NCBI RefSeq assembly: GCF_006715145.1
Contig: NZ_VFMR01000001.1
Location: 2,170,001-2,234,000 of the forward strand
Direction of reading: 5' to 3'
Length of the DNA stretch: 64,000 nucleotides
Source of the DNA: Microbacterium sp. SLBN-146
GTDB taxonomy: Bacteria; Actinomycetota; Actinomycetes; Actinomycetales; Microbacteriaceae
The translations under genes were made by a program, and so were the position numbers. How positions within the stretch are numbered: the stretch's first letter is position 1; every line of letters starts with the position of its first letter. Positions 1 through 64,000 of the stretch are shown here, one piece after another. The notes below the pieces were generated by a model. It ran no database searches, was not told the DNA's origin, and saw nothing but the letters and a program-made list of their open reading frames with translations.

Positions 1-1
1 G

Positions 2-163
2 TCGATCGACCCGCCGTGGATGCACGACGCGTGGCATCCGCCGGTCGTCGCGGGCGCTCGCTCGGACTTCGTGCTCTCCATGAACGGTGTGCCCGTCGCA
101 GCCGTCGATCCGCTCGGCGGCTTCGTGGAGTGGCGTGCGAACGAAGGACGCGTCCGGGGTTAG
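2..163 (+). CDS. C-terminal end of an unidentified protein (partial)
   Basis: The window opens inside a reading frame that runs 53 codons to a TAG at 161-163. The visible residues (for example WHPPVVAGARSDF and GGFVEWRANEGR) have normal actinobacterial codon use, so this is probably a real gene cut by the window edge. I do not recognise the family. It lies 9 bp upstream of the DUF3263 gene on the same strand and may be co-transcribed with it. Confidence 0.5.
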   Translation, partial: SIDPPWMHDAWHPPVVAGARSDFVLSMNGVPVAAVDPLGGFVEWRANEGRVRG

Positions 164-172
164 CGTGAAGAC

Positions 173-424
173 GTGCCCCTCGACGACCGCGACCGCGCCA
201 TCCTCGACTTCGAGGCCGAGTGGCGTCGGCACGGCGCGGCGAAGGAAGAGGCCATCCGCACCGACCTGTCGCTCGCACCGGCCCGCTACTACCAGCTGCT
301 CGACCGCCTGCTCGAGACGGCGGACGCGCAAGAGTACGATCCGATGCTCGTCAAGCGTCTGCGGCGTCGCCGCGACGCCCACCCTCAGGCGCGCGTGCCG
401 GGACCGCTCGTCCAAGAGCGGTAG
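173..424 (+). CDS. DUF3263 domain protein
   Basis: Small 83-residue soluble protein with the DUF3263 pattern: an N-terminal acidic segment LDDRDRAILDFEAEW, then a helical region with ARYYQLLDRLLE, then a basic stretch LVKRLRRRRD. The layout resembles a small helix-turn-helix fold. The family is found only in actinobacteria and its role is unknown, although a DNA-binding function is often supposed. I use the GTG at 173, because the family begins with this acidic segment. The next gene starts 9 bp after the stop, and the pair DUF3263 then LytR_C is a recurrent actinobacterial arrangement, which supports an operon. Confidence 0.85.
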   Translation: MPLDDRDRAILDFEAEWRRHGAAKEEAIRTDLSLAPARYYQLLDRLLETADAQEYDPMLVKRLRRRRDAHPQARVPGPLVQER

Positions 425-433
425 CATCGGGGG

Positions 434-1009
434 GTGCCGAGATCGACCTTCCCCCGGGATCGCTTCGACGATATCCCGGCAGAAGTGGGCCGAGTCGGTG
501 CCCACCGGACCGAGAACCCGCGCATGCGCGGCGGTGTCGTGTTCCTCTGGGCCGCCATCGCGACGATCATCCTGGTAGCCGTCGGCATCTTCGGCACGCT
601 GCTCGTCTCGGGTCGCATCGAGCTCTTCCCGACACCCGCACCGACCGTGACGCCGCCTCCCGTCGTCGAGCCCGTCGTCGACACGACCTATGACGTCCTC
701 ATCCTCAACGCGACACCTGAGTCGGGCCTCGCAACGCAGACGAAGGATGCAGTCGTCGCGGCAGGGTGGGCGGCAGATCGCGTCCAGGCGGGCGATGCGG
801 GCAGCGACGACTTCCCCACGACGACGGTGTTCTACGTCTCCGCCGAAGACGAAGCGGCCGCACTGGGTCTCGCCGAGGTCATCGGCGGCGCCGAGGTCGA
901 GCAGAGCGATGCGTACCAGCTGAGCGACGACCCGGCGGTGAAGCAGCTCGCGATCGTCATCGGTCTCGACCGGACGGCGAACCCTCCGGCCCCCGAAGAG
1001 ACGGGCTGA
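434..1009 (+). CDS. Membrane-anchored LytR_C domain protein
   Basis: 191 residues. An N-terminal cytoplasmic segment is followed by one transmembrane helix (about residues 34-60, GVVFLWAAIATIILVAVG), a Pro/Thr-rich linker, and an extracytoplasmic LytR C-terminal domain beginning at VLILNATPESGLA. That Asn-containing start is typical of the LytR_C fold, which occurs alone or behind LytR-CpsA-Psr phosphotransferase domains. No LCP catalytic domain is present, so this is a stand-alone LytR_C protein probably located at the cell envelope. GTG start; no strong Shine-Dalgarno sequence is visible. It is probably co-transcribed with the DUF3263 gene. The biochemical role is unknown. Confidence 0.8.
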   Translation: MPRSTFPRDRFDDIPAEVGRVGAHRTENPRMRGGVVFLWAAIATIILVAVGIFGTLLVSGRIELFPTPAPTVTPPPVVEPVVDTTYDVLILNATPESGLATQTKDAVVAAGWAADRVQAGDAGSDDFPTTTVFYVSAEDEAAALGLAEVIGGAEVEQSDAYQLSDDPAVKQLAIVIGLDRTANPPAPEETG

Positions 1010-1145
1010 GCCGCTCGAAACAGGCCCCGTGTTTCCGCGGAGTAAACGTTTCGATGCGCGCGTGTCAATAGACGCCCGCGGGGCTCTGAACGGCGCCGTG
1101 GCGTGAATAGCATGGCGATGTTCCCCCGCAGCACAGGAGTTTCGC

Positions 1146-1346
1146 ATGACCCAGGGCACCGTCAAGTGGTTCAACGCCGAGAAGGGATTCGGCTTCATCA
1201 CCGTCTCGGACGGTCAGGACGTCTTCGTCCACTATTCGAACATCGACATGAGCGGCTTCCGCGTCCTCGAGGAGGGGCAGACGGTGGAATTCACCGTCGG
1301 TTCCGGCCAGAAGGGCCCGCAGGCCGAGTCGGTCCGCGTCGTCTGA
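1146..1346 (+). CDS. Cold-shock protein (CspA family)
   Basis: 66-residue single cold-shock domain. It begins [15 protein letters not shown], which contains RNP1 (KGFGFI), and continues with RNP2 (VFVHY). Members bind single-stranded RNA/DNA and act as RNA chaperones or antiterminators. Length and motifs are standard. The ATG is preceded by AGGAG with 6-bp spacing (CAGGAGTTTCGC). A long leader (1010-1145) precedes it, common for csp genes. A strong hairpin follows immediately, so the gene is monocistronic and ends before the groEL promoter. Confidence 0.95.
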
Positions 1347-1361
1347 GACGACGTCGACGAA

Positions 1362-1400
1362 GAGAACGGGATGCCACGTGGCATCCCGTTCTCATTTGTT
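1362..1400 (+). terminator. Rho-independent terminator of the cold-shock gene
   Basis: A perfect 14-bp stem (GAGAACGGGATGCC / GGCATCCCGTTCTC) with an ACGT loop, followed by ATTTGTT. It lies between the csp stop codon and the groEL promoter. Confidence 0.85.
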
Positions 1401-1420
1401 GCGCCGCCCTGCCACGTGGC

Positions 1421-1449
1421 TTGCACTCGTATGGGTCGAGTGCCAGAAT
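1421..1449 (+). promoter_or_regulatory. groEL promoter (-35/-10)
   Basis: TTGCAC at 1421-1426 and CAGAAT at 1444-1449 are separated by 17 bp, a close match to the vegetative sigma consensus. The -10 box ends 5 bp before the CIRCE element, so repressor binding would cover the transcription start. Confidence 0.75.
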
Positions 1450-1454
1450 GGCTG

Positions 1455-1481
1455 TTAGCACTCGGTATCTCTGAGTGCTAA
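1455..1481 (+). promoter_or_regulatory. CIRCE operator (HrcA binding site)
   Basis: A perfect CIRCE element: TTAGCACTC, 9-bp spacer, GAGTGCTAA. HrcA is the known repressor for this sequence, so this groEL gene should be heat-inducible by HrcA derepression. It lies 36 bp before the groEL start codon. Confidence 0.95.
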
Positions 1482-3137
<1,656 letters not shown>

Positions 3138-3149
3138 TCCACACCTGCA

Positions 3150-3183
3150 CGAAGGGGTCCCTCCTCACGGAGGGGCCCCTTCG
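3150..3183 (+). terminator. groEL terminator
   Basis: 15-bp stem (CGAAGGGGTCCCTCC / GGAGGGGCCCCTTCG, one T-G pair) with a TCAC loop directly after groEL. The convergent WXG100 gene ends 22 bp further on, so the hairpin may serve both directions. Confidence 0.8.
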
Positions 3184-3205
3184 TCGTTGTGCGAGGACTA
3201 GCCGC

Positions 3206-3493
3206 TCAGCGGAAGAGGCCCATCGTCGCCTGTTCGGCGTCGGCGTACTGGCGTCCGGCGGTGCCGAGCGCGGTGCTGATTCCGGCGAGCGAGTCCTCGA
3301 CTGTGCGCTGGGTCGCGCGCCACTGCTCGACCGTCGACTGGAAGGCGATGGCGGCGGCGCCCGTCCATGACCCCTGCAGCTGAGTGAGCTGGGCCATGAG
3401 CGCGGACGTCTCTGCCTGGAGGCGCTCGATCGTGCCCCGCACGACGGTGGTGGATGAGAGAACGGCATCGCTGTCGACGGAGAAGACGGCCAC
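3206..3493 (-). CDS. WXG100 (ESAT-6-like) family protein
   Basis: 95 residues, the normal size for the family. Two amphipathic helices flank a central Trp-X-Gly turn (GSWTGAAA), and the C-terminal helix contains YADAEQATMG. Such proteins form four-helix dimers and are usually secreted by type VII (ESX) systems. No ESX core gene is nearby, which is common for orphan WXG100 genes in this group. I choose the GTG at 3493 because AAGGAGC lies 5 bp upstream and the family starts with this short leader; a longer upstream reading frame has no support. Confidence 0.85.
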   Translation of the reverse strand: MAVFSVDSDAVLSSTTVVRGTIERLQAETSALMAQLTQLQGSWTGAAAIAFQSTVEQWRATQRTVEDSLAGISTALGTAGRQYADAEQATMGLFR

Positions 3494-3635
3494 GGGTGCT
3501 CCTTGTGGGTGAGGGGCGACCGGATGCCGCCGCGCTGACGGCAACGCTAGGTGTCGCAGCGAACGGCTCGCGGCATCCGTCATCACTGTGTGGAGAACGA
3601 GCGTGACGGGTCCAGCTGGGGAGGAAATGTCGCGA

Positions 3636-5396
3636 TCAGGCGTCGGGGTCGTCGACGAGGCTCCGGGGAAGTCGCGGCAGAGGCTGCGTCTCGATCAGGG
3701 CATGCTCCGCCGCGCTGCGGTCGCGGGCGAGCGGGAAGGACACCCGGAAGGTCGCGCCGCCGCCGGGGGTGTCGACGACCGTCACCGACCCGTGCAGCGC
3801 CTCGACGATCGACGCGACGATCGACAGACCGAGGCCCGTGCCACCTGTCTCGCGCGCACGCGAGGTGTCGGCCCGCCAGAAGCGCTGGAAGATCTTGTCC
3901 TTGATCTGATCGGGCACGCCGTCGCCGTGGTCCACGATCTCGATCCACCCCGTCGAGGCCACCGGGTCGATGCCGAGACGCAGTTCTATGGGGGAGTCGT
4001 CGCTCGTGAAGCGACGGGCATTGCCGAGAAGGTTCGTCACCACCTGCCGAATGCGGTTCTCGTCGCCGAGCACGATCGGTGCGGACAGCGTCGCGATGTC
4101 GTCGTCGACGGGGTTGAAGATCTGCACCTCCGGCTCGGCGGGCTCGCCCGCACCCGCCGCCGCGCTCGCTGGAACGGAGCGCGGCTTGCGGCGCAGGAGG
4201 GAGAGCGCGACGCCTGTGCGGGGGCTCGACCGTTTTCGGGGCGGCTCGTCTACCGGCTCATCAGCAGGGCGAGCCGGTTCGACGGGTGTCGCCGCGGTGA
4301 GGTCGATGACCGTCACGACGCGCCTCGGCGAGGTCGCGCGGACGTCGAGGGCGGCATCCCGAGCAATCGGCCGGAGATCCACCGGGGCTGTCACGACGTC
4401 GCGGCGCTCGTCGAGACGAGCGAGGGCCAGGAGGTCTTCGACGAGACCGCCCATCCGCTTCGCTTCGCTCTCGATGCGGTCCATCGCCTGGCGGACGTCC
4501 TCATCGCCGCGGATGGCACCCATGCGGTACAGCTCGGCGTATCCGCGGACGGTCACGAGAGGGGTTCTGAGCTCGTGGCTCGCGTCGCCGATGAACCGGC
4601 GCATCTGACGCACCGTGGCGTCGCGCTGCGACAGCGCCGTGTCGACGCGGCCGAGCATCGCGTTGATGGCGGTCTTGAGGCGGCCGACCTCCGTCGTGGT
4701 GGGTTCGATGGCGGTCATCCGGAGACTGAAGTCTCCGCCCGCGATCGACATCGCCGTGGTCTCGACCTGTCCGAGACTCCGGAACGTCAGAGTCACGAGC
4801 AGACGTGTGAGGAAGGCGCTCACGAAGATGATGAGGAGCGCGACGATCGAGTAGATGCCCGCTGCCGCGGCGACGACGGCGTTGGTGGGCGCCAGAGGCA
4901 GGGCCACCATCTGGGTGAAGAACTCGGGTACCTGCAGCGGGTAGATGGCGACGCTCGCGTGGAAGATCCCGGCGCCGTCCTCGCTCGGGAGCGAGAACGT
5001 CGAGAACTGCTCCCGTGTCGTGTCCTCCGGGGTGAACTTCTCGGGGAACTCTGGCGCCTGCCCGCGGTCGCCGCCCGCGGTCGCCTGAAGTTCTCCGTTG
5101 GAGTCGTAGATCGCCACGAAGTACTGGGTGTCGGGAGCATCCGCTTTCGGGCTGAAGCGCACTCCCTCGCCCTCGACGTACACGATGTCCATGAGCCCAC
5201 TGGCAAGGTCGGTGGGCGCGAGCGCGATGAGCTGCTCGTCGGTGTTGCTGATGAGGGCATTGCGCAGGAAGGCGAGGGTGCCGATACCGGCCGCGAGCAG
5301 GCCGACCGTCAGCAGAGCGACGGTGACGCCCGTCACTTTGGCGCGCAGGCTCGTGCCGCGCCACCATCGGGTGACCGCATCGGTCTTGTGCGCCAT
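3636..5396 (-). CDS. Two-component sensor histidine kinase
   Basis: 586 residues. Domain order: transmembrane helix (about 20-45), extracytoplasmic sensor region (about 46-175), second helix (about 180-202), HAMP, HisKA with the phosphorylated histidine near residue 274 (DASHELRTPL), and a HATPase_c domain ending with GTGLGLSIV. It should phosphorylate the regulator encoded just upstream at 5422-6114. An unusual feature is a Pro/Arg-rich, low-complexity segment of roughly 80 residues (about 360-435, for example EPPRKRSSPRTG) between the HisKA end and the ATPase N box. It looks like an inserted linker, and typical homologues are around 480-520 residues. The stimulus cannot be inferred. Confidence 0.93.
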   Translation of the reverse strand: MAHKTDAVTRWWRGTSLRAKVTGVTVALLTVGLLAAGIGTLAFLRNALISNTDEQLIALAPTDLASGLMDIVYVEGEGVRFSPKADAPDTQYFVAIYDSNGELQATAGGDRGQAPEFPEKFTPEDTTREQFSTFSLPSEDGAGIFHASVAIYPLQVPEFFTQMVALPLAPTNAVVAAAAGIYSIVALLIIFVSAFLTRLLVTLTFRSLGQVETTAMSIAGGDFSLRMTAIEPTTTEVGRLKTAINAMLGRVDTALSQRDATVRQMRRFIGDASHELRTPLVTVRGYAELYRMGAIRGDEDVRQAMDRIESEAKRMGGLVEDLLALARLDERRDVVTAPVDLRPIARDAALDVRATSPRRVVTVIDLTAATPVEPARPADEPVDEPPRKRSSPRTGVALSLLRRKPRSVPASAAAGAGEPAEPEVQIFNPVDDDIATLSAPIVLGDENRIRQVVTNLLGNARRFTSDDSPIELRLGIDPVASTGWIEIVDHGDGVPDQIKDKIFQRFWRADTSRARETGGTGLGLSIVASIVEALHGSVTVVDTPGGGATFRVSFPLARDRSAAEHALIETQPLPRLPRSLVDDPDA

Positions 5397-5421
5397 GCGG
5401 CCCCTTCTGATCAGCCGCCGA

Positions 5422-6114
5422 CTAAGCGGACTTGCCGGCCTTCAACATGTAGCCGAAGCCGCGCTTGGTCTGAATGAGCGGTTCCGACGAGTGGGGATCG
5501 ATCTTACGTCGAAGGTAGGAGATGTAGCTCTCGACGATTCCCGCGTCGCCGTTGAAGTCGTACTCCCACACGTGGTCGAGGATCTGCGCCTTCGACAGGA
5601 CGCGGTTCGGGTTGAGCATGAGGTAGCGCAGCAGCTTGAACTCGGTGGGGCTCAGATCGATCGACACGTCGCCGACGAGCACATCGTGGGTGTCCTGGTC
5701 CATCGTGAGTTCGCCCGCGCGGATGATCGACTCCTCGTCGGCCTGCATCGTGCGGCGGAGGATCGCCTGGATGCGGGCGACGATCTCGTCGAGCGAGAAC
5801 GGCTTTGTGACGTAGTCGTCGCCACCGGCGTTGAGGCCGGCGATCTTGTCCTCGGTCTCGTCTTTCGCGGTGAGGAAGAGGATCGGCGCGGTGTAGCCGG
5901 CGCCGCGAAGACGCTTGGTGACACTGAAGCCGTTCATGTCGGGGAGCATGACGTCGAGGATGATGAGATCGGGCTCTTCCTCGAGGACGGCCGAGATCGT
6001 CTGGGCCCCGTTCGACACGGCTTTCACTTGGAACCCCGCGAACCGAAGGCTCGTGATCAGCAGGTCGCGGATGTTCGGCTCGTCGTCCACGACGAGGATG
6101 CGCGGTGCGGTCAT
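5422..6114 (-). CDS. OmpR-family response regulator
   Basis: 230 residues. The receiver domain starts ILVVDDEPNIRDLL and has the phospho-acceptor Asp in IILDVMLPDMNG and the conserved Lys in FSLDEIV context (TKPF). A winged-helix DNA-binding domain follows (LSPTEFKLLRYLMLNPNRVLS). I take the ATG at 6114, because the receiver fold begins here and the 46 residues of possible upstream extension are low complexity and lie in the promoter region of the divergent protease gene. The kinase gene follows after 25 bp, so the two form an operon. Targets are unknown. Confidence 0.93.
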   Translation of the reverse strand: MTAPRILVVDDEPNIRDLLITSLRFAGFQVKAVSNGAQTISAVLEEEPDLIILDVMLPDMNGFSVTKRLRGAGYTAPILFLTAKDETEDKIAGLNAGGDDYVTKPFSLDEIVARIQAILRRTMQADEESIIRAGELTMDQDTHDVLVGDVSIDLSPTEFKLLRYLMLNPNRVLSKAQILDHVWEYDFNGDAGIVESYISYLRRKIDPHSSEPLIQTKRGFGYMLKAGKSA

Positions 6115-6223
6115 AGGGCCATACTGGCACTGCACACCATGTGGTTGCTGGATATCGTGCGGATCGGCGCGCTGACGATGACGCTCGCGGCGGTTCTCAG
6201 GTGGGTTCGGGAATGATGGACGG

Positions 6224-7225
6224 ATGACCTCTCCGGATGCCATGCCCGCCATGCCCGCCCCACCCGCAGCCCGTCCTGAGGCCGTGACGTCGCCGCGCGA
6301 CGCCTACGAGGGAGGCCTCGCCTTCCATCGGCTCGTGTTCGCGCGTCACCGCCACGCATGGTGGACACCGCTTCTCGTAGGTGTCCTCGGGTCCGCGCTG
6401 TACGCGGCGATGCTGCTCGTCGCAGTGCTCGCCTTCGCTTTCGTGTCGCTCGTGGATCCGGTGCTCGCAGCGGGCCTGCTTCCGGCATCCGACACGGTGA
6501 ACTTCGATCTGACGAATCCGCTGATGCTCGTCGTGCTGCTGGGGTCGATCGCGCTCATGCTCCCCGCGTACGTGCTCGCGTCGCTCATCGTGAACGGGCG
6601 ACGGGTGGGGCTCATCTCGTCGGCGCGCGGAAGGTTGCGGTGGCGGTGGATGCTGCTGTGCACGGGAGCCGCCGTCGTGGTTGCGGCCGTCCTCACCGGT
6701 GTGTCGTTCCTCCTCCCCGCCGAAGAGGTCGTGGGCGGGACCGTCGTCGCTCCGGCGGACAATCCGTATCTGTGGGCGAGCTTCATCGCGATTCTGCTCG
6801 TCGTGCCGTTCCAGGCGGCGGCTGAGGAGTACGTGTTCCGCGGATACCTCATGCAAGCGATCGGGCGGTGGCTGCGGCATCCTGCCTTCGCGATTCTGCT
6901 GCCGGTGCCGCTGTTCGTGCTCGGACACCTCTACGACCCGCTCGGGCAGGTGAGCGTCGGGGTGTTCGCCGTGGCGGCGGGCTGGCTGACGTGGCGCACG
7001 GGCGGCCTCGAGGCGGCGATCGCGCTGCACGTCGTCAACAACCTGCTGGCGTTCATGCTCGGACTCGCGGGCGTCAGCGACGTCAACGCGACCTCGCCCG
7101 GCGTCGACAGCTTCATCTGGTCGACGGTGGTCGTCGCGGCCTACGTCGGTGTCGTCGAGGTGCTGTACCGCCGCTCCCACCTGCCCCGCACCCTGACCTT
7201 CACCACCCCGGCCCTCGCCGTATAG
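6224..7225 (+). CDS. CPBP intramembrane metalloprotease (Abi/CAAX-like)
   Basis: 333 residues with about eight hydrophobic helices. The three CPBP motifs are present in order: EEYVFRGYL (the Glu-Glu-x-x-x-Arg motif), FVLGHLYD (His metal/catalytic site) and HVVNN. Members are glutamate/metal intramembrane proteases related to Rce1; in bacteria they are linked to bacteriocin immunity or membrane-protein processing, and substrates here are unknown. The gene is divergent from the two-component operon with 109 bp between the starts. Confidence 0.88.
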   Translation: MTSPDAMPAMPAPPAARPEAVTSPRDAYEGGLAFHRLVFARHRHAWWTPLLVGVLGSALYAAMLLVAVLAFAFVSLVDPVLAAGLLPASDTVNFDLTNPLMLVVLLGSIALMLPAYVLASLIVNGRRVGLISSARGRLRWRWMLLCTGAAVVVAAVLTGVSFLLPAEEVVGGTVVAPADNPYLWASFIAILLVVPFQAAAEEYVFRGYLMQAIGRWLRHPAFAILLPVPLFVLGHLYDPLGQVSVGVFAVAAGWLTWRTGGLEAAIALHVVNNLLAFMLGLAGVSDVNATSPGVDSFIWSTVVVAAYVGVVEVLYRRSHLPRTLTFTTPALAV

Positions 7226-7296
7226 CCCGGCTCCGCGGCCCCCGGCTCCGCGGCGCCCGGCGCCCGGCTCCCGGGCTCTGGGCCCCTGCCCTAGCG

Positions 7297-7355
7297 CCGA
7301 GAAGACCCAACCTGCGCGGTTTTGGCCACCGATTGAGCAGTTCGGGTCTTCTCGG
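7297..7355. repeat. Palindromic intergenic repeat, family A copy 1
   Basis: A 59-bp element bounded by a perfect 12-bp inverted repeat (CCGAGAAGACCC / GGGTCTTCTCGG). Its interior includes CTGCGCGG, which copy 2 shares. It lies in the 338-bp gap between convergent genes and could fold as a bidirectional terminator-like hairpin. Confidence 0.8.
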
Positions 7356-7438
7356 TTCTAGGGGGCGGATGCCGCAGGGTCGGGCCGCGCGGAAGGGACT
7401 GCGGCCGTGTTCGCTCGTGACCCGGGTGCCACGGGTGT

Positions 7439-7496
7439 CGAGAAGACTCGAACTGCGCGGATTTCGCCGCCGAGGCGACGGTTTGGGTCTTCTCGG
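7439..7496. repeat. Palindromic intergenic repeat, family A copy 2
   Basis: A 58-bp element bounded by CGAGAAGAC and GTCTTCTCG, with the same orientation and internal CTGCGCGG as copy 1, 83 bp further on. The two copies differ most in the centre, as in REP/MITE-like families. Nothing else is seen in 7226-7563 apart from GC-rich low-complexity sequence. Confidence 0.8.
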
Positions 7497-7563
7497 CACC
7501 CGCGGGCCGGATGCTACGGAGCCAGGCCCCTGCGGAAGCGAGACGGGGCCGGCCTCGGCGCCG

Positions 7564-9207
7564 CTAGGCGGCAGCGACCCCGTCGGCGTCGAGGATCGTG
7601 TAGGCGTAGCCCTGCTCGGCGAGGAAGCGCTGGCGGTTCTGCGCGAAGTCCTGGTCGACGGTGTCGCGCGCGATCAGGGTGTAGAAGCTCGCCGTGTTGC
7701 CCGACTCCTTCGGACGCAGCAGGCGACCGAGTCGCTGCGCCTCCTCCTGGCGCGAACCGAACGATCCGGAGACCTGGATGGCAACGGATGCCTCGGGCAG
7801 ATCGATCGAGAAATTGGCGACCTTCGACACGATCAGTAGCGAGATCTCGCCCACGCGGAACGCCTGATACAGCTCCTCGCGCTCGTCGACCGGCGTCTGT
7901 CCCGTGATCTTCGGCGCATCGAGCGCCTCGGCGAGCACGTCGATCTGGTCGAGGTACTGCCCGATGACGAGGATCCGCTCGCCCTTGTGCCGTTCGACGA
8001 GGTTCCGCACGACGTCGATCTTCGCCGGCGCCGTCGCCGCGAGCCGGTAGCGCTCGTCGTCGGCGGCCGCGGCGTACTCGAGCCGCTCGCCGGCGGGAAG
8101 GTCGACCCGGACTTCGTAACAGACCGCGGGGGAGATGAAGCCCTGAGCCTCGATCTCCTTCCAGGGCGCGTCGAAGCGCTTGGGTCCGATGAGGCTGAAG
8201 ACGTCGCCCTCGCGTCCGTCCTCGCGCACGAGCGTCGCAGTGAGGCCGAGCCGGCGGCGGGCCTGCAGGTCGGCCGTCAGCTTGAACACAGGCGCGGGCA
8301 GAAGGTGGACCTCGTCGTACACGATGAGGCCCCAGTCGAGCGCGTCGAGTAGCGCGAGGTGCGCGTACTCGCCCTTCCGCTTGGCGGTCAGGATCTGGTA
8401 CGTCGCGATCGTGACGGGCTTGACCTCTTTGACCTGACCCGAGTACTCGCCGATCTCCTCGGCGGTGAGCGACGTGCGCTTGAGCAACTCGTCGCGCCAC
8501 TGCCGCGCACTGACGGTGTTGGTGACGAGGATGAGCGTCGTCGTCTTGGTGTCGGCCATGGCTGCGGCGCCGACGAGCGTCTTGCCGGCGCCACACGGCA
8601 GCACGACGACGCCTGAGCCACCTTCGCTGAAGATGTCGACCGCCTGCCGCTGGTAGGGGCGGAGCGTCCATCCGGCTTCGTCGAGATCGATCGGATGCGG
8701 CGTCCCCGGCGTGTAGCCGGCGAGATCCTCCGCGGGCCAGCCGATCTTCAAAAGCTCCTGCTTGATCTGACCGCGTGCCCACGCGTCGACGAGGAACGCG
8801 TCGTCGGAGGGTCGACCGACGAGGAGCGGCTGGATCCGCTTGTTCTTGGAGACTTCGGCGAGCACCGCGGCATCCGTCGAGCGGAGGACGAGCTCGCCCT
8901 CGTCGTTGCGCTCGATCACGAGTCGCCCGTAGCGGTTGACCGTTTCGCGGATGTCGATCGAGACCGACGGCGGCACGGGGAAGCGCGACCAGCGCTCGAG
9001 CGTCGCCAGCATGTCCTCGGCGTCGTGTCCCGCGGCGCGCGCATTCCACAGTCCCAGACGCGTCACGCGGTAGGTGTGGATGTGCTCGGGCGCCCGCTCG
9101 AGCTCGGCGAAGATCGCGAGCTCGTGGCGCGCGTTCTCGGCATCGGGATGCGCGACTTCGAGCAGCACCGTGCGGTCGCTCTGAACGATGAGGGGTCCGT
9201 CAGCCAT
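7564..9207 (-). CDS. DNA repair helicase XPB
   Basis: 547 residues, the size of actinobacterial XPB. Superfamily 2 helicase: an N-terminal damage-recognition-like region, Walker A/motif I in LPCGAGKTLVGA, motif II as DEVH (the DExH box) in LIVYDEVHLLPA, motif III in LTATLVRED, and motif VI in QRLGRLLRPKES. It should be a 3'-5' ATP-dependent helicase involved in nucleotide excision repair. I use the ATG at 9207 because homology starts there; the frame stays open upstream but contains shadow sequence. The helicase-associated gene lies just upstream (50-bp gap), a usual pairing. Confidence 0.93.
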   Translation of the reverse strand: MADGPLIVQSDRTVLLEVAHPDAENARHELAIFAELERAPEHIHTYRVTRLGLWNARAAGHDAEDMLATLERWSRFPVPPSVSIDIRETVNRYGRLVIERNDEGELVLRSTDAAVLAEVSKNKRIQPLLVGRPSDDAFLVDAWARGQIKQELLKIGWPAEDLAGYTPGTPHPIDLDEAGWTLRPYQRQAVDIFSEGGSGVVVLPCGAGKTLVGAAAMADTKTTTLILVTNTVSARQWRDELLKRTSLTAEEIGEYSGQVKEVKPVTIATYQILTAKRKGEYAHLALLDALDWGLIVYDEVHLLPAPVFKLTADLQARRRLGLTATLVREDGREGDVFSLIGPKRFDAPWKEIEAQGFISPAVCYEVRVDLPAGERLEYAAAADDERYRLAATAPAKIDVVRNLVERHKGERILVIGQYLDQIDVLAEALDAPKITGQTPVDEREELYQAFRVGEISLLIVSKVANFSIDLPEASVAIQVSGSFGSRQEEAQRLGRLLRPKESGNTASFYTLIARDTVDQDFAQNRQRFLAEQGYAYTILDADGVAAA

Positions 9208-9257
9208 AACGTGCCAGTCTACCGGCCACCGTGATGTGTGGACGCGTGTCGCCGCGG

Positions 9258-10964
9258 TCAGACGGGCTTGACGCTCACGATGCTCGACAGCGGAAGAGTG
9301 CGCTCGATGTCGGCAGCGCGGTCGCGGCCGCGCAGGCGCCCGCCTCCCAGACCGGATGCCTCGAGAGTGAACGTGCGCTCCTCGCCGTTGGGCAGCCGCA
9401 CGACCGCGATGATCGTCGAGCGGGAACGCACGGCCTGGTCGAGCTCGCGCTCGAGCCACGCGGCATCCCCATCCGAGCCGTGGCTCGCTCTGAGCACGGC
9501 GATCAGGTGGGCGTAGTGCTCGGCGGCGCTCGACGGGGGAGCAGCGACCGGTGGGGGGATGCGGCGGCGGAGCGGCTCCGGCTCGCCGGTCTCGTCGAGC
9601 GCGGAGACGGGATACCGTGCGTCGGCGAGCGCCCAGTAGACGGCGTCGCGGGCGACCCGGGAGCTGAGGCCGTCGTCGTCTCGGACGAACCCGAGGGCGC
9701 GGAGCCCCTGGTCCACCGCGATGGCGTCGATCATGCCCGGGTCGGGGCTCGTGACGAGGGTGCGCGCCTGTCCCGGCGTCGTGCCGACGCGGACGAGGCC
9801 GTGTCGCGCCGCGGTCGACTCGATGAGGTAGTCGAGCGGCTGGGGGATGCCGGTGAGCGAAAGCGACGTCAAGAACGCGCGGATCGACTCGGCGGACTCT
9901 CCGTCGGCGAGGCCCGCACCGATGGACTCGGCCGTGAAGCGGTAGGTGGAGGCCTGGGCTCGCGACTCGCGGTGGGCGATGCGGCGCAGGCGAAGATCGA
10001 GCGCCGGACGCAGCGGCCCGGGGGCGATCGCCGTCAGGTCGGCCTGCAGGTAGACCTGGTCGATCTCCTGCGGAAGCTGTGCGGCAAACGCCTCGGTCTC
10101 GAGCGCACCACCCGCACGGAGGGCGACGGTCCACGACGGCTCGCCGCCACGATCGTCGAGAAGACCCCAGTCGACGGCGACGCGATGCATGCGGGAGACG
10201 CGCAGCGGCCACTCGGAGTCGAGCGGATACGCGCCCGTCCACAGGAGGGGCGCGACGATGCCGCCGTTCTCGGTGCGAAGGCCCGGAGGCAGCGCGTCGA
10301 TGAACCCCGTCACGACGATGCGCCAGCGCGCGACGGTCGATTCGCGGAGCCAGCGCTCACCGGCATCCGTCACGATCCATTCGCGCTCGACAGCCGCCGC
10401 GAGCCCCGCCGCGGCTGCTGCTTCGACGAGGTCGTCGAGGTGCTCAGCGGATGTCACGATCCCGGCCTCTGCGAGACGCTTGCGGTCGGCGGCGCTGACG
10501 GTTCCCGCTCCGGTGCGTGTCAGAGGCGTGTGGGTGCTCGAGAGGAGCACGTCGGCGAGCGCACCGGCCGTCGCGAACGCGCGCTCGGCGGCTGCGGCAT
10601 CCGAGGCGGAGGCTGCCGTCGACACGTCCGACTCGTCCGCGCGGAAAGCATCGGGTCGGGATGCCGACAGGGCCTGGACCCGGTCGGCGACGACACCGTA
10701 GAGGGCACCTGTCTCGTCCTGCAGCGCGAGATCGCTCGGGAGGGGGGCCGTGGCATCCGGTTCGGAGAGGACGGCGAGGAGCGACCGGGGGAGGTGGGTC
10801 AGCGCGCGATCGACCGAGACGGGATCGAGGAGGGCTGCCGCGGCATCGAAGAAGTCGTTCCAGTGGGCGGTGGGTGACACTCCGCGCGCGGCGAGCGTGG
10901 CAGCCAGCGCGTCGTCGTCACGGAGCGACAACCATGTCGCCAGTGCCCGTTCGTCAGAGGCCAT
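9258..10964 (-). CDS. Helicase-associated domain protein (XPB partner)
   Basis: 568 residues of a mostly helical, Ala/Leu-rich protein. It has the layout of the actinobacterial helicase-associated protein encoded next to XPB: an N-terminal helical repeat region, winged-helix-like segments, and a C-terminal region containing PLDYLIESTAARHGLVRVG that resembles the helicase C-terminal (Helicase_C_3) domain, ending in a beta-rich WYL-like tail (TIIAVVRLPNGEERTFTLE). It lacks helicase ATPase motifs. The ATG at 10964 overlaps the stop of the upstream small membrane gene by one base (TGATG), indicating translational coupling. It probably works with XPB, but the mechanism is not established. Confidence 0.85.
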   Translation of the reverse strand: MASDERALATWLSLRDDDALAATLAARGVSPTAHWNDFFDAAAALLDPVSVDRALTHLPRSLLAVLSEPDATAPLPSDLALQDETGALYGVVADRVQALSASRPDAFRADESDVSTAASASDAAAAERAFATAGALADVLLSSTHTPLTRTGAGTVSAADRKRLAEAGIVTSAEHLDDLVEAAAAAGLAAAVEREWIVTDAGERWLRESTVARWRIVVTGFIDALPPGLRTENGGIVAPLLWTGAYPLDSEWPLRVSRMHRVAVDWGLLDDRGGEPSWTVALRAGGALETEAFAAQLPQEIDQVYLQADLTAIAPGPLRPALDLRLRRIAHRESRAQASTYRFTAESIGAGLADGESAESIRAFLTSLSLTGIPQPLDYLIESTAARHGLVRVGTTPGQARTLVTSPDPGMIDAIAVDQGLRALGFVRDDDGLSSRVARDAVYWALADARYPVSALDETGEPEPLRRRIPPPVAAPPSSAAEHYAHLIAVLRASHGSDGDAAWLERELDQAVRSRSTIIAVVRLPNGEERTFTLEASGLGGGRLRGRDRAADIERTLPLSSIVSVKPV

Positions 10965-11239
10965 CAGGCTCCGCGATTTGCGCGCGCCCTGCGAACGAAG
11001 CTGGAGATGAGGATGAACAGGATCATCGCGAAGGCGATGATGGGGCCGGCCCAGACGATGATCGTGACCACGGGCCACAGCCCTGTCGAGAAGTCCGCCT
11101 GTTCGAGCCCCGACCCCGTCCCGATCATGATCGAGAAGAAGCAGGCGATCGAAAGGACGAGCAGCCCGAGGGACATGAACGCCAGGATGCGATCGATACG
11201 GCGGACGGGAACGTCGTCGCCAGGGGTGTGCGTGCTCAT
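10964..11239 (-). CDS. Small two-helix membrane protein
   Basis: 91 residues with two strong hydrophobic helices (about 15-40 and 55-82) and a basic C-terminus (FVRRARANRG). It resembles the small conserved membrane proteins often found before the XPB cluster in Microbacteriaceae; no function is known. The stop codon overlaps the next gene's start by one base. The coding strand is divergent from the cold-shock gene at 11350 with 110 bp between them. Confidence 0.8.
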   Translation of the reverse strand: MSTHTPGDDVPVRRIDRILAFMSLGLLVLSIACFFSIMIGTGSGLEQADFSTGLWPVVTIIVWAGPIIAFAMILFILISSFVRRARANRGA

Positions 11240-11349
11240 CCTGATCAGCCTACTCCCGCGCCGCCGGTGGCGTAGGCTGGTGCGGTGGGCCCGGAAGGCC
11301 CTCTTCCGTCATGCCGTGAAAGCGGCAGTGTTACTCAGCGAGGTTTTCC

Positions 11350-11733
11350 ATGCCCACCGGCAAGGTCAGGTTCTACGACGAGGAAAAGGGTTTCGGCTTC
11401 ATCGCGTCGGACGACGGCCAGGACGTCTTCCTGCACGCGACGGCGCTGCCGGCCGGCACCGCCGCTCCGAAGCCCGGTGCGCGACTGGAGTTCGGCATCG
11501 CCGACGGCAAGCGCGGTCCTCAGGCGCTCTCGGTGCGCATGCTCGAAGCTCCCGTGAGCCTCGCCAAGCGCGCACGCAAGCCCGCTGACGACATGGCGAT
11601 CATCGTCGAAGACCTCGTCAAGCTCCTCGACGGCATCGGCGGCGATCTGCGTCGCGGTCGCTACCCGAGCGGTGCCCACGCCAACAAGGTGGCCGCCGTG
11701 CTGCGCAAGGTCGCCGATGAACTCGACGCCTGA
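11350..11733 (+). CDS. Cold-shock domain protein with C-terminal extension
   Basis: 127 residues. An N-terminal cold-shock domain (about 1-68, starting TGKVRFYDEEKGFGFIAS, RNP2 VFLHA) is followed by a helical extension of about 60 residues with DDMAIIVEDLVKLLDGIGGDL and a basic stretch. This longer form is typical of actinobacteria and always precedes a DUF3027 gene, as it does here; the two genes overlap by 17 bp. It should bind RNA. The ATG at 11350 begins the domain exactly. Confidence 0.9.
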   Translation: MPTGKVRFYDEEKGFGFIASDDGQDVFLHATALPAGTAAPKPGARLEFGIADGKRGPQALSVRMLEAPVSLAKRARKPADDMAIIVEDLVKLLDGIGGDLRRGRYPSGAHANKVAAVLRKVADELDA

Positions 11734-12664
11734 CGCCCCTCAGGGTGACACCGACGCCGAGAGCGTCGAGTCACCCGTGACGGATGCCGAGACAGGCGAG
11801 GCCGCTGAGGCCGAAACGACCGAGCCCGAAACGGCCGAGCCCGAATCCGGCGCGGCCGAGCAGGACGTGACGGCAGAGCCCGAGTCGGGCACGCCGGACG
11901 TGACGTCGGACCCCGAGCCGGAGGTCACGCCGGAGCCCGAGAGCACGCCGGAGCCCGAGCTGATCGAGCCGGACCCGTCGCTGTTCGAAGCGCGCGACCT
12001 TGCACTCGCCGCGCTGCACGAGATCACGCCCGAAGCGACCGTCGGTCCGCCGGCGGGCTATCGGGTCGAGGCCGGCGGCGTCGTTTCCCTCCGTTTCGAG
12101 AACCGCCTCTCCGGGTACCCGGGATGGTTCTGGACGGTCAGCCTCGCTCGCGTCGAGGACTCGGAGCCGACGGTCCTCGAAGTCGAGCTCCTTCCCGGCG
12201 ACGGTGCGCTCGTCGCGCCGGACTGGGTGCCGTGGGCCGTCCGGCTCGCCGACTATCACGCGGCGCAGGCTGCTCTCGCGGCCGTCGCCGACGAAGAGGA
12301 CTCCGACCTCGACGATGATCTCGACGACGTCGATGATCTGGATGCCGCCGACTTCGACGACGACGGTTCGTCGATCCTCCACGCGGGCGACGTCGACGGC
12401 GTCGACATCGACGAGCTGTCCGAATCGGACGAGGAGGACTTCGACGACGACGAGGATGACTCCGACGAGGACGACTCGGACGAGGACGACTCGGACGAGG
12501 ACGACTCGGACGCGGACGACGATGACTCGGACGACTCGGACGAGGACGACGACTCCGACGAGGAAGACTCGGACGACGACGATGAGTCGGACGAAGACGA
12601 CTCCGACGAGGACGACGACCCCGACGAGGACGACGACTCCGACGAGGACGACGACCGCGACTGA
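11717..12664 (+). CDS. DUF3027 protein with long acidic tail
   Basis: 315 residues starting at ATG 11717, inside the previous gene. An acidic Glu/Pro/Thr-rich N-terminus (about 1-80) leads to the DUF3027 domain (about 85-190; FENRLSGYPGWFWTVSLAR and LLPGDGALVAPDWVPW are its clearest segments). From about residue 195 to the end the chain is nearly all Asp, Glu and Ser, in tandem DSDED-type units encoded by repeated GACGAGGACGACTCG. Such a tail is intrinsically disordered and strongly negative; it could mimic nucleic acid or bind cations or basic proteins. The paired cold-shock protein suggests RNA-related work. The DUF has no known activity. Confidence 0.88.
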   Translation: MNSTPDAPQGDTDAESVESPVTDAETGEAAEAETTEPETAEPESGAAEQDVTAEPESGTPDVTSDPEPEVTPEPESTPEPELIEPDPSLFEARDLALAALHEITPEATVGPPAGYRVEAGGVVSLRFENRLSGYPGWFWTVSLARVEDSEPTVLEVELLPGDGALVAPDWVPWAVRLADYHAAQAALAAVADEEDSDLDDDLDDVDDLDAADFDDDGSSILHAGDVDGVDIDELSESDEEDFDDDEDDSDEDDSDEDDSDEDDSDADDDDSDDSDEDDDSDEEDSDDDDESDEDDSDEDDDPDEDDDSDEDDDRD

Positions 12665-12683
12665 CGACGGTCCTCGACCGTCG
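12665..12683 (+). terminator. Possible terminator hairpin after the DUF3027 gene
   Basis: A perfect 8-bp stem (CGACGGTC / GACCGTCG) with a CTC loop starts at the base after the stop codon. There is no T-tract, so this is a weak call. Confidence 0.4.
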
Positions 12684-12754
12684 CCAGCTGCGCGCGGGAG
12701 AGGAGCGGCGCCGGTGGGGCACGGAATCCCGGGCTGGCGGGGAGGGTCGCGCTC

Positions 12755-12860
12755 TGTACGGCGGTTTGGGGCGGCATCCGTCGTGCGGGGCGCGGATCGT
12801 GCGCCCCGGGCTGAGGGAGTGCGCCCCGGGGGTGCATAGCGCGCCCCGCTCGCGGCGAGC
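12755..12860. repeat. 106-bp direct repeat, copy 1
   Basis: This 106-bp block is repeated at 12900-13005 with only a few differences (GCATAGC against GCTTAGC, and GCTCGCGG against GCTAGCGG). The repeat period is 145 bp. Each copy holds the smaller direct repeat GTGCGCCCCGGG. It fills the 354-bp gap between convergent genes, with no gene visible. Confidence 0.9.
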
Positions 12861-12899
12861 TGCGCGGGGGTGGAGCGGCGAGCCGGTGGGGTCGCCCTT

Positions 12900-13005
12900 T
12901 GTACGGCGGTTTGGGGCGGCATCCGTCGTGCGGGGCGCGGATCGTGCGCCCCGGGCTGAGGGAGTGCGCCCCGGGGGTGCTTAGCGCGCCCCGCTAGCGG
13001 CGAGC
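12900..13005. repeat. 106-bp direct repeat, copy 2
   Basis: Second copy of the block at 12755-12860, ending 14 bp before the stop codon of serC. Near-identity of the copies points to a recent tandem duplication or slippage in a GC-rich intergenic region. Confidence 0.9.
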
Positions 13006-13018
13006 CGAGTGATCGGCG

Positions 13019-14143
<1,125 letters not shown>

Positions 14144-14254
14144 CTAGAGAGGCGCGGCGACATGCCTCCGCCGCGCGGCGCCCCGTGACGCCTCCGGTGT
14201 CGTCGGGGGCAGATAGGCTGTCCTTACCTGCTTCCCAGTGCGCGAGGACTCTGC

Positions 14255-14956
14255 ATGACCGATCTCATCGACACCACCGAGATGTATCTGCGCACGATCC
14301 TCGAGCTCGAGGAGGAGCAGATCCAGCCGCTGCGTGCGCGGATCTCGGAGCGTCTGGGGCACTCGGGTCCGACCGTGTCGCAGACGGTGGGGCGCATGGA
14401 GCGCGACGGTCTCGTCGTCGTGTCCGACGACCGGACGCTTCAGCTCACCGATGCCGGTCGCCAGAAGGCCATCGACGTCATGCGCAAGCACCGTCTCGCC
14501 GAACGCCTCCTCTCCGATGTCATCGGGCTCGACTGGGCGTATGTCCACGAAGAGGCGTGCCGGTGGGAGCACGTCATGAGCGAGCAGGTGGAGCGCCGCC
14601 TCATCGAGCTTCTGGGGCACCCGACCGAGTCGCCGTACGGCAACCCGATCCCCGGTCTCGACCAGCTCGGAGACGTGCCCGCGAACAACTTCGACCAGGG
14701 CGTCGTCGGTCTCGTCGCCAAGCTCAACGCCGCGGGCGAGCCGATCTCTGGCACCGTTCGTCGCCTCGCTGAGCCGGCCCAAGTCGACCCCGAACTGCTG
14801 CAGCAGCTCAAGAGTGCGGGTGTCCTTCCCGGAGCCAGCGGCGACTACCGCTACAACGAGGGTTACGTCCTCGTGCAGATGCACGGCAACGACGAAGGGC
14901 TCGAACTTCCCGTCGAGCTGGCATCCCATATCTTCCTCGTCGACGAGGTTCGCTGA
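14255..14956 (+). CDS. DtxR/IdeR-type metal-dependent regulator
   Basis: 233 residues, standard for the three-domain family. An N-terminal winged helix (MYLRTILELEEE, then GHSGPTVSQTVGRMERDGLV) is followed by a metal-binding dimerisation domain (HRLAERLLSDVIGLDWAYVHEEACRWEHVMS) with the expected Met, Cys, Glu and His ligand positions, and by a C-terminal SH3-like domain. It should repress iron-uptake genes, or regulate manganese genes, when metal-loaded. The ligand Cys in EEACRWEH favours an IdeR/DtxR iron sensor over MntR, but this is an inference. Confidence 0.92.
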   Translation: MTDLIDTTEMYLRTILELEEEQIQPLRARISERLGHSGPTVSQTVGRMERDGLVVVSDDRTLQLTDAGRQKAIDVMRKHRLAERLLSDVIGLDWAYVHEEACRWEHVMSEQVERRLIELLGHPTESPYGNPIPGLDQLGDVPANNFDQGVVGLVAKLNAAGEPISGTVRRLAEPAQVDPELLQQLKSAGVLPGASGDYRYNEGYVLVQMHGNDEGLELPVELASHIFLVDEVR

Positions 14957-15167
14957 CCCACATCTTGGGGTTCGCGGCACGGTGAACGTGACAGATTCGT
15001 TACCTTCCGGTAGCCTCAGACAGTCCGCAGGCGAGAAGCCCCGCCGAAGGACTCCGCGAAGATTGCCTCTCCGGCTCGTCGTTTTCGCGGTCAAACCCGC
15101 ACATCGTGCCCCGAACACCGAGTGTTGACGAGCCAGCGCCCCCGGCGCAGAGGCGCCGGAGGTCAGT

Positions 15168-16073
15168 TTGACTGAAGAGAACGAATCGTCCGCGATCGAG
15201 TCCGAGGTGGACGCCGCCGTCCCCGCACGACGCGATCGCTCGGCAAGAAGTCTCAAGAAGAAGAGTCCCCGCTCACCGCGCCCCGCACGTCCGGCGTCCC
15301 GAACCGCCGTGAGCACCCGAAGCGCCGCGAAGCCCCGAGCTGCCGCAAAACCCCTGCGCAGCTTCGTGATCCTCGCCATGGTCGGCGGACTCGTCGCAAC
15401 CGTCGCGATTCCCGCGTACTCCGCCAGCACGCGCCTTCCCGCTGCGGAAGCGCAGACGCTTCAGCAGAGCGCGGCCGGTGACGCCCAGTCGCTCGTCGTC
15501 GCCTCGAACGCCCTGACGGCGGATCTGTCGCGTCAGAGCTACTCGGCGACGACCGAAGACGAGATCAACAAGAAGAAGGCGGCTGAGGCTGCGGCCGCGG
15601 CGGCAGCAGCGCGTGCACGTGCGCAGGTCTCTTCCGTGGCATCCGTCCCCGTCAACGTCAACCTGGTCTCACCGGGTACGGGGGAGGTGCGCTGGCCGAT
15701 CCTGAACTTCACGAAGGGCCGTGGCCTCGGCGACTCCGGATACCACCAGGGCGTCGACCTGCTCGCCCCGGGCGGAACGCCGCTCTACGCGGCCGCCGCG
15801 GGCGTCGTGCGTATCTCGCAGGAGGCCTACGGCGGATACGGTGTCGCGGTTGTCATCGACCACGTCATCGGCGGACAGCGCGTCTCGACGCTTTACGGCC
15901 ACATGACGTACGGCAGCCGCCAGGTCGTGTCGGGTCAGTCCGTCGAAGCGGGCCAGATCATCGGCCTCGTCGGCAGCACCGGCAGCTCGACCGCCAACCA
16001 CCTCCACTTCGAGGTGCGTATCAACAACGGCATCGTCGACCCCTGGGCCTGGCTCGTCGCCAACGCCGGCTGA
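15168..16073 (+). CDS. M23 (LytM) family peptidoglycan endopeptidase
   Basis: 301 residues. A long basic N-terminus (about 1-60, rich in Arg/Ser/Pro/Ala) precedes one transmembrane or signal helix (SFVILAMVGGLVATVAIPAYSA), an Ala-rich coiled region, and a C-terminal LytM domain. The zinc ligands are visible in YHQGVDLLAPGG (HxxxD) and NHLHFEVR (HxH). It should cleave peptide cross-links of the cell wall outside the membrane. TTG start at 15168 behind GGAGG with 5-bp spacing. The 211-bp leader (14957-15167) is long, as for several actinobacterial cell-wall hydrolases, and may be regulatory. Confidence 0.9.
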   Translation: MTEENESSAIESEVDAAVPARRDRSARSLKKKSPRSPRPARPASRTAVSTRSAAKPRAAAKPLRSFVILAMVGGLVATVAIPAYSASTRLPAAEAQTLQQSAAGDAQSLVVASNALTADLSRQSYSATTEDEINKKKAAEAAAAAAAARARAQVSSVASVPVNVNLVSPGTGEVRWPILNFTKGRGLGDSGYHQGVDLLAPGGTPLYAAAAGVVRISQEAYGGYGVAVVIDHVIGGQRVSTLYGHMTYGSRQVVSGQSVEAGQIIGLVGSTGSSTANHLHFEVRINNGIVDPWAWLVANAG

Positions 16074-16312
16074 TCCGGGCGTCGCTCCGGCCTCGCCCGG
16101 TCGGAGGATGGGCCGTTTGTCGGAGTTTGCGGGCCGGATGGCTCCGACCGGAGTGCGATTCTCCGACCGCCGCACGACCGCCGCGCACGCGCCACGGCTC
16201 CAGAAACGCGGTGCGTTGCCGACACGCAACCGTGCGTTCACCCCGGGAACGACCCTCGTCGGCCGTGCGTGGGTTAGCCTGTTCCCGACTCTGAGAGAAG
16301 CGGAGGGAGCCG

Positions 16313-16423
16313 ATGGGCAGCAGTCCCCGCATTCGAACCACGGATGCATTGGGTCGCCTCGTCCTGCGGCATTGCACGAGCGGATGCCACGGTAGCTCCG
16401 TGGTGCCAAGGCGTTGTCTATAA
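16313..16423 (+). CDS. 36-residue small ORF, possible leader peptide
   Basis: An ATG with a good Shine-Dalgarno sequence (GGAGGGAG, 5 bp upstream) opens a 36-codon frame beginning MGSSPRIRTTDALG and containing three cysteines in its second half. The stop codon TAA (16421-16423) lies in the loop of a strong terminator hairpin at 16408-16438. That placement would let translation affect hairpin formation. Alternatively this is a small RNA and the frame is incidental. I do not recognise the peptide. The HNH endonuclease gene begins 90 bp further on. Confidence 0.45.
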   Translation: MGSSPRIRTTDALGRLVLRHCTSGCHGSSVVPRRCL

Positions 16424-16438
16424 GACAGCGCCTTTTTT
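16408..16438 (+). terminator. Strong rho-independent terminator/attenuator
   Basis: A 12-bp stem (AAGGCGTTGTCT / AGACAGCGCCTT, one T-G pair) with an ATA loop and six T residues. This is the clearest terminator in the window, placed between a short ORF and the HNH gene. Confidence 0.85.
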
Positions 16439-16512
16439 CGTGCCCCGAAGCCGACCTCATCGTCGTAAACGAACAACCGAGAAGCCGTCCCGGCCGTTCG
16501 AGAGGATGAGGA

Positions 16513-17010
16513 ATGCGCACTCTTGTGCTGAATGCGGGGTATGAACCCCTCGCGGTCGTGTCGTTCAAACGAGCCCTCGTGCTCGTCATGAACGAGAAGG
16601 CCACTGTCGTGGAACTCGTCGATGGTGATCCCGTCTGGGCAGCCCGAGGTTCTTACGAGAGACCCGCGGTGATCCTGCTGACCCGATACGTGCGGGTGCC
16701 CGGCGCGCGTCGCGTGCCCGTCACGAGACGCGGGGTGCTGCGGCGCGACGGACACCGGTGCGGCTACTGCGGAAAGGCGGCGTCGACCATCGACCACGTG
16801 CTTCCGCGGTCGCGCGGGGGAGCGGACTCGTGGGAGAACCTCGTCGCGTGTTGCCTGCGGTGCAACAACGTCAAGGGCGATCGCACGCCGCAGGAGATGC
16901 AGTGGGAGCTGCGCCTCAGCCCGCAGCCGCCGCGTGGCGGACAGTGGATGGTGCGCGGAGCCGAGCGTTCCGATCCGCGGTGGGAGCCGTATCTCGCCCT
17001 CGCGGCGTGA
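16513..17010 (+). CDS. HNH endonuclease
   Basis: 165 residues, the common stand-alone actinobacterial HNH protein. The N-terminal half begins MRTLVLNAGYEPLAVVSFKRA, a near-invariant start in this family. The C-terminal half has the zinc and catalytic elements CGYCG, STIDHVLPRSRGG, and CCLRCNNVKGDRT. It should be a metal-dependent DNA nuclease; its cellular role is unknown, and its wide conservation argues against it being a mobile element. It converges with the MarR gene, 6 bp away. Confidence 0.92.
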   Translation: MRTLVLNAGYEPLAVVSFKRALVLVMNEKATVVELVDGDPVWAARGSYERPAVILLTRYVRVPGARRVPVTRRGVLRRDGHRCGYCGKAASTIDHVLPRSRGGADSWENLVACCLRCNNVKGDRTPQEMQWELRLSPQPPRGGQWMVRGAERSDPRWEPYLALAA

Positions 17011-17016
17011 GTCCGA

Positions 17017-17520
17017 TCAGCGGTCGTCGAGCAGCAGCAGCCAGCGTGTGAGGACACGCTCGAGGTCCGCGGCATCCGTTCGTCCTAGTTCGTCCACGAG
17101 ACGGTGCTCGTTGGCGAGGTGCGCCGTGAAGGCGCGGTCGATGAGGTCGCGTCCTTCGGGGGTGAGCCGCACGATCCTGCGGCGGGCATCGGATGCTTCG
17201 GTCCGCCGCTCGACGAGTCCCCGGGCTTCGAGCCGGTCGACGCGCTTCGTCAGCCCGCCCGTCGTGACGAGGGTGTGGTCGGCGAGTTCCCCCGCTGCGC
17301 GCTCGTAGGGCTCTCCTGCGCGGCGGAGGGTCGCGAGCACGTCGAACTCCCCCTCGGAGAGTCCGAATTCGCCGTAGACGGCGACGAGGCGCTCCGTGAG
17401 TTCGAGGGCGACGCGGTGCAGGCGCCCGATGACGCCCTGCGGTGACGGGTCGAGATCGGGGCGTTCGCGACGCCATTCGCGCTGGATCTCGGCGACGCGG
17501 TCGAGGGGAGCGGCATCCAT
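17017..17520 (-). CDS. MarR-family transcriptional regulator
   Basis: 167 residues with a winged-helix core: SEGEFDVLATLRRAG (helix 2), DHTLVTTGGLTKRVDRLEARGLVERR (recognition helix and wing), and DARRRIVRLTPEGRDLI. It is divergent from the EamA transporter gene, with 30 bp between the starts. The palindrome in that gap suggests repression of both genes, with the transporter's substrate as the likely inducer. Confidence 0.9.
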   Translation of the reverse strand: MDAAPLDRVAEIQREWRRERPDLDPSPQGVIGRLHRVALELTERLVAVYGEFGLSEGEFDVLATLRRAGEPYERAAGELADHTLVTTGGLTKRVDRLEARGLVERRTEASDARRRIVRLTPEGRDLIDRAFTAHLANEHRLVDELGRTDAADLERVLTRWLLLLDDR

Positions 17521-17526
17521 CCGTCC

Positions 17527-17550
17527 ACTTTATCTTCCCGGTAAGGTAAA
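17527..17550. promoter_or_regulatory. Probable MarR operator
   Basis: The imperfect inverted repeat CTTTATCTT / TAAGGTAAAG fills the gap between the divergent MarR and EamA starts. A second pair, TATCTTCC (17530-17537) and GGAAGATA (17561-17568), overlaps it. Binding by the MarR protein is inferred from position. Confidence 0.6.
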
Positions 17551-18483
17551 GTGTCTTCCGTGGAAGATAAGCGGTGGCGGTGGATCCTGATCACGGCGAT
17601 CGCGCCGATCGCGTGGGGCGCGACGTACGTCGTGACGCGTCAGCTCCTTCCCGCAGACGCGCCGCTGTGGGGCGGCGTGCTGCGGGCGCTGCCGGCCGGA
17701 CTCCTCCTGCTCCTCATCGCGCGGCGCCTGCCGAGGGGATCGTGGTGGTGGCGCTCGCTCGTGCTCGGGACGCTCAACGTGGGCGGCTTCTTCGTGCTCA
17801 TCTACGTCGCAGGCCAGCGGCTGCCGTCGAGTCTCGCGGCGACCCTCATGTCGACATCGGCGGCGTGCATGCTGCTGTTCGCGTGGCTGCTGCTCAAGCG
17901 GCGGCCGCGGCTCGCGGCGGTTGCCGGTGCCGGGATCGGGCTCGTGGGCGTCGGGATCATGCTCGGCTTCGACCTCGGGGCGGCGGATGCGTGGGGAGTC
18001 GCCGCGTCGCTCGGAGCGATGGTCGCGTCGTCGCTGGGGTTCGTTCTCACGGCGCGGTGGGGCTCCGATGTGCCGGCGCTGCCGATGGCGAGCTGGCAGC
18101 TCATCGGAGGATCGGTCGTGCTGCTTCCGGCTGCGCTGCTCATCGAGGGGGCGCCTCCTACGCTCACGGTCACGTCGGCGCTCGGGTTCGCGTTCGTCTC
18201 GCTCGTCGCGACGGCGCTCGCATACGTCGCGTGGTTCACGGGACTCCGACGCCTCTCGCCGGGGGTCGTAGGGATCGTCGGGCTCCTCAATCCCGTTACG
18301 GGAGTCGTGCTGGGGGTCGCGGTGGCAGGAGAGGCGTTCGGTCTCGCGCAGGGGGTCGGGATCGCGCTCGTGCTCGGGGGTATCGCGCTCGGGGCGCTGC
18401 CTCCGAAGGGGTCCCGCCAGCGATCGGCGGTTTCGCGACGGCATCCGGCAGTCCCGGCCACCGGCGGGTCGCGCGTGGCGTGA
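17551..18483 (+). CDS. EamA-family (DMT) transporter
   Basis: 310 residues with ten predicted helices in two EamA repeats. The first begins ILITAIAPIAWGATYVVTRQLLP and the second AWGVAASLGAMVASSLGF; the end of repeat two is PVTGVVLGVAVAGEAFGLAQGVG. Exporters of this family move amino acids, drugs or metabolites across the inner membrane; the substrate is unknown. Start is GTG 17551 or GTG 17560. The C-terminal 25 residues are a basic tail. The gene is divergent from, and probably controlled by, the MarR regulator. Confidence 0.88.
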   Translation: MSSVEDKRWRWILITAIAPIAWGATYVVTRQLLPADAPLWGGVLRALPAGLLLLLIARRLPRGSWWWRSLVLGTLNVGGFFVLIYVAGQRLPSSLAATLMSTSAACMLLFAWLLLKRRPRLAAVAGAGIGLVGVGIMLGFDLGAADAWGVAASLGAMVASSLGFVLTARWGSDVPALPMASWQLIGGSVVLLPAALLIEGAPPTLTVTSALGFAFVSLVATALAYVAWFTGLRRLSPGVVGIVGLLNPVTGVVLGVAVAGEAFGLAQGVGIALVLGGIALGALPPKGSRQRSAVSRRHPAVPATGGSRVA

Positions 18484-18495
18484 TGGGATGGGGGC

Positions 18496-19056
18496 ATGAC
18501 TCGTGCTCTCCTCGTGATCGATATGCAGCGTGCCTTCGACGACCTCGACTTCTGGGGTGCGACGACCAACCCCGCCTGCGAGGGCAACGTCGCGGCGCTC
18601 CTCGAGGTCTGGAAGGGGTCGGGGGAGCCGATCGTGGTCGTGCGGCACGACTCGACCTCGGAGGGGTCGCCGCTCGCACCCGGCAACCCGGGCAACGTGC
18701 TCGTCGACCCCGTCGCGGCCGTCGAGCCGGCGCTCTTCGTCACGAAGAACGTGAACTCCGCGTTCTATGGCGACCCCGATCTGCACGCGTGGCTGCAGGA
18801 GAACGGCATCACGCAGGTGGTGCTGTGCGGCATCCAGACCAACATGTGCGTCGAGACGACAGCGCGGATGGCGGGGAACCTCGGATACGACGTGACGGTC
18901 GCGCTGGATGCCACGCGCACGTTCGACCTCGAGACCGAGATTCCCGGCCTCGGCACCGTGACCCGCAGCGCCGACGAGCTCATGGCGACGACGGCTCTCG
19001 GCCTGCAGGCGGGCGGGTTCGCGCGCATCGCGACGACGGCGCAGCTCACGGGGTAG
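18496..19056 (+). CDS. Isochorismatase-like cysteine hydrolase
   Basis: 186 residues, standard for the family. The catalytic elements are the Asp in LLVIDMQRAF (D9), the conserved Lys in VTKNVNSAF, the cis-peptide region VVLCGIQTNMCVE and the nucleophile Cys118. Members hydrolyse amides such as nicotinamide, carbamates or isochorismate; the specificity cannot be read here. It is 12 bp downstream of the EamA gene and may be co-transcribed. The mutasome promoter follows it. Confidence 0.88.
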   Translation: MTRALLVIDMQRAFDDLDFWGATTNPACEGNVAALLEVWKGSGEPIVVVRHDSTSEGSPLAPGNPGNVLVDPVAAVEPALFVTKNVNSAFYGDPDLHAWLQENGITQVVLCGIQTNMCVETTARMAGNLGYDVTVALDATRTFDLETEIPGLGTVTRSADELMATTALGLQAGGFARIATTAQLTG

Positions 19057-19115
19057 CCTTGTCTCGAACATAAGTGTCGGAAGTGCCCCGTATCGTCGTT
19101 CTCACAGTTGAGAGT

Positions 19116-19133
19116 CTAGAACATCTGTTCTAG
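19116..19133. promoter_or_regulatory. LexA (SOS) box of the mutasome operon
   Basis: CTAGAAC-N4-GTTCTAG, a perfect 7-bp inverted repeat containing the GAAC-N4-GTTC core known for actinobacterial/Bacillus LexA boxes. It lies 22 bp before the imuA start. A weaker half-conserved site (TCGAACATAAGTGTCG, about 19064-19079) lies upstream. Confidence 0.88.
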
Positions 19134-19154
19134 CCTGTGGGAATGAGGGGCAGC

Positions 19155-19886
19155 ATGCAGTCGACGGCTACGCGTGCATCCGCTGATGAACTGCAGCGTC
19201 TTCGTGCGCAGGTCGATCGGATGCAGGGGCGCAAGCTCGATGCGCCCGTGCTGCCCGTCGCACCGCCGCTCGCGGAGCTTCTTCCCGGGGGTGGTCTGCG
19301 TCCGGGGGCGGCCTATTCGCTCTCTTCGTCGACGTCGCTCCTGCTCGCGCTTCTCGCACAGGCATCGCAGACGGGATCGTGGTGCGGTGTCGTCGGGATG
19401 CCGCGGCTCGGCGCCGAAGCGGCGGAGTCGATGGGGGTCGACCTGTCGCGGCTCGTGCTCGTTCCCGATCCCGGGCAGCGCTGGCTCGCCGTGACGGCGA
19501 CGATCGCCGACGTGCTGCCCGTCGTGGCCGTGCGTCCGTCGGGGCGCGCGCCCGACGGCGAGATCTCGCGGCTCGCGGGGAGGCTCCGCGAGCGCGGGGC
19601 CGTGCTGCTCGTGCAGGGTCCCTGGCCGCAGGCCGAGGCGGTGCTCGAGGTCGGAGAGCCGGGGTGGGCGGGTCTCGGGCGCGGGCACGGCTACCTCGCG
19701 GAGCGCACGGTCACGGTGACGTCGTCGTCCCGGCGCTGGCCCGTCGCGCGTCGGCGGCGCCTGTTGCTTCCGGATGCCGCGGGCCGGATCGCCGAGGCGC
19801 CGTCGCTGCTCTCGCGGGTCGAGCCGCGGCCCGAGGTGGTGGCCGATCCTGCCGAGCGCCGTGACGTGTGGTCGAAGGCGGGATAG
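19155..19886 (+). CDS. ImuA-type SOS mutasome protein
   Basis: About 243 residues, related to the RecA-like ImuA' family that accompanies ImuB and DnaE2. Recognisable segments are LPVAPPLAELLPGGGLRPGAAYSL and the following core strand/helix. There is no good Walker A motif, as in actinobacterial ImuA'. Its role in error-prone lesion bypass is through interaction with ImuB. I prefer ATG 19155, which has GAGGGG 4 bp upstream; ATG 19143 and GTG 19137 are alternatives in the same frame. Controlled by the LexA box. The imuB gene follows directly. Confidence 0.82.
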   Translation: MQSTATRASADELQRLRAQVDRMQGRKLDAPVLPVAPPLAELLPGGGLRPGAAYSLSSSTSLLLALLAQASQTGSWCGVVGMPRLGAEAAESMGVDLSRLVLVPDPGQRWLAVTATIADVLPVVAVRPSGRAPDGEISRLAGRLRERGAVLLVQGPWPQAEAVLEVGEPGWAGLGRGHGYLAERTVTVTSSSRRWPVARRRRLLLPDAAGRIAEAPSLLSRVEPRPEVVADPAERRDVWSKAG

Positions 19887-19888
19887 CC

Positions 19889-21574
19889 GTGGCCGTCGAT
19901 GCACCCGAGCGGAGCCTCGTGCTGTGGTTCCCCGACTGGCCCGTCACGGCGCTCACGCGAGCCGCCGCGACGGAGGCTCCGACGCGCACGTCTGCGGGGG
20001 GTCGGGGGAGGCGGGCATCCGGCACGACGGCGGGGTCGTCGTCCGACAGGCCGGAGCCGCTCGACCCCCGGCTTCCGATCGCGGTCGTCGAGGCGAACCA
20101 GGTCGTCGCCTGCTCGGCGGCGGCGCGGGCTGACGGCGTGCGGCGGGGGCAACGGCGGCGCGACGCGCAGGCGCGGTGTCCGGCGCTGCGGATCGTGCCG
20201 GCCGACATCGCCCGCGACCAGCGCGCCTTCGCGCCGCTCATCGCGGCAATCGAGGACCGGGCGCCCGGTGTGCAGCTCGTGCGGCCGGGGCTCTGCGCCC
20301 TCCGTGCCCGCGGACCGGCCCGCTACTACGGCGGCGAGGAGCAGTCGGCGCGCGTGCTCGTCGAGGCGCTGCGGGGTCTCGGGATCGAGGATGTGCGGGC
20401 GGGGATCGCCGACGGTCCCTTCACGGCCGAGCAAGCCGCGACGGCCGGCTCGACCGCGAGGGAGCCGGTCTTCATCGTGCCCGCGGGTGGGGCGGCAGGC
20501 TTCCTCGCGCCGCTGTCGGTGAGCGTGCTTGACTCGACGGCGCTCGCGGCGGTCGCCCCGCCGAAGGGCGGACGCACCTCGGCGAGCGACGACCTCGTCG
20601 GACTCCTCGCGCGCCTCGGGGTCCAGACGCTTGGCGCGTTCGCCGCGATGCCCGAGGAGCGGGTGCGAGAGAGGTTCGGGCCACGCGGCATCCGTCTTCA
20701 CGACCTCGCGGCCGGAAGCGATTCGCGTCCCGTACAGCCACGCACCCCGCCGCCCGAGCTGCATCGCGAAGTGGCGTTCGAGCCGCCCGTCGAGATCGCC
20801 GACCAGGTGGCGTTCGGCATGCGCGTCGCCGCCGACGATTTCATCCAGGGTCTCGGCGCGATCGACCTCGTGTGCACCGAGCTGCGCGTCGAGCTCGTGG
20901 GCGACCGGGGCGAACGCAGCGAGCGGGTGTGGCTGCATCCGGCGTCGTTCGACTCCGCCGCGATCGTCGACCGCGTGAGGTGGCAGCTCGGCGAAGACGC
21001 GGAGGGCCTGCGGAGCGGTGTGACGCTCGTGCGGATCTCTCCCGAGGCGGTGGATGCGGCATCCCATCACCGTCCCGCGATCTTCGGATCGGGGCCGGAA
21101 GAGCGGGTGCACCACGCCCTCTCGCGCGTGCAGGCGATGCTCGGGCATCGGGCCGTCGTGACGCCCGAGATCGGCGGAGGGCGCTGGCTCACCGAGCGGC
21201 AGGTGCTCGTGCCGTGGGGTGACCGGGTCGTGCTCGCGAAGGAGCGGGGGCGTCCGTGGCCGGGGAGCCTTCCCGACCCGCTGCCGACGACCGTGTTCGC
21301 CGAGCCGCCGACGGTCGAGGTGACGACGCTCGGAGGGTATGCCGTCGAGATCGACGAGCGCGGCGCTCTCTCAGCGGCGCCGGGTGTGCTCGTCGAGGGC
21401 GGCAGGCGGCGGGCGATCGAGTCGTGGGCGGGTCCGTGGCCGATCGTCGAGCGCAGCTGGGACCCCGTCCGCGCGCGCCGGGCGCATCGGTTCCAGGTCG
21501 TCGATGCCGACGGGGCCGCGTGGCTCCTCGTCTGCGAGAACGGCGGCTGGACGATCGAGGGGGCATACGACTGA
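19889..21574 (+). CDS. imuB: ImuB, Y-family polymerase-like mutasome hub
   Basis: 561 residues. The N-terminal Y-family fold begins LVLWFPDWPVTALTRA, and the palm lacks the paired acidic residues of active Y polymerases, as expected for ImuB, which is a non-catalytic hub. It should link the beta clamp, ImuA and DnaE2 during SOS mutagenesis. A little-finger-like region and a C-terminal disordered segment with RRRAIESWAGPWPIVERSWD follow; this Trp-rich tail is characteristic of ImuB. GTG start 19889 (GTG 19868 is possible). The stop overlaps the dnaE2 start (TGATG), so the genes are translationally coupled. Confidence 0.88.
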   Translation: MAVDAPERSLVLWFPDWPVTALTRAAATEAPTRTSAGGRGRRASGTTAGSSSDRPEPLDPRLPIAVVEANQVVACSAAARADGVRRGQRRRDAQARCPALRIVPADIARDQRAFAPLIAAIEDRAPGVQLVRPGLCALRARGPARYYGGEEQSARVLVEALRGLGIEDVRAGIADGPFTAEQAATAGSTAREPVFIVPAGGAAGFLAPLSVSVLDSTALAAVAPPKGGRTSASDDLVGLLARLGVQTLGAFAAMPEERVRERFGPRGIRLHDLAAGSDSRPVQPRTPPPELHREVAFEPPVEIADQVAFGMRVAADDFIQGLGAIDLVCTELRVELVGDRGERSERVWLHPASFDSAAIVDRVRWQLGEDAEGLRSGVTLVRISPEAVDAASHHRPAIFGSGPEERVHHALSRVQAMLGHRAVVTPEIGGGRWLTERQVLVPWGDRVVLAKERGRPWPGSLPDPLPTTVFAEPPTVEVTTLGGYAVEIDERGALSAAPGVLVEGGRRRAIESWAGPWPIVERSWDPVRARRAHRFQVVDADGAAWLLVCENGGWTIEGAYD

Positions 21575-24500
21575 TGGGGTTCAACAACCCGTCGGTGCCG
21601 TGGGCCGAGCTCGAGAGGGTGCTCAGCGATCGGCGGCGACCCACTGAGATCCCTACGGGCGCGAACGGCGGCGACAGTCCCGCGTGGTCGCGCAAGCGTG
21701 GTCCGTACGTGCCGGTGCCGATCGAGCGTCCCGTCGACGCCGTGCCGTATGCCGAACTGCACGCGCATTCGTCGTACTCGTTCCTCGACGGAGCCTCCTC
21801 GCCCGAAGAGCTCGCCGAGGAGGCCGAGGCGCTCGGGCTGCACGCGCTCGCCGTCACCGACCACGACGGCTTCTACGGCATCGTGCGGTTCGCCGAGGCC
21901 GCCGAGTCACTCCAGCTCAAGACGGTGTTCGGCGCCGAACTCTCGCTCGGGCATCAAGACCGGTCGCCGACTCCGCAGCGGAGGGGCGAGGCCGACCCGC
22001 TCGGATCCCACCTGCTCGTGCTCGCCCGCGGCGAAGAGGGATACCACCGGCTCGCGGGAGCCATCACGCACGCGCAGCTCCGCGGTGCCGAAAAGGGGCG
22101 GCCGCTCTACGACCTCGACGAGCTCGCCGATCAGCTGGGCGAGCACGCCGTGATCCTGACGGGATGCCGCAAGGGCAGCGTCCGTCGCGCGCTCGCCGCC
22201 GCAGGGCCCGAGGCGGCCGCCGACGAACTCGACCTGCTCGTGCAGCGCTTCGGCCGCGATGCCGTGCACGTCGAGCTGTTCGATCACGGCAATCCACTCG
22301 ATACGCGCGAGAACGACCTGCTCGCCGCGATTGCCCGCGAACGGGGACTGCCGCTCGTCGCGACGAACAACGTGCACTACTCGGTGCCCAAGCGGCAGCT
22401 GCTCGCGGCAGCCGTCGCCGCGGTCCGCGCCAATCGCGGGCTCGACGAGCTCGACGGGTGGCTTCCCGTCCACTCGGGTGCGCACCTGCGGTCAGGACTC
22501 GAGATGGTGGAGCGGTTCGCGCGGCATCCCGATGCCGTCGCCCGCACGGTTCCCCTCGCCGACGAGATCGCCTTTTCGCTGCGGCGTGCGAAGCCCGCGC
22601 TGCCGAAGCAGGAGGTTCCCGAGGGGCACACGCCGATGACGTGGCTGCGGCACCTCGTGTGGGAGGCTGTGCCCCGCAAGTACCCCGACCTGAAGGACGA
22701 AGACCGGGAGCGCATCGAGCGCGAGCTCGGAGTCATCGAGCTGAAGGACTTTCCGGGGTACTTCCTCATCGTGCACGGGATCGTGCAGGAGGCCCGGCGC
22801 CGCGGCATCCTGTGTCAGGGGCGCGGATCCGCCGCCAACAGCGCCATCTGCTACCTGCTCGACATCACGGCGGTCGATGCGATCGCCTACCGGTTGCCGT
22901 TCGAGCGGTTCCTGTCGTCGCTGCGCGATGAGGAGCCCGACATCGATGTCGACTTCGACTCCGACCGGCGCGAAGAGATCATCCAGTGGGTGTACGAGAA
23001 GTACGGGCGCGATCGGGCCGCGCAGGTGGCGAACGTCATCCAGTACCGGCCGAAGAACGCCGTCCGCGACATGGCGAAGGCGCTCGGGCACTCGCCCGGC
23101 CAGCAGGACGCGTGGTCGAAGCAGGTCGACCGGTGGAGCGGCGGTTTCGATACCGGCTCAGTCGGGGGAAAGCACGACACGAGCCACGACATCCCGGATC
23201 GGGTGATCGAGTTCGCCGCGGAGCTGCTGAAGGCGCCGCGGCATCTCGGGATCCACTCGGGCGGCATGGTGCTCACCGACCGGCCCGTCGGCGAAGTCGT
23301 GCCGATCGAGCACGCGCGCATGGAGAACCGCACGGTCATCCAGTGGGACAAAGACGACGCCGCGTGGATGGGGCTCGTCAAGTTCGATCTGCTGGGGCTC
23401 GGGATGCTGGCAGCGTTGCAGTACTGCTTCGACATGATCCGCGAGTCGACGGGTGAGGACTGGGAGCTGTCGACCCTGCCGAAGGAGGAGCAGGGCGTCT
23501 ACGACATGCTGTGCCGTGCGGATTCGATCGGGGTGTTCCAGGTCGAGTCGCGCGCGCAGATGGGGTTGTTGCCACGCCTGCAGCCTCGGCAGTACTACGA
23601 CCTCGTGGTCGAGATCGCGCTCATCCGGCCGGGGCCGATCCAGGGTGGCGCGGTGCATCCGTTCGTCCGGCGCAAGCTCGGCCACGAGAAGGTGACGTAC
23701 CCGCATCCGAAGCTCGAGCCGGTGCTCGAGCGCACGCTCGGGGTGCCGGTGTTCCAGGAGCAGCTCATGCAGATGGCGGTCGCGATCGGTGAGGTGAGTG
23801 GTGAGGATGCCGACCTCTTGCGTCGTGCGATGGGGTCGAAGCGCGGGGTGGAGCGCATCGAGTCGCTCAAACAGAAGCTGTATGAGGGCATGGCGAAGAA
23901 CGGCCTGGTGGGCGATGATGCCGATGCGATCTATGCGAAGATCCAGGCGTTCGCGAACTTCGGTTTCGCCGAGTCGCACTCGCTGTCGTTCGGTCTGCTC
24001 GTCTACGCGAGTTCGTGGATCAAGCTGCACTATCCGGGTGCGTTCCTCGCGGGTCTGCTGCGCGCCCAGCCGATGGGCTTCTACTCACCCGCGACTCTCG
24101 TCGCCGACGCCCGCCGCCACGGCGTCGAGGTCCGCCGCCCCGACCTCCACCTCTCGGGCGTGGAGGCCCTCCTCGAGCCCGTCGCCGATGAGCCCGCCGC
24201 CCCACCAGACGAGCACGTTTCCGCTGGTCGAGTAGCCGGCGCAGCCGGCGTATCGAGACCCGCCCCCACGTACGAGGCCGCCCCCGACGCCCCCACCAAC
24301 GAAGCCGGCACCCCAACCGCTGGTCGAGTAGCCGGCGCAGCCGGCGTATCGAGACCCGCCCCCACGTACGAAGCCAAACCACCCCCCACCGGCATGCCGT
24401 CCTGCACCCACCGCATCCAACCCCCCGTCCCTCCGTTCGACCCCAACACCCCCGACGACACCGCCGCCCACCGCCGCGACGGCGCGTTCGCCGTCCGCCT

Positions 24501-25191
24501 CGGCCTCGCCGGGGTCAAGGGCATCGGTGCGAAGGTCGCCGAGCGGATCGTGTCCGAAAGGGATGCCGCGGGCCCGTACCGCGATCTTCGCGACCTCGTC
24601 CGCCGCACGGGTGTCACGGGCCCGCAGCTCGAAGCGCTCGCCACTGCCGGCGCGTTCGACTGCCTCGGCATCGCCCGGCGCGAGGCGATCTGGCTCGCCG
24701 GCGCTGCCGCACAGGACCGCGTCGAATTCCTGCCCGACTCACTCGTGTCGGTGCAGCCGCCGTTGTTCACCGACCCGTCGAGCTACGACACACTCGCCGC
24801 CGACCTGTGGGCGACGGGCATCTCGGTCGACGACCATCCGATGACGCACTACCGTTCGGCGCTCGATGCGCGGGGTGTGCTGACGTCGCGCGAGCTGAGG
24901 TCGCACGAGAGTGGCCGGCGGGTCGAGGTCGCGGGGCTCGTGACTCACCGGCAGCGGCCGGCGACGGCATCCGGAATCACGTTCATCAACCTCGAAGACG
25001 AGCACGGTCTCGTGAACGTCATCTGCTCGGTGGGGGTGTGGAACCGCTACCGCCGGGTCGTGCGGGATTCACCGGCGCTCATCGTGCGGGGACTGCTGGA
25101 GCGGTCGATCGAGGGGGTGACGAATCTCGTGGCCGACCGGTTCGACGATCTGCGGGTGGGGGTGCACCACAACTCGCGGGACTTCCGTTAA
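21574..25191 (+). CDS. dnaE2: Error-prone DNA polymerase III alpha subunit DnaE2
   Basis: 1205 residues, about 100 longer than usual. Order: PHP domain (from about 58; YAELHAHSSYSFLDGASS), palm and finger domains (RGSAANSAICYLLD; catalytic Asp pair in PDIDVDFDSDRREEI at about 455), the thumb/helical region, and a C-terminal OB fold (VEVAGLVTHRQRPATASGITF). It copies past lesions at low fidelity in the SOS response and works with ImuA and ImuB. About residues 870-960 are an added Ala/Pro-rich segment. It contains two in-frame copies of a palindromic repeat that is normally intergenic in this group, see 24223-24275 and 24319-24371. Confidence 0.95.
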   Translation: MGFNNPSVPWAELERVLSDRRRPTEIPTGANGGDSPAWSRKRGPYVPVPIERPVDAVPYAELHAHSSYSFLDGASSPEELAEEAEALGLHALAVTDHDGFYGIVRFAEAAESLQLKTVFGAELSLGHQDRSPTPQRRGEADPLGSHLLVLARGEEGYHRLAGAITHAQLRGAEKGRPLYDLDELADQLGEHAVILTGCRKGSVRRALAAAGPEAAADELDLLVQRFGRDAVHVELFDHGNPLDTRENDLLAAIARERGLPLVATNNVHYSVPKRQLLAAAVAAVRANRGLDELDGWLPVHSGAHLRSGLEMVERFARHPDAVARTVPLADEIAFSLRRAKPALPKQEVPEGHTPMTWLRHLVWEAVPRKYPDLKDEDRERIERELGVIELKDFPGYFLIVHGIVQEARRRGILCQGRGSAANSAICYLLDITAVDAIAYRLPFERFLSSLRDEEPDIDVDFDSDRREEIIQWVYEKYGRDRAAQVANVIQYRPKNAVRDMAKALGHSPGQQDAWSKQVDRWSGGFDTGSVGGKHDTSHDIPDRVIEFAAELLKAPRHLGIHSGGMVLTDRPVGEVVPIEHARMENRTVIQWDKDDAAWMGLVKFDLLGLGMLAALQYCFDMIRESTGEDWELSTLPKEEQGVYDMLCRADSIGVFQVESRAQMGLLPRLQPRQYYDLVVEIALIRPGPIQGGAVHPFVRRKLGHEKVTYPHPKLEPVLERTLGVPVFQEQLMQMAVAIGEVSGEDADLLRRAMGSKRGVERIESLKQKLYEGMAKNGLVGDDADAIYAKIQAFANFGFAESHSLSFGLLVYASSWIKLHYPGAFLAGLLRAQPMGFYSPATLVADARRHGVEVRRPDLHLSGVEALLEPVADEPAAPPDEHVSAGRVAGAAGVSRPAPTYEAAPDAPTNEAGTPTAGRVAGAAGVSRPAPTYEAKPPPTGMPSCTHRIQPPVPPFDPNTPDDTAAHRRDGAFAVRLGLAGVKGIGAKVAERIVSERDAAGPYRDLRDLVRRTGVTGPQLEALATAGAFDCLGIARREAIWLAGAAAQDRVEFLPDSLVSVQPPLFTDPSSYDTLAADLWATGISVDDHPMTHYRSALDARGVLTSRELRSHESGRRVEVAGLVTHRQRPATASGITFINLEDEHGLVNVICSVGVWNRYRRVVRDSPALIVRGLLERSIEGVTNLVADRFDDLRVGVHHNSRDFR
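24223..24275 (+). repeat. Palindromic repeat inside dnaE2, family B copy 1
   Basis: 53-bp unit: GCTGGTCGAGTAGCCGGC, then GCAGCCGGCGTATCGAGACC, then CGCCCCCACGTACGA. The core is an inverted repeat (GGTCGA...TCGAGACC around GCCGGC-GCA-GCCGGC). It is in frame and codes for AGRVAGAAGVSRPAPTYE. Such GGTCGAGTAG...TATCGAGACC elements are common intergenic repeats in Microbacteriaceae as I remember them. Confidence 0.85.
24319..24371 (+). repeat. Palindromic repeat inside dnaE2, family B copy 2
   Basis: Copy of the 24223 unit, identical over the 53 bp read here, starting 96 bp (32 codons) later and therefore in the same frame. Between the copies lies an Ala/Pro/Thr-rich linker (APDAPTNEAGTPT). The reading frame is kept throughout, so the host gene remains open. 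Confidence 0.85.
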
Positions 25192-25195
25192 CGCC

Positions 25196-25229
25196 AGAGC
25201 GGGCCCCCGACGAATCGGGAGCCCGCTCT
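25196..25229. terminator. Bidirectional terminator between dnaE2 and the HesB-like gene
   Basis: A 15-bp stem with one mismatch (AGAGCGGGC...GCCCGCTCT, inner CCCGA/TCGGG, loop CGAA) between two convergent genes. Confidence 0.75.
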
Positions 25230-25239
25230 GTCACGCATC

Positions 25240-25524
25240 TCAGGCGCGGGTCGCGAGCGCGAAGCGCACGGATCCGTCCTGAGCAAGTTCTGCATCGAGG
25301 ATGCGGTCTTCGAGTGCCGCGGCGGCGCCGGCGTCGAGAAACACCTGTGCTCCGTCGCTGGCGACGACGGTGTCGGTCGCCTCGGGCGCGGGTGCGACGC
25401 TGAGCTCGAAGCCTGCCTCGCCTCCCGTGTCGCGAATGCGGACTCCACCGTCGTCGGGGACGTTGGGAACACGCGAGACAATCGCCTTGACAGCCTCCGC
25501 CGCGGTGTCGGTCATCGTGAGCAT
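25240..25524 (-). CDS. HesB/IscA-like protein lacking cysteines
   Basis: 94 residues with the beta-rich A-type scaffold fold: the start LTMTDTAAEAVKAIVSRV and GGVRIRDTGGEAGFELSVAP match the family. The three cysteines that bind Fe-S clusters in IscA/HesB are absent; there is no cysteine in the protein. It is therefore unlikely to carry an Fe-S cluster, although homologues in this group are commonly named HesB. The start ATG has a GGAG box (AAGGAGAGCAACC) upstream. Monocistronic and converges on dnaE2. Role unknown. Confidence 0.8.
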   Translation of the reverse strand: MLTMTDTAAEAVKAIVSRVPNVPDDGGVRIRDTGGEAGFELSVAPAPEATDTVVASDGAQVFLDAGAAAALEDRILDAELAQDGSVRFALATRA

Positions 25525-25659
25525 GGTTGCTCTCCTTCCGGTTTGCGGGCATCGGACCGGCCACGATTCCGAGAATCCGGGCGATGTGCAAGCGTGTCGG
25601 CGCGATATCGCCCGACTCCCACCGGATACGGAGGTTCGCCGCGCCGGGGTCGATATGGT

Positions 25660-26481
25660 TCACCCGCGCGCGCAGAGAGCGAAGACATAGTCCTCGGATG
25701 CCGGTGTCGCCAGCCCCCGATCCCGCAGCACCGTGAGCTCCGGCGTCGCCGGGTCAGCGCACGCGTCGTCGAACGAGAAGCCCTCGACATCCGAGTACTC
25801 GATGTCGATGACGTGCTCGCCGTACACCGCCGTGTACGCCCCACATTCGTCGAACACGGCGCACTCTTCCGCAATCGCGAAGTCGAACCCCGCTGTGACG
25901 TGGAGGGTCTCGGCGTCTTCGGAGGCGTTCTTCTGCCCGGCCGCGAGTCCGCGCTCCTGGGCGATCTCGACGAGACGGGTCGCGAGCGCCAGGTTGTCGC
26001 CGAGAGTCAGCGCTCCCGCGCTGCGGGCGTAGGTGTCGAGGTTGTCGAACTCGACCGCGTCGTATCCGTCGTCGGCGCATCCCTCGATCCATGGCTCGAC
26101 GATCGCGGCGATCGCATCCCGGGACTTCTCTGTCGATGTGTCGAGCAGAGCTTCATCGGGCCAGTTCGGATCGAACACGAGCTCACCGGCAGAGTCGCGC
26201 AGCAGCACCTCGTCGGGCCACGCATCGAGCTCGCCAGGCTGCGTCTGGAAGCCGTTGACGTAGCAGATCGAGTAGGCGCCCTCCGCGGGCGGGTCGCTGC
26301 GGTCACGCGCGACGACATCGATGCCATGGGGCGGGTCGTAGGCACCGCCGAGCTGGTAGTCGACCGCTCCGCTCGTCGGCGGCAACTGCACTCCGGTCGG
26401 GGGAGCGGATGCCGCGGCACACCCCGTCGCGACGAGACCCAGCGCGAGCACGGCGACAACAGCGAGGGAGGGGCGGTGCAC
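25660..26481 (-). CDS. GH114-type lipoprotein (endo-polygalactosaminidase family)
   Basis: 273 residues from GTG 26481. An N-terminal lipoprotein signal (about 1-20, lipobox VATGC) is followed by a beta/alpha barrel resembling glycoside hydrolase family 114 (endo-alpha-1,4-polygalactosaminidase). Landmarks are GIDVVARDRSD, SICYVNGFQTQPGE, DPNWPDEALLD and DDGYDAVEFDNLDTYA, the last with the acidic residues expected at the active site. It should be an extracytoplasmic, membrane-anchored hydrolase of galactosamine-rich polymers. It runs on the same strand as the permease gene that starts upstream at 27659. Substrate is inferred from family only. Confidence 0.82.
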   Translation of the reverse strand: MHRPSLAVVAVLALGLVATGCAAASAPPTGVQLPPTSGAVDYQLGGAYDPPHGIDVVARDRSDPPAEGAYSICYVNGFQTQPGELDAWPDEVLLRDSAGELVFDPNWPDEALLDTSTEKSRDAIAAIVEPWIEGCADDGYDAVEFDNLDTYARSAGALTLGDNLALATRLVEIAQERGLAAGQKNASEDAETLHVTAGFDFAIAEECAVFDECGAYTAVYGEHVIDIEYSDVEGFSFDDACADPATPELTVLRDRGLATPASEDYVFALCARG

Positions 26482-26510
26482 CGTCTGACGGTACCCCGCG
26501 GGCGGGCGAC

Positions 26511-27659
26511 TCAGAACGCGAGGGGGATGACCGCGAGGAACACGATCACCGGCGCCGCGCACAGGCCGAGGAGGGCGTAGCGGCCCCAGCTGATGGTGAC
26601 GCCGACGGCTTCGAGGCGCTGGTGCCAGAGGAGGGTCGCGAGCGAGGCCCACGGGGTGATGAGCGAGCCGGCGTTAACGCCGACGAGCAGCGCGCCGAGG
26701 CGGGCGGGGGAGTTGGCGACGTTCTCGAGCGCGAGGTATGCGGGGAGGTTGTCGATCGCGTTCGCGCCGACGAGTGCCGTTCCCGCGAGGCGCCAGAGCG
26801 AGACGAGGTCGTCTCCGTGTCCGGCGATAGCGGCGATGACGGCGTCGGCGCCGAGCGACTGCAGTGCGCCGACGGTCAGGAAGAGCCCGGATGCGAAGAC
26901 GACGAGCTGCCACGGAAGGAGGCTCGGCCGAACCGTCCGCGGTGCCCGCCAGAGGAAAACGGCGATGAGCACGACGGCGGCGACGGATGCCGGCATCCAG
27001 GGTGGGATTCCCGAGACGAGGAGGGGGAGAAGGATGCCGACGACGCACGCCGAGAAGATCAGCAACCCGCGATCGGCGATGGCGGGCGGGGGAGCGGGCT
27101 CGAAGTGGCCCGCGAGCGAACGGCGGCTGACGAGCGCGAGGATCGCGACGGTGACGACGATCGCGATGAGGGCCGACCATCCCATGAGTTGGATGAAGGC
27201 GAGCGGCCCGGGGGAGTCGAGTCGGTGCTCGGCGAGCAGGTTGGTGAGGTTCGAGACGGGAAGCGCGAGGGATGCCGTGTTCGCCAGCCACACCGTTGCG
27301 AGGGCGAACGGGAGGGGTGGCAGGCCGTTGGCGCGGGCGACGCCGACGACGACGGGGGTGAGGAGCACGGCCGTCGTATCGAGGGAGAGGAACGCCGTCG
27401 AGACGACGGCCATCGCGACGACGAGGAGCCAGAGGGTCCAGGTGCGTCCGCGCGAGATGCGTCCGAGGAACGACGCGATGACGTCGAAGAGGCCCGCCGT
27501 CGCGGCGAGTTCGGCGACGACCGTGATCGCAATGACGAACAGCAGGATCGGCCACACGCGGTCGAAGATCGAGCCGATCATCTCGGGCGGGAGGATGCCG
27601 GTGAGTGCAGCGACGATCCCGCACGCCAGCAGGCCCGCGCCCACGATCGCCAGTTTCAC
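26511..27659 (-). CDS. SLC13/ArsB-type membrane permease
   Basis: 382 residues with about eleven helices. The first half contains AVVSTAFLSLDTTAVLLTPVVVGVARANG and LANTASLALPVSNLTNLL, typical of the ArsB/NhaD/SLC13 ion transporter superfamily; the second repeat has the mirrored GTALVGANAIDNLPAYLALENV. It should move an anion (arsenite, dicarboxylate or similar) across the inner membrane. There is no arsR or arsC nearby, so arsenic resistance is not indicated. The gene ends 29 bp before the start of the GH114 gene, and the two may form an operon. Confidence 0.85.
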   Translation of the reverse strand: MKLAIVGAGLLACGIVAALTGILPPEMIGSIFDRVWPILLFVIAITVVAELAATAGLFDVIASFLGRISRGRTWTLWLLVVAMAVVSTAFLSLDTTAVLLTPVVVGVARANGLPPLPFALATVWLANTASLALPVSNLTNLLAEHRLDSPGPLAFIQLMGWSALIAIVVTVAILALVSRRSLAGHFEPAPPPAIADRGLLIFSACVVGILLPLLVSGIPPWMPASVAAVVLIAVFLWRAPRTVRPSLLPWQLVVFASGLFLTVGALQSLGADAVIAAIAGHGDDLVSLWRLAGTALVGANAIDNLPAYLALENVANSPARLGALLVGVNAGSLITPWASLATLLWHQRLEAVGVTISWGRYALLGLCAAPVIVFLAVIPLAF

Positions 27660-27752
27660 TCGTCAATCATGGTGGCTGTGGTGGATGCCGGTCGCGTCGG
27701 GGCGCGTGACACGCGGGTGCGGCAGGGCTCGGCGGCTAGACTGGGGCGGCCA

Positions 27753-27824
27753 GCCTCTGTAGCTCAGTGGAAGAGCCACTCCGTCCTAAGGAGCGGGTCG
27801 GGAGTTCGAATCTCTCCAGGGGCA
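27753..27824 (+). tRNA. tRNA-Arg (anticodon CCT)
   Basis: 72 nt with a full cloverleaf: acceptor stem GCCTCTG/CAGGGGC, D arm TAGCTCAGTGGAAGAGC, anticodon loop GTCCTAA with anticodon CCT, and T arm GGGAG-TTCGAAT-CTCTC. CCA is not encoded. A T-rich stretch (CTTTTTTG) follows at 27831. It decodes AGG, a rare arginine codon in this genome. The first gene of the accessory island begins 223 bp after its 3' end, so it is the likely insertion site. Confidence 0.95.
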
Positions 27825-28047
27825 CCGTCTCTTTTTTGCTATGACCAGGGATTTATCTACTCTGTGGCGCTGCCGTCATGTCTCCCGGCACGCGGTTCGT
27901 CGTCTAAATGCCAGCCTCTTCAGTTCATGTGTTGGGTACGAGGTATCTCATGACGACGGCTCTGCGGCTACGCGCGCCCGTGTATCGCGGTTGCATCGAT
28001 GTCGCCGGTCGACATCATGGATTCATTCACCAGGTAACGTCAACGGG

Positions 28048-29004
28048 GTGATCGTGGACTTCCCAATGGACCTCCCAGCGGATCCCGCCCGTGACGAGGT
28101 GGTAATCGACCTGAGGCGCCGCGACCCCGACGGGCAAGTCACGGGCCAAGTGCTTCGAGACACCTTCGATCAGCTCTACGACGGCGTGCGGACCCAGCGA
28201 TATCGGTGGGACCAGCTCTTCAAGACAGAGAAGACCCACTTCGGAACGCTCGCCGAGATCAACCTTCAGCGGCAGTTTGAGTACGACGATGGCAGCAAAC
28301 TCGATTTCAGCATTGCCGGACACGAAGTCGACGCCAAGTACAGTCAGACGCCGGGTGGATGGATGCTCCCGCCTGAGGCGATCGATGAGCTTTGCATGGT
28401 GATTACTGCGAGTGACCAGGCTTCGAAGTTTTCGGTAGGAGTCGTACGCGCCTCTGCGAGCCTACTGAACTCGGGCCAGAACCGAGACGCTAAACGGACG
28501 CTCTCAGCGGCCGGTCGAGCTTCGATCGTATGGCTTGCGCGACATGCGGAACTGCCTCCGAACACCCTTCTTCATATGACAGATGAGGACCTTGAGGCTG
28601 TCATGGGGGCGGGAGGTGGTACGGCACGCGTCTCGGAGCTGTTTCGCCGCACAATTGGCAGGGTGGTTGGACGGGCAGCGATCGCTACGGTCGCTGCCCA
28701 ACTTGATGTGACGAGGCGGGTGCGTGGTGGTGAAAGCGGCTCACGAGACCCTCTTGCAAGGGAAGGTATTGTCATTCTGGGTGGAGCCTACGACTGGCAG
28801 CGCCAGGCTGCTCGCAATCTCGGCCTTCCTATCCCGCGCCGCACTGAGTACGTCGCGGGGTACGTCCGTCCCGCTCCTCAGGGATGGCGTGAGTTGGTCG
28901 CCCATGGTCCTTCCGGACTTGAAGTCGTCTCAGCTACGGCGGCAACGCGCGCGCCGTTCCCGTTGGCGTGGTACGGCGAGCGGCGGCACGGACCGCTGAC
29001 CTGA
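28048..29004 (+). CDS. NaeI-family type II restriction endonuclease
   Basis: 318 residues from GTG 28048; NaeI is 317. With this start the numbering matches NaeI exactly: DPDG at 26-29, LRDT at 36-39, and the catalytic residues Glu70, Asp86, Asp95 and Lys97 (AEINL; DFSIAG; VDAK). The ligase-like stretch with Leu43 (DQLYDG) is kept; in NaeI, changing this Leu to Lys gives topoisomerase/recombinase activity. The C-terminal half carries the Topo/CAP-type DNA-binding domain (GGGTARVSELFRRTIGRVVGRA). NaeI is a type IIE enzyme that cuts GCCGGC after binding two sites. The methyltransferase gene follows 53 bp downstream. Confidence 0.93.
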   Translation: MIVDFPMDLPADPARDEVVIDLRRRDPDGQVTGQVLRDTFDQLYDGVRTQRYRWDQLFKTEKTHFGTLAEINLQRQFEYDDGSKLDFSIAGHEVDAKYSQTPGGWMLPPEAIDELCMVITASDQASKFSVGVVRASASLLNSGQNRDAKRTLSAAGRASIVWLARHAELPPNTLLHMTDEDLEAVMGAGGGTARVSELFRRTIGRVVGRAAIATVAAQLDVTRRVRGGESGSRDPLAREGIVILGGAYDWQRQAARNLGLPIPRRTEYVAGYVRPAPQGWRELVAHGPSGLEVVSATAATRAPFPLAWYGERRHGPLT

Positions 29005-29057
29005 GAGAACTCGGCGCGGGCGCTCCCAATGTCTGTGGCTCCTGAGAAACTGGTCTA

Positions 29058-30374
29058 ATGATGGACGGACTCGGGCCCGAAGAGCGGCTGACAGCGGTGG
29101 AGATTTGCGCTGGGGCTGGCGGGCAGAGTCTTGGGCTCCACCTCGCCGGCTTCAGACACACGTTGGCTGTTGAGATCGATCGAGACGCCGCGGCGACTCT
29201 GGAGCGTAACTTGTCCCGCCTCGCCGAGAAGGAGGGGCATGAACCACCTCTGGTGGCAGTCGGAGATGTGGCCGACTCTTCGGTCTGGGATCCGCAGAGC
29301 TACACCGGTGTATCGCTGCTAGCGGGCGGTGTGCCCTGTCCGCCGTTCTCGATAGCGGGCAGGCAGCTTGGCTCGTCCGACGAGCGCGATCTATTTGCTT
29401 GGGCAGTCGAAGTCGCGGGCAAGATGAATCCAGACGCTGTGCTTCTCGAGAACGTACGCGGGCTATCCATGCCGCGGTTCGCGGGTTATAGACAGGCGGT
29501 GCTCGACCGTTTCGCGGAACTCGGCTACCGGGCTGACTGGCGCCTTCTTGAGGCCAAGGACTTCGGAGTGCCCCAGCTCCGCCCCCGCTTCATCTTGGTT
29601 GCTCTTCGGGAGGAGTTCGCACCCTACTTTGCATGGCCGGAGCCGATGCCGACTGTTCAGACGGTGGGCGCTGCCCTATACGACCTGATGGCGGCAAACG
29701 GATGGCAGGGTGCGGAAGCGTGGGCAAAGAGAGCGAACCGCGTTGCGCCCACGGTGGTCGGCGGTTCCAAGAAGCATGGTGGTCCCGATCTCGGCCCCAC
29801 ACGTGCCAAGCGCGAGTGGCGATCGTTAGGTGTCGACGGTTTGGGCATTGCTGACGCTGCGCCGGGACCAGACTCGCCTGCGGATCTCGTCCCCAAACTG
29901 ACGAATCAGATGGTTGCACGGATCCAAGGGTGGGCAGGTCCCGCCTACGACTGGGATTTCGGAGACGGCAGAGGCCGAAAGACGACGACTTATCGACAGA
30001 TTGGGAATGCCTTCCCGCCACCTATGGCGAGGGCGGTCGGCCTTGCTATCGCCTCTGCCCTCCGGAAGGAGGGACACCCAGCCGGTGATCACGGAACTCG
30101 CAGCCAGTACAGTGATGAGATTTATAGAGCCATGCGGGAGCACGGCGGGTATGTCTCACTGGCGGGTCTTCGAAGAGCGCTCGCCGGAACTTTGACCGAA
30201 GAGGAGATCGAACGTCGGATTGAGTTTCTGCAGCAGGACTTCGAGATCGACGTCCGCCAGCGTGGTGGTCTCCTCACCTATCGGCTCGGCAACTGGCGCG
30301 CCTTCCGTGGCCAGGATGACCACGCACGTCACGAGGCATTTGCGACAGATCGCCTCCGCTCGAAGATCAGCTGA
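29058..30374 (+). CDS. DNA (cytosine-5) methyltransferase, partner of the NaeI enzyme
   Basis: 438 residues. All C5-MTase motifs are visible: I (EICAGAGGQSLGL), IV with the catalytic Cys (GGVPCPPFSIAG), VI (LLENVRGL), VIII (DFGVPQLRPR), the target-recognition region around ANRVAPTVVGGSKKHGG, and X (YRQIGNAFPPPMA). It should protect the host from the endonuclease by methylating its target, presumably GCCGGC. A further 100 residues after motif X form a C-terminal extension containing helices (EEEIERRIEFLQQDF). The frame is intact and the gene probably forms an operon with the endonuclease. Its target-recognition region is shared with the degenerate MTase at 33292. Confidence 0.93.
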   Translation: MMDGLGPEERLTAVEICAGAGGQSLGLHLAGFRHTLAVEIDRDAAATLERNLSRLAEKEGHEPPLVAVGDVADSSVWDPQSYTGVSLLAGGVPCPPFSIAGRQLGSSDERDLFAWAVEVAGKMNPDAVLLENVRGLSMPRFAGYRQAVLDRFAELGYRADWRLLEAKDFGVPQLRPRFILVALREEFAPYFAWPEPMPTVQTVGAALYDLMAANGWQGAEAWAKRANRVAPTVVGGSKKHGGPDLGPTRAKREWRSLGVDGLGIADAAPGPDSPADLVPKLTNQMVARIQGWAGPAYDWDFGDGRGRKTTTYRQIGNAFPPPMARAVGLAIASALRKEGHPAGDHGTRSQYSDEIYRAMREHGGYVSLAGLRRALAGTLTEEEIERRIEFLQQDFEIDVRQRGGLLTYRLGNWRAFRGQDDHARHEAFATDRLRSKIS

Positions 30375-30485
30375 AGAGCCATTGGGTGGCTGCTCGCGAC
30401 AGGGGGCTGTGGAAGAGGGGACTGCTGCACGGATAGTGACATCTGATCTGGCTTGCCCGAGGGGTGGGCCTGGAAGGTTGTTGCT

Positions 30486-31412
30486 GTGCCCAAGCCCTAT
30501 CCGAGCGAGTTCCGTGACGGCGTGGTGCGCGTCGCTCAGAACCGCGAGTCCGGAGTGACGATCTAGCAGATCGCGAGAGACTTCGGTGTCCACCCGATGA
30601 CCCTGCAGAAGTGGTTGCAGCGCTCAAAAGTCGAGGATGGTTCCGTGTCCGGCGTTGCGGGCACAGAGTCGGCGGAGAATCGCGAGCTGCGCAAGCGTGT
30701 CCGGCTGCTCGAGCAAGAGAGCGAGGTCCTTCGTCGTGCGGCGGCGTATCCGTCGCAGGCGAACCTGCCGGAACGAGGTTCTACCCGCTCGTGATGGAGC
30801 TCGCCGCCGCAGGGATCCCTGTGACGGTGACGTGTCGGGTCCTCAAGCTCTCTCGCCAGCCCTACTACCGATGGATGGCTGCTCCCATCACCACGAGCGA
30901 GGTGGTGTAGGCGTATCGCGCGAACGCGTTGTTCGACGCGCACAAGGATGACCCCGAGTTCGGGCATCGACTGCTTGCAGACGAGGCCGCGGAGGCGGGT
31001 GAGGCGATGGCGGATCGGACCGCGTGGCGGATCGGATCAACCAACGGCTGGTTCAGCGCTTTCGGAAAGCCCAAGCGCGGCGGGGGCTACCGGCCCGGAC
31101 CCGCGGTCCATGACCATCTCTGCGCCCTTACCGACGAGGACGGCAGAACGCGACATGTGTTCGCGGCCGAGGCGCCGAACGAGCTCTGACTCACCGACAT
31201 CACGGAGCACGATACGAGTGAATGGAAGCTCTATCTCTGGTGATCAAGGACGTGTTGTCCGGTCGGATCGTGGGCTACTCGGTTGATTCGAGAATGAAGT
31301 CCAGATTGGCCGTCCAAGCGCTCGAGAACGCCGACGCCAGCCCCGACTCGGCGGATTGACGCCCATCGAGTTCGAGGTCATCATGAACACGACCGTCGCA
31401 CTGGCGGCGTGA
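30486..31412 (+). pseudogene. IS3-family transposase remnant (orfA and orfB)
   Basis: The start, MPKPYPSEFRDGVVRVAQ, and the helix-turn-helix segment QIARDFGVHPMTLQKWL are an IS3 orfA; the later part PVTVTCRVLKLSRQPYYRW and the integrase-core pieces LLADEAAEAG and GGYRPGPAVHDHLC are orfB. A TAG at 30564-30566 interrupts orfA, a TAG near 30908 interrupts orfB, and a TGA near 31187 and later frame changes follow. The 3' end fades into island DNA near 31412. I saw no convincing terminal inverted repeats. The element is dead. It lies between the restriction-modification genes and the NTase operon. Confidence 0.85.
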
Positions 31413-31671
31413 CTAGAATCTGTCACCTATCCGTGCAGCAGTCCCATCGGAGGTTATCTGCTAGGCGCCGATGGTTGGGGTGACTTCGCGGCGCGATCCT
31501 TGGGGTGGGGCTCGAAGTCTATTCGGCTGTCAGGCAGCGGAGGTTGGTGAAGTATGCGCACTCGGCAACCGAGCTCTCGGTGCATGCCGAGGTCTCTCAT
31601 GCATGGCATGCTGAAACTCGCGCACCGCGGTCCTGTCTTGTTCGATATGCTCGCCGAGATTGGGGGCAGCG

Positions 31672-32727
31672 ATGGGGAACGGTCTGAGTGATGCGTTAGC
31701 GCGTGCCGGGTGGGAGGCACTTGAATTGCCGAATCTGGAGCGCTCGTTCACTCGAAGTCAGTCGTGCATCGCAAAGGCTCGTGATCATCTCGCTAGCGAG
31801 CTTGTTGATGCTGATCCACGTATTGATGTCGTTGTCTTTGGGTCACTCGCACGATACGAAATGACGGAGGCGTCGGATCTCGACTGGCTGGTCGTCGTGC
31901 ATGCATTGCCGGACAAGCGCACATCAGTTGAGGCCGCGCTCGCCGCTGCCGATTCGCTGCGAGGTGTGATGAGTGGCGACGGCGGTGAGATTCGTGAGCA
32001 CGGATCGAGCGGCGTCTTCGGGCAGATGGTGTCGGCGGTCGAACTGGTCGAGGTGATCGGACTCCAGGCAGACACGAATCACTCGCACACACGACGCATC
32101 TTGCTGATCGAGGAGTCGGTCTCTCTCCGAGACGAAGTGCTGCACCGCAACCTTCTAACAACGACGTTCCAAAGATACCTAGACGCACACCCGCCGACGT
32201 CGACTGGTGTCCCTCGATTCCTTCTGAACGACCTGCTTCGGTACTGGCGCACGGTGACGGTGGACTACCAGGCGAAGAGTCCCGCACAGTCCATGTACTC
32301 GCTCCGCTACTTGAAACTCATCGTCTCGCGAAAGCTCACATTCGCCGCATCCTTGCTCCCGCTGCTCGTGCTCGCCCTTCAGGAGCCTCGACCAGACGTG
32401 GAGGAGCTTGCCGAGAAGCTGTACGAGTCGTTTCGCCAACCCGCCCTTGTCAGACTCGTTGACTCTCTCGCCATTTTGAGCAAGATGTGCGCTGAGGTCG
32501 CTGATCCCGCCCAGCAAGTCTTGCGGATCGCAGAAGAGTTCAACGGTTTACTCGGTGACGCCGATTGGAGAGCGCGTATCAACGAGGCGAGCCGCCGTCC
32601 GAACCCTAAAGATCAGAATGAGTTCTCAGCCGCTCGGGCGCTCGGGCGCCTCCTGCAGGATAGTCTTGAGCGCATCTTCTTCGCTGAGCCGCTGCTGCCG
32701 TTGACGCGCAGCCTGCTACTGTTCTAG
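31672..32727 (+). CDS. Nucleotidyltransferase-fold protein (first gene of NTase-HIT-pseudoMTase operon)
   Basis: 351 residues. The N-terminal domain has the polymerase-beta-type nucleotidyltransferase signature: Gly57-Ser58 followed by Asp69-Leu70-Asp71 (FGSLARYEMTEASDLDW). It is not the CD-NTase GTxxxxxxDxD form. After about residue 150 a helical region (LLNDLLRYWRTVTVDYQAK) follows, resembling C-terminal substrate domains of other minimal NTases. It should transfer a nucleotide to an unknown acceptor. ATG 31672 has GGGGGCAGC upstream. The HIT gene begins 24 bp later. The codon use is less GC-biased than in the core genome. Function unknown. Confidence 0.75.
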   Translation: MGNGLSDALARAGWEALELPNLERSFTRSQSCIAKARDHLASELVDADPRIDVVVFGSLARYEMTEASDLDWLVVVHALPDKRTSVEAALAAADSLRGVMSGDGGEIREHGSSGVFGQMVSAVELVEVIGLQADTNHSHTRRILLIEESVSLRDEVLHRNLLTTTFQRYLDAHPPTSTGVPRFLLNDLLRYWRTVTVDYQAKSPAQSMYSLRYLKLIVSRKLTFAASLLPLLVLALQEPRPDVEELAEKLYESFRQPALVRLVDSLAILSKMCAEVADPAQQVLRIAEEFNGLLGDADWRARINEASRRPNPKDQNEFSAARALGRLLQDSLERIFFAEPLLPLTRSLLLF

Positions 32728-32751
32728 AATATATGTACGAATGAGGGTGAC

Positions 32752-33288
32752 ATGACACTGACGCCAGACGCCACGAGCTGCAAGACATGCGGCTTCGGCC
32801 TGTGGATCCCAATCCCCGGAGGCGACTTGAGCTCGTCTTTCATGGGGTTGTACAGTGATGCTCGCTTCCCTGGCCGTTGCATCGTGAGCCTAAACGAACA
32901 CGCCGAGCACCTCGACGATCTTCCCAAAGACACTGTTTCGTCCTTCATGATCAACGTAGCGATGGCCTCAAAGGCCTTACGGATCGCGACAGACGCGCCT
33001 CGCATCAACGTTGCGATCCTGGGCAACCAGGAGGGGCACGTCCACGCACACCTCATTCCTCGATATCCCGATTCCGAGCCGCTACCCAATAAGGCCCCCT
33101 GGGAGGACCCTCGACCTCGAGGTGCTCTTGACGAAGGGGACGAGAGGCGCTTGGTCAATCTGATCGCACGCGCACTGACGCAGGTCAAAGCACGGTCCAA
33201 GGACGAGGCGGGAGCCTCGCGAATGCCCCGCCGCTCGGGGTCACGTGCGCTGCCGCTTCTCTCCTCAGGCGCTGAGTCTCTCGTCTAG
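32752..33288 (+). CDS. HIT-family nucleotide hydrolase/transferase
   Basis: 178 residues. A CxxC pair (Cys10, Cys13) starts the protein, and the HIT motif HVHAHL (His96, His98, His100) forms the catalytic triad of histidines. HIT enzymes hydrolyse or transfer from phosphoanhydride bonds of nucleotides, for example Ap4A or adenylated proteins. The C-terminal 30 residues are basic and low-complexity. Its partner upstream is a nucleotidyltransferase, so the pair could attach and remove nucleotides, but this is speculation. The next gene starts three bases after its stop, so the three genes form an operon. Confidence 0.85.
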   Translation: MTLTPDATSCKTCGFGLWIPIPGGDLSSSFMGLYSDARFPGRCIVSLNEHAEHLDDLPKDTVSSFMINVAMASKALRIATDAPRINVAILGNQEGHVHAHLIPRYPDSEPLPNKAPWEDPRPRGALDEGDERRLVNLIARALTQVKARSKDEAGASRMPRRSGSRALPLLSSGAESLV

Positions 33289-33291
33289 TAG

Positions 33292-34236
33292 ATGACGACG
33301 CTGCGTGCCGCAGATCTCCTTGTCGGAGGTGGGGGCATGGCACTGGGCCTCGAAAGGGGCGGATTCGAATTGGCGTACGCGATCGATGAGGATCCCGATG
33401 CAGTTCGAACGATCCGCTCAAACCGTGAGCACTGGCAAGTCGAGATGCTGGATGTCGGCGAGCTGTCGGCGAAGCAAGTTTCAGGTCTTGACCTAATTTC
33501 CGCGGGGTTGCCGTCGCCGCAACGCCCCAGTGAGTCACGCGATGCGCGTGGCGGACGCGACGCGAACGACGCCGTGATTTCTTGCGTCAACTTGGTGTCC
33601 GAGGCCCAGCCTAGAGCTATCCTTTTCGAAAGCACACGGTCACTGTTGTACGAGGTGCATAGACCTCTCTTAACCTGGATCACACGTCAGCTTGAGGAGA
33701 GTGGGTATCAACTCGAACTGCGCATGCTGGAGGCTTCAGACTTTGGGATTGCTCAACGTCGACCCCGCGTCTACCTTGTTGCGTTCCAGCGAGATGCGTT
33801 CAAGTCGTTTGAGTGGCCCTACCCTTCGTTCGAGCACGTCACTCTTGGGGAGACTCTTCACGAGGAGATGTCAGCCTTGGGATGGAGGGGCGCTGATAAG
33901 TGGGCTACCAATGCGAATCGCGTAGCACCGACAATCGTCGGGGGATCCCGACGACACGGCGGCGCAGACCTGGGGCCCTCCGGGACGAAGAGTGCTTGGT
34001 GGCGGCTGGGTATTGACCCGACCGCAATTGCCGATGCATCCCCCGGGCCGGATGACCCGATGGAACTCGCTCCTCGACTAACTCTCCGAATGATGGCGAA
34101 GCTTCAAGGTCTGGAGAACTGGCCGCTACACGGTTCGAAGAGTCATCAAGCTCGACTGATCGCCTCTGCAACTCCCCCAGCGGTCGCGGAGGGCATCGCA
34201 CTCTCCATCGCTGGAGCACTTCGCACTGGTGCTTGA
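33292..34236 (+). CDS. Degenerate DNA (cytosine-5) methyltransferase lacking catalytic Cys
   Basis: 314 residues, homologous to the MTase at 29058 over the whole catalytic and recognition region. Motif IV reads AGLPSPQRPS, with Ser where the catalytic Cys (PCPP) should be. Motif VI reads LFESTRSL, keeping the Glu but losing Asn-Val. Motif X reads IASATPPAVA and lacks the Asn. Motif VIII (DFGIAQRRPR) and the recognition region ANRVAPTIVGGSRRHGGADLGP are conserved. It should bind DNA, possibly the same site, but cannot methylate by the normal mechanism. The frame is open with few gaps, so it may be a selected non-catalytic protein rather than a pseudogene. Confidence 0.85.
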   Translation: MTTLRAADLLVGGGGMALGLERGGFELAYAIDEDPDAVRTIRSNREHWQVEMLDVGELSAKQVSGLDLISAGLPSPQRPSESRDARGGRDANDAVISCVNLVSEAQPRAILFESTRSLLYEVHRPLLTWITRQLEESGYQLELRMLEASDFGIAQRRPRVYLVAFQRDAFKSFEWPYPSFEHVTLGETLHEEMSALGWRGADKWATNANRVAPTIVGGSRRHGGADLGPSGTKSAWWRLGIDPTAIADASPGPDDPMELAPRLTLRMMAKLQGLENWPLHGSKSHQARLIASATPPAVAEGIALSIAGALRTGA

Positions 34237-34756
34237 AGACTGCATGGGCAGTCGGACCAGAGGCCGCAACGAGATCACCGCACGCCGAGGTCCTGCTTCA
34301 TCGCCGCCGCGACCGGGCTTGCGCTCATCGTTCGCACGACCGCAGAGATCCCACGATGACATGGTACCGGTCCGCCCTTCGGCCCTGACGGCGAAATCGT
34401 CGCCGATCGCGATCGTGCGTCAGGATTGTTCCGCCAGACGGTGCAGGTCGGCCTCGTTTTCACACGTCGCAATGGCCTACTTTTCGAGCGTCGTCGACAG
34501 TGGACTCGGCCACAGTCTTGGCGGCGCGGAAACGAGGCGTTCGCCATGGATGGGTGCATCGGATTCAAGACCGTGGTCGAGAATGAGTCACCCCCCGAGC
34601 CGAGGGCGAGGTGACTCAACCGTCACGACAAGGTGGAGCGCAAGCACTCCGCCAACTGGCCCAGGCCAGCCACCTCTGAGGCTTGAAGGCCGCTCAGACC
34701 GAGACTTACCAGTTCCGAAGGCTCGCCCACAATCGCGGCGCCGTTATCTTGATGAC
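34237..34756. other. 520-bp region with no confident gene
   Basis: Between the pseudo-MTase and the SLATT-like gene. Plus-strand and minus-strand frames of around 60-115 codons exist, but none has a recognisable motif, a good start, or consistent codon use. It may hold decayed genes and the promoter for 34757. Confidence 0.6.
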
Positions 34757-35335
34757 ATGCAGCTTCAACACGATCCCGAGCCTTCGTCGGTGACCAGCAT
34801 CTCCAAGTGGAAACGAGTACTTGCGTCTCTCGCGATCATCCCTGATCCGACAGTCCCGGTGGCACGCGACCTCCGAACAGATCTCTCGCCGCTAGAACTA
34901 GCTAACGTCATTCGACAACAGTTCTATAAGGACAGGAACTACCTCCGATTGAGGCGCAGACGCTGGATCATTGGGGCGATCGCAATTCGGCTGCTTGCTC
35001 TTGGATTGTCAGGGGCGGCGACAATCCTTCTAGGGCTCTCTAACCTGTCAGGTGCCGCTGCGTGGGGCTTTGCATTGTCGGCGCTCGTGACATCGATCAC
35101 GGCGCTGGAGCCATTTTTCAACTTTCGGTCTCGATGGGTGTCGGCGGATGAGGCACTGGCGCGTTGGCATAGTGCCGAGGAGGCATTGACTCTCTACGTG
35201 GCAACACGAGCCGAGGACGAGCTTTCGACGCCTGAGGTAGTCGCCTTTGATGGAATGAGACAGGATGAGTGGTCGAGATTCACTCAAGATTGGCTCGCTG
35301 ACCGTCGCAGCGCGGGTCCTGGACCGCACTCCTGA
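34757..35335 (+). CDS. Two-helix SLATT-like membrane protein
   Basis: 192 residues. A cytoplasmic N-terminal part (about 1-65) is followed by a basic cluster (LRLRRRRW), two transmembrane helices (about 70-93 and 97-117), and a helical cytoplasmic part with ADEALARWHSAEEALTLYVATR. This layout is that of the SLATT (SMODS/SLOG-associating 2TM effector) families, which are thought to form membrane pores in nucleotide-activated defence systems. I cannot see a partner CD-NTase next to it. The assignment rests on architecture, not a diagnostic motif. Confidence 0.6.
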   Translation: MQLQHDPEPSSVTSISKWKRVLASLAIIPDPTVPVARDLRTDLSPLELANVIRQQFYKDRNYLRLRRRRWIIGAIAIRLLALGLSGAATILLGLSNLSGAAAWGFALSALVTSITALEPFFNFRSRWVSADEALARWHSAEEALTLYVATRAEDELSTPEVVAFDGMRQDEWSRFTQDWLADRRSAGPGPHS

Positions 35336-36009
35336 GCACGCCGCATCGCAATTGAGGCACGAGGAGCGCCAAGTCACCTATGCACGCACGACGACGCGGG
35401 TCGGAAGAGTCTGTTCGACGACCCATGACGGGGAGCAGGGCACCTGTTGCCGGGGCGAGCGGGGCGGCGGGAGAGGCTATGGACCGGCAGGTACGGATTG
35501 TGGACCCCTGTCGACGAGGGCGCCTTCGACGAGCTCGTCGGGAAGGATTCCTAGGAGTGCAGAATCATCGGGGACGCGCCGACACCTGCATCAGGCGGGT
35601 ACGTGGCAGCGAGGCTGCCGCGATGCGGAGAGCCACCTACGGACTTCTTCGTCCAGGCCGGCTGGGCCCTACTGCGAGCGATGAAAGTGCGTGAGTGCGC
35701 CGCTGTGGTCACTGCAGCGCTCAACGGGATCATCGAGCTCCACCGACGCCTCGGCCGCGGCGACCGCAATCGCCAGAACTACCGACTCCGCATGCTCCTC
35801 GTCGCGGACAGCCTCACCGGTGACCCCCCGCCGGATGTCTGAAGAGCCAGCATACGTAGAGTAGAACAGGTTCCTCGCGCGGCTGAGCTTCACGTCCTCC
35901 ACGCGTCCGATGGTTCTGCCGTTGAGTCGCACTGGCGGCAGGAGTTCCGCCGCGACATCTGGGTGCCTGAAGGCAGAGTAAGAGGGTCCTCTATCGCTAG
36001 TCTCAGCAG
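35336..36009. other. 674-bp region with no confident gene
   Basis: Overlapping frames exist. One of about 70 codons (from about 35630 to 35842) contains DFFVQAGWALLRAMKVRECAAVV and ends with a stop. It has no recognisable domain and no good upstream start, and could be a fragment. I cannot support a gene. Confidence 0.55.
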
Positions 36010-36534
36010 ATGGAGTGGGGAAGTCTGGCCGACTGGTTTGCTGCCATAGGCACGGTGGGAGCACTGTTCGCGACTCTAAGTCTGTTCGTGCACTCGCAGC
36101 GAAGCGAGGCTCGTCGCGTCGGGCAGGAACTAAGCCTGACAGCAGAGGGTCTGTACGACGAGGATGCGTTCTCGCTGGAGAAACGCATCATCTTCAAGAT
36201 GCGGTTCCGAGTTTACAACTCCGGATCAGCGCCCATACATGACGCACGCATCCTTGCCTACGAAGACGGCAAGACACTGAGCGCTCACGCACTGTCGGTC
36301 GGTGGTGAGCCGATAGAGCCTCAGAGGAGTTTCGTCTTTATATGGCCCGTGGAGAGCACCCTCGTGATGGACCGTATGTACATTCATCACACTGACCGGA
36401 CCGGTCGCGAGTGGGTTCGCAACGTGCACTCCGGCGAGGTTCTCAAGCGAAGTGAGGCGAAGGAAGTCTTGAAGGCAGTCCCTTCCCTAACCAGCTACTC
36501 TTTCGAGCGCGAGGGTGGCGGCGCGGACCTGTGA
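36010..36534 (+). CDS. Small single-helix membrane protein of the island
   Basis: 174 residues. One N-terminal transmembrane helix (about 6-28, LADWFAAIGTVGALFATLSLFV) and a soluble domain with beta-rich character (FKMRFRVYNSGSAPIHDARIL, RSFVFIWPVES). The layout is like many phage-defence or conflict membrane proteins with an N-terminal anchor, but there is no diagnostic motif. The start ATG lies 14 bp after a CTCAGCAGATGG region with no strong Shine-Dalgarno sequence. Function unknown. The dead ISL3 element begins just downstream on the other strand. Confidence 0.6.
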   Translation: MEWGSLADWFAAIGTVGALFATLSLFVHSQRSEARRVGQELSLTAEGLYDEDAFSLEKRIIFKMRFRVYNSGSAPIHDARILAYEDGKTLSAHALSVGGEPIEPQRSFVFIWPVESTLVMDRMYIHHTDRTGREWVRNVHSGEVLKRSEAKEVLKAVPSLTSYSFEREGGGADL

Positions 36535-36540
36535 TGAGAC

Positions 36541-37640
36541 TCATCGCATTTGAGGGTGTAGCCGGAGTTTGAATCCTCCGGCTTCGAGCAGTGATCGAGT
36601 GATGTAGTTCTTCGGGTTCCGGAACCCCAAGGCCGAGCCGCGGAGGTGCTGAGGTGTCTGTTGATGGCCTTCGTTGGTCTGTTCGAGGTGCGGGGGTGAT
36701 CGTACAATGCCAGGACGTCGGTGGCAGGACGGGTGAGCGTGCGGCTGAGTTTGCGGAGTTTGACGAGCAGGGCCGGGATGCTGCTGGCGAGCGAGTCGAT
36801 CACGGACTGCATGACGAGCTCCCCAGTTCCGGTCGGGTTGCAGGTAGGCGGTCCATCATCCGCTGGTAGATGCCCCAGGTCGCCTCGACCTCGCCGTACT
36901 CCTTGTCCGCGAACAGCGCTTCAGCCGAGCCTGCTGTTTCTCGTGAGCAGGCTTCCGCCGGTGTGGAGGGTGCGTCGGGCGTTGTAGCGGGGGTCGTCTT
37001 TCCGGCCCGCCGGCCGAAGGTGTCACGCTGAACCCGGCACTCGTCGAGCGCGTCGCTGACCAGCCTCACGGCGTGGAAGGGGTCTATCACCGTCACCGTG
37101 TCTGGTAGTTCCTCCGCGGTCGCGGTCTCCAAGCCGAACCCGTCCATCGCGACGACCTCCGGTGCGTCGCGCGAAGCTTGGGGGACGCTCGACGAGCCAG
37201 GTCTTGAACACCCCTTCGAGCGCCCCTCGACCATGTCCAGCAGCCGCGATGGGCTCGTCTTCTCGCGGATCGGGGTGAGATCGACTATCGCGGCTCCGAA
37301 TGTCGTGTGGCGCCAGACATGCTCGTCGACACCGAGCACCCGAACGCCAGCGAACCGGGCAGGGTCACCGATCAGAAGCCGACGGCCCTCACCGAGAGTC
37401 GTTGTTCGCGGTGTGCCAGGACTCTCCGCGGCCGGCGGCGACAGGAGAAACGGTGAGGTGGTCGATGACGAGAGCGTCCAGCGCCCACCGCGGCCCGCCG
37501 CGCGACAACTTCGCCTTTGGCTCCGCCACCGCGGTCGAGTCCTGCTGCCAGAGCCGACCGCAGCCGGAGCAGGTGAACCGGCGGATCCGATGCAGCTCGG
37601 GACTCTGGAGGTCTCGATGCAGAACGTCTTGTAGCGGCAC
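36541..37640 (-). pseudogene. ISL3-family transposase remnant
   Basis: Reverse-strand fragments in different frames match an ISL3 transposase in order: the zinc-finger part (RFTCSGCGRLWQQDSTAVAE, near 37570), the catalytic core (LGVDEHVWRHTTFG; RLLDMVEGRSK; VVAMDGFGLETATAEELP), ATWGIYQRMM, and the C-terminus ending at TGA 36541 (RLHPQMR in the third frame). Frameshifts and short deletions break it at several points, for example in the FKTWLVERP segment and near 36810. It is not active. I did not find clear terminal inverted repeats. Confidence 0.85.
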
Positions 37641-37660
37641 AGGCCGAGGTCTGGCGTGCA

Positions 37661-38014
37661 GCGCGAAAGGGGGAGGCGGCGATGGCGACCGATCTCTTAG
37701 CCTGGGGCGCCGAGCGCGAGCCGCGGGATCGGGATGTACAGCTGCTCTGCCACGAGGAGTTCTGAATGGGCAGACGCTTCGGCGCGTCTCGTGGGCTGTG
37801 TCGGCGCGGGTTCAGGCCGCGCTCTCAGAATCTCTTGCGTGTTCCCCTCGGAGTCTCAGTGCTTACCGACTCGGTCGGAGTGCCGAGTGCCGCCATTCAA
37901 CCGATTGTCCAGCCCGTTCTCCGGCGACCGTCGGGACGAACGTCTGAGGAGCGTGACGACGGTGAGCCACGGGAATAGTCGGATACGCCTGCGCCTATCC
38001 GATATCGTCGTCGC
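37661..38014. other. 354-bp region with no confident gene
   Basis: Between the ISL3 remnant and the SIR2 gene. No frame has a recognisable domain or a good start. The CGGATACGC / CCTATCCG inverted sequence near 37981-38000 may belong to the SIR2 promoter region. Confidence 0.5.
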
Positions 38015-39712
38015 ATGATCTCACTCCCCGATGACCTGGTGACGCTCGCTGCTGAACGCCGGCTTATCCCATTCGTCGGCGCGGGTTTTTCTGCATCTTT
38101 GGGCCTTCCATCCTGGGAGAGACTGCTCGAGCAGGTCTGTGAGCATACTGATGGTGTCGTGAGCTTTGAGGAGCTGAAAGAGGCCACGAATGGGGACTAC
38201 CTTCAGATTGCTGAGTATCTATATCTGCGACACGACAGGCAGATCGGGCCAATCAGGCACCAAATCGAGACCAGTTTCGCGAGCTCTGCGGCAGATCCGA
38301 CTAGGTCGGGAGCGCACATCGAGCTTGTCAACTTGGACGCAGGGCAGATTTACACGACCAACTATGACGACATGATCGAGCGGTTGTTCCGATCTCTTGG
38401 CAAATCCGTGACCCCGGTCGTGCTTCCAAAAGATGTTGCTCTCGCAGATCCAGACCGAACTCAGGTCGTGAAATATCACGGCGATCTCAAGCATGAGAGA
38501 ACGCTCGTGCTCACGGAGTCGGCCTACTACAAGCGGCTTGATTTTGAGTCTCCGATGGATCTGAAGTTTCGATCCGACCTTCTGGGGAAGTCCGTGCTGT
38601 TCATGGGCTACAGCTTCCGAGATGTCAATATCCGCATCATTTGGTTCAAACTCATGGAGATGATGCGCGATGTACCTGAGGCTGACCGTAGGCCATCGTA
38701 CATAGTGCGCTTCGAATCCAACCCCGCTCTGGAGGCACTCTACGCCGCGGTTGGCTTGAAGACCATCGTCCTCAAACCCGACGGAAAATCACCCACTGAC
38801 CGGGAGCGTAGCGACCTACTTGGAGCATTCTTGCTTGAGTTATCGCTGAGGGCTGGGCGCGAGCCTAGTCGAACTAGCGAAGGGACGAGGTACGTATCGA
38901 CAGCGCTCCTTACCGCGGTTTCTCGTCTGACCAGGCGAGTCGGGGACTTGTATCCACCTGTTGGTGGGATTAGATACCGGTCGCCCATTTTCCGCGACGA
39001 CCCCCGTATTGAGCGGCTCCTAACAGCCGAGGTCCCCGACGGACTCCACAGAGATTGGGAGAAGCACACGTCTGATCTTCTTCCTGCGCTAGGAGTGACC
39101 GCCGACGTACTCGCGGTACTTCAACGGGTCCAGAATCCCGATGCGCTAGCGGCCTACGTTGTGCGAGTCCTAGGCTTCAGCGGAGACCCCGAGGCTCGCG
39201 GCGACAAACTGAAGCTGCTGGCCGCGGATGTCCCATGGGACCGTGTATGGAAGGGCAAGATTTCTCTCACCGAAGCGAACGAACTGCTCGACTCGCTCTT
39301 GCGAGAAGTCACGTACCAGGCCACGCGCGCCGCCGATGAGGACATAGCCTACTTGGTCGACCTGGCCGCGCGGATGTCCAGAGGGAAGCTGCTGGACCCC
39401 GAGTCGGAACCTGGCGTCGTGGACGCGAAGGAGACGATCGAGCGTGCGGCCGCTCTGCTAACGCTCGCAACGGAGATTTACCCGTCCATCGCCACGATGA
39501 AGGTCACGGACGGACCTCCTGACCTTGCACAGCTGCTTGACGATATCGCAAAACGGCATGCCAACTTCGAACCTGTGGAGCTAGACACCGGCGTTCTGGG
39601 CCCCGCGATCGCGGGGCGCATCGTAGGAAATCGCCCGGGCGCCAATCGACAACCGCGTCCAGTCTCACGCGCGACCACTCCCGTGCCTCGCACGGTGAAG
39701 CGGCAGCCTTGA
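38015..39712 (+). CDS. SIR2-domain defence protein
   Basis: 565 residues. The N-terminal SIR2-like domain (about 1-260) contains the NAD-binding GAGFS (22-26), YTTNYDD (from 113) and the catalytic His155 in KYHGDL. No zinc-binding CxxC pairs are present, which separates it from classic sirtuins and matches the SIR2-like NADases that act in bacterial anti-phage systems. The C-terminal 300 residues are helical, with no clear domain. It would deplete NAD on phage sensing, but the trigger is unknown. It stands alone with its own leader (37661-38014). Confidence 0.8.
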   Translation: MISLPDDLVTLAAERRLIPFVGAGFSASLGLPSWERLLEQVCEHTDGVVSFEELKEATNGDYLQIAEYLYLRHDRQIGPIRHQIETSFASSAADPTRSGAHIELVNLDAGQIYTTNYDDMIERLFRSLGKSVTPVVLPKDVALADPDRTQVVKYHGDLKHERTLVLTESAYYKRLDFESPMDLKFRSDLLGKSVLFMGYSFRDVNIRIIWFKLMEMMRDVPEADRRPSYIVRFESNPALEALYAAVGLKTIVLKPDGKSPTDRERSDLLGAFLLELSLRAGREPSRTSEGTRYVSTALLTAVSRLTRRVGDLYPPVGGIRYRSPIFRDDPRIERLLTAEVPDGLHRDWEKHTSDLLPALGVTADVLAVLQRVQNPDALAAYVVRVLGFSGDPEARGDKLKLLAADVPWDRVWKGKISLTEANELLDSLLREVTYQATRAADEDIAYLVDLAARMSRGKLLDPESEPGVVDAKETIERAAALLTLATEIYPSIATMKVTDGPPDLAQLLDDIAKRHANFEPVELDTGVLGPAIAGRIVGNRPGANRQPRPVSRATTPVPRTVKRQP

Positions 39713-39910
39713 CTGGCAAAGTCAGCTACCTCCAGTAAAGAAGACACCTACTCGGCTTTCGAGTGCGGCGCGATGCAGCGGACGATTCGGACCCCCGTGC
39801 GACCCCGCACTTCTTGGAGGTCTGCACCTAGCCGCTTGCACCCGCCTCGCCCTAGCGTGGACCCCAACATCCCCGTACGACTGCGCCATAGGGAGCGCCG
39901 CGGTTACCGG

Positions 39911-40288
39911 ATGGATCTCGCCGAGACGCCCGCGAACGACCGGGAAGAGTATCTCGACTACCTCACGACGAACTGCGCTGTGCCGTTCCGCGCCAACACG
40001 GCCGACCGGGATCGCCAGCAGACGTTCGTGCACATGCACCGCGAGTTCGGGCGCATGACGGTGTTCGAGAACACGTACTCCAACTACACCGGGGTGCGTC
40101 CCAAGGGAGTAGCGCGGTCGAGCGACGAGAAGATGATCACGATCGGGATGCCGCTGGGCCCGATGGACGTCGCGCAGGGCGACGCCCAAGTGCGGGGGAG
40201 CGCGCGCTCGATGGTCGCGTTCTGGGGGTCTCGCACCCTACGGCGCCGAAGTGGGCGGCGCGATCTACTACAGCCCGCCCTTTATCGA
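39911..40288 (+). pseudogene. Truncated AraC-type regulator fragment
   Basis: From ATG 39911 the frame reads DREEYLDYLTTNCAVPFR, FVHMHREFGRMTVFENTY and DEKMITIGMPLGPMDV, similar to the N-terminal sensor domain of AraC-family activators. No AraC helix-turn-helix domain follows; the frame loses family similarity around 40200 and runs antisense to the next gene. The residues AEVGGAIYYSPPFID (in another frame, ending at TAG 40291) are a second unrelated fragment. This piece marks the right-hand junction of the island. Confidence 0.55.
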
Positions 40289-40732
40289 CTAGCGTTCCTT
40301 GGCGTCTCGCTTCATGTCCGCCAAGATCTTCTCGATGGTGTCCGGTCCTTCGGTGTCACGGATCGTCGTCGGCCGTTCGTTCGAGTTGAACGCATCGTCG
40401 GTGGGGGCGGGTTGGTCCTCAAGCTCCTCCGCCGTCTCTTGCGGCGCAAGCAGTTCCTTCTCCCAATCGAGCAGTGGCTCCGCTCGCGAGGTCTGTTGTT
40501 GAACTACTCGTAGGGCTCGGTCAAGGTAGCCGAACGTGCGAGCTTCGTTCTCGGTCGCCTGTTCTGCCACTGCACGAGCTGCGTCTGCTCGCCGCTGCGC
40601 TTCGGCTGCTTCCTTCCTGCTCCGACGGGCGATGACGAAGCTCACGACGGCGACAATGGCTGTCGCGAGAGTGATCGTCGCACCCACCCCGTTGAAGACG
40701 AGGTTCAAGAGATCGTAGATGTCTCGCTGCAC
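40289..40732 (-). CDS. Membrane-anchored coiled-coil protein
   Basis: 147 residues. One N-terminal transmembrane helix (about 12-35), then an Ala/Arg/Glu-rich coiled coil (about 38-75, RRSRKEAAEAQRRADAARAV), and an acidic disordered tail. No recognised domain. The right edge of the island lies at or near it, and it may belong to either side. The start ATG (40732) lacks an evident Shine-Dalgarno sequence. Confidence 0.6.
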   Translation of the reverse strand: MQRDIYDLLNLVFNGVGATITLATAIVAVVSFVIARRSRKEAAEAQRRADAARAVAEQATENEARTFGYLDRALRVVQQQTSRAEPLLDWEKELLAPQETAEELEDQPAPTDDAFNSNERPTTIRDTEGPDTIEKILADMKRDAKER

Positions 40733-40899
40733 GCGGTCAGACTAGCGGGCACGTCCCAGATCGGACGTGAGCGTTTGGGGGCGCGAGGAGGAGCCGACGG
40801 CGACTCGGCGACCGGCGTCACGGCCGGTGATTGCGCTCCGGCTTCGGTGTCACGCTCTCCGGAAAGACGCGGCAGTCGTTCCGCTGCTCGGCCGATCGT

Positions 40900-41268
40900 T
40901 CAGGCACGGTCGTGGAGTGTGATGTGGTAGCCGTCGAGGTCCGCAAAGGTGAACGTGCGCCCGAAGGGGCCGTCGATCGGATCAGCCACGATCATGTGCC
41001 CGTCGTTGGCGAGAGCGTCGTGAATTGCCTGGACATCCGTCGCGTGCAGCCAGATGGCAGCTCCGAGACCCGGCTGCGATACGGCATCAAGCTCGACGCC
41101 GGGCGCGAGGTCGCGGATCGCGAAGGCGATCGGCTTCGTTTCGAAGACCACCGCGTGTGGCGGCCCTGCGGGGGAACGGACCAGCCCAAGGTACTGCTCG
41201 TAGAACGCTCGCGACGCCTCGAGATCGCGAACTTGAAGGGAGATGAAGTCGGGCCCGGTGACGGCCAT
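40900..41268 (-). CDS. VOC-family (glyoxalase/dioxygenase-fold) protein
   Basis: 122 residues from ATG 41268, preceded by GAGGAC at a good distance. One glyoxalase-fold module: FISLQVRDLEASRAFYEQYLGL, then VVFETKPIAFAIRDL and a second half ending FADLDGYHITLH. Metal-site residues typical of the fold are partly visible (His, Glu, Asp near the C-terminus). Many such small VOC proteins confer bleomycin resistance or work as dioxygenase-like enzymes; the substrate is unknown. It is divergent from the MarR gene across an operator-like palindrome, so it is probably a target of that regulator. Confidence 0.88.
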   Translation of the reverse strand: MAVTGPDFISLQVRDLEASRAFYEQYLGLVRSPAGPPHAVVFETKPIAFAIRDLAPGVELDAVSQPGLGAAIWLHATDVQAIHDALANDGHMIVADPIDGPFGRTFTFADLDGYHITLHDRA

Positions 41269-41293
41269 GATGTCCTCGTTTCGATGTAAGTCT

Positions 41294-41318
41294 TCTGACA
41301 TTCCAAATCTATGTCAGA
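41294..41318. promoter_or_regulatory. MarR operator between VOC and MarR genes
   Basis: TCTGACAT (41294-41301) and ATGTCAGA (41311-41318) form an 8-bp perfect inverted repeat with a 9-bp spacer. A third direct copy TCTGACAT (41321-41328) runs into the MarR start codon. The layout fits auto- and divergent repression. Confidence 0.75.
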
Positions 41319-41326
41319 CTTCTGAC

Positions 41327-41785
41327 ATGAGTCAAGTGGAACGCGGCGTGGACCTCGAAACATCGATGGGATACCTGCTCAAGGAGGCAGCGACCGCGCT
41401 CCGGGTTGCGATGGAAGAGGTGCTCCGCCCGCTGGGGATGACCGTCACCCACTACGCGTGCCTCGAACTTCTTGCTCAACGGCCCGGGTTGTCGAACTCG
41501 GATCTCGCTCGCGGGGCCTTCGTAACCCGCCAATCGATGAACGTGCTGCTGCAGGCGCTCGAGCGCGACGGAGCCGTGTCGCGGCCGCCGACTGCTCCCG
41601 TGGGGCGAGCGATCCCGGCACAGCTCACCGCCAAGGGTCGAGCGCAGCTGGAAGAGGCCAGCGCCGCGGTGCGCGCGGTCGAACTACGGATGCTGAACGA
41701 CCTCACGCCATCCGAGCGAGAGAGTGCTTTCAGGTTGCTCGGTCAGATGACCCGCTCACTGCGGAGCACCACCGACGTCGCCTGA
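41327..41785 (+). CDS. MarR-family transcriptional regulator
   Basis: 152 residues. Winged-helix core: THYACLELLAQRPGLSNSDLARGAFVTRQSMNVLLQALERDG with the wing VSRPPTAPVGRAIPAQLTAKG. ATG 41327 overlaps the operator copy just described. It is divergent from the VOC gene and probably represses it and itself. No ligand can be inferred. Confidence 0.9.
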   Translation: MSQVERGVDLETSMGYLLKEAATALRVAMEEVLRPLGMTVTHYACLELLAQRPGLSNSDLARGAFVTRQSMNVLLQALERDGAVSRPPTAPVGRAIPAQLTAKGRAQLEEASAAVRAVELRMLNDLTPSERESAFRLLGQMTRSLRSTTDVA

Positions 41786-41890
41786 TCCCGATCGGGATGC
41801 GGATGGACGGGGAACGCGGGTCGCCTGGGCGTTTCAGATCGGGATGCCAACGGTGCACGGTTTGGGTCTACGGTGTCGTGCATAACACAC

Positions 41891-44614
41891 ATGAAGGCGC
41901 TTCTCGGCCGGGGCTCGGAGTTGGACACGCTTCGGTCCCTTTTTGCTGCCGCCCGGAACTCAGCCGGGGGCACCTTGCTGGTGCAGGGCGATGCCGGAGT
42001 GGGCAAGACGACGTTGCTCGAAGCAGCCCTTGAAGACGTCGCGGGCATGCGGGTGATGCGAATTACCGGCTTCGCGGCCGAGTCATCGCTGGCCTTCAGC
42101 GCGCTTCAACGGCTCGGTAGACCGCTCTCGTCCTACACGGGGAGTATCCCCGAGGCTCAGCAGACGGCGCTGGGGGTGGCTTCGGGGCTCGCGATAGGTG
42201 CGCCGCCGCAGCGCGCACTTGTCGGTCTCGCATCGCTGTCGCTCCTGGCCGCGGCAGGCGACGACATCCCGACGATCTGCGTCGTGGATGACACGCATCT
42301 CCTCGATCGCGAGTCGCTGGACGTGATGGGTTTCGTTGCGAGGCGATTGTCGGCGGAGGCGGTTGCCGTCGTTTTCGCCACGCGACCCGACGAGGAGGTC
42401 TCGCGGGCGTTGGCCGGAGTCCCTCGGCTGGAGTTGGCCGGCCTCGACGCCGAGTCGGGTGCGACTCTGCTGCGCGAGTCGGTGGATGGCGAGCTGGATC
42501 CGTCGATCGTCGCAGAGTTCGTGAATTTGTCTGGTGGAAACCCGCTGGCGCTTCGTGAGCTGGGGTCGGAGTGGACGGCGGAGGAGCTGACGGCCGCAGC
42601 GATCGCGCACTCACCGACTCCCATCGGGCGTCAGCTCGAGGCGCACTACACCGAGCGCGTGCGTTCGCTGCCGGAACACACACGGCTGTGGCTGCTCGTT
42701 GCCGCTGCAGAGTCCACGGGGGATGCATCCGTTGTCCGGTCCGCCGCGACCGCTCTGGGCCTGGACGATGCGGCATCCGCGACGGCCGAGCGGGCTGGAC
42801 TGGTGTCAGTGCACGACTCGGTGCGGTTCCGGCATCCGTTGGTGCAAGCGTCCGTCTACAACAGCGCGGCGGATCCGGATCGTCGCCGCGTGCACGGCGC
42901 CTTACGAGCAGAGACTGCGGCTCGCGGGCAGCGGGAGCTGGCCGCCTGGCATGCCGCTGCAGCGAGCAGCGGACTGAGCGCGGAGGTCTCGGAAGAGCTC
43001 GCCGCCGTCGCCGACCTCGTCGCGGCGCGCGGTGGACTGGGATCGCGCGCTCGTCTGCTCGCTCGTGCCGCGGAGATCGCCCCCGAGCCTGCGGCGAGCC
43101 ACCAGTTGCTCGTGTCGGCAGCGGAGGCGGCCATCGGATCGGGCGCCGCATTGCTCGCCCGCCAGCTGCTCGAGCGCGTCGACACGTCGCAGCTCGATCG
43201 TATCGGGCGCGGCCGGACGCTCATGGTCGGCGCACTGTGCGCCCTCTTTCTCTCCGACCCCGTCGAACTCCGGCACGGAGTCGTGGGTCTGCTCGAGGCC
43301 GCCGACGAGTTCCACGACATCGCGCCCGAACTCGAACAGAAGCCGCTCCTGATGGCGCTGACCTTCGCCCACACCAGCGAGCAGGGCACCCAAGGCGTGA
43401 CGATCGACCAGGTCGCGCGACGCGTACGCGAGGGAGCCGGCGTTCTCGACGGCCACTACGCGGTCGCGCTGGCCGCCACGAGTTCATTCATCCTCGACGA
43501 CTACGCCACCGCAGCCCCACGGCTGCGGGACGCGGTGACGATGTTGCGCGAGCTCGACGACGCGGCACTGCTCGAGTTCAGCTTTTACTCCGTCAATCCG
43601 ACCGTCGGGTTGTGGGATGCCGATGCCGCATCGGAACTTCTCCGCCGAACAGTCCGCGTTGGGCAGCAGATGGGAGCCCTGCGCGAGGTCGATGCCGCAC
43701 TGTGGGTGCTCAGCGCCGTCGAGCTGTCTCGCGTAAACCCGCGGCTGGCAGGTGAGTACCTTGCGCAGGCGGACGAACTCCGGCGCGCACTCGGCTATGT
43801 CGAGCAGCAGATGGTCAACTCCGCACTTCTGGCCTGGCAGGGGATGCCACGTGCCACGGTCGAGCAGATCTCACACGGGATGCGCGAAGCTGGCTTCGGG
43901 GGCATCGCCCGCATGACGATCGGGGCTCTCGCGATCAACGAGATCGCGGATGGCGAGTACCAGCGGGCCTTCGATCGCTTGTCCGACCTCGTCGCGAACC
44001 CGCAGATGCAAGCGTCGTTCCACCACATCCCGGAGCTGATCGAGGCCGCCGTCCGCAGCGGCAACCGCGACGCGGCTCGCACCGCCGCGCAAGACCTTCA
44101 CCGGTACGCCGAGGTCGCCGGCACTCCGTGGGTGCGGGGGCTGGACGCGCGGTGCCGGGCCCTGTTGGCGACGGATGCCGACGCCGAGACGTACTTCGAG
44201 GAATCCATCGCCCATCTGAGTGCAGGCAGTCATCGCAGCGACCAGGCCCGCACCCGGCTTCTTTTCGGCGAGTGGCTGCGGCGAGTTCGCCGCCGCACCG
44301 AGGCGCGCGCGCAGCTCACTCGGGCGCTTTCGATCTTCGAAGACGTCGGAGCCGACGCTTTTGCTCGACGCACGAGGCGTGAGCTGGCGGCCGGGGGAGA
44401 CCCGCAACGAGCGACGCCTCCGCTGCGGGGTGATCTCACCGCCCAGGAGGCGGAGATCGCGCGGATGGCCGGGCATGGCGCCACCAACGCGGAGATCGCG
44501 GCTGCCCTGTTCATCAGCGCCAACACCGTCGACTACCACCTGCGGAAAGTCTTCCGAAAGCTCGATGTGACGTCGCGTCGTCAGCTCGCCGAGCACTTTC
44601 CGCAGACCACGTAG
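41891..44614 (+). CDS. Large LuxR-family (LAL) ATP-binding regulator
   Basis: 907 residues. Domain order: P-loop AAA ATPase (Walker A GDAGVGKTT at 33-41; Walker B ICVVDDTHL near 136), a long tetratricopeptide-like helical region, and a C-terminal LuxR helix-turn-helix (about 845-905; LTAQEAEIARMAGHGATNAEIA and TVDYHLRKVFRKLDV). This is the large ATP-binding LuxR (LAL) class, which often activates catabolic operons or secondary metabolism. It reads in the same direction as, and 116 bp before, two alpha/beta hydrolase genes that are its likely targets. ATG 41891 has no strong Shine-Dalgarno sequence. Confidence 0.9.
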   Translation: MKALLGRGSELDTLRSLFAAARNSAGGTLLVQGDAGVGKTTLLEAALEDVAGMRVMRITGFAAESSLAFSALQRLGRPLSSYTGSIPEAQQTALGVASGLAIGAPPQRALVGLASLSLLAAAGDDIPTICVVDDTHLLDRESLDVMGFVARRLSAEAVAVVFATRPDEEVSRALAGVPRLELAGLDAESGATLLRESVDGELDPSIVAEFVNLSGGNPLALRELGSEWTAEELTAAAIAHSPTPIGRQLEAHYTERVRSLPEHTRLWLLVAAAESTGDASVVRSAATALGLDDAASATAERAGLVSVHDSVRFRHPLVQASVYNSAADPDRRRVHGALRAETAARGQRELAAWHAAAASSGLSAEVSEELAAVADLVAARGGLGSRARLLARAAEIAPEPAASHQLLVSAAEAAIGSGAALLARQLLERVDTSQLDRIGRGRTLMVGALCALFLSDPVELRHGVVGLLEAADEFHDIAPELEQKPLLMALTFAHTSEQGTQGVTIDQVARRVREGAGVLDGHYAVALAATSSFILDDYATAAPRLRDAVTMLRELDDAALLEFSFYSVNPTVGLWDADAASELLRRTVRVGQQMGALREVDAALWVLSAVELSRVNPRLAGEYLAQADELRRALGYVEQQMVNSALLAWQGMPRATVEQISHGMREAGFGGIARMTIGALAINEIADGEYQRAFDRLSDLVANPQMQASFHHIPELIEAAVRSGNRDAARTAAQDLHRYAEVAGTPWVRGLDARCRALLATDADAETYFEESIAHLSAGSHRSDQARTRLLFGEWLRRVRRRTEARAQLTRALSIFEDVGADAFARRTRRELAAGGDPQRATPPLRGDLTAQEAEIARMAGHGATNAEIAAALFISANTVDYHLRKVFRKLDVTSRRQLAEHFPQTT

Positions 44615-44730
44615 CGCGCTCATCGCGTCGCAGCCGAGGCACCCTCGCCGTCGGACTACGAACGCCACGTGGTGCGCCGTGGTGAGGTGGACGAGCACGA
44701 TGGCGGCATCCAGAACCACAGGAGGATGTC

Positions 44731-45555
44731 ATGCCCTACGTCACGACCGAAGACGGCACCCAGATCTTCTACAAAGACTGGGGGAACGAAGGCTCGCCGG
44801 TCCTCCTCAGCCACGGCTGGCCGCTCAACTCGGATGCCTGGGAGGCGACAGCACTCTTTCTCGCCCAGAACGGGCACCGTGCGATCGCCCACGACCGCCG
44901 CGGGCACGGTAAATCGACCCAGACGTGGGGAGGCAACGAGATGGATACGTACGCCGACGATCTCGCCTGCCTGATCAACCACCTGGATCTCCGCGACCTC
45001 ACCCTCGTCGGTCACTCGACAGGCGGGGGCGAGATCGTCCACTACGTCGGACGCCACGGCACGGAGCGCGTCGCTCGCGTCATCCTCGTGTCGGCGGTTC
45101 CGCCCCTCATGGTGCAGTCCGACGACAATCCCGGCGGGCTTCCGATCGACGTGTTCGACGGGATTCGTGCGGGCGAGGCCGCCAATCGGTCGCAGCTGTA
45201 CCGCGACCTCGCCGACGGCCCGTTCTTCGGCAACAACCGCACGGGCGACGTGCCGCAGGGGACACGGGATGCCTTCTGGCTCCAGGGCCTCGCATCGGGA
45301 ACCCGCAACGCCTACGAGTGCATCGCGGCATTCAGCGCGACCGACTTCCGGCCGGATCTCGCCAAGATCGACGTCCCCACGCTCGTCATCCACGGCGACG
45401 ACGACCAGATCGTGCCGTTCCCGATCAGCGGCAAGCTCTCGGCCGAGCTCGTTTCCGGCGCCGAGCTCATCGTCTACGAGGGCGGCGCCCACGGCCTCCC
45501 CGACACTGACCGGGAGCGCCTCAACACCGACATCCTGACCTTCATCACCCGCTGA
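44731..45555 (+). CDS. Alpha/beta hydrolase (non-haem chloroperoxidase-like)
   Basis: 274 residues. The catalytic triad is visible: the nucleophile elbow GHSTGGGE (Ser), the Asp in HGDDDQIVP and the His in GGAHGLP. The start [35 protein letters not shown] is typical of the non-haem chloroperoxidase/esterase group. AGGAGG lies upstream of the ATG. The gene is followed after 39 bp by a second alpha/beta hydrolase, with which it likely forms an operon. The natural substrate is probably an ester or lactone. Confidence 0.9.
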
Positions 45556-45594
45556 CCGCTCCACCCCGCCACGAGATCGGAAGGACCGTCCCTC

Positions 45595-46428
45595 ATGAGC
45601 ACCACCGACAAGCCCGACACCATCGTCCTCATCCACGGCCTGTGGGTCACGCCCCGCAGCTGGGAGGAGTGGAAAGCCCGCTACGAAGCGAAGGGGTACA
45701 CGGTTCTGACGCCGGCATATCCCGGCTTCGAGATCGAAGTCGAAGCGCTCCGCGAGAACACCGACATCATCGCGAACCTCACGGTTCCCGAGACCGTCGA
45801 CCACCTCGCGGGCGTCATCGAGGCGCTTCCGAAGCCGCCGATCATCATGGGGCACAGCTTCGGCGGCATCATGACGCAGCTGCTCCTCGCCCGCGGACTC
45901 GGCGCTGCCGGAGCCGTCATCGACTCGGCGCCCACGGAGGGCGTCCGCATCACGCCGCTCTCGCAGGCGCGGTCGCTGTTCCCCGCCCTCAAGAACCCCG
46001 CCAACTTCCACAGGGCGGTCGGGTTCACGAAGGAGGAGTGGCACTACGCCTTCGCGAACACGCTGTCGCGCGAAGAATCGGATGCCTCGTGGGAACGCTA
46101 CGCGATCGCCGCGCCCGGCAACTGGGTGTGGGCGTACGGGCTGCTGGCGAACTTCCAGCCCGGACACCAGGAGACGTGGGTCGACTACTCCGTCGAACGC
46201 GCTCCGCTGCTGTTCATCGGCGGGAGCGAGGACCACATCATGCCGCCGGCGGTCAACAAGTCGAACGCGAAGCACTGGGCGAAGTCGCCGAGCCTGACGG
46301 AGTACCACGAGTTCGAGGGCCGCGACCACTGGACCTGCGGGGCACCCGGGTGGGAGGCTGTCGCCGACTACGCCCTGGAGTGGACCGTCGCCCACGCGCA
46401 GCCCGTCACCGACCGAACGAACGCCTAG
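45595..46428 (+). CDS. Alpha/beta hydrolase
   Basis: 277 residues. The start is TIVLIHGLWVTPRSWEEW. The nucleophile elbow is MGHSFGG, the acid site is in GGSEDHIMPP, and the His is in FEGRDHWTCGA. It belongs to a group of small actinobacterial alpha/beta hydrolases close to lysophospholipase/chloroperoxidase relatives, distinct from its neighbour. ATG with GGAAGG at 8-bp spacing. The adjacent gene, LuxR regulator and the MBL-fold gene suggest a regulated set, but no pathway can be read. Confidence 0.88.
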   Translation: MSTTDKPDTIVLIHGLWVTPRSWEEWKARYEAKGYTVLTPAYPGFEIEVEALRENTDIIANLTVPETVDHLAGVIEALPKPPIIMGHSFGGIMTQLLLARGLGAAGAVIDSAPTEGVRITPLSQARSLFPALKNPANFHRAVGFTKEEWHYAFANTLSREESDASWERYAIAAPGNWVWAYGLLANFQPGHQETWVDYSVERAPLLFIGGSEDHIMPPAVNKSNAKHWAKSPSLTEYHEFEGRDHWTCGAPGWEAVADYALEWTVAHAQPVTDRTNA

Positions 46429-46462
46429 CACACCGTCGCACCCCCGCCTCAGCCCGCCCCTG

Positions 46463-46529
46463 GGGATCGAGTTGTCGTAAATGTCGCGTGGACGCCCCGA
46501 AAGGGCAACATTTACGCCAACTCGATCCC
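46463..46529. repeat. Palindromic intergenic repeat, family C
   Basis: 67 bp with a 22-bp inverted repeat: GGGATCGAGTTG-CGTAAATGT on the left and ACATTTACG-CAACTCGATCCC on the right, with one change between arms. The arms close on a GC-rich loop. The sequence is a typical Microbacterium-type intergenic palindrome as far as I recall. It lies between two co-directional genes and may act as a terminator. Confidence 0.8.
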
Positions 46530-46557
46530 GGTGGGAGGACCGTCCTCAGGAGAGACC

Positions 46558-47388
46558 ATGCGCGTCACACGAGTCGGGGGTCCGACGGTCTTCATCGCGC
46601 TCGACGGATGGCGGGTCCTTGTCGATCCGACCTTCGATCCGCCGGGGCGCCGCTATCGCTTCGCGTTCGGCACATCGAGCGTCAAGACCCTCGGGCCCAC
46701 GGTCGGAGCGGACGAGCGCGGCCCTTTCGACGTCATCCTGCTGAGCCACGATCACCACTCCGACAATCTCGACGACGCCGGCCGCGCGCTCCTCCCCGGA
46801 GCGGAGCATATCGTCACGACGATGAGCGGGGCCGCGCGCCTCGGATTGCCGACGGTTCACGGGCTCGCCGCCGACGACTCGGTCGTACTGGAGAGTGCGG
46901 GGCGCGAACCGCTCCGCATCACGGCCACGCCCGCCCGGCACGGCCCGGCCCTCACCACGCGGATCGTGGGCGACGTCATCGGCTTCCGCATCCGCCGACG
47001 ATGCCACCTGCGCGACGACGTCTGGGTGACAGGCGACACCGTGCTGACGCGTCGCCTCCGTCGCGTCGCGCAGCACCTGAACGTCGACGTCGCGATCGTG
47101 AACGCCGGGGGAGTGCGGTTCGGCGCGACGGGTCCGCTCGAGTACACGATGACGGGTGCGGATGCCGTGGCCCTCGTCTCCGAGCTCGAGCCGGTCATCG
47201 CGATCCCGGCGCATTACGACGGCTGGTCGCACTTCCGCGACGGCGAGGCAGGGATGCGCGCGGCGATCCGTGACGCACCGGCATCCGTTCAGGCGCGGTT
47301 CCGGTGGCTTCCCGACGACGGATCGGCGGTGGATCTCACGCCGGAACTCGAGGCCGCCCGGAGCGGGCGCGAGGGCACCGTCCGCTGA
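46558..47388 (+). CDS. MBL-fold metallo-hydrolase
   Basis: 276 residues from ATG 46558, which is preceded by AGGAGAG. The metallo-beta-lactamase fold is shown by the metal-binding SHDHHSDNL motif, TPARHGPA, and the later GDTVLTRR and IPAHYDGW segments. It resembles the UlaG/L-ascorbate-6-phosphate lactonase-like group of small MBL hydrolases. The reading is clear, the substrate unknown. The palindromic repeat lies just upstream. Confidence 0.88.
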   Translation: MRVTRVGGPTVFIALDGWRVLVDPTFDPPGRRYRFAFGTSSVKTLGPTVGADERGPFDVILLSHDHHSDNLDDAGRALLPGAEHIVTTMSGAARLGLPTVHGLAADDSVVLESAGREPLRITATPARHGPALTTRIVGDVIGFRIRRRCHLRDDVWVTGDTVLTRRLRRVAQHLNVDVAIVNAGGVRFGATGPLEYTMTGADAVALVSELEPVIAIPAHYDGWSHFRDGEAGMRAAIRDAPASVQARFRWLPDDGSAVDLTPELEAARSGREGTVR

Positions 47389-47420
47389 ACCAGCCGCGAT
47401 TTTCGGCTTACGATGCCGAC

Positions 47421-47504
47421 ATGGGTGGTGACAAAACGATCGACGGCGTCACGGTGACTGCGCTGCAGACCGCCGCGCCGCACTCACCACGGCGCGACCC
47501 GTGA
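47421..47504 (+). CDS. Possible 27-residue ORF coupled to the sulfatase gene
   Basis: ATG 47421 opens 27 codons (MGGDKTIDGVTVTALQTAAP...) and its TGA (47502-47504) overlaps the sulfatase start GTG (47501-47503) in a GTGA junction. The sulfatase has no Shine-Dalgarno sequence of its own, so coupling would explain its translation. The evidence is positional only. Confidence 0.3.
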   Translation: MGGDKTIDGVTVTALQTAAPHSPRRDP

Positions 47505-49144
47505 GCACCGGGCCAGCACCGCTCACGCCGTTGCCAGCGGAATCGACGAGGGCAGTACTGCTGAACGCCCTCGCCTGGGCAACGATCATCGCGGCGCCGC
47601 TCCTTCCCGGCATGCTCAGCAGCGCCACTGTGTCCGCCGCACGCCTCCCGCTGGAGACGATCGTCCTCCTGCTCCTCACCCTCGCCCTGCCGCACGCCAC
47701 ACCGCAACGCCTCGTCGCCTACGCTTTCGCAACCTTCACCGTCGTCGCCGCGGCGATCGCCCTGCTCGATCTGGCGTTCCTCGCGACGATCGATCGCGGC
47801 TTCGCTCCCACTGAGGACTGGCGCGCGCTGATCAACGCCTACCGGGTGGTGGAAGATGTCGCGGGGCCGGTCATCGCCACACTCGTTGCCGCGCTCGTCG
47901 TCGCTCTCGCGATCGCTGCGATCGCGGTGATTGCGAGATGCGCGCTCCGATGCGCACGCACGCTCTCCGACGCCGGCCCCCGCGGGCGCGCCGCGGTCGC
48001 AGCGGCCGCGATTGCCTGGAGCGTCCTCGCGATCACCGGGGTGCAGCATCCATCCGGCGCGTCTTTCGCCGCGGCCGATATCACCACATCCCTTTCCACG
48101 ACAGTCGCGCAGACGGCACAGAGCATCCGCGACCGGGATGCCTTCGCCGAGGCTCTGCGAGAAGACCCGCTGGCCGAACGGCCGACCGACCACCTCCTCA
48201 CCGCGCTCCGTGGCAAGGACGTCGTCATCGCATTTGTCGAGAGCTACGGTGAGGTCGCTGTGTCTGGCACCGGGCCGATGGCGGGCATCAGCCGCGTCAT
48301 CGACGAGCACGCGGCGCGGTTGACTCGCAGCGGATACCGCGCCGAGAGCGCGTTCCTCACCTCACCGACCTTCGGCGGCGTGAGTTGGCTCGCCCACGGC
48401 GCCCTCCAGAGCGGCACGTGGGTCGACTCGCAACAGAAGTACGACACCCTGCTAGCGAGCGACCGCCTGACGATCAGTCGCCTTTTCGGCGACGCGGGCT
48501 GGCGCACCGTCGCTGTCAACCCCGCGCACACCGAGCCCTGGCCCGAGGGCGCCGCGTTCTACGGCTACGACCGGTTGCTCGACGAGCGTGCCCTGGCCTT
48601 CAACGGGCCCGCCTTCGGCTTCGCGCGCGTACCCGACCAGTTCACGTGGCACCGCTTCTTCGACGAAGAGCTATCGCAGAACGGCGCCCCGATCATGGCC
48701 GAGGTCGATCTTGTCTCGTCGCACACGCCATGGACGCCGACTCCGCGGCTCGTCCCGTGGGTCGACGTCGGCGACCACGCGACTTTCGACACCCAGCCGC
48801 GCGACACCGGGGAGGGCGTCTGGCCCGATCCCGAGCGCGTGCGCGCCGCGTACGCCGAGTCCATCCAGTACTCCCTCGGCTCGACGCTGTCGTTCCTCGA
48901 GACCTACGACCCAACGAACCTCGTGCTGGTGCTCGTCGGCGATCATCAGCCCTCACGCATCGTCAGCGGCGAGACAGCCGACGCCGACGTGCCCATCACG
49001 ATCGTGTCGAAGGATCCCGAGGTATTCGAGCGCACACGGGAGTGGGAGTGGGATGCCGGATTCCGTCCGTCGCCCGACGCTCCGGTGTGGCGAATGGATG
49101 CCTTTCGTGACAGGTTCGTCGCCGCATTCAGCGACGCAGGGTGA
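47501..49144 (+). CDS. Membrane sulfatase-family protein (LTA synthase-like)
   Basis: 547 residues. About four N-terminal transmembrane helices (about 15-165) precede an extracytoplasmic alkaline-phosphatase-superfamily domain. Markers: VVIAFVESYGEVAVSGTGPM (metal/nucleophile region, with Ser/Thr at the nucleophile place of the LTA-synthase-like group), FLTSPTFGGVSWLAHGALQSG, and LVLVGDHQPS near the C-terminus (metal-binding Asp-His). It may hydrolyse or transfer phosphate/sulfate groups at the cell envelope. The GTG start has no Shine-Dalgarno sequence. The 3' end overlaps the convergent membrane gene by 17 bp. Confidence 0.85.
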   Translation: MSTGPAPLTPLPAESTRAVLLNALAWATIIAAPLLPGMLSSATVSAARLPLETIVLLLLTLALPHATPQRLVAYAFATFTVVAAAIALLDLAFLATIDRGFAPTEDWRALINAYRVVEDVAGPVIATLVAALVVALAIAAIAVIARCALRCARTLSDAGPRGRAAVAAAAIAWSVLAITGVQHPSGASFAAADITTSLSTTVAQTAQSIRDRDAFAEALREDPLAERPTDHLLTALRGKDVVIAFVESYGEVAVSGTGPMAGISRVIDEHAARLTRSGYRAESAFLTSPTFGGVSWLAHGALQSGTWVDSQQKYDTLLASDRLTISRLFGDAGWRTVAVNPAHTEPWPEGAAFYGYDRLLDERALAFNGPAFGFARVPDQFTWHRFFDEELSQNGAPIMAEVDLVSSHTPWTPTPRLVPWVDVGDHATFDTQPRDTGEGVWPDPERVRAAYAESIQYSLGSTLSFLETYDPTNLVLVLVGDHQPSRIVSGETADADVPITIVSKDPEVFERTREWEWDAGFRPSPDAPVWRMDAFRDRFVAAFSDAG

Positions 49145-49544
49145 GCTGGGCCCGCCGATCCCCGAACACGATCACCGTGGCGACGACCAGGACGACCACC
49201 CCGATCGATTCAACGATCACCGTCTCAGGAACGAGTGGGTAGTCCCATCGCGACTGGATGCCGAACAGCCCCACGGTGAGGGCGATCACGAGCGCCCCGA
49301 GGCTCGCCACCATGAACAACAACCCGAGTGCCGTGACGCCGAGCAGGAATCGACGCGGGACCACGAGCATCCCGACGCCCAGCACCAGGCCGGCGATGAA
49401 GTTGAGCACGAAAGCAACGCCCAGCAGGCCGCCCGTGCCGGTGAAGACCAGGAACAGATGGATGCCGCCTGCCGCCAGCAACGCGAGGGCGCTGACGATC
49501 CGCACGATCAAAATGACGCGGTGGTGGGTGTCTGGCGTCGACAT
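49128..49544 (-). CDS. Four-helix membrane protein
   Basis: 138 residues with four transmembrane helices (for example VRIVSALALLAAGGIHLFLVF, FVLNFIAGLVLGVGMLVV). It has no charged catalytic residue or known family signature; small four-helix proteins of this kind are common in Microbacteriaceae. It is convergent with the sulfatase gene and overlaps it by 17 bp. Confidence 0.75.
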   Translation of the reverse strand: MSTPDTHHRVILIVRIVSALALLAAGGIHLFLVFTGTGGLLGVAFVLNFIAGLVLGVGMLVVPRRFLLGVTALGLLFMVASLGALVIALTVGLFGIQSRWDYPLVPETVIVESIGVVVLVVATVIVFGDRRAQLTLRR

Positions 49545-50235
49545 GTGCGCTCCGGATCCTCGGCGGCCATCGGTGGGGAGATCGTCACGTTACACCCCGC
49601 GCGTCTCGTGTAGCTCGTCGCCGGCGTGCGGTGGGCGTAACCCGGTGTCTTCCACGCCGGCGCCTCGGCAGCCTCCACGGCGCGGATATCTCGAGATGCA
49701 GAACCATAAGCCTGTGCGTCAAGCGATGGATCCGCAGCGATCGATCGGCCACTGGACCGAGTTCGTCATGTCGGCGATTCGCGACTCGCCGGCATCCCTC
49801 TGGGGGGGGGGGGGCTCAGCTGCGCCGCCAGGCGGGATCGAACTCCCAGCCGGACATCACCGCCGCCGTCGAATCAGTGGCGCTCGGCGAACCTGTCAAC
49901 AGTGCTCGGCGGGCCGGACAGCGGGTGGCCTCACCGGAGCGGTCCATAACTCAGTCTCAGCGGTGTTCGCACCCGACCTCAGCCGCGGAATTCCGGGCTG
50001 AGGCGGCGGTGTCGAGTCCATCGAGGCGGAGTTATGAACCGCGCACCGATGAGAGCGCACACGATTCGGGGGATCTCGCGCTTCGGGTCCGGTTCTCGAC
50101 GGCGCTGACGCCCGGATCGTCGAACTGGCCGGCGAGTATGGGTATAACCCCGACACGGCGCTCCTCAGTGCCGACCAGCCCAGGTCCTCGCACTGACCGA
50201 CCGGCACCCACCGCGGAGCCCGACTGTGTGGAACC
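49545..50235. other. 691-bp region with frame-broken remnants
   Basis: Holds two overlapping frames around the poly-G tract and then, at 50116-50196, a copy of the 3' end of the lipoprotein gene at 51180-52046: GEYGYNPDTALLSADQPRSSH-stop against GEYGCNPDTALLSADQLRPSH-stop. The stretch looks like a decayed duplicate. No intact gene is supported. Confidence 0.65.
49802..49814. repeat. Poly-G tract of 13 bases
   Basis: A run of 13 G within a 690-bp gene-poor region. A frame from ATG 49696 (QNHKPVRQAMDPQRSIGHWTEFVMSAIRDSPASLW) reads into it, and a different frame continues with AQLRRQAGSNSQPDITAAVE after it. Tract length changes would join or separate the frames, so the region is a candidate slippage-controlled gene or a sequencing error. 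Confidence 0.65.
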
Positions 50236-51183
50236 ATGGGGCGCGTGGCTATCACGGTGAATGCTGATAATTTCGTTCGCGCCGAGACAGATCGGATGTT
50301 CCACGACCTGCAGCAGACTGCGGGTGGGATCAACCGGTTCTTGCACAACACCGAGCCGGCGGCGATCGACAAGCAGACGGTGATTCGGCTGAATCGAGAC
50401 ACTCTCTACAGCTTCGCCGTGGTCGATGTGGCGAACGGTGCGACCCTGTCGCTCCCCGACGCGGGGGAGCGGTACCTGTCGGCGATGGTCGTTAACGACG
50501 ACCACTTCGTCGAGGCAATCTTCCACGACGCGGGCGAGCACGAACTCCTCGCCGACGAGCTGGGGAGTCGCTACGTGTTCGTGGCCGTTCGCATCCTCGT
50601 CGACCCGACCGACCCCGCAGATGTGGCCGAGGTGACGACGCTTCAGCAGCAGGTCACCCTGGCGAGCAACTCCGCCGAGCCCTTTTCGTACCCCGACTAC
50701 GACGACGAGACCTTCGACGAGACGCGGGATGCGCTCCTCTCTCTCGCCCGCAACCTCACGGGGTTCGAGCGCATGTTCGGCACGAAGGACGAGGTCGATC
50801 CCGTTCGCCACCTCATCGGCACGGCGGCCGGATGGGGCGGCTTGCCGGGCAGCGAAGCCGCCTACATCGGCGTCGACCCGCGCCTCCCGGTCGGGCAGTA
50901 TGAGCTCACCGTCGGCGATGTTCCCGTCGACGGGTTCTGGTCGATCTCGGTCTACAACGCGCAGGGCTTCTTCGAACCGAACGACCGCGACGCCTACACC
51001 GTCAACAACATCACGGCGGTCAAGAACGACGACGGATCGACGACCGTGCGTTTCGGTGACTATCCCGAGGGCACGCCGAACGCGATTCCGGTCACCGATG
51101 GGTGGAACTACCTCATCCGTCTGTACCGTCCGCGCCCAGAGATCACCGACGGCAGCTGGGTGTTCCCCTCGATCGCCTCGTGA
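50236..51183 (+). CDS. DUF1254/DUF1214 domain protein
   Basis: 315 residues with the two-domain architecture of this family: an N-terminal DUF1254 (VRAETDRMFHDLQQTAGGINRFLHN; RLNRDTLYSFAVVD) and a C-terminal DUF1214 beta-sandwich (GFWSISVYNAQGFFEPNDRDAYTVNN). The family is often encoded by phage-like or surface loci; its function is unknown. No signal peptide is present. Start ATG 50236 (or GTG 50245). The stop overlaps the lipoprotein's GTG start (GTGA), so the two are translationally coupled. Confidence 0.85.
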   Translation: MGRVAITVNADNFVRAETDRMFHDLQQTAGGINRFLHNTEPAAIDKQTVIRLNRDTLYSFAVVDVANGATLSLPDAGERYLSAMVVNDDHFVEAIFHDAGEHELLADELGSRYVFVAVRILVDPTDPADVAEVTTLQQQVTLASNSAEPFSYPDYDDETFDETRDALLSLARNLTGFERMFGTKDEVDPVRHLIGTAAGWGGLPGSEAAYIGVDPRLPVGQYELTVGDVPVDGFWSISVYNAQGFFEPNDRDAYTVNNITAVKNDDGSTTVRFGDYPEGTPNAIPVTDGWNYLIRLYRPRPEITDGSWVFPSIAS

Positions 51184-52046
51184 GCGGTGCGCGCATGCCT
51201 GTCTCGTCGCGCAGCCGACGCCTGCCTGCGATCGTCATAGCGCTCGTGCTCGGCGCGACCGCGCTCGCCGGGTGCATGTCGCCCTCAACCCTGCCTCAGA
51301 TGCCCGGGGAGGAGCAACGCGTCGAGAGCCAGGCTCAGGTTGATGTCGCCGAGCTGGTCAGGGCAATGGACGGGCGCCTCATCGACGACATCAACGGCTG
51401 GGCGCGCTCAGCCGTGGCGAAAGCGCAGAGCATGCCCTTCGGTTTCCCGCACATCGACCTGATCCGTATCGCGGCTCTTGAAGCGACCGAGCTCATCGAT
51501 CCCGTGGGGCAATTGGACTTCCGTGTCAATCCGACCGAGAACCCGTACGGCGAAGCGATCGCGCACTGCTATCGCGTCGCCTTCGACTACTACGGAAAGG
51601 TCGGGGAGTGGTCGACGTCTGACGGGGTCGAGCCGATCGACTGCCCCGCGGATGCTGCGCCGGTCACCCCGCCGCCGGACACACGGATCGTCGAGGTGGT
51701 CGTCGACAACGCGCAGGACGTCATCCACGCGGTTCTGCTCGAGCGGATCCAGACCGGGTCGCCCGCGAGCGAGAGCGACATCGCCGCGACGATCGTCTCG
51801 CGCCTCGACACACCCACCGGGGAGTACGAGGTAGCGGCTGCTCCTCGCGTGCTCATCGACTCGTCTTCCGGCAAAGAGCGAGTCGGCGTCGCGATGGGAC
51901 AGGGCTACGACTGCACGCTGGTCAAGAGCGAAGACGGCGTCGTGACGGACGTCCACGCGCCCATCGAACTCGTGCAACCCGGCGAGTACGGCTGCAACCC
52001 CGACACGGCTCTCCTCAGCGCCGACCAGCTCCGCCCCTCGCACTGA
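51180..52046 (+). CDS. Lipoprotein of unknown function
   Basis: About 288 residues from GTG 51180 (ATG 51195 is an in-frame alternative). A lipobox TALAGC near residue 27 gives a membrane-anchored lipoprotein. The mature part is mixed alpha/beta with no known domain; it contains INGWARSAVAKAQSMPFGF and ends LLSADQLRPSH. A nearly identical short copy of the end lies at 50116-50196. Coupled to the DUF1214 gene by a GTGA overlap, so both proteins may work at the cell surface. Confidence 0.75.
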   Translation: MSGARMPVSSRSRRLPAIVIALVLGATALAGCMSPSTLPQMPGEEQRVESQAQVDVAELVRAMDGRLIDDINGWARSAVAKAQSMPFGFPHIDLIRIAALEATELIDPVGQLDFRVNPTENPYGEAIAHCYRVAFDYYGKVGEWSTSDGVEPIDCPADAAPVTPPPDTRIVEVVVDNAQDVIHAVLLERIQTGSPASESDIAATIVSRLDTPTGEYEVAAAPRVLIDSSSGKERVGVAMGQGYDCTLVKSEDGVVTDVHAPIELVQPGEYGCNPDTALLSADQLRPSH

Positions 52047-52120
52047 GCGGACTGCGCGTCAGCAAGAGACCGGGACCGACTCTGCCGGGGGCGCTCTGCG
52101 AAAGAAGAACCCTCTTCGAG

Positions 52121-52999
52121 TCAGTCGCCTGCAGCGACAGCGCACGCGCTTTGGAGGTCGATGTGAACCAGTCCATCGATCGTCGTTGAGTCCAGGATGC
52201 TCATTCGCTCGACCGGCATCGTCGCGCTGTAGCGGATGTCCTCCTGCATTGCTCGATCGGCTAGGTAGTCGGCGGAATCCCATCGGGCGAGGATGGCTGC
52301 AACCGACCGGGGGTTGTCCGACGTGCTCACGTCGATTGCTGCGGTGTAGCGGGTGCCGGAATCGCCGCAAGCCTCCGCCCGCAACATGCTCGGGTCTGTG
52401 ATGAATGCCAATCCGTCTTGGCCGATGACAGGTGGTGAGGCCGCGGCAAGGCTGCCCTCGATCATCGCGAGCATGTCGGCTCGGGCCTGCTCGATCGTGA
52501 GGGCGGGCTCGGCGGACGTGTCGCTCCAACCTCGAATGGCAGCGGGTGTGTTGCCGACCGCATCCGTCCCGCGTTGAGCGAAGGCGTCGAGCTGACCAGC
52601 CGCCGACGTCACGACGAGGAGCGCAGCGGTAAGAAGGATGCTGCAGACGATTCCCATGACAGTCGACAAGCTCCGGCGGAGATGCGCGCCACCGATGGCG
52701 ACGGCGAAAGTGACGAAGACGCAGATGGCGAGGAGTGTCGTCGTGCGAAGGAGTAGCTGCGCCGAGCCGTTCAGCTCTTCGATCCACCCTGCTGCGGTTG
52801 ACGGATCGTCGTATCCGCCGCCCACGCCGAGGAGGGCGACCAGAGCCGACCATCCGCCCACGAGGACTGTGCCGATGAAGATCGTGGCCGAGACCAACAC
52901 GTCGAGCGCTCGCGCTTCTTGACGGGTGAGGGGCGCCATCGGCTTGCCGAGATCATCTATCGAGATTCGATCGAAGTGCATCGAATAACGATAGGTCAC
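52121..52999 (-). CDS. Three-helix membrane protein
   Basis: 292 residues from GTG 52999 (ATG 52981 also possible; neither has a Shine-Dalgarno sequence). Three transmembrane helices (about 33-58, 82-105 and 113-135) are followed by an extracytoplasmic domain of about 150 residues containing TIEQARADMLAMIEGSL and two cysteines near its end (EACGD, SACAV). No family is recognised. The stop at 52121 and the HTH gene start 52999 are separated from neighbours by short gaps, and it probably follows the small HTH gene in one transcript. Confidence 0.7.
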   Translation of the reverse strand: MTYRYSMHFDRISIDDLGKPMAPLTRQEARALDVLVSATIFIGTVLVGGWSALVALLGVGGGYDDPSTAAGWIEELNGSAQLLLRTTTLLAICVFVTFAVAIGGAHLRRSLSTVMGIVCSILLTAALLVVTSAAGQLDAFAQRGTDAVGNTPAAIRGWSDTSAEPALTIEQARADMLAMIEGSLAAASPPVIGQDGLAFITDPSMLRAEACGDSGTRYTAAIDVSTSDNPRSVAAILARWDSADYLADRAMQEDIRYSATMPVERMSILDSTTIDGLVHIDLQSACAVAAGD

Positions 53000-53005
53000 G
53001 CTTTG

Positions 53006-53467
53006 CTACTGCGGCAGCTCCTCCCGCGGTCGCGCCAGATTGGCGGCATTGATGAGGTAGGAGCACCTGAGAGCGATCGTGTACTTCGTCGCTGGCGAGA
53101 CGGATCCGGGGTCATTGACGGCCCGCTTGAGATCGTCGAGGTCGACGCGGGTCAACTGTGCGATGTTCTCCAACGTGAGCCGACATTCGGCCGTCAGAGA
53201 CTCGAGGATGCCGCGAAGCCGTTCATCGTCGTCGATCTCGGCAACGTGCGTCAGCAGCGCTGTGAGAACGGAGACGCGGGTGCTCTCTGCGTCCGTGAGT
53301 GGCGGTGCATCCGACGCCACGTTGACAGTGCCGTGGTGCTCCTCATGGAGCAATGCCGTCAGTCTGTCGGAGTCGATTCGGGTGATCGCGGTCAAAGCCT
53401 GGAGGGAGATGTGCCCCGACGCGAGGAGTCGGTTCAACTCCTTCGCAACCTTCTGCGACTGCGTCAT
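53006..53467 (-). CDS. Small HTH-like protein
   Basis: 153 residues from ATG 53467, preceded by GGGAG. The sequence has repeated helix-turn-helix-like segments: LASGHISLQALTAITRIDSDRL and ESLTAECRLTLENIAQLTRVDLDDL. These look like two copies of a short HTH motif. It probably binds DNA or protein; no family was recognised. It is encoded just before the membrane protein gene on the same strand and may be part of the same unit. Confidence 0.7.
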   Translation of the reverse strand: MTQSQKVAKELNRLLASGHISLQALTAITRIDSDRLTALLHEEHHGTVNVASDAPPLTDAESTRVSVLTALLTHVAEIDDDERLRGILESLTAECRLTLENIAQLTRVDLDDLKRAVNDPGSVSPATKYTIALRCSYLINAANLARPREELPQ

Positions 53468-53792
53468 TGGCACTCCCCACTCTTCCGGATGGCTCCCACT
53501 CTGCCCCACGTAAGCGAGCTCAAGTGCAGAAGGACATCGGGATCTCGTCTGCGGTCACGCTGATCTCTGCTACGACGCCGATCTCGATGCGAGAGAACTT
53601 GCGTCGTCGCGGCACGTCGAACTGGCGACGTCGTGGACCGTCCGGGAGAGCTCATCAGCTTCAACGCTGACACCCGTGTCAAGACGTGGAATGGGATCGG
53701 CGACGAGATCGAGGTGATGCTCGAAGTCGACCGCGCACCGCGAGCGGTTGAGGTGCCGGAGGCGCTCCAGGTCGCGCTGAACCGCGTTCACG
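53468..53792. other. 325-bp region with a possible decayed gene
   Basis: A plus-strand frame (from about 53600) reads GELISFNADTRVKTWNGIGDEIEVMLEVD, which looks like coding sequence, but no intact start or downstream continuation is present. Frame changes near 53570-53640 suggest a remnant. No gene is claimed. Confidence 0.45.
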
Positions 53793-54305
53793 TCAGGGTG
53801 CGGTGGTCGCCTCCACGCGGAAGCTGTGCTTCTGGAATTCGCCAGAGGGAGGCGTGCGCCAGTGCAGGGTGATCCTGTCGCGTTCACGGGCTTCGTAGCG
53901 AACAGTGATCGCATCGCCGCTGCCCACCTTGATGGGCAGGCTGAAGTCGGTGTCGACCGTCGAGTGTGACGACCAGGGCTTGATGAAGCGCAGCTCCGTC
54001 GGGAGGCCCGTGTTGGTGAACGTGAGGACCCCCGGCGCGGTGTACTCGCGGTTCCACTGGGTGGTGGGGGCCGTATCGGTGCGGGGCTCCCTCGCCGGTG
54101 AGGCCACGAGCGCGCGACGGTCTCGAGACCAGACGGTCAGTCCCGCGACGACGAGCGCTGCGCCTCCGATGATGGTCAGGATGCCGAGCGCGACCACCCA
54201 ACCGAGCCAAGACTCGCGTGCCCAGAGCGCCGGTGCGCCGAGCGCGATGGCCACGCCGACACCGACGATGCCGATGCCGTAGCCGATCCGGTTCTTTCCG
54301 CGCAC
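53793..54305 (-). CDS. Two-helix membrane protein
   Basis: 170 residues. Two N-terminal transmembrane helices (about 7-28 and 34-58), then a linker and a predicted beta-rich domain (TNTGLPTELRFIKPWSSHSTVDTDF). GTG start with no clear Shine-Dalgarno sequence. It lies 38 bp downstream of the FadR gene on the same strand. Function unknown. Confidence 0.7.
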   Translation of the reverse strand: MRGKNRIGYGIGIVGVGVAIALGAPALWARESWLGWVVALGILTIIGGAALVVAGLTVWSRDRRALVASPAREPRTDTAPTTQWNREYTAPGVLTFTNTGLPTELRFIKPWSSHSTVDTDFSLPIKVGSGDAITVRYEARERDRITLHWRTPPSGEFQKHSFRVEATTAP

Positions 54306-54343
54306 CCGTGAACTCTAGCGACATGCGCCAGGTCGGTGCTCGC

Positions 54344-55123
54344 TCAGCGGTGGGTCGGGCGCATCGGGGGGAGGGTCGAGACGAGCACGCTGTCGGGGCT
54401 CGTCTCCTTGAGCGCCTGTCGACGGGTCTCGTCGAGATATCCGACGTGGTTCTGGAACGCGGCACGTGCTCCGTCGGGGTCGCTCGCCGCGATCGCGAGG
54501 TAGATCGCCTCGTGCTGTTGCGACACGAGGTCGCGGTCGAGCTGGTCGACGAAGACGGAGTTCGTCGCGGGTCGTGCGAGATGCACCGACGTCATCGCGA
54601 GCTCGAGGATGGGGTTTCGCGCCGCGCGGGTGATCGCCGTGTGGAACGTGAGGTCGAGATCGAGCCACTCCGGCATGGGCAGCGACGGGTCGGTGCTGGC
54701 ATCCACCGCCTGCTTGATCGCCGCGAGGTCGTCGTCGTCGCGACGGAGCGCGGCGAGCTCGACGCAGTGCATTTCGAGCACCCAGCGGGCCTCGTCGACG
54801 TCGCGCACGGAGACGTTGCCCGCCCGGTACCAGAGTTGGATCGCATCGGCGAGCTGCTCCGCGACCTCTTCCGAGTCGGGGACGGCGACGAACGTGCCGC
54901 CGTTGCTGCCGCGCGCCGATACGACGAGCCCCATCGCTGACAGCAGCTTGAGCCCTTCGCGGGCGGTGGCCCGAGACACGTCGAAGGCCTCCGCGAGCTC
55001 GACCTCGGAAGGGAGGCGCTCGCCGGGGGACCAGATGCCGTCCGAGATCGCGGTGCGCAGCTGGCGCGCGATCTGGCCCGAGGCATCCCGTCTTCCCAGC
55101 GGCTCGGGCGTGAAGATTCCCAT
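54344..55123 (-). CDS. FadR-subfamily GntR regulator
   Basis: 259 residues. The N-terminal GntR winged helix (QLRTAISDGIWSPGERLPSEVELAEAFDVSRATAREGLKLLS) is followed by an all-helical FCD domain with the metal-binding residues Asp, His (LDLDLTFHTAI) and later His (SQQHEAIYLAI; FQNHVGYL). FadR/FCD proteins are ligand-responsive repressors or activators of sugar-acid, amino-acid and amide catabolic genes. ATG 55123 has AAGGAG upstream. It is divergent from the ABC importer operon across a strong promoter and operator, so it is the likely repressor of that operon. Confidence 0.93.
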   Translation of the reverse strand: MGIFTPEPLGRRDASGQIARQLRTAISDGIWSPGERLPSEVELAEAFDVSRATAREGLKLLSAMGLVVSARGSNGGTFVAVPDSEEVAEQLADAIQLWYRAGNVSVRDVDEARWVLEMHCVELAALRRDDDDLAAIKQAVDASTDPSLPMPEWLDLDLTFHTAITRAARNPILELAMTSVHLARPATNSVFVDQLDRDLVSQQHEAIYLAIAASDPDGARAAFQNHVGYLDETRRQALKETSPDSVLVSTLPPMRPTHR

Positions 55124-55159
55124 CCGTCTCCTTCGTCCACTGCCTATCGAAACACATGG

Positions 55160-55188
55160 TTTACAAGTCGGCCACGCTGAAGTAATAA
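55160..55188 (+). promoter_or_regulatory. Promoter of the ABC importer-amidase operon
   Basis: TTTACA (55160-55165) and TAATAA (55183-55188) with 17 bp between them. It points toward the binding-protein gene at 55231. Confidence 0.75.
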
Positions 55189-55195
55189 TTCGAAC

Positions 55196-55216
55196 GTTGA
55201 ATGTTAGACAATCAAC
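55196..55216. promoter_or_regulatory. FadR-type operator over the operon start
   Basis: A 21-bp palindrome with arms GTTGA/TCAAC and inner TGT/ACA (16 of 21 positions symmetric), located just after the -10 box and before the binding-protein gene. FadR/FCD regulators bind such palindromes, so repression of the importer is likely. Confidence 0.65.
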
Positions 55217-55230
55217 CCGAGAGGCTCGAC

Positions 55231-56319
55231 ATGAAACGCTCCCTCCTTCCCGCGGCCGCACTGCTGCTGTCCGCCATCGCCCTTTCCGCCTGCAGCGCCC
55301 CGACGCCGGCAACGGATGCCGGTGCGCCGAGCACCAGCGCGACCGCCGTCGCCGACGACTCGGCCATGGCGACGACGATCGAGTACCTCGACGCGGGTCT
55401 TCCCGACCTCGAGGGCGCGACGATCGCCTACCTGACCGAGTGCGCCGCGGCCAACGCCTACTGCCAGACGCGCCTCCAAGGTGCGGAGGACATGGCCGCT
55501 GAAGCGAACGCCGAGCTCGTCGTGTTCGACGCCAACTTCGACCCCGCCGCACAGCTCGCGCAGGTGCAGGACGCCGTCCAGCGCGGCTTCGACGGATACC
55601 TGTTCTCGCCCGTCGCGTCGACCTCGGGATGCTCCGACCTCGACGTCCTCCTCGAAACCGGCAAGCCTGTCGCGACCATCAACAGCCCCATGTGCGGCAA
55701 CCCCGACTACACCGAGGGCACCGTCGGATTCGTCGGGATGCAGACGGAGTCGTTCTTCACGGAACACGTCAAGAACGCCTTCGCGTCGTGCGAAGGCGAA
55801 TGCGAGGCCGTCGCCGTCGGCGGCTTCGTGGGAAGCGACCTCTTCACCCGCTGGGAGAGCGCGATCGCCGCGGCATCCGCGGAATACCCCAACGTGACCG
55901 TCGTGTCGGACCAGCCCGGCAACTTCGATCCCGCTGCGGCGCTCACTGTCGTGCAGGACGCGATTGCAGCGAACCCCGACGTCTCGATCGTCGTGTCGTC
56001 GTGGGATGACATGACGCGCGGCGTCGAGCAGGCCATCACGGCCAGCGGAAAGACGCCCGGCACCGACGTGCGCATCTACAGCGTCGGCGGCACGACCGAC
56101 GGCGTCGCGAAGGTGGTCGACGGCGCCTGGAGCGGCACCTCGGTGCTCCTTCCCTATGAAGAGTCGGCCTACGGCTTCGTGCAGCTCGCGCGCGCGATCG
56201 AGACGGGGGAGTCGACCCCCGGCTTCACGTTCCTCGGCGACGCACCCGTCGTCGTCGATGGTCCGGGCTCGATCTTCATCACGAGCGACAACGCGGACAC
56301 CTTCACACCGGAGTACTGA
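55231..56319 (+). CDS. ABC importer substrate-binding lipoprotein
   Basis: 362 residues. A lipoprotein signal ends in the lipobox LSAC. The mature domain is a type 1 periplasmic-binding fold (Peripla_BP_4): the strand GATIAYLTECAAANAYCQ, then DPAAQLAQVQDAVQRGFDGYLFSPVAS and SIVVSSWDDMTRGVEQAI. It captures the ligand outside the membrane for the permease/ATPase. The ligand is not readable; the operon context (amidase, PxpA) points to an amide or cyclic amide rather than a sugar. It starts the operon, 15 bp after the operator. Confidence 0.92.
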   Translation: MKRSLLPAAALLLSAIALSACSAPTPATDAGAPSTSATAVADDSAMATTIEYLDAGLPDLEGATIAYLTECAAANAYCQTRLQGAEDMAAEANAELVVFDANFDPAAQLAQVQDAVQRGFDGYLFSPVASTSGCSDLDVLLETGKPVATINSPMCGNPDYTEGTVGFVGMQTESFFTEHVKNAFASCEGECEAVAVGGFVGSDLFTRWESAIAAASAEYPNVTVVSDQPGNFDPAAALTVVQDAIAANPDVSIVVSSWDDMTRGVEQAITASGKTPGTDVRIYSVGGTTDGVAKVVDGAWSGTSVLLPYEESAYGFVQLARAIETGESTPGFTFLGDAPVVVDGPGSIFITSDNADTFTPEY

Positions 56320-56322
56320 GCC

Positions 56323-57836
<1,514 letters not shown>

Positions 57837-57840
<4 letters not shown>

Positions 57841-58814
57841 GCGTCGCCACCAAGACCGCGTCACCCGTCCCGCTCCGCGACGCCCTGACTCGCGTGCGTT
57901 CCTTCGGCGTCGTGCTCGCCCTCATCGTGCTCGTCGTCATCGTGACGGTCGCGCAGCCCGCGTTCCTCGCGCCGGGGAACCTCATGAACATCCTGAGTCA
58001 GTGGGCTCCCATCGCGATCATGGGCGTCGGCATGACGTACGTCGTCATCACGGGCGGATTCGACCTGTCGGTCGCAGCCGTCTTCGCGCTGGGGGGAGTC
58101 GTCGCGGCGGGCCTCGGACAGACGATGGCCCCGATGATCGCGTTCCTCGTCGCTGTCGCCGTGGGCGCTCTCGCGGGCCTCCTCAACGGATTCATCGTGA
58201 CCGTGCTGCGGGTGAACCCCTTCATCGCGACACTCGGCAGCTCGCTCATCCTCGGCGGTGTCGCGCTCGTCGTGACTGCCAACCGCCCCTTCGTCGTCGC
58301 GTTCGCCGACTTCGGAATCCTCGGATCGGGGCGATTCCTCGGTGTTCCGTACTCGGGAATGGTCGCGATCCTCGTGATGGTCGTCGGCGGACTCGTCCTG
58401 GCCTACACGGCGTATGGCCAGAACGTCTATGCCGTGGGCGGCAACCTCGAAGCCAGTCACCTCTCCGGCATCCACACGACGCGTGTCGTGAGCCTCGCCT
58501 ACGTGCTGTCGGGAGCGTGCGCGGGACTCGCGGGCGGCATCAGCGCGTCGCAGCTCAGCTCCGCTCAGGCGAGCATGGGCGCCAATCTCCTCTTCGACGT
58601 GCTCACCGTCGTGATCGTCGGAGGAACGTCGCTCGCCGGCGGCAAGGGAGCCGTCTGGCGCACGGCGGTCGGCGTCGGCATCCTCGCGACGTTGCAGAAC
58701 GGCTTCAACCTTCTCGACGTCGATCCGTACTACCAGAACATCATCAAGGGCCTCATCATCATCGCGGCGCTGGCGAACGTACGGTTCTCGCGTCGCATCC
58801 GCCCGGCCGCGTAG
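57837..58814 (+). CDS. ABC importer permease
   Basis: 325 residues with about nine helices. It matches the BPD_transp_2 (RbsC-type) family: FLAPGNLMNILSQWAPIAIMGVGMTYVVITGGFDLSV and later YAVGGNLEASHLSGIHTTRV, the EAA-like cytoplasmic loop for the ATPase. It forms the membrane channel with the double ATPase. The ATG overlaps the upstream stop (ATGA). The amidase follows 62 bp later in the same direction. Confidence 0.92.
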
Positions 58815-58876
58815 GCGCCGGTCTTCAGCATCCACCCCCAGACTCACCCGCCAGACTCGACACAAAGGAGAACGAC

Positions 58877-60373
58877 ATGTCCGTACCTCAGATCGAAGAA
58901 CTCACCATCGCCGCCGCTCACGAGGGATTCCGCTCGGGCGCGTTCACGGCCCGCGACCTCGTCGACGCCTACCTCGACCGCATCGCCGCGGTCGACGCGG
59001 CAGGTCCTGCGCTGAACTCGATCATCACGATCGCCTCCGACGCGCGGGATCAGGCCGATCGACTGGACGCGGAGTTCGCCCGCACGGGAGACCTGACGGG
59101 TCCGCTCCACGGCGTCCCCGTGGTCGTGAAGGACCAGATCGAGACGGCCGACATGCCGACGTCCTTCGGCAATGTCGCCGCTGCGGAATACCTCCCCGCG
59201 CAGGATGCCACGGCGATCGCGAAGCTCCGTGACGCGGGCGCGATCATCCTCGGCAAGACGACGCTTCCCGACTTCGCGACCTCGTGGTTCTCGACGTCGT
59301 CCCGCAGCGGTGTGACCAAGAACCCCTACGACCTCGCGCGTGACCCGGGCGGATCGAGCAGCGGTTCGGCGACGGCCGTCGCGGCGAACCTCGCCCTCGT
59401 CGGCATCGGTGAGGACACGGGCGGGTCCATCCGGCTTCCCGCGTCCTTCTGTGGACTCGTCGGTGTGCGCGTCACCCCGGGGCTCATCAGCCGCGCGGGC
59501 ATGTCGTCGCTCGTCGTCCCGCAGGACACAGCAGGCCCCATGACGCGCACGGTCGAAGATGCCGCGCGTCTGCTCGACGTGCTCGTCGGATACGACGCAC
59601 GCGACGAGTTCACGGGTGCCGTCGTCGTGGACGGTGGGGGAGCGACCTACGCCGAGTCGGCGGCGCCGCGCTCCGTCGAGGGGTTGCGTCTCGGTGTGCT
59701 GCGCCAGGCCTTCCCCGACGAGACCGACCCCGACGGCGCACAGGCGGCATCCGTTCTCGAGACGGCCCTCGCAACCCTCGCCGACGCCGGAGCCGACCTC
59801 GTCGAGATCGAGATCGACCGGCTCGACGAGCAGGTCGGATTCACGTCGCTCTACACGACGCGCTCGCAGCAGGACATGGATGCGTTCGTCGGAGCGCGGC
59901 CCGACCTTCCGGTGCAGTCGATGCGGGCGATCGTCGAAGCGGGGGAGTACCACGAGAAGCTCGACCTGCTCGAAGCGATCGTTGCGGGTCCGCTCGACCC
60001 CACCGACGACCCCGCGTACCTCGAGCGGGTGCTCGCGCAGACGGCGTTCCAGCGGCAGGTGCTCGGCATCATGGCCGCGCACGACCTCGACGCGATCGTC
60101 TTCCCCGACTCGAAGCTCCCGGCCCCGACCCACGCCGACATCTTCGCCGACCGGTGGACGTGCCTCACGTACCCGACCAACACCGTCATCGCGTCGCAGC
60201 TGCTCTTCCCGGCCATCACCGTCCCGGCCGGGTTCACGGCGCACGGACTGCCCGTGGGGCTCGAGATGATGTCGGCTCCCTACTCGGAGCGCGCGCTGCT
60301 CGGCGTCGCGGCCGCGATCGAAGGTGCGATCGGCGCACGTCGCGCACCCCGCCTCGACACGGTCGAGGCATGA
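58877..60373 (+). CDS. Amidase (amidase-signature family)
   Basis: 498 residues. The amidase-signature triad is visible: Lys85 (VVVKDQIET), Ser160 (GGSSSGS) and Ser184 (EDTGGSIRLPA). It hydrolyses an amide bond of the imported compound or its product. Start ATG 58877 with AAAGGAG at 7-bp spacing. Its stop overlaps the pxpA start (ATGA at 60370-60373). Amidase and PxpA homologues side by side suggest a small cyclic-amide or amide-breakdown route. Confidence 0.93.
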   Translation: MSVPQIEELTIAAAHEGFRSGAFTARDLVDAYLDRIAAVDAAGPALNSIITIASDARDQADRLDAEFARTGDLTGPLHGVPVVVKDQIETADMPTSFGNVAAAEYLPAQDATAIAKLRDAGAIILGKTTLPDFATSWFSTSSRSGVTKNPYDLARDPGGSSSGSATAVAANLALVGIGEDTGGSIRLPASFCGLVGVRVTPGLISRAGMSSLVVPQDTAGPMTRTVEDAARLLDVLVGYDARDEFTGAVVVDGGGATYAESAAPRSVEGLRLGVLRQAFPDETDPDGAQAASVLETALATLADAGADLVEIEIDRLDEQVGFTSLYTTRSQQDMDAFVGARPDLPVQSMRAIVEAGEYHEKLDLLEAIVAGPLDPTDDPAYLERVLAQTAFQRQVLGIMAAHDLDAIVFPDSKLPAPTHADIFADRWTCLTYPTNTVIASQLLFPAITVPAGFTAHGLPVGLEMMSAPYSERALLGVAAAIEGAIGARRAPRLDTVEA

Positions 60374-61101
60374 GGCGCGTCACCGTCAACGCTGATCTCG
60401 GTGAGGCCATCGGCATCCACTCCTTCGGCAACGACGATGCGCTCCTCGACATCGTCGATTCCGTCAACATCGCGTGCGGCATGCACGCCGGCGACCCGAG
60501 CGAGATGCGCCGGGTCGTCGCGAAGGCCGCCGAGCGGGGTGTGACGATCGGAGCTCACCCGGGCCTCCCCGACCTCGTGGGCTTCGGGCGCCGGGCGATG
60601 GCGATGGATGCCGGTGAGGTGCGCGACCTCGTGCGGTACCAGGTCGGTGCGCTCGTGGCGTTCCTCGACGACGTTGGTGCAGCGCTTCATCACGTCAAGC
60701 CGCACGGCGCGCTCTTCGGCATGGCGATGGCCGACGTCGACATCATGCGGGGGGTCTGCGAGGTCGCGGCGCAGTTCGACGCCGGCGTCTACGGCCTTCA
60801 GGGCACGGCGCACGAAGAGGCGGCGCGCGAGGTCGGCGTGCCGTTCTTCTCGGAGCTCTACGTCGACCTCGACTACGACGACGACGGTGTGCTCGTCATC
60901 GAGCGGCGTGCGCGGCCGACCGAAGTGGCATCCGCTCGACAGCGGACACGGGATGCCGTCGGCTCCGGCCTGCTGCGCACCGTCTCCGGCCAGAGCCGCA
61001 CCGTCACGGTCGACACGGTGTGCGTGCACTCCGACCTGCCGAACGCCGTCGAGGTCGCGACAGCCGTGCGAGAGGAGATCGACGCGCTCGCGGCGGAGTG
61101 A
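60370..61101 (+). CDS. pxpA: LamB/YcsF-family protein (PxpA-like)
   Basis: 243 residues, standard for the LamB/YcsF family (5-oxoprolinase subunit A). Markers: VNADLGEAIGIHSFGND, SVNIACGMHAGDPSEMRRVV, and the glutamine-rich middle (HPGLPDLVGFGRRAM; HVKPHGALFG). PxpA works with PxpB and PxpC to open 5-oxoproline with ATP. Neither partner is in this window, so it may have a different substrate in this amide-importer operon. Overlaps the amidase stop by four bases. Confidence 0.88.
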   Translation: MRRVTVNADLGEAIGIHSFGNDDALLDIVDSVNIACGMHAGDPSEMRRVVAKAAERGVTIGAHPGLPDLVGFGRRAMAMDAGEVRDLVRYQVGALVAFLDDVGAALHHVKPHGALFGMAMADVDIMRGVCEVAAQFDAGVYGLQGTAHEEAAREVGVPFFSELYVDLDYDDDGVLVIERRARPTEVASARQRTRDAVGSGLLRTVSGQSRTVTVDTVCVHSDLPNAVEVATAVREEIDALAAE

Positions 61102-61114
61102 CGCGGATCGGACG

Positions 61115-61160
61115 GGGGTCGTTGCTCCTCTTCAGTCCCCTGAGAAGGAACGACGACCCC
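61115..61160 (+). terminator. Terminator-like hairpin after the amidase operon
   Basis: A long imperfect stem (GGGGTCGT outer / ACGACCCC, inner CTTCAG / CTGAGAAG) without a T-tract, 14 bp after the pxpA stop. Confidence 0.55.
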
Positions 61161-61215
61161 TGCCATTCCTTCGAGGGTCGTCGGCAGTGTCGGAGCTCGG
61201 GGCGAGGATAGGTGC

Positions 61216-61821
61216 ATGAAGCGCCTGGATCTCGCGTGGCGGGGGATCGACGACGAGGCTCGAGTTGACCGCGCCCGAGTACGCGTCGATGACGACGGGA
61301 TGATCGCTCACGGCACCTCGATCACCGACGACTACGCCCTGTCGTGGAGCCTGGACGCGACCGAGGGGTGGATCACACGCACGCTCGGTGTGACGGTGCA
61401 TGGTGACGGATGGTGGCGCGCGCTCGCCCTCGCCCATTCCCACGAGGGCGTGTGGACGGCACACGTCGAGACGCACGGCGACGTCGATCTGCCGCTCGCG
61501 GGCATCGAAGACGACGCGGCACTGGGCGGTGCGCTCGACTGCGACCTCGGACTGTGTCCCGTGACCAACACGATGCCCATCCGCCGACTGGGGCTGCTCG
61601 ATGCCGATGCCGATGCCGATGCCGACATCTGCACGACGCTCGTCATGGCGTGGGTGGAGGTCCCGTCTCTTCGTGTCCTCCGCAGCGACCAGGTCTACCG
61701 GTATGCGGGTCCCGCTCTCATCGGGTTCCGCAGCGGTGACTTCGCTGCCGAGATTTCGGTCGACGGTGATGGGTTCGTCATCGACTACCCCCAGCTTGCG
61801 CGGCGTGTCCCGTCGCCGTGA
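61216..61821 (+). CDS. Putative glycolipid-binding domain protein (DUF1089-type)
   Basis: 201 residues matching the pattern of the putative glycolipid-binding family: LDLAWRGIDDEARVDRARVRV, DDYALSWSLDATEGW, and QVYRYAGPALIGFRSGDFAAEISVDGDGFVIDYPQLA. Soluble, with no signal peptide. A (GATGCC)4 tandem repeat encodes the DADADADAD stretch at 61600-61623 and is a slippage-prone site. Function is inferred only from the domain name; a role in binding lipids or glycolipids has not been shown here. Confidence 0.8.
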   Translation: MKRLDLAWRGIDDEARVDRARVRVDDDGMIAHGTSITDDYALSWSLDATEGWITRTLGVTVHGDGWWRALALAHSHEGVWTAHVETHGDVDLPLAGIEDDAALGGALDCDLGLCPVTNTMPIRRLGLLDADADADADICTTLVMAWVEVPSLRVLRSDQVYRYAGPALIGFRSGDFAAEISVDGDGFVIDYPQLARRVPSP

Positions 61822-61925
61822 TCAGGCGCTTGACAGATCCAATGCCGCGTGGGGTGTCGGCGTCGATCTGGTGATGCGCTGGCACGGATCGCGCAACTCG
61901 TGAACCGGCGTGGTGGGATGGACAC

Positions 61926-62252
61926 GTGACCGCACCCCAGAACGCCCTCTCGCTGACGATCGCCGGAACCCCCGACTTCGGAAGTGTTGTGCTGCAGTCG
62001 CTCTACCGCATCACTCGCCGATCGACCCCCGAGCTACGCCGCTCCATTCGCTCGGGTGAGCCTGTCTACACCGCGACACTCTTCGGCAACGAACACATCG
62101 ACGTCGTTCCCCGGCTCGAGAAGACCGCCGCCTACCTCGAAGAGATCGGCGTTCCGTTCGTCATTCACGAATGGGTCGATGGTGAGCGCGAAGAGATCTC
62201 GATCGAGCTCATGCGAGAGATCATCGAGTCCGCCGACGGTCAGTTCGCCTGA
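61926..62252 (+). CDS. Small hypothetical protein
   Basis: 108 residues from GTG 61926. Compact alpha/beta with PELRRSIRSGEPVYTATLFGN and EKTAAYLEEIGVPFVIHEW; the end is acidic (SIELMREIIESADGQ). No recognised domain, though the layout resembles small immunity or adaptor folds. It is well placed as a real gene, with good codon use and 104 bp upstream free of genes. Confidence 0.7.
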   Translation: MTAPQNALSLTIAGTPDFGSVVLQSLYRITRRSTPELRRSIRSGEPVYTATLFGNEHIDVVPRLEKTAAYLEEIGVPFVIHEWVDGEREEISIELMREIIESADGQFA

Positions 62253-62312
62253 ACGGCGACGACGTGGCCGGCGTGGATGATCTGTTCAGCAATCGGCCGA
62301 CATGATGGGCAC

Positions 62313-63323
62313 GTGGAGCACCCCGAACGACAACGTCGCTGGATGCCGTTCGTCGTCACACTGCTGATCTGCGCGCCGATTGCGGTGCTGCTCGCCTGGC
62401 CACAGCTCTTCGGCGTCCAGACCGCGCTGGTGGTGTCGCAGCTGGTCGCATTCCGGATGCCGATCGCGTTGCTCCTCCTCATCGGAGCCGCAGCCTTCGG
62501 CGCGACGGCGCTCCTGCGCCGCCGCTGGGGGATTGCGGCCGGACTCGCGGTGGTGCTCGCCGTCACCTCGATCACCAGTGGGGGTGTGGCTCTGGCGCGC
62601 GGGCTCGGCGGGTCGATGCCCGTTGGTGACCTCACGGTCGTGGCCTGGAACACTCTCGGCGGAGCGGCGTCGCCGGAGAGCATCGCCCGGTTCCTCCTCG
62701 ATTCCCATGCCGACATCGTGAGCCTGCCCGAAATGGACGAGACCGCCGTGGCAGAGGTGGCACGCCTCTTGTCGCTGGCAGGCGTCAAGATGAACGCCCA
62801 CACCACCTACGGTGAGACGGGCTACTCCGAGATCCCGACGTCGGTGCTGGTCTCCGCCGACCTGGGGGAGTACCGCATCGATGCGTCGGCGGGGTCCACT
62901 CCCGACCTGCCGAGCGCTGTCCTTCGCCCCGTGGGAGGCGAAGGGCCGACGATCGTCGCCGCGCACCCGATGCCGCCGCTGCCGTTCTCGATGGGCCAAT
63001 GGCGTGCGGGACTTCAGTGGGTGGCCGATCAGTGCACGGAGCCTGACACGATCGTCGCGGGCGACCTGAACGCGACCCTCGACCACCTCTCCGGCCTCGG
63101 CGTCGACGGCGGCACCGTGGGTGAGTGCCGGGATGCTGGGCTCGAGGCGGGTGCGGCAGGGGTGGGCACATGGCCGATCTCGGCGCCCACGTGGCTCGGG
63201 GCACCGATCGACCACGTGCTCGTGGGCTCCGCGTGGAAGGTGCGCGGCTTCGAGGTCATCACATCGGTCGACGACGCCGGCAGCGATCACCGTCCCGTCG
63301 TCGCAGTGCTCGACGCCCGCTGA
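62313..63323 (+). CDS. Membrane-anchored endonuclease/exonuclease/phosphatase family protein
   Basis: 336 residues from GTG 62313. Three N-terminal transmembrane helices (about 10-100) precede an endonuclease/exonuclease/phosphatase domain. Markers: VVAWNTLGG (Asn), VSLPEMDE (Glu), VAAHPMPP (His), IVAGDLNATLDH (Asp/Asn) and the C-terminal DDAGSDHRPVVAVLD (Asp/His). These are the metal-binding and catalytic residues of the fold. It should be an extracytoplasmic phosphodiesterase or phosphatase; the substrate is unknown. Confidence 0.85.
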   Translation: MEHPERQRRWMPFVVTLLICAPIAVLLAWPQLFGVQTALVVSQLVAFRMPIALLLLIGAAAFGATALLRRRWGIAAGLAVVLAVTSITSGGVALARGLGGSMPVGDLTVVAWNTLGGAASPESIARFLLDSHADIVSLPEMDETAVAEVARLLSLAGVKMNAHTTYGETGYSEIPTSVLVSADLGEYRIDASAGSTPDLPSAVLRPVGGEGPTIVAAHPMPPLPFSMGQWRAGLQWVADQCTEPDTIVAGDLNATLDHLSGLGVDGGTVGECRDAGLEAGAAGVGTWPISAPTWLGAPIDHVLVGSAWKVRGFEVITSVDDAGSDHRPVVAVLDAR

Positions 63324-63341
63324 CCCGCGGAGAGCTCTTGC

Positions 63342-63791
63342 TCAGAGCCGCAGAATGCCCACGCGCTCGCCGAAGAGCTCCTCGCCCGTCGGCACGAAAC
63401 CGAGCGTGAGATAGAACTTCTCGGGGCCGTCGTCACCCGGTTCCCACAGCACGGTGATCGCATCGAAGCCGCGGCGGCGGGCCTCGTCGGCGACCTGCAT
63501 GACCGCGAAGCGGCCGACGCCCCGGCCCTGCGCCGCGGTGTCGATGTTGAGGCGCCACACGCCGGCGCGGAATGCGGCGATCTCGTTCTCGGCGTCGAAG
63601 TTCGCCATGACGAACCCGACGACGTTCTCTCCGTCGAGGATGGCTCTCGGCCACGCGGTGGGGGTGACGTAGGCCTCGGCGAGCGAGTAGACGACGGGCG
63701 CGACGTTGGCGGGTTCGCTGGGTCGCGGAGGCAATGCGACGAGCGCATCCAGCAGGTCTGGTGAGGGAGGTTCGAGTCTGAGGTCGGACAT
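63342..63791 (-). CDS. GNAT-family acetyltransferase
   Basis: 149 residues from ATG 63791. It contains the acetyl-CoA binding motif in the beta-bulge AAQGRGVGRFAVMQVADEARRRGFDAI and the strand NVVGFVMANFD. It should transfer an acetyl group from acetyl-CoA to a small molecule or protein N-terminus. It is convergent with the EEP-family gene (18 bp between the stops) and diverges from the LacI-type gene at the window end. Confidence 0.85.
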   Translation of the reverse strand: MSDLRLEPPSPDLLDALVALPPRPSEPANVAPVVYSLAEAYVTPTAWPRAILDGENVVGFVMANFDAENEIAAFRAGVWRLNIDTAAQGRGVGRFAVMQVADEARRRGFDAITVLWEPGDDGPEKFYLTLGFVPTGEELFGERVGILRL

Positions 63792-63902
63792 GCGCGTCAC
63801 GATAGCCCGCGCCACCGACACCAGCTGGATGACCTCGTCCCCGTGCAGATGTTTCCGTTTGGTAAAGCCTCGAATTCCTTCTTGCCAGAACGGCGTGGTC
63901 CC

Positions 63903-63940
63903 GTTTACGGTAAACCAAAGCGGTTTGGCAAAGCGCTTTG
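63903..63940. promoter_or_regulatory. Stacked palindromes before a LacI-type gene
   Basis: Three overlapping or adjacent inverted repeats: GTTTACGGTAAAC (63903-63915), AAACCAAAGCGGTTT (63912-63926) and CAAAGCGCTTTG (63929-63940). Central CG and AAAGCGCTTT are typical of LacI-family operators. A similar half-site lies at about 63848. Auto-regulation is likely. Confidence 0.75.
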
Positions 63941-63952
63941 GAAGGAAGCACC

Positions 63953-64000
63953 GTGGTATCGATCGCAGACGTCGCATCCCGGGCGGGAGTGAGCCCGACG
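63953..64000 (+). CDS. LacI-family regulator, N-terminal start only
   Basis: GTG 63953 (GGAAGG at 5-6 bp) begins MVSIADVASRAGVSPT, the first helix-turn-helix of a LacI-family repressor, cut off by the window end. The stacked palindromes just upstream match LacI-type operators. Confidence 0.85.
   Translation, partial: MVSIADVASRAGVSPT

Follow-up and report, generated by a model that had tools for sequence, protein, structure and literature searches.

Leader-peptide attenuation is best known from amino-acid and antibiotic-response genes. In actinobacteria, leader ORFs that overlap terminators have been described upstream of ilvB (PMC1262725; PMC10272879). The locus of Microbacterium sp. SLBN-146 studied here resembles these leaders, including the Corynebacterium ilvB-II motif, in that a short leader ORF runs at its end into an intrinsic terminator that precedes the controlled gene. 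It differs from them in that the target is a nuclease, the peptide has no general run of a single amino acid and is conserved in its N-terminal part, and there is a further hairpin at the Shine-Dalgarno sequence of the gene. A nuclease would be added in this way to the targets of leader-peptide attenuation.

A second group of described systems is relevant to the gene product. In IsrB, the PLMP domain is in contact with the hairpins at the end of the omegaRNA; the Shine-Dalgarno sequence of the gene lies in one of them, and a role in controlling expression was suggested by the authors (PMC9581776). In IscB, PLMP recognises the terminal omegaRNA hairpins mainly without sequence preference (PMC9640706). 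Our locus shares with IsrB/IscB loci (HEARO, RF02033) a PLMP protein, an HNH domain (as in IscB), a structured RNA directly 5' and a terminal hairpin at the Shine-Dalgarno sequence. Unlike them, it has no RuvC domain, no HEARO match and a different hairpin loop, and its leader contains an ORF and a terminator; moreover, most genomes carry a single full-length gene, which occupies a fixed position in the chromosome. Hence, the link between PLMP, the hairpin at the gene and IsrB/IscB is drawn by analogy. Similar in architecture are the IshB-like proteins, with PLMP plus HNH in about 165-180 aa. Such proteins have been named as possible HNH-domain donors (PMC12477157). A conserved leader RNA, present here, was not found for IshB-like proteins in searches of the open-access literature. 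Nor did that literature yield a description of the leader element or of hairpin 3; since subscription papers lay mostly outside its scope, this is weak evidence of novelty.

We consider it fairly probable, from comparative sequence analysis, that the leader of the HNH mRNA acts as a translation-coupled transcription attenuator, with hairpin 3 as a second checkpoint. The features of the locus are the following:

16275-16280, + strand: -10-like box TAGCCT of the putative leader promoter, from TANNNT enrichment 5' of the leader.
16302-16308, + strand: Shine-Dalgarno sequence GGAGGGA of the leader ORF, read from the sequence, with the ATG 4 nt further 3'.
16309-16312 and 16367-16370, + strand: helix P1, GCCG (between Shine-Dalgarno and ATG) paired with CGGC in the MFE fold of the leader.
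16313-16423, + strand: leader ORF, ATG start, 36 codons, TAA stop; peptide MGSSPRIRTTDALGRLVLRHCTSGCHGSSVVPRRCL.
16329-16347, + strand: hairpin 1 (GCATTC-GAACCAC-GGATGC), within the ORF, from covariation.
16387-16403, + strand: hairpin 2 (CCACGG-TAGCT-CCGTGG), in the MFE fold and absent from the RNAalifold consensus of alignment A2.
16408-16438, + strand: intrinsic terminator, 12-bp stem 16408-16434 with 3-nt loop, TTTTTT 16433-16438, leader stop in the loop.
16470-16500, + strand: hairpin 3, outer CGAA/TTCG, inner CCGaGA-AGCCG-TCcCGG, adjoining the Shine-Dalgarno sequence of the HNH gene, from covariation.
16500-16506, + strand: Shine-Dalgarno sequence GAGAGGA of the HNH gene, conserved in alignments A3 and A4.
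16513-17010, + strand: HNH gene, 165 aa, PLMP-like domain at residues 1-63 and HNH domain at 64-141.

The arrangement is that of a leader-ORF attenuator, with a promoter-like box 5' of a coding-constrained ORF and a terminator between ORF and gene, placed where a ribosome would affect it. An initial annotation of the window (the whole 64-kb stretch analysed) had pointed to a 36-codon ORF with a well-placed Shine-Dalgarno and ATG, and to a TAA inside the loop of the strongest terminator of the window. The ORF and its signals are real, and the terminator is the one hairpin to come through a strict scan of the 64 kb (at least 7 stem pairs, at least 6 T in 8). The position of the stop was right to within one base, as the TAA at 16421-16423 takes up two of the three loop bases and extends one base into the 3' arm. 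The annotation had also named conservation of peptide and hairpin in Microbacteriaceae as a check, and both proved conserved, as seen in coding constraint, stop geometry and covariation.

The position of the stop was examined by choosing the start solely by codon type and Shine-Dalgarno and then locating the stop of that frame. Among 70 Microbacterium ORFs, the stop falls within the hairpin in 64 and past it in 2, and the remaining 4 stay open up to the gene. Read from the same starts, frames +1 and +2 put no stop within the hairpin (0/70 each), and 3 and 8 stops, respectively, at its base. For other Microbacteriaceae (n=65), 27 ORFs stop at the hairpin base and 15 inside (42/65), compared with 15/65 and 8/65 at base or inside in the two remaining frames; the other 23 run past the hairpin (10), lack a stop before the gene (10) or stop early (3). 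A start with Shine-Dalgarno was absent in 10 of 75 non-Microbacterium loci. These counts indicate that the stop-in-hairpin geometry is kept beyond chance, but is not universal outside Microbacterium. The ribosome covers at most 12 nt 3' of a stop codon (PMC4833913), so a ribosome at the leader stop would mask the hairpin.

The terminator itself is well conserved, with 98.0% of cells paired over 58 leaders and changes on both sides in 7 of 11 pairs. Its stem sequence, GGC(G/A)(C/T)(T/C)GTC, is kept across genera, even where the ORF stops before the hairpin, whereas drift would be expected of ordinary terminators. The own genome holds one further site with the stem pattern of the terminator, in a sequence without a T-run. 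A different layout was seen in the order-level family f15 (L148-L152, L156, L160), where the ORF crosses a similar hairpin, devoid of a T-run, to reach the gene start, and carries His runs such as HHHVHHHH. This layout looks like translational coupling in place of termination.

The leader is widespread in the genus: DNA of 16261-16440 was matched in 128 of 149 same-genus genomes, as a single match in 126 of those 128. For comparison we used 80 loci retrieved via the HNH protein, nearly all named Microbacterium or other Microbacteriaceae; one (L024), whose contig stops short of the leader, was excluded from the first alignment. In Microbacterium, the leader peptide follows the consensus M(D/E)xxPxIRTxDALGRxVLRH while codon third positions vary. 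Amino-acid identity over codons 5-20 is 0.812, against 0.666 +/- 0.036 with the column order shuffled (maximum 0.806 in 500 shuffles; 63 Microbacterium-type rows, 55 distinct, 7 of 80 rows dropped). The reading frame has a pN/pS of 0.48 over codons 2-20 (Microbacterium, 61 rows), as against 1.29 and 1.27 for the two alternative frames. In the same rows, codons 21-30 give 1.11. Hence, the first twenty codons are constrained as peptide and the remainder is merely kept open; codons 21-30, with no amino-acid conservation, seem to serve only to bring the ribosome into the terminator. Insertions in this part of the ORF leave the frame intact in three loci (L031, L037, L038). In other genera, the peptide often contains I(H/Q/R)(T/S)xDAR and (H/R)SS(Q/R), and the HSSQ motif occurs in 16 of 65 loci, its Ser codons alternating between AGC, TCC and TCG. 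Nothing convincing was found for the peptide in Pfam or NCBIfam. At class level, the leader could not be made out, so the HNH gene does not need it everywhere.

Upstream of the leader start, TANNNT boxes are strongly enriched. In the interval 20-60 nt 5' of the start, they are present in 47/47 Microbacterium loci tested (8.3 expected) and in 58/60 loci of other Microbacteriaceae (19.2 expected), and sit mostly 37-47 nt away. Between the terminator and hairpin 3, no enrichment was found (4/47, 4.9 expected, and 2/58 intervals, 11.0 expected). With a box 5' of the leader and none enriched after the terminator, the HNH mRNA must probably read through the terminator, and the HNH gene seems to depend on the leader promoter. 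The same facts bear on the view that the leader is a separate small gene with its own promoter, small-protein ORF and terminator, the HNH gene being transcribed independently. Such a gene would explain why promoter-like box, Shine-Dalgarno, ORF and terminator all belong to the unit itself and why codons 2-20 are conserved. It fits poorly with the relaxed codons 21-30, with a C-terminal frame that differs among species, and with the missing enrichment of the box in front of the HNH gene; we consider it unlikely. Nearly all leaders were retrieved via the HNH gene, and occurrence elsewhere was covered by the genus search alone, with its single match per genome in nearly all cases. Of the two options in the initial annotation, an attenuator or a small RNA, the position of the promoter favours the first and disfavours an independent small-RNA gene.

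A classical amino-acid attenuator, in which His or Cys supply would be sensed by codons shortly before the terminator, was also considered. The best case for it comes from the His runs of the f15 loci (12 His in 36 codons in L152) and of L173, L132 and L127. A general frame-specific enrichment of His or Cys was not found, and on this account the candidate was rejected: the His share over 65 family loci is 8.3% in frame versus 9.7% in frame 2, and in Microbacterium 6.6% versus 10.7%. Moreover, the target gene is not known to be connected with either amino acid, and the idea is improbable. The Cys content that the initial annotation had singled out is not a conserved signature of the peptide, as Cys stands at codon 21 in 20 of the 55 distinct sequences from Microbacterium.

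The leader also carries structure. It folds better than dinucleotide shuffles (z -3.05), and RNAalifold on alignment A2 (57 of the 80 loci plus the window, 58 leaders) yields hairpin 1 and the terminator only, with double changes in 12 of 17 pairs. Hairpin 1 has 92.5% of cells paired and changes on both sides in 5 of 6 pairs; for helix P1 the values are 79.7% and all 4 pairs. Taken together, hairpin 1, terminator and P1 pair in 92.9% of cells, with a covariation of 0.306 versus 0.186 shuffled (reached in 0/500) and at most 0.128 when slid. The consensus contains no conserved antiterminator, which would be unnecessary if the terminator is blocked by the ribosome itself. An Rfam scan of 16230-16530 up to E 10 gave no match, HEARO/omegaRNA (RF02033) included. 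The covariation of hairpin 1 inside the ORF across the family is what one would expect of an RNA-only element, a riboswitch or protein-binding leader whose ORF is a by-product of conserved hairpins. The third-position pattern and pN/pS in Microbacterium speak against this, as do the codon switching at the HSSQ serines and the conserved placement of start and stop, and we rate an RNA-only element as quite improbable.

We therefore return to the translation-coupled attenuator, in which read-through control, its sign and its signal are what we infer from the aligned sequences. The -10-like box would place the transcription start near 16287, a short way upstream of the leader ORF. A ribosome that initiates on the leader close behind RNA polymerase would reach the stop within the terminator, the hairpin would not form, and the polymerase would enter the HNH gene. 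When the leader start is closed by P1 and hairpin 1 around the ATG, or when the ribosome stalls, falls off or trails behind, the terminator would form and a transcript of ~150 nt would be released. The conserved peptide part, PxIRTxDALGRxVLRH in Microbacterium, may tune pausing. Hairpin 3 would then set translation of the HNH gene, perhaps via its own product.

On the protein side, Pfam assigns the 165-aa product to HNH families only (PF01844/PF14279). The closest solved structures by sequence are the HNH domains of IscB and of HNH nuclease domain-containing proteins, two of the latter being described as Cas9, one of type II-D. The structure model (pLDDT 87.1, pTM 0.65) matches residues 1-63 to the PLMP of IsrB, a protein without HNH (8dmb_P; Z 6.3, rmsd 2.7, 50 residues), and to the PLMP of OgeuIscB (7xht_A; Z 5.9, rmsd 1.7, 49 residues), and residues 64-141 to Cas9/IscB HNH domains with Z up to 8.3. 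All these Z values are modest, those for PLMP being <8, yet the PLMP match falls on the N-terminal domain of the proteins that one would expect. Residues C83, C86, C114, C117, D94, H95, N109 and N118 are invariant in 40 of 40 aligned homologues, and we take them to be zinc-binding and catalytic. A RuvC domain is absent, the 165 aa being taken up by PLMP and HNH; this architecture was reportedly named IshB by Altae-Tran in 2021, and the product is presumably IshB-like. PADLOC returned generic HNH similarity only (best PtuB, 2.3e-08). Homologues at E 0.001, a count that includes weaker HNH-only matches, were found in 68/80 family, 84/119 order, 101/118 class and 77/100 phylum genomes. A widespread, little-studied actinobacterial nuclease would gain two conserved RNA control elements.

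The second of these elements, hairpin 3, and the PLMP-plus-HNH nature of the product go beyond the initial annotation. Alignments were A3 (61 of the 80 loci plus the window) and A4, the latter without L066, L178, L187, L193, L022, L026, L047, L070, L125 and L137. Covariation of hairpin 3 is 0.326 versus 0.116 shuffled (reached in 0/500) and at most 0.089 when slid, with double changes in 7 of 10 pairs. Its AAGCC core is near-invariant across 52 aligned copies while the stem varies, which argues that hairpin 3 is recognised as RNA rather than as a DNA operator. A covariance model (R1) finds one strong match in the own genome, 16470-16507 at 44.5 bits, the next reaching 18.5. At E 0.01, R1 matched 47 of 80 family genomes (47 of 80 genera), and every one of the 47 best matches is followed by the HNH gene at a distance of 3-9 nt; there were also two second matches at other places, both weak. 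On 53 order- and class-level loci, R1 gave nothing convincing (best E 0.41, inside L225), the model being tuned to Microbacteriaceae.

Class-level hairpins come from a separate search, covering the last 80 nt upstream of the gene, for AGCC[AG] pentaloops closed by 5 or more pairs. Of 62 distinct class-level loci, 17 have such a hairpin, each at a distance of 16-28 nt from the gene; shuffles gave a mean of 0.05 and never more than 1. The counts were 1 of 27 for order-level loci that do not belong to the family and 0 of 22 for loci of other classes. Alignment A5 combines 10 hairpins of the family with 17 of the class (21 distinct rows), and double changes were seen at every one of its 6 pairs; only this variety counts, because class rows were picked for pairing. 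Hairpin 3 had no Rfam match in the 10 related loci scanned, where the hits were tRNA and a c-di-AMP riboswitch only. The latter (RF00379, 57.2 bits, L161:212-382) lies farther upstream of the HNH gene and probably belongs to the preceding gene.

Hairpin 3 probably binds a protein, and the partner is plausibly the PLMP-HNH product itself, in an autoregulatory circuit. A bolder version, tentative and rather doubtful at present, is that Actinomycetes have kept a chromosomal OMEGA relative, in which the PLMP-HNH protein, bound to the AGCC-loop hairpin at the ribosome-binding site of its own gene, makes up a functional RNP with the leader RNA. If true, omegaRNA-guided nucleases could have arisen from the protein-RNA contact that this RNP would preserve, and in Microbacteriaceae the RNP would be wrapped in a leader-peptide attenuator. 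Whether a stand-alone PLMP recognises an RNA hairpin, a question about the origin of RNA-guided nucleases, becomes amenable to a binding assay, with a 31-nt ligand and natural variants at hand. That the leader RNA is itself an omegaRNA-like partner of the nuclease beyond cis-regulation is highly improbable: PLMP plus HNH, a structured RNA directly 5' of the gene and a terminal hairpin adjoining the Shine-Dalgarno as in IsrB would suit it, but there is no HEARO/omegaRNA match and no RuvC, the terminator separates the leader from hairpin 3, and omegaRNA terminal loops differ.

Homology of hairpin 3 to omegaRNA was considered separately and rejected, as the 3' ends of 21 HEARO matches from phylum genomes have no AGCC[AG] hairpin. 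These were 21 of 24 matches (L328, L335 and L336 left out; L327 truncated by the contig end), and the own genome has no HEARO match.

Finally, some observations concern the genomic surroundings. A locus much like that of Microbacterium, with 89% protein identity, occurs in a record titled Planococcus sp. APC 4015 (L003), whose name or assembly is probably wrong. In the window, a DtxR-family metal-dependent regulator (14255-14956) and an M23 peptidase (15168-16073) lie directly upstream on the same strand, and in several order-level loci an apparent peptidase gene ends before the leader. Downstream, 19137-25191 contains two ORFs resembling ImuA' and ImuB by translation, followed by a 1311-aa ORF, which we take to be possibly a damage-inducible mutasome cluster.

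Follow-up and report, generated by a model that had tools for sequence, protein, structure and literature searches.

A compact nucleotidyltransferase, HIT hydrolase and pseudo-methyltransferase operon beside NaeI-type restriction-modification genes in two genera of Microbacteriaceae

The window, i.e. the whole 64,000-nucleotide stretch of Microbacterium sp. SLBN-146 DNA under analysis, contains an accessory stretch that starts directly after a tRNA-Arg gene (27753-27826) and has a GC content of approximately 0.60, versus approximately 0.68 in its surroundings. A search of the window for a copy of the tRNA-Arg end that would mark an attachment repeat gave none. Located on the plus strand of the accessory stretch are a NaeI-type restriction endonuclease (REase) gene (28066..29004; Pfam NaeI, E 1.7e-99) and the C5-cytosine methyltransferase (MTase) gene of the same system (29058..30374), the product of which looks active, its GVPCPP, ENV and GNAFPP motifs being intact. 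Together they form an adjacent NaeI-type restriction-modification (RM) pair. Between the RM genes and a group of three further plus-strand genes lies an IS3-like remnant (30417..31445) bounded by terminal inverted repeats. The first encodes a nucleotidyltransferase (NTase) of the PDC-M70A family (31672..32727; 351 aa), the second a HIT-family hydrolase with a CxxC near its N-terminus and an intact HVHAHL triad (32752..33288; 178 aa), and the third a C5-cytosine MTase pseudoenzyme, a paralogue of the RM enzyme that retains a NaeI/NgoMIV-type target-recognition domain (33292..34236; 314 aa). The gaps between the three are 24 and 3 bp, and both coordinates and gaps agree with those given in an earlier sequence-only reading of the locus. 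The trio is a tight operon beside an NaeI-type RM system. Downstream of it, still within the accessory stretch, a gene for a SIR2-domain protein (38015-39712; Pfam SIR2_2, 6.8e-24; PADLOC ThsA-like, 1.1e-27) is probably a further defence gene. GCCGGC, the recognition sequence of NaeI and NgoMIV, occurs 5 times in the accessory stretch (27827-40000), a density of 0.41 per kb that is below the 1.02 per kb of the entire window.

A second genus of the Microbacteriaceae has these three genes in the same order, so the arrangement goes beyond chance. In Agreia bicolorata VKM Ac-1804 the genes follow one another as MTase, NaeI-type REase (Pfam NaeI, 7e-29), NTase, HIT and pseudo-MTase. Here the genes overlap, NTase and HIT by 1 bp and HIT and pseudo-MTase by 4 bp. 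Identities between window and Agreia proteins are about 45-46% for the NTase, 47% for the HIT protein and 41% for the pseudo-MTase. Compared at the protein level, the two neighbourhoods have in common only the trio, the NaeI REase and the MTase, in addition to one IS end. The right end of an IS3-like family common to both loci is 87% identical over 111 bp (window 30417-31445; L011:17-127). In the window the element lies between RM genes and trio, in Agreia directly before the RM genes, and it may have contributed to the movement of the block.

Searches with the NTase of 395 genomes from the class, 396 from the order, 400 from the family and 149 from the same genus, with one genome per species and a sensitivity limited to fairly close relatives, recovered only the window's own genome and Agreia, the Agreia orthologue being the sole one elsewhere among the 400 family genomes. 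A search with the HIT protein of 227 class genomes recovered its own genome only, and a genome-wide scan for the HIT motif gave no third trio. Likewise, a single-protein NTase scan of a genome contig collection gave no match, viral contigs scanned with HIT or trio-type NTase patterns yielded none, and none of the phage records encodes the NTase. Distribution is sporadic (one of 149 species of the genus, one of 8 Agreia genomes), and the trio is rare, with two instances in two genera. Whether the arrangement would be limited to one strain had been set as a test beforehand, and the ordered trio with overlapping genes in a second genus answers it; of the several independent co-occurrences on which the sequence-only reading would have relied for support, two were found.

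The product of the third gene matches Pfam DNA_methylase (E 1.1e-35) and shares 38% identity with the active-looking MTase of the window, from which it differs at the catalytic motifs, carrying GLPSPQ for GVPCPP, EST for ENV and ASATPP for GNAFPP. The motif IV cysteine and the motif X GN are intact in all 22 real MTases of the family that were compared. In both pseudo-MTases the cysteine is replaced by serine and the GN is lost, being AS in the window and AG in Agreia; motif VI reads EST and INV, respectively. The recognition domain displays a different pattern. Near-invariant residues are kept there at 24 of 29 positions in the window and 27 of 29 in Agreia, versus 46 of 89 and 57 of 89 outside it (Fisher p 0.004 and 0.002), and its signature, VAPTIVGGS..HGGADLGP, is as in the real MTase. 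In leave-one-out controls the real MTases changed at most 4 residues in the recognition domain and at most 14 in the rest. Judged from these residues, the third protein is a pseudoenzyme in which catalysis is lost and the target-recognition domain kept, in agreement with its initial description as a non-catalytic C5-MTase homologue. Because methylation is lost while the recognition domain is retained, the protein is expected to bind DNA at the kind of site used by the NaeI MTase, and the earlier proposal that it recognises DNA appears well founded. The site itself would be GCCGGC, by analogy with NaeI and NgoMIV and from similarity to the gonococcal MTase locus. A structure predicted for the pseudo-MTase was poor, hence it was not used.

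Eight residues are common to both pseudo-MTases and occur in no real MTase, whereas any pairing of a pseudo-MTase with a real one gives at most four; this supports a single origin of the two. Such uniquely common residues were used as the measure of kinship because the MTase tree is blurred at this point: both proteins form long branches, and the tree places them neither as sisters nor otherwise.

Both trios adjoin NaeI-type RM systems, and by sequence the RM partners themselves are not orthologous. The two REases are 28% identical, while that of Agreia is 62% identical to the REase of a third genome; in the MTase tree the window enzyme groups with those of loci L052 and L055 (100/100) and the Agreia enzyme with that of L062 (94/90). 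Since the partners differ in this way, the trio appears tied to the NaeI type of RM and not to one inherited RM copy. The dependence does not run in the opposite direction. NaeI genes are present in 25 of 395 class genomes, and the 24 other loci, inspected over 7 kb around (less at contig ends), contained no NTase, no HIT gene and no trio, thus the RM system does not need the trio. The window is like known NaeI/NgoMIV Type II RM systems (GCCGGC) in its adjacent REase and active-looking MTase and in the MTase recognition signature of its pseudoenzyme, and unlike them in that they are normally without an NTase, a HIT protein or a dead second MTase (0/24 other loci). Among the other NaeI loci, that at L053:8196-11007 encodes a pair of paralogous MTases, both active-looking and oppositely oriented, of which one differs slightly in its recognition region.

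The NTase matches Pfam NTP_transf_2 (E 1.6e-5) through G57-S58...D69-x-D71. In PADLOC, residues 17-339 of its 351 give a full-length match to PDC-M70A (E 2.8e-57), and the Agreia NTase matches the same family at E 2e-44. It had been taken at first for a minimal nucleotidyltransferase. That reading was dropped, the full-length match and a helical C-terminal domain of approximately 180 residues both contradicting it. Across seven NTase relatives G57, S58, D69, D71 and D134 are invariant, and the helical part conserves N186-D187-x2-R190-x2-R193. From these intact catalytic motifs the enzyme is apparently active.

In an AlphaFold2 model of moderate confidence (pLDDT 69, pTM 0.75) the NTase and helical domains are arranged as in GlnE and DrrA, which are protein adenylyltransferases. 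The closest fold is DrrA (Z 14.1, 277 residues aligned), followed by the two halves of GlnE (Z 12.2 and 11.8); scores then fall to a second, shorter DrrA entry (Z 8.4), MNT antitoxins (Z 7.2), aminoglycoside nucleotidyltransferases (Z 7.1) and Hailong HalB (Z 4.8). Sequence profiles link the NTase to GlnE weakly, including in a comparison with the GlnE of the host, whose genome encodes its own separate copy. We infer that the NTase could be a protein AMPylase of the DrrA/GlnE kind, and hold the assignment at that level because the confidence of the model is moderate and the profile link to GlnE weak. The likeness to GlnE and to the DrrA/SidM-SidD pair extends over both domains of the fold, and a GlnE family match is missing. 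With HEPN-MNT (HepT-MntA) systems the NTase has in common its MNT type, with GS...DxD; it differs from them in having no HEPN partner (the neighbours match HIT and DNA_methylase in Pfam), in carrying a helical domain of its own and in a full-length fold that is modelled as nearer to DrrA and GlnE.

The HIT assignment of the second protein, made from its HVHAHL motif, was borne out by a domain match (Pfam, E 1e-5), and the motif is kept in the window and Agreia orthologues alike. With its histidine triad intact the hydrolase is apparently active. A PADLOC search gave no match for this protein, and the relatives found through its sequence are uncharacterised HIT hydrolases from bacteria. One relative, 46% identical, is encoded on the Mycobacterium avium plasmid pS2b (L012:5568-7411), where its translation is coupled to that of a HerA-like ATPase whose C-terminus is a winged helix. 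The function proposed here for the HIT protein of the trio, that of a deAMPylase, would be new for the HIT fold, which to our knowledge has no known protein deAMPylase.

Additional information about the NTase can be gained from the surroundings of other PDC-M70A genes. On two rhizobial plasmids (L004, L006) the NTase is followed by the TIM barrel protein PDC-M70B, and in Rhizobium sp. BT04 (L007) it occurs with a histidine phosphatase. The E. coli plasmid pISHS7_5 (L005:211-1706), 4.5 kb in size and present in 1 of 5426 E. coli genomes, encodes an HD protein, a PDC-M70A NTase and little else. An inovirus-like viral contig (L008:4819-7407), the sole viral match and one recovered twice by broader NTase alignments, carries an HD protein, a PDC-M70A NTase and a histidine phosphatase in a row, possibly a phage-borne version of the NTase-hydrolase pair. 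Judged from these neighbourhoods, PDC-M70A NTases recurrently adjoin putative hydrolases, the folds of which vary. The opposite chemistries ascribed to the first two enzymes of the trio in the sequence-only reading are therefore plausible, the modelled NTase resembling AMPylases and its relatives being paired with putative hydrolases. Known AMPylases and deAMPylases are likewise encoded by adjacent genes, as with SidM/DrrA and its deAMPylase SidD, and the deAMPylases have several unrelated folds (PMC12409994); the same review names no protein deAMPylase of the HIT fold. The position of the hydrolase next to the NTase in the window resembles that of SidD next to SidM.

The window fits the PADLOC candidate PDC-M70 in its full-length PDC-M70A match and in a second gene directly after it. 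It departs from that candidate in lacking PDC-M70B, in place of which stand the HIT and pseudo-MTase genes, and in adjoining an NaeI-type RM system. The trio had been put forward as an undescribed system; this does not hold for the NTase family, which is on record as a defence candidate, nor is the RM system out of the ordinary, yet the combination appears to be new. The papers searched contained nothing that describes PDC-M70 or an NTase-HIT-dead-MTase combination, and the libraries searched had no entry for NTase, HIT and dead MTase beside an RM system.

These data tentatively favour a rare module linked to RM, in which a nucleotidylation switch, probably reversible, is gated by the pseudo-MTase as it reads sites of the GCCGGC type. 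The pseudo-MTase would act as a DNA reader, binding the kind of site used by the RM MTase without methylating it and probably preferring unmodified sites. The NTase would move a nucleotide, the likeliest reaction being the transfer of AMP to a protein, as GlnE and DrrA do. The HIT protein would oppose it as a hydrolase, either taking the nucleotide off or disposing of the product. Binding of the reader to unmodified sites could then set the balance of NTase and HIT, and with it how far a target is nucleotidylated. Candidate targets are the RM enzymes, giving restriction control, or a host protein, giving an arrest of growth as a back-up in the presence of unmodified DNA; a benefit to the cell and a role in defence are likewise presumed. 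In a more specific form, possible and distinctly more doubtful, the trio would be an immune or control switch coupled to RM: the dead MTase would sense unmodified sites and gate reversible protein AMPylation, carried out by a stand-alone AMPylase of the GlnE/DrrA kind and a HIT-fold deAMPylase.

Among other explanations, the one that survives best, itself unlikely, is similar to a toxin-antitoxin system. Here the NTase would nucleotidylate a host protein or RNA, the HIT protein would be the antidote, and the pseudo-MTase, derived from an RM methylase, would serve mainly as autoregulator or repressor, linkage to RM reflecting the clustering of defence islands. The operon is compact and coupled, pairs of an NTase and an antidote-like hydrolase recur on plasmids and phage-like elements, and MntA-type sequences match the NTase domain weakly. 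However, GCCGGC is absent from the 385 bp upstream of the window trio and from the 404-bp intergenic region before that of Agreia, therefore simple autoregulation through this site is disfavoured, and the twofold occurrence of a dead methylase that matches the adjacent RM system in specificity class better fits a link to that system.

A second messenger is a poorer prospect. The NTase would make a nucleotide signal in the style of CBASS or Hailong, the HIT protein would degrade it and the pseudo-MTase would be sensor or effector. HIT enzymes hydrolyse dinucleotides, the NTase belongs to the appropriate superfamily, and HalB is among the fold matches of the model, yet far below DrrA (Z 4.8 against 14.1); moreover, the conserved unit lacks any effector gene, whether for a nuclease, a transmembrane protein or another type. 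Hitchhiking, in which a duplicated RM methylase decays beside an unrelated NTase-HIT pair and the block is moved by an IS, is improbable to a similar degree. It would account for the sporadic occurrence and for the same IS family flanking both loci. It is already disfavoured by the preservation of three open frames, order and coupling in two genera at approximately 40-46% identity, by decay limited to the catalytic part with the recognition domain conserved, and by RM partners that are not orthologous. Chemistry at DNA ends, in which NTase and HIT protein act on nucleic-acid termini and the pseudo-MTase guides them to REase-cut sites, is very improbable: HIT proteins include aprataxin and NaeI breaks fall at what would be the recognition site of the pseudo-MTase, but the modelled NTase resembles protein AMPylases and not ligases or polymerases, and the sequence relatives of the HIT protein are uncharacterised bacterial hydrolases.

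If the RM-linked nucleotidylation switch is right, RM would do more than cut, a dead methylase reporting unmodified sites to the switch, and the recognition of self and non-self DNA would be joined to post-translational control. The uncharacterised PDC-M70A NTases would gain a likely and testable chemistry, in which protein AMPylation is reversed by a neighbouring enzyme whose fold varies. Should the narrower AMPylation reading also be true, it would add a new fold for deAMPylases and a signalling arm that the methylation status of DNA drives.
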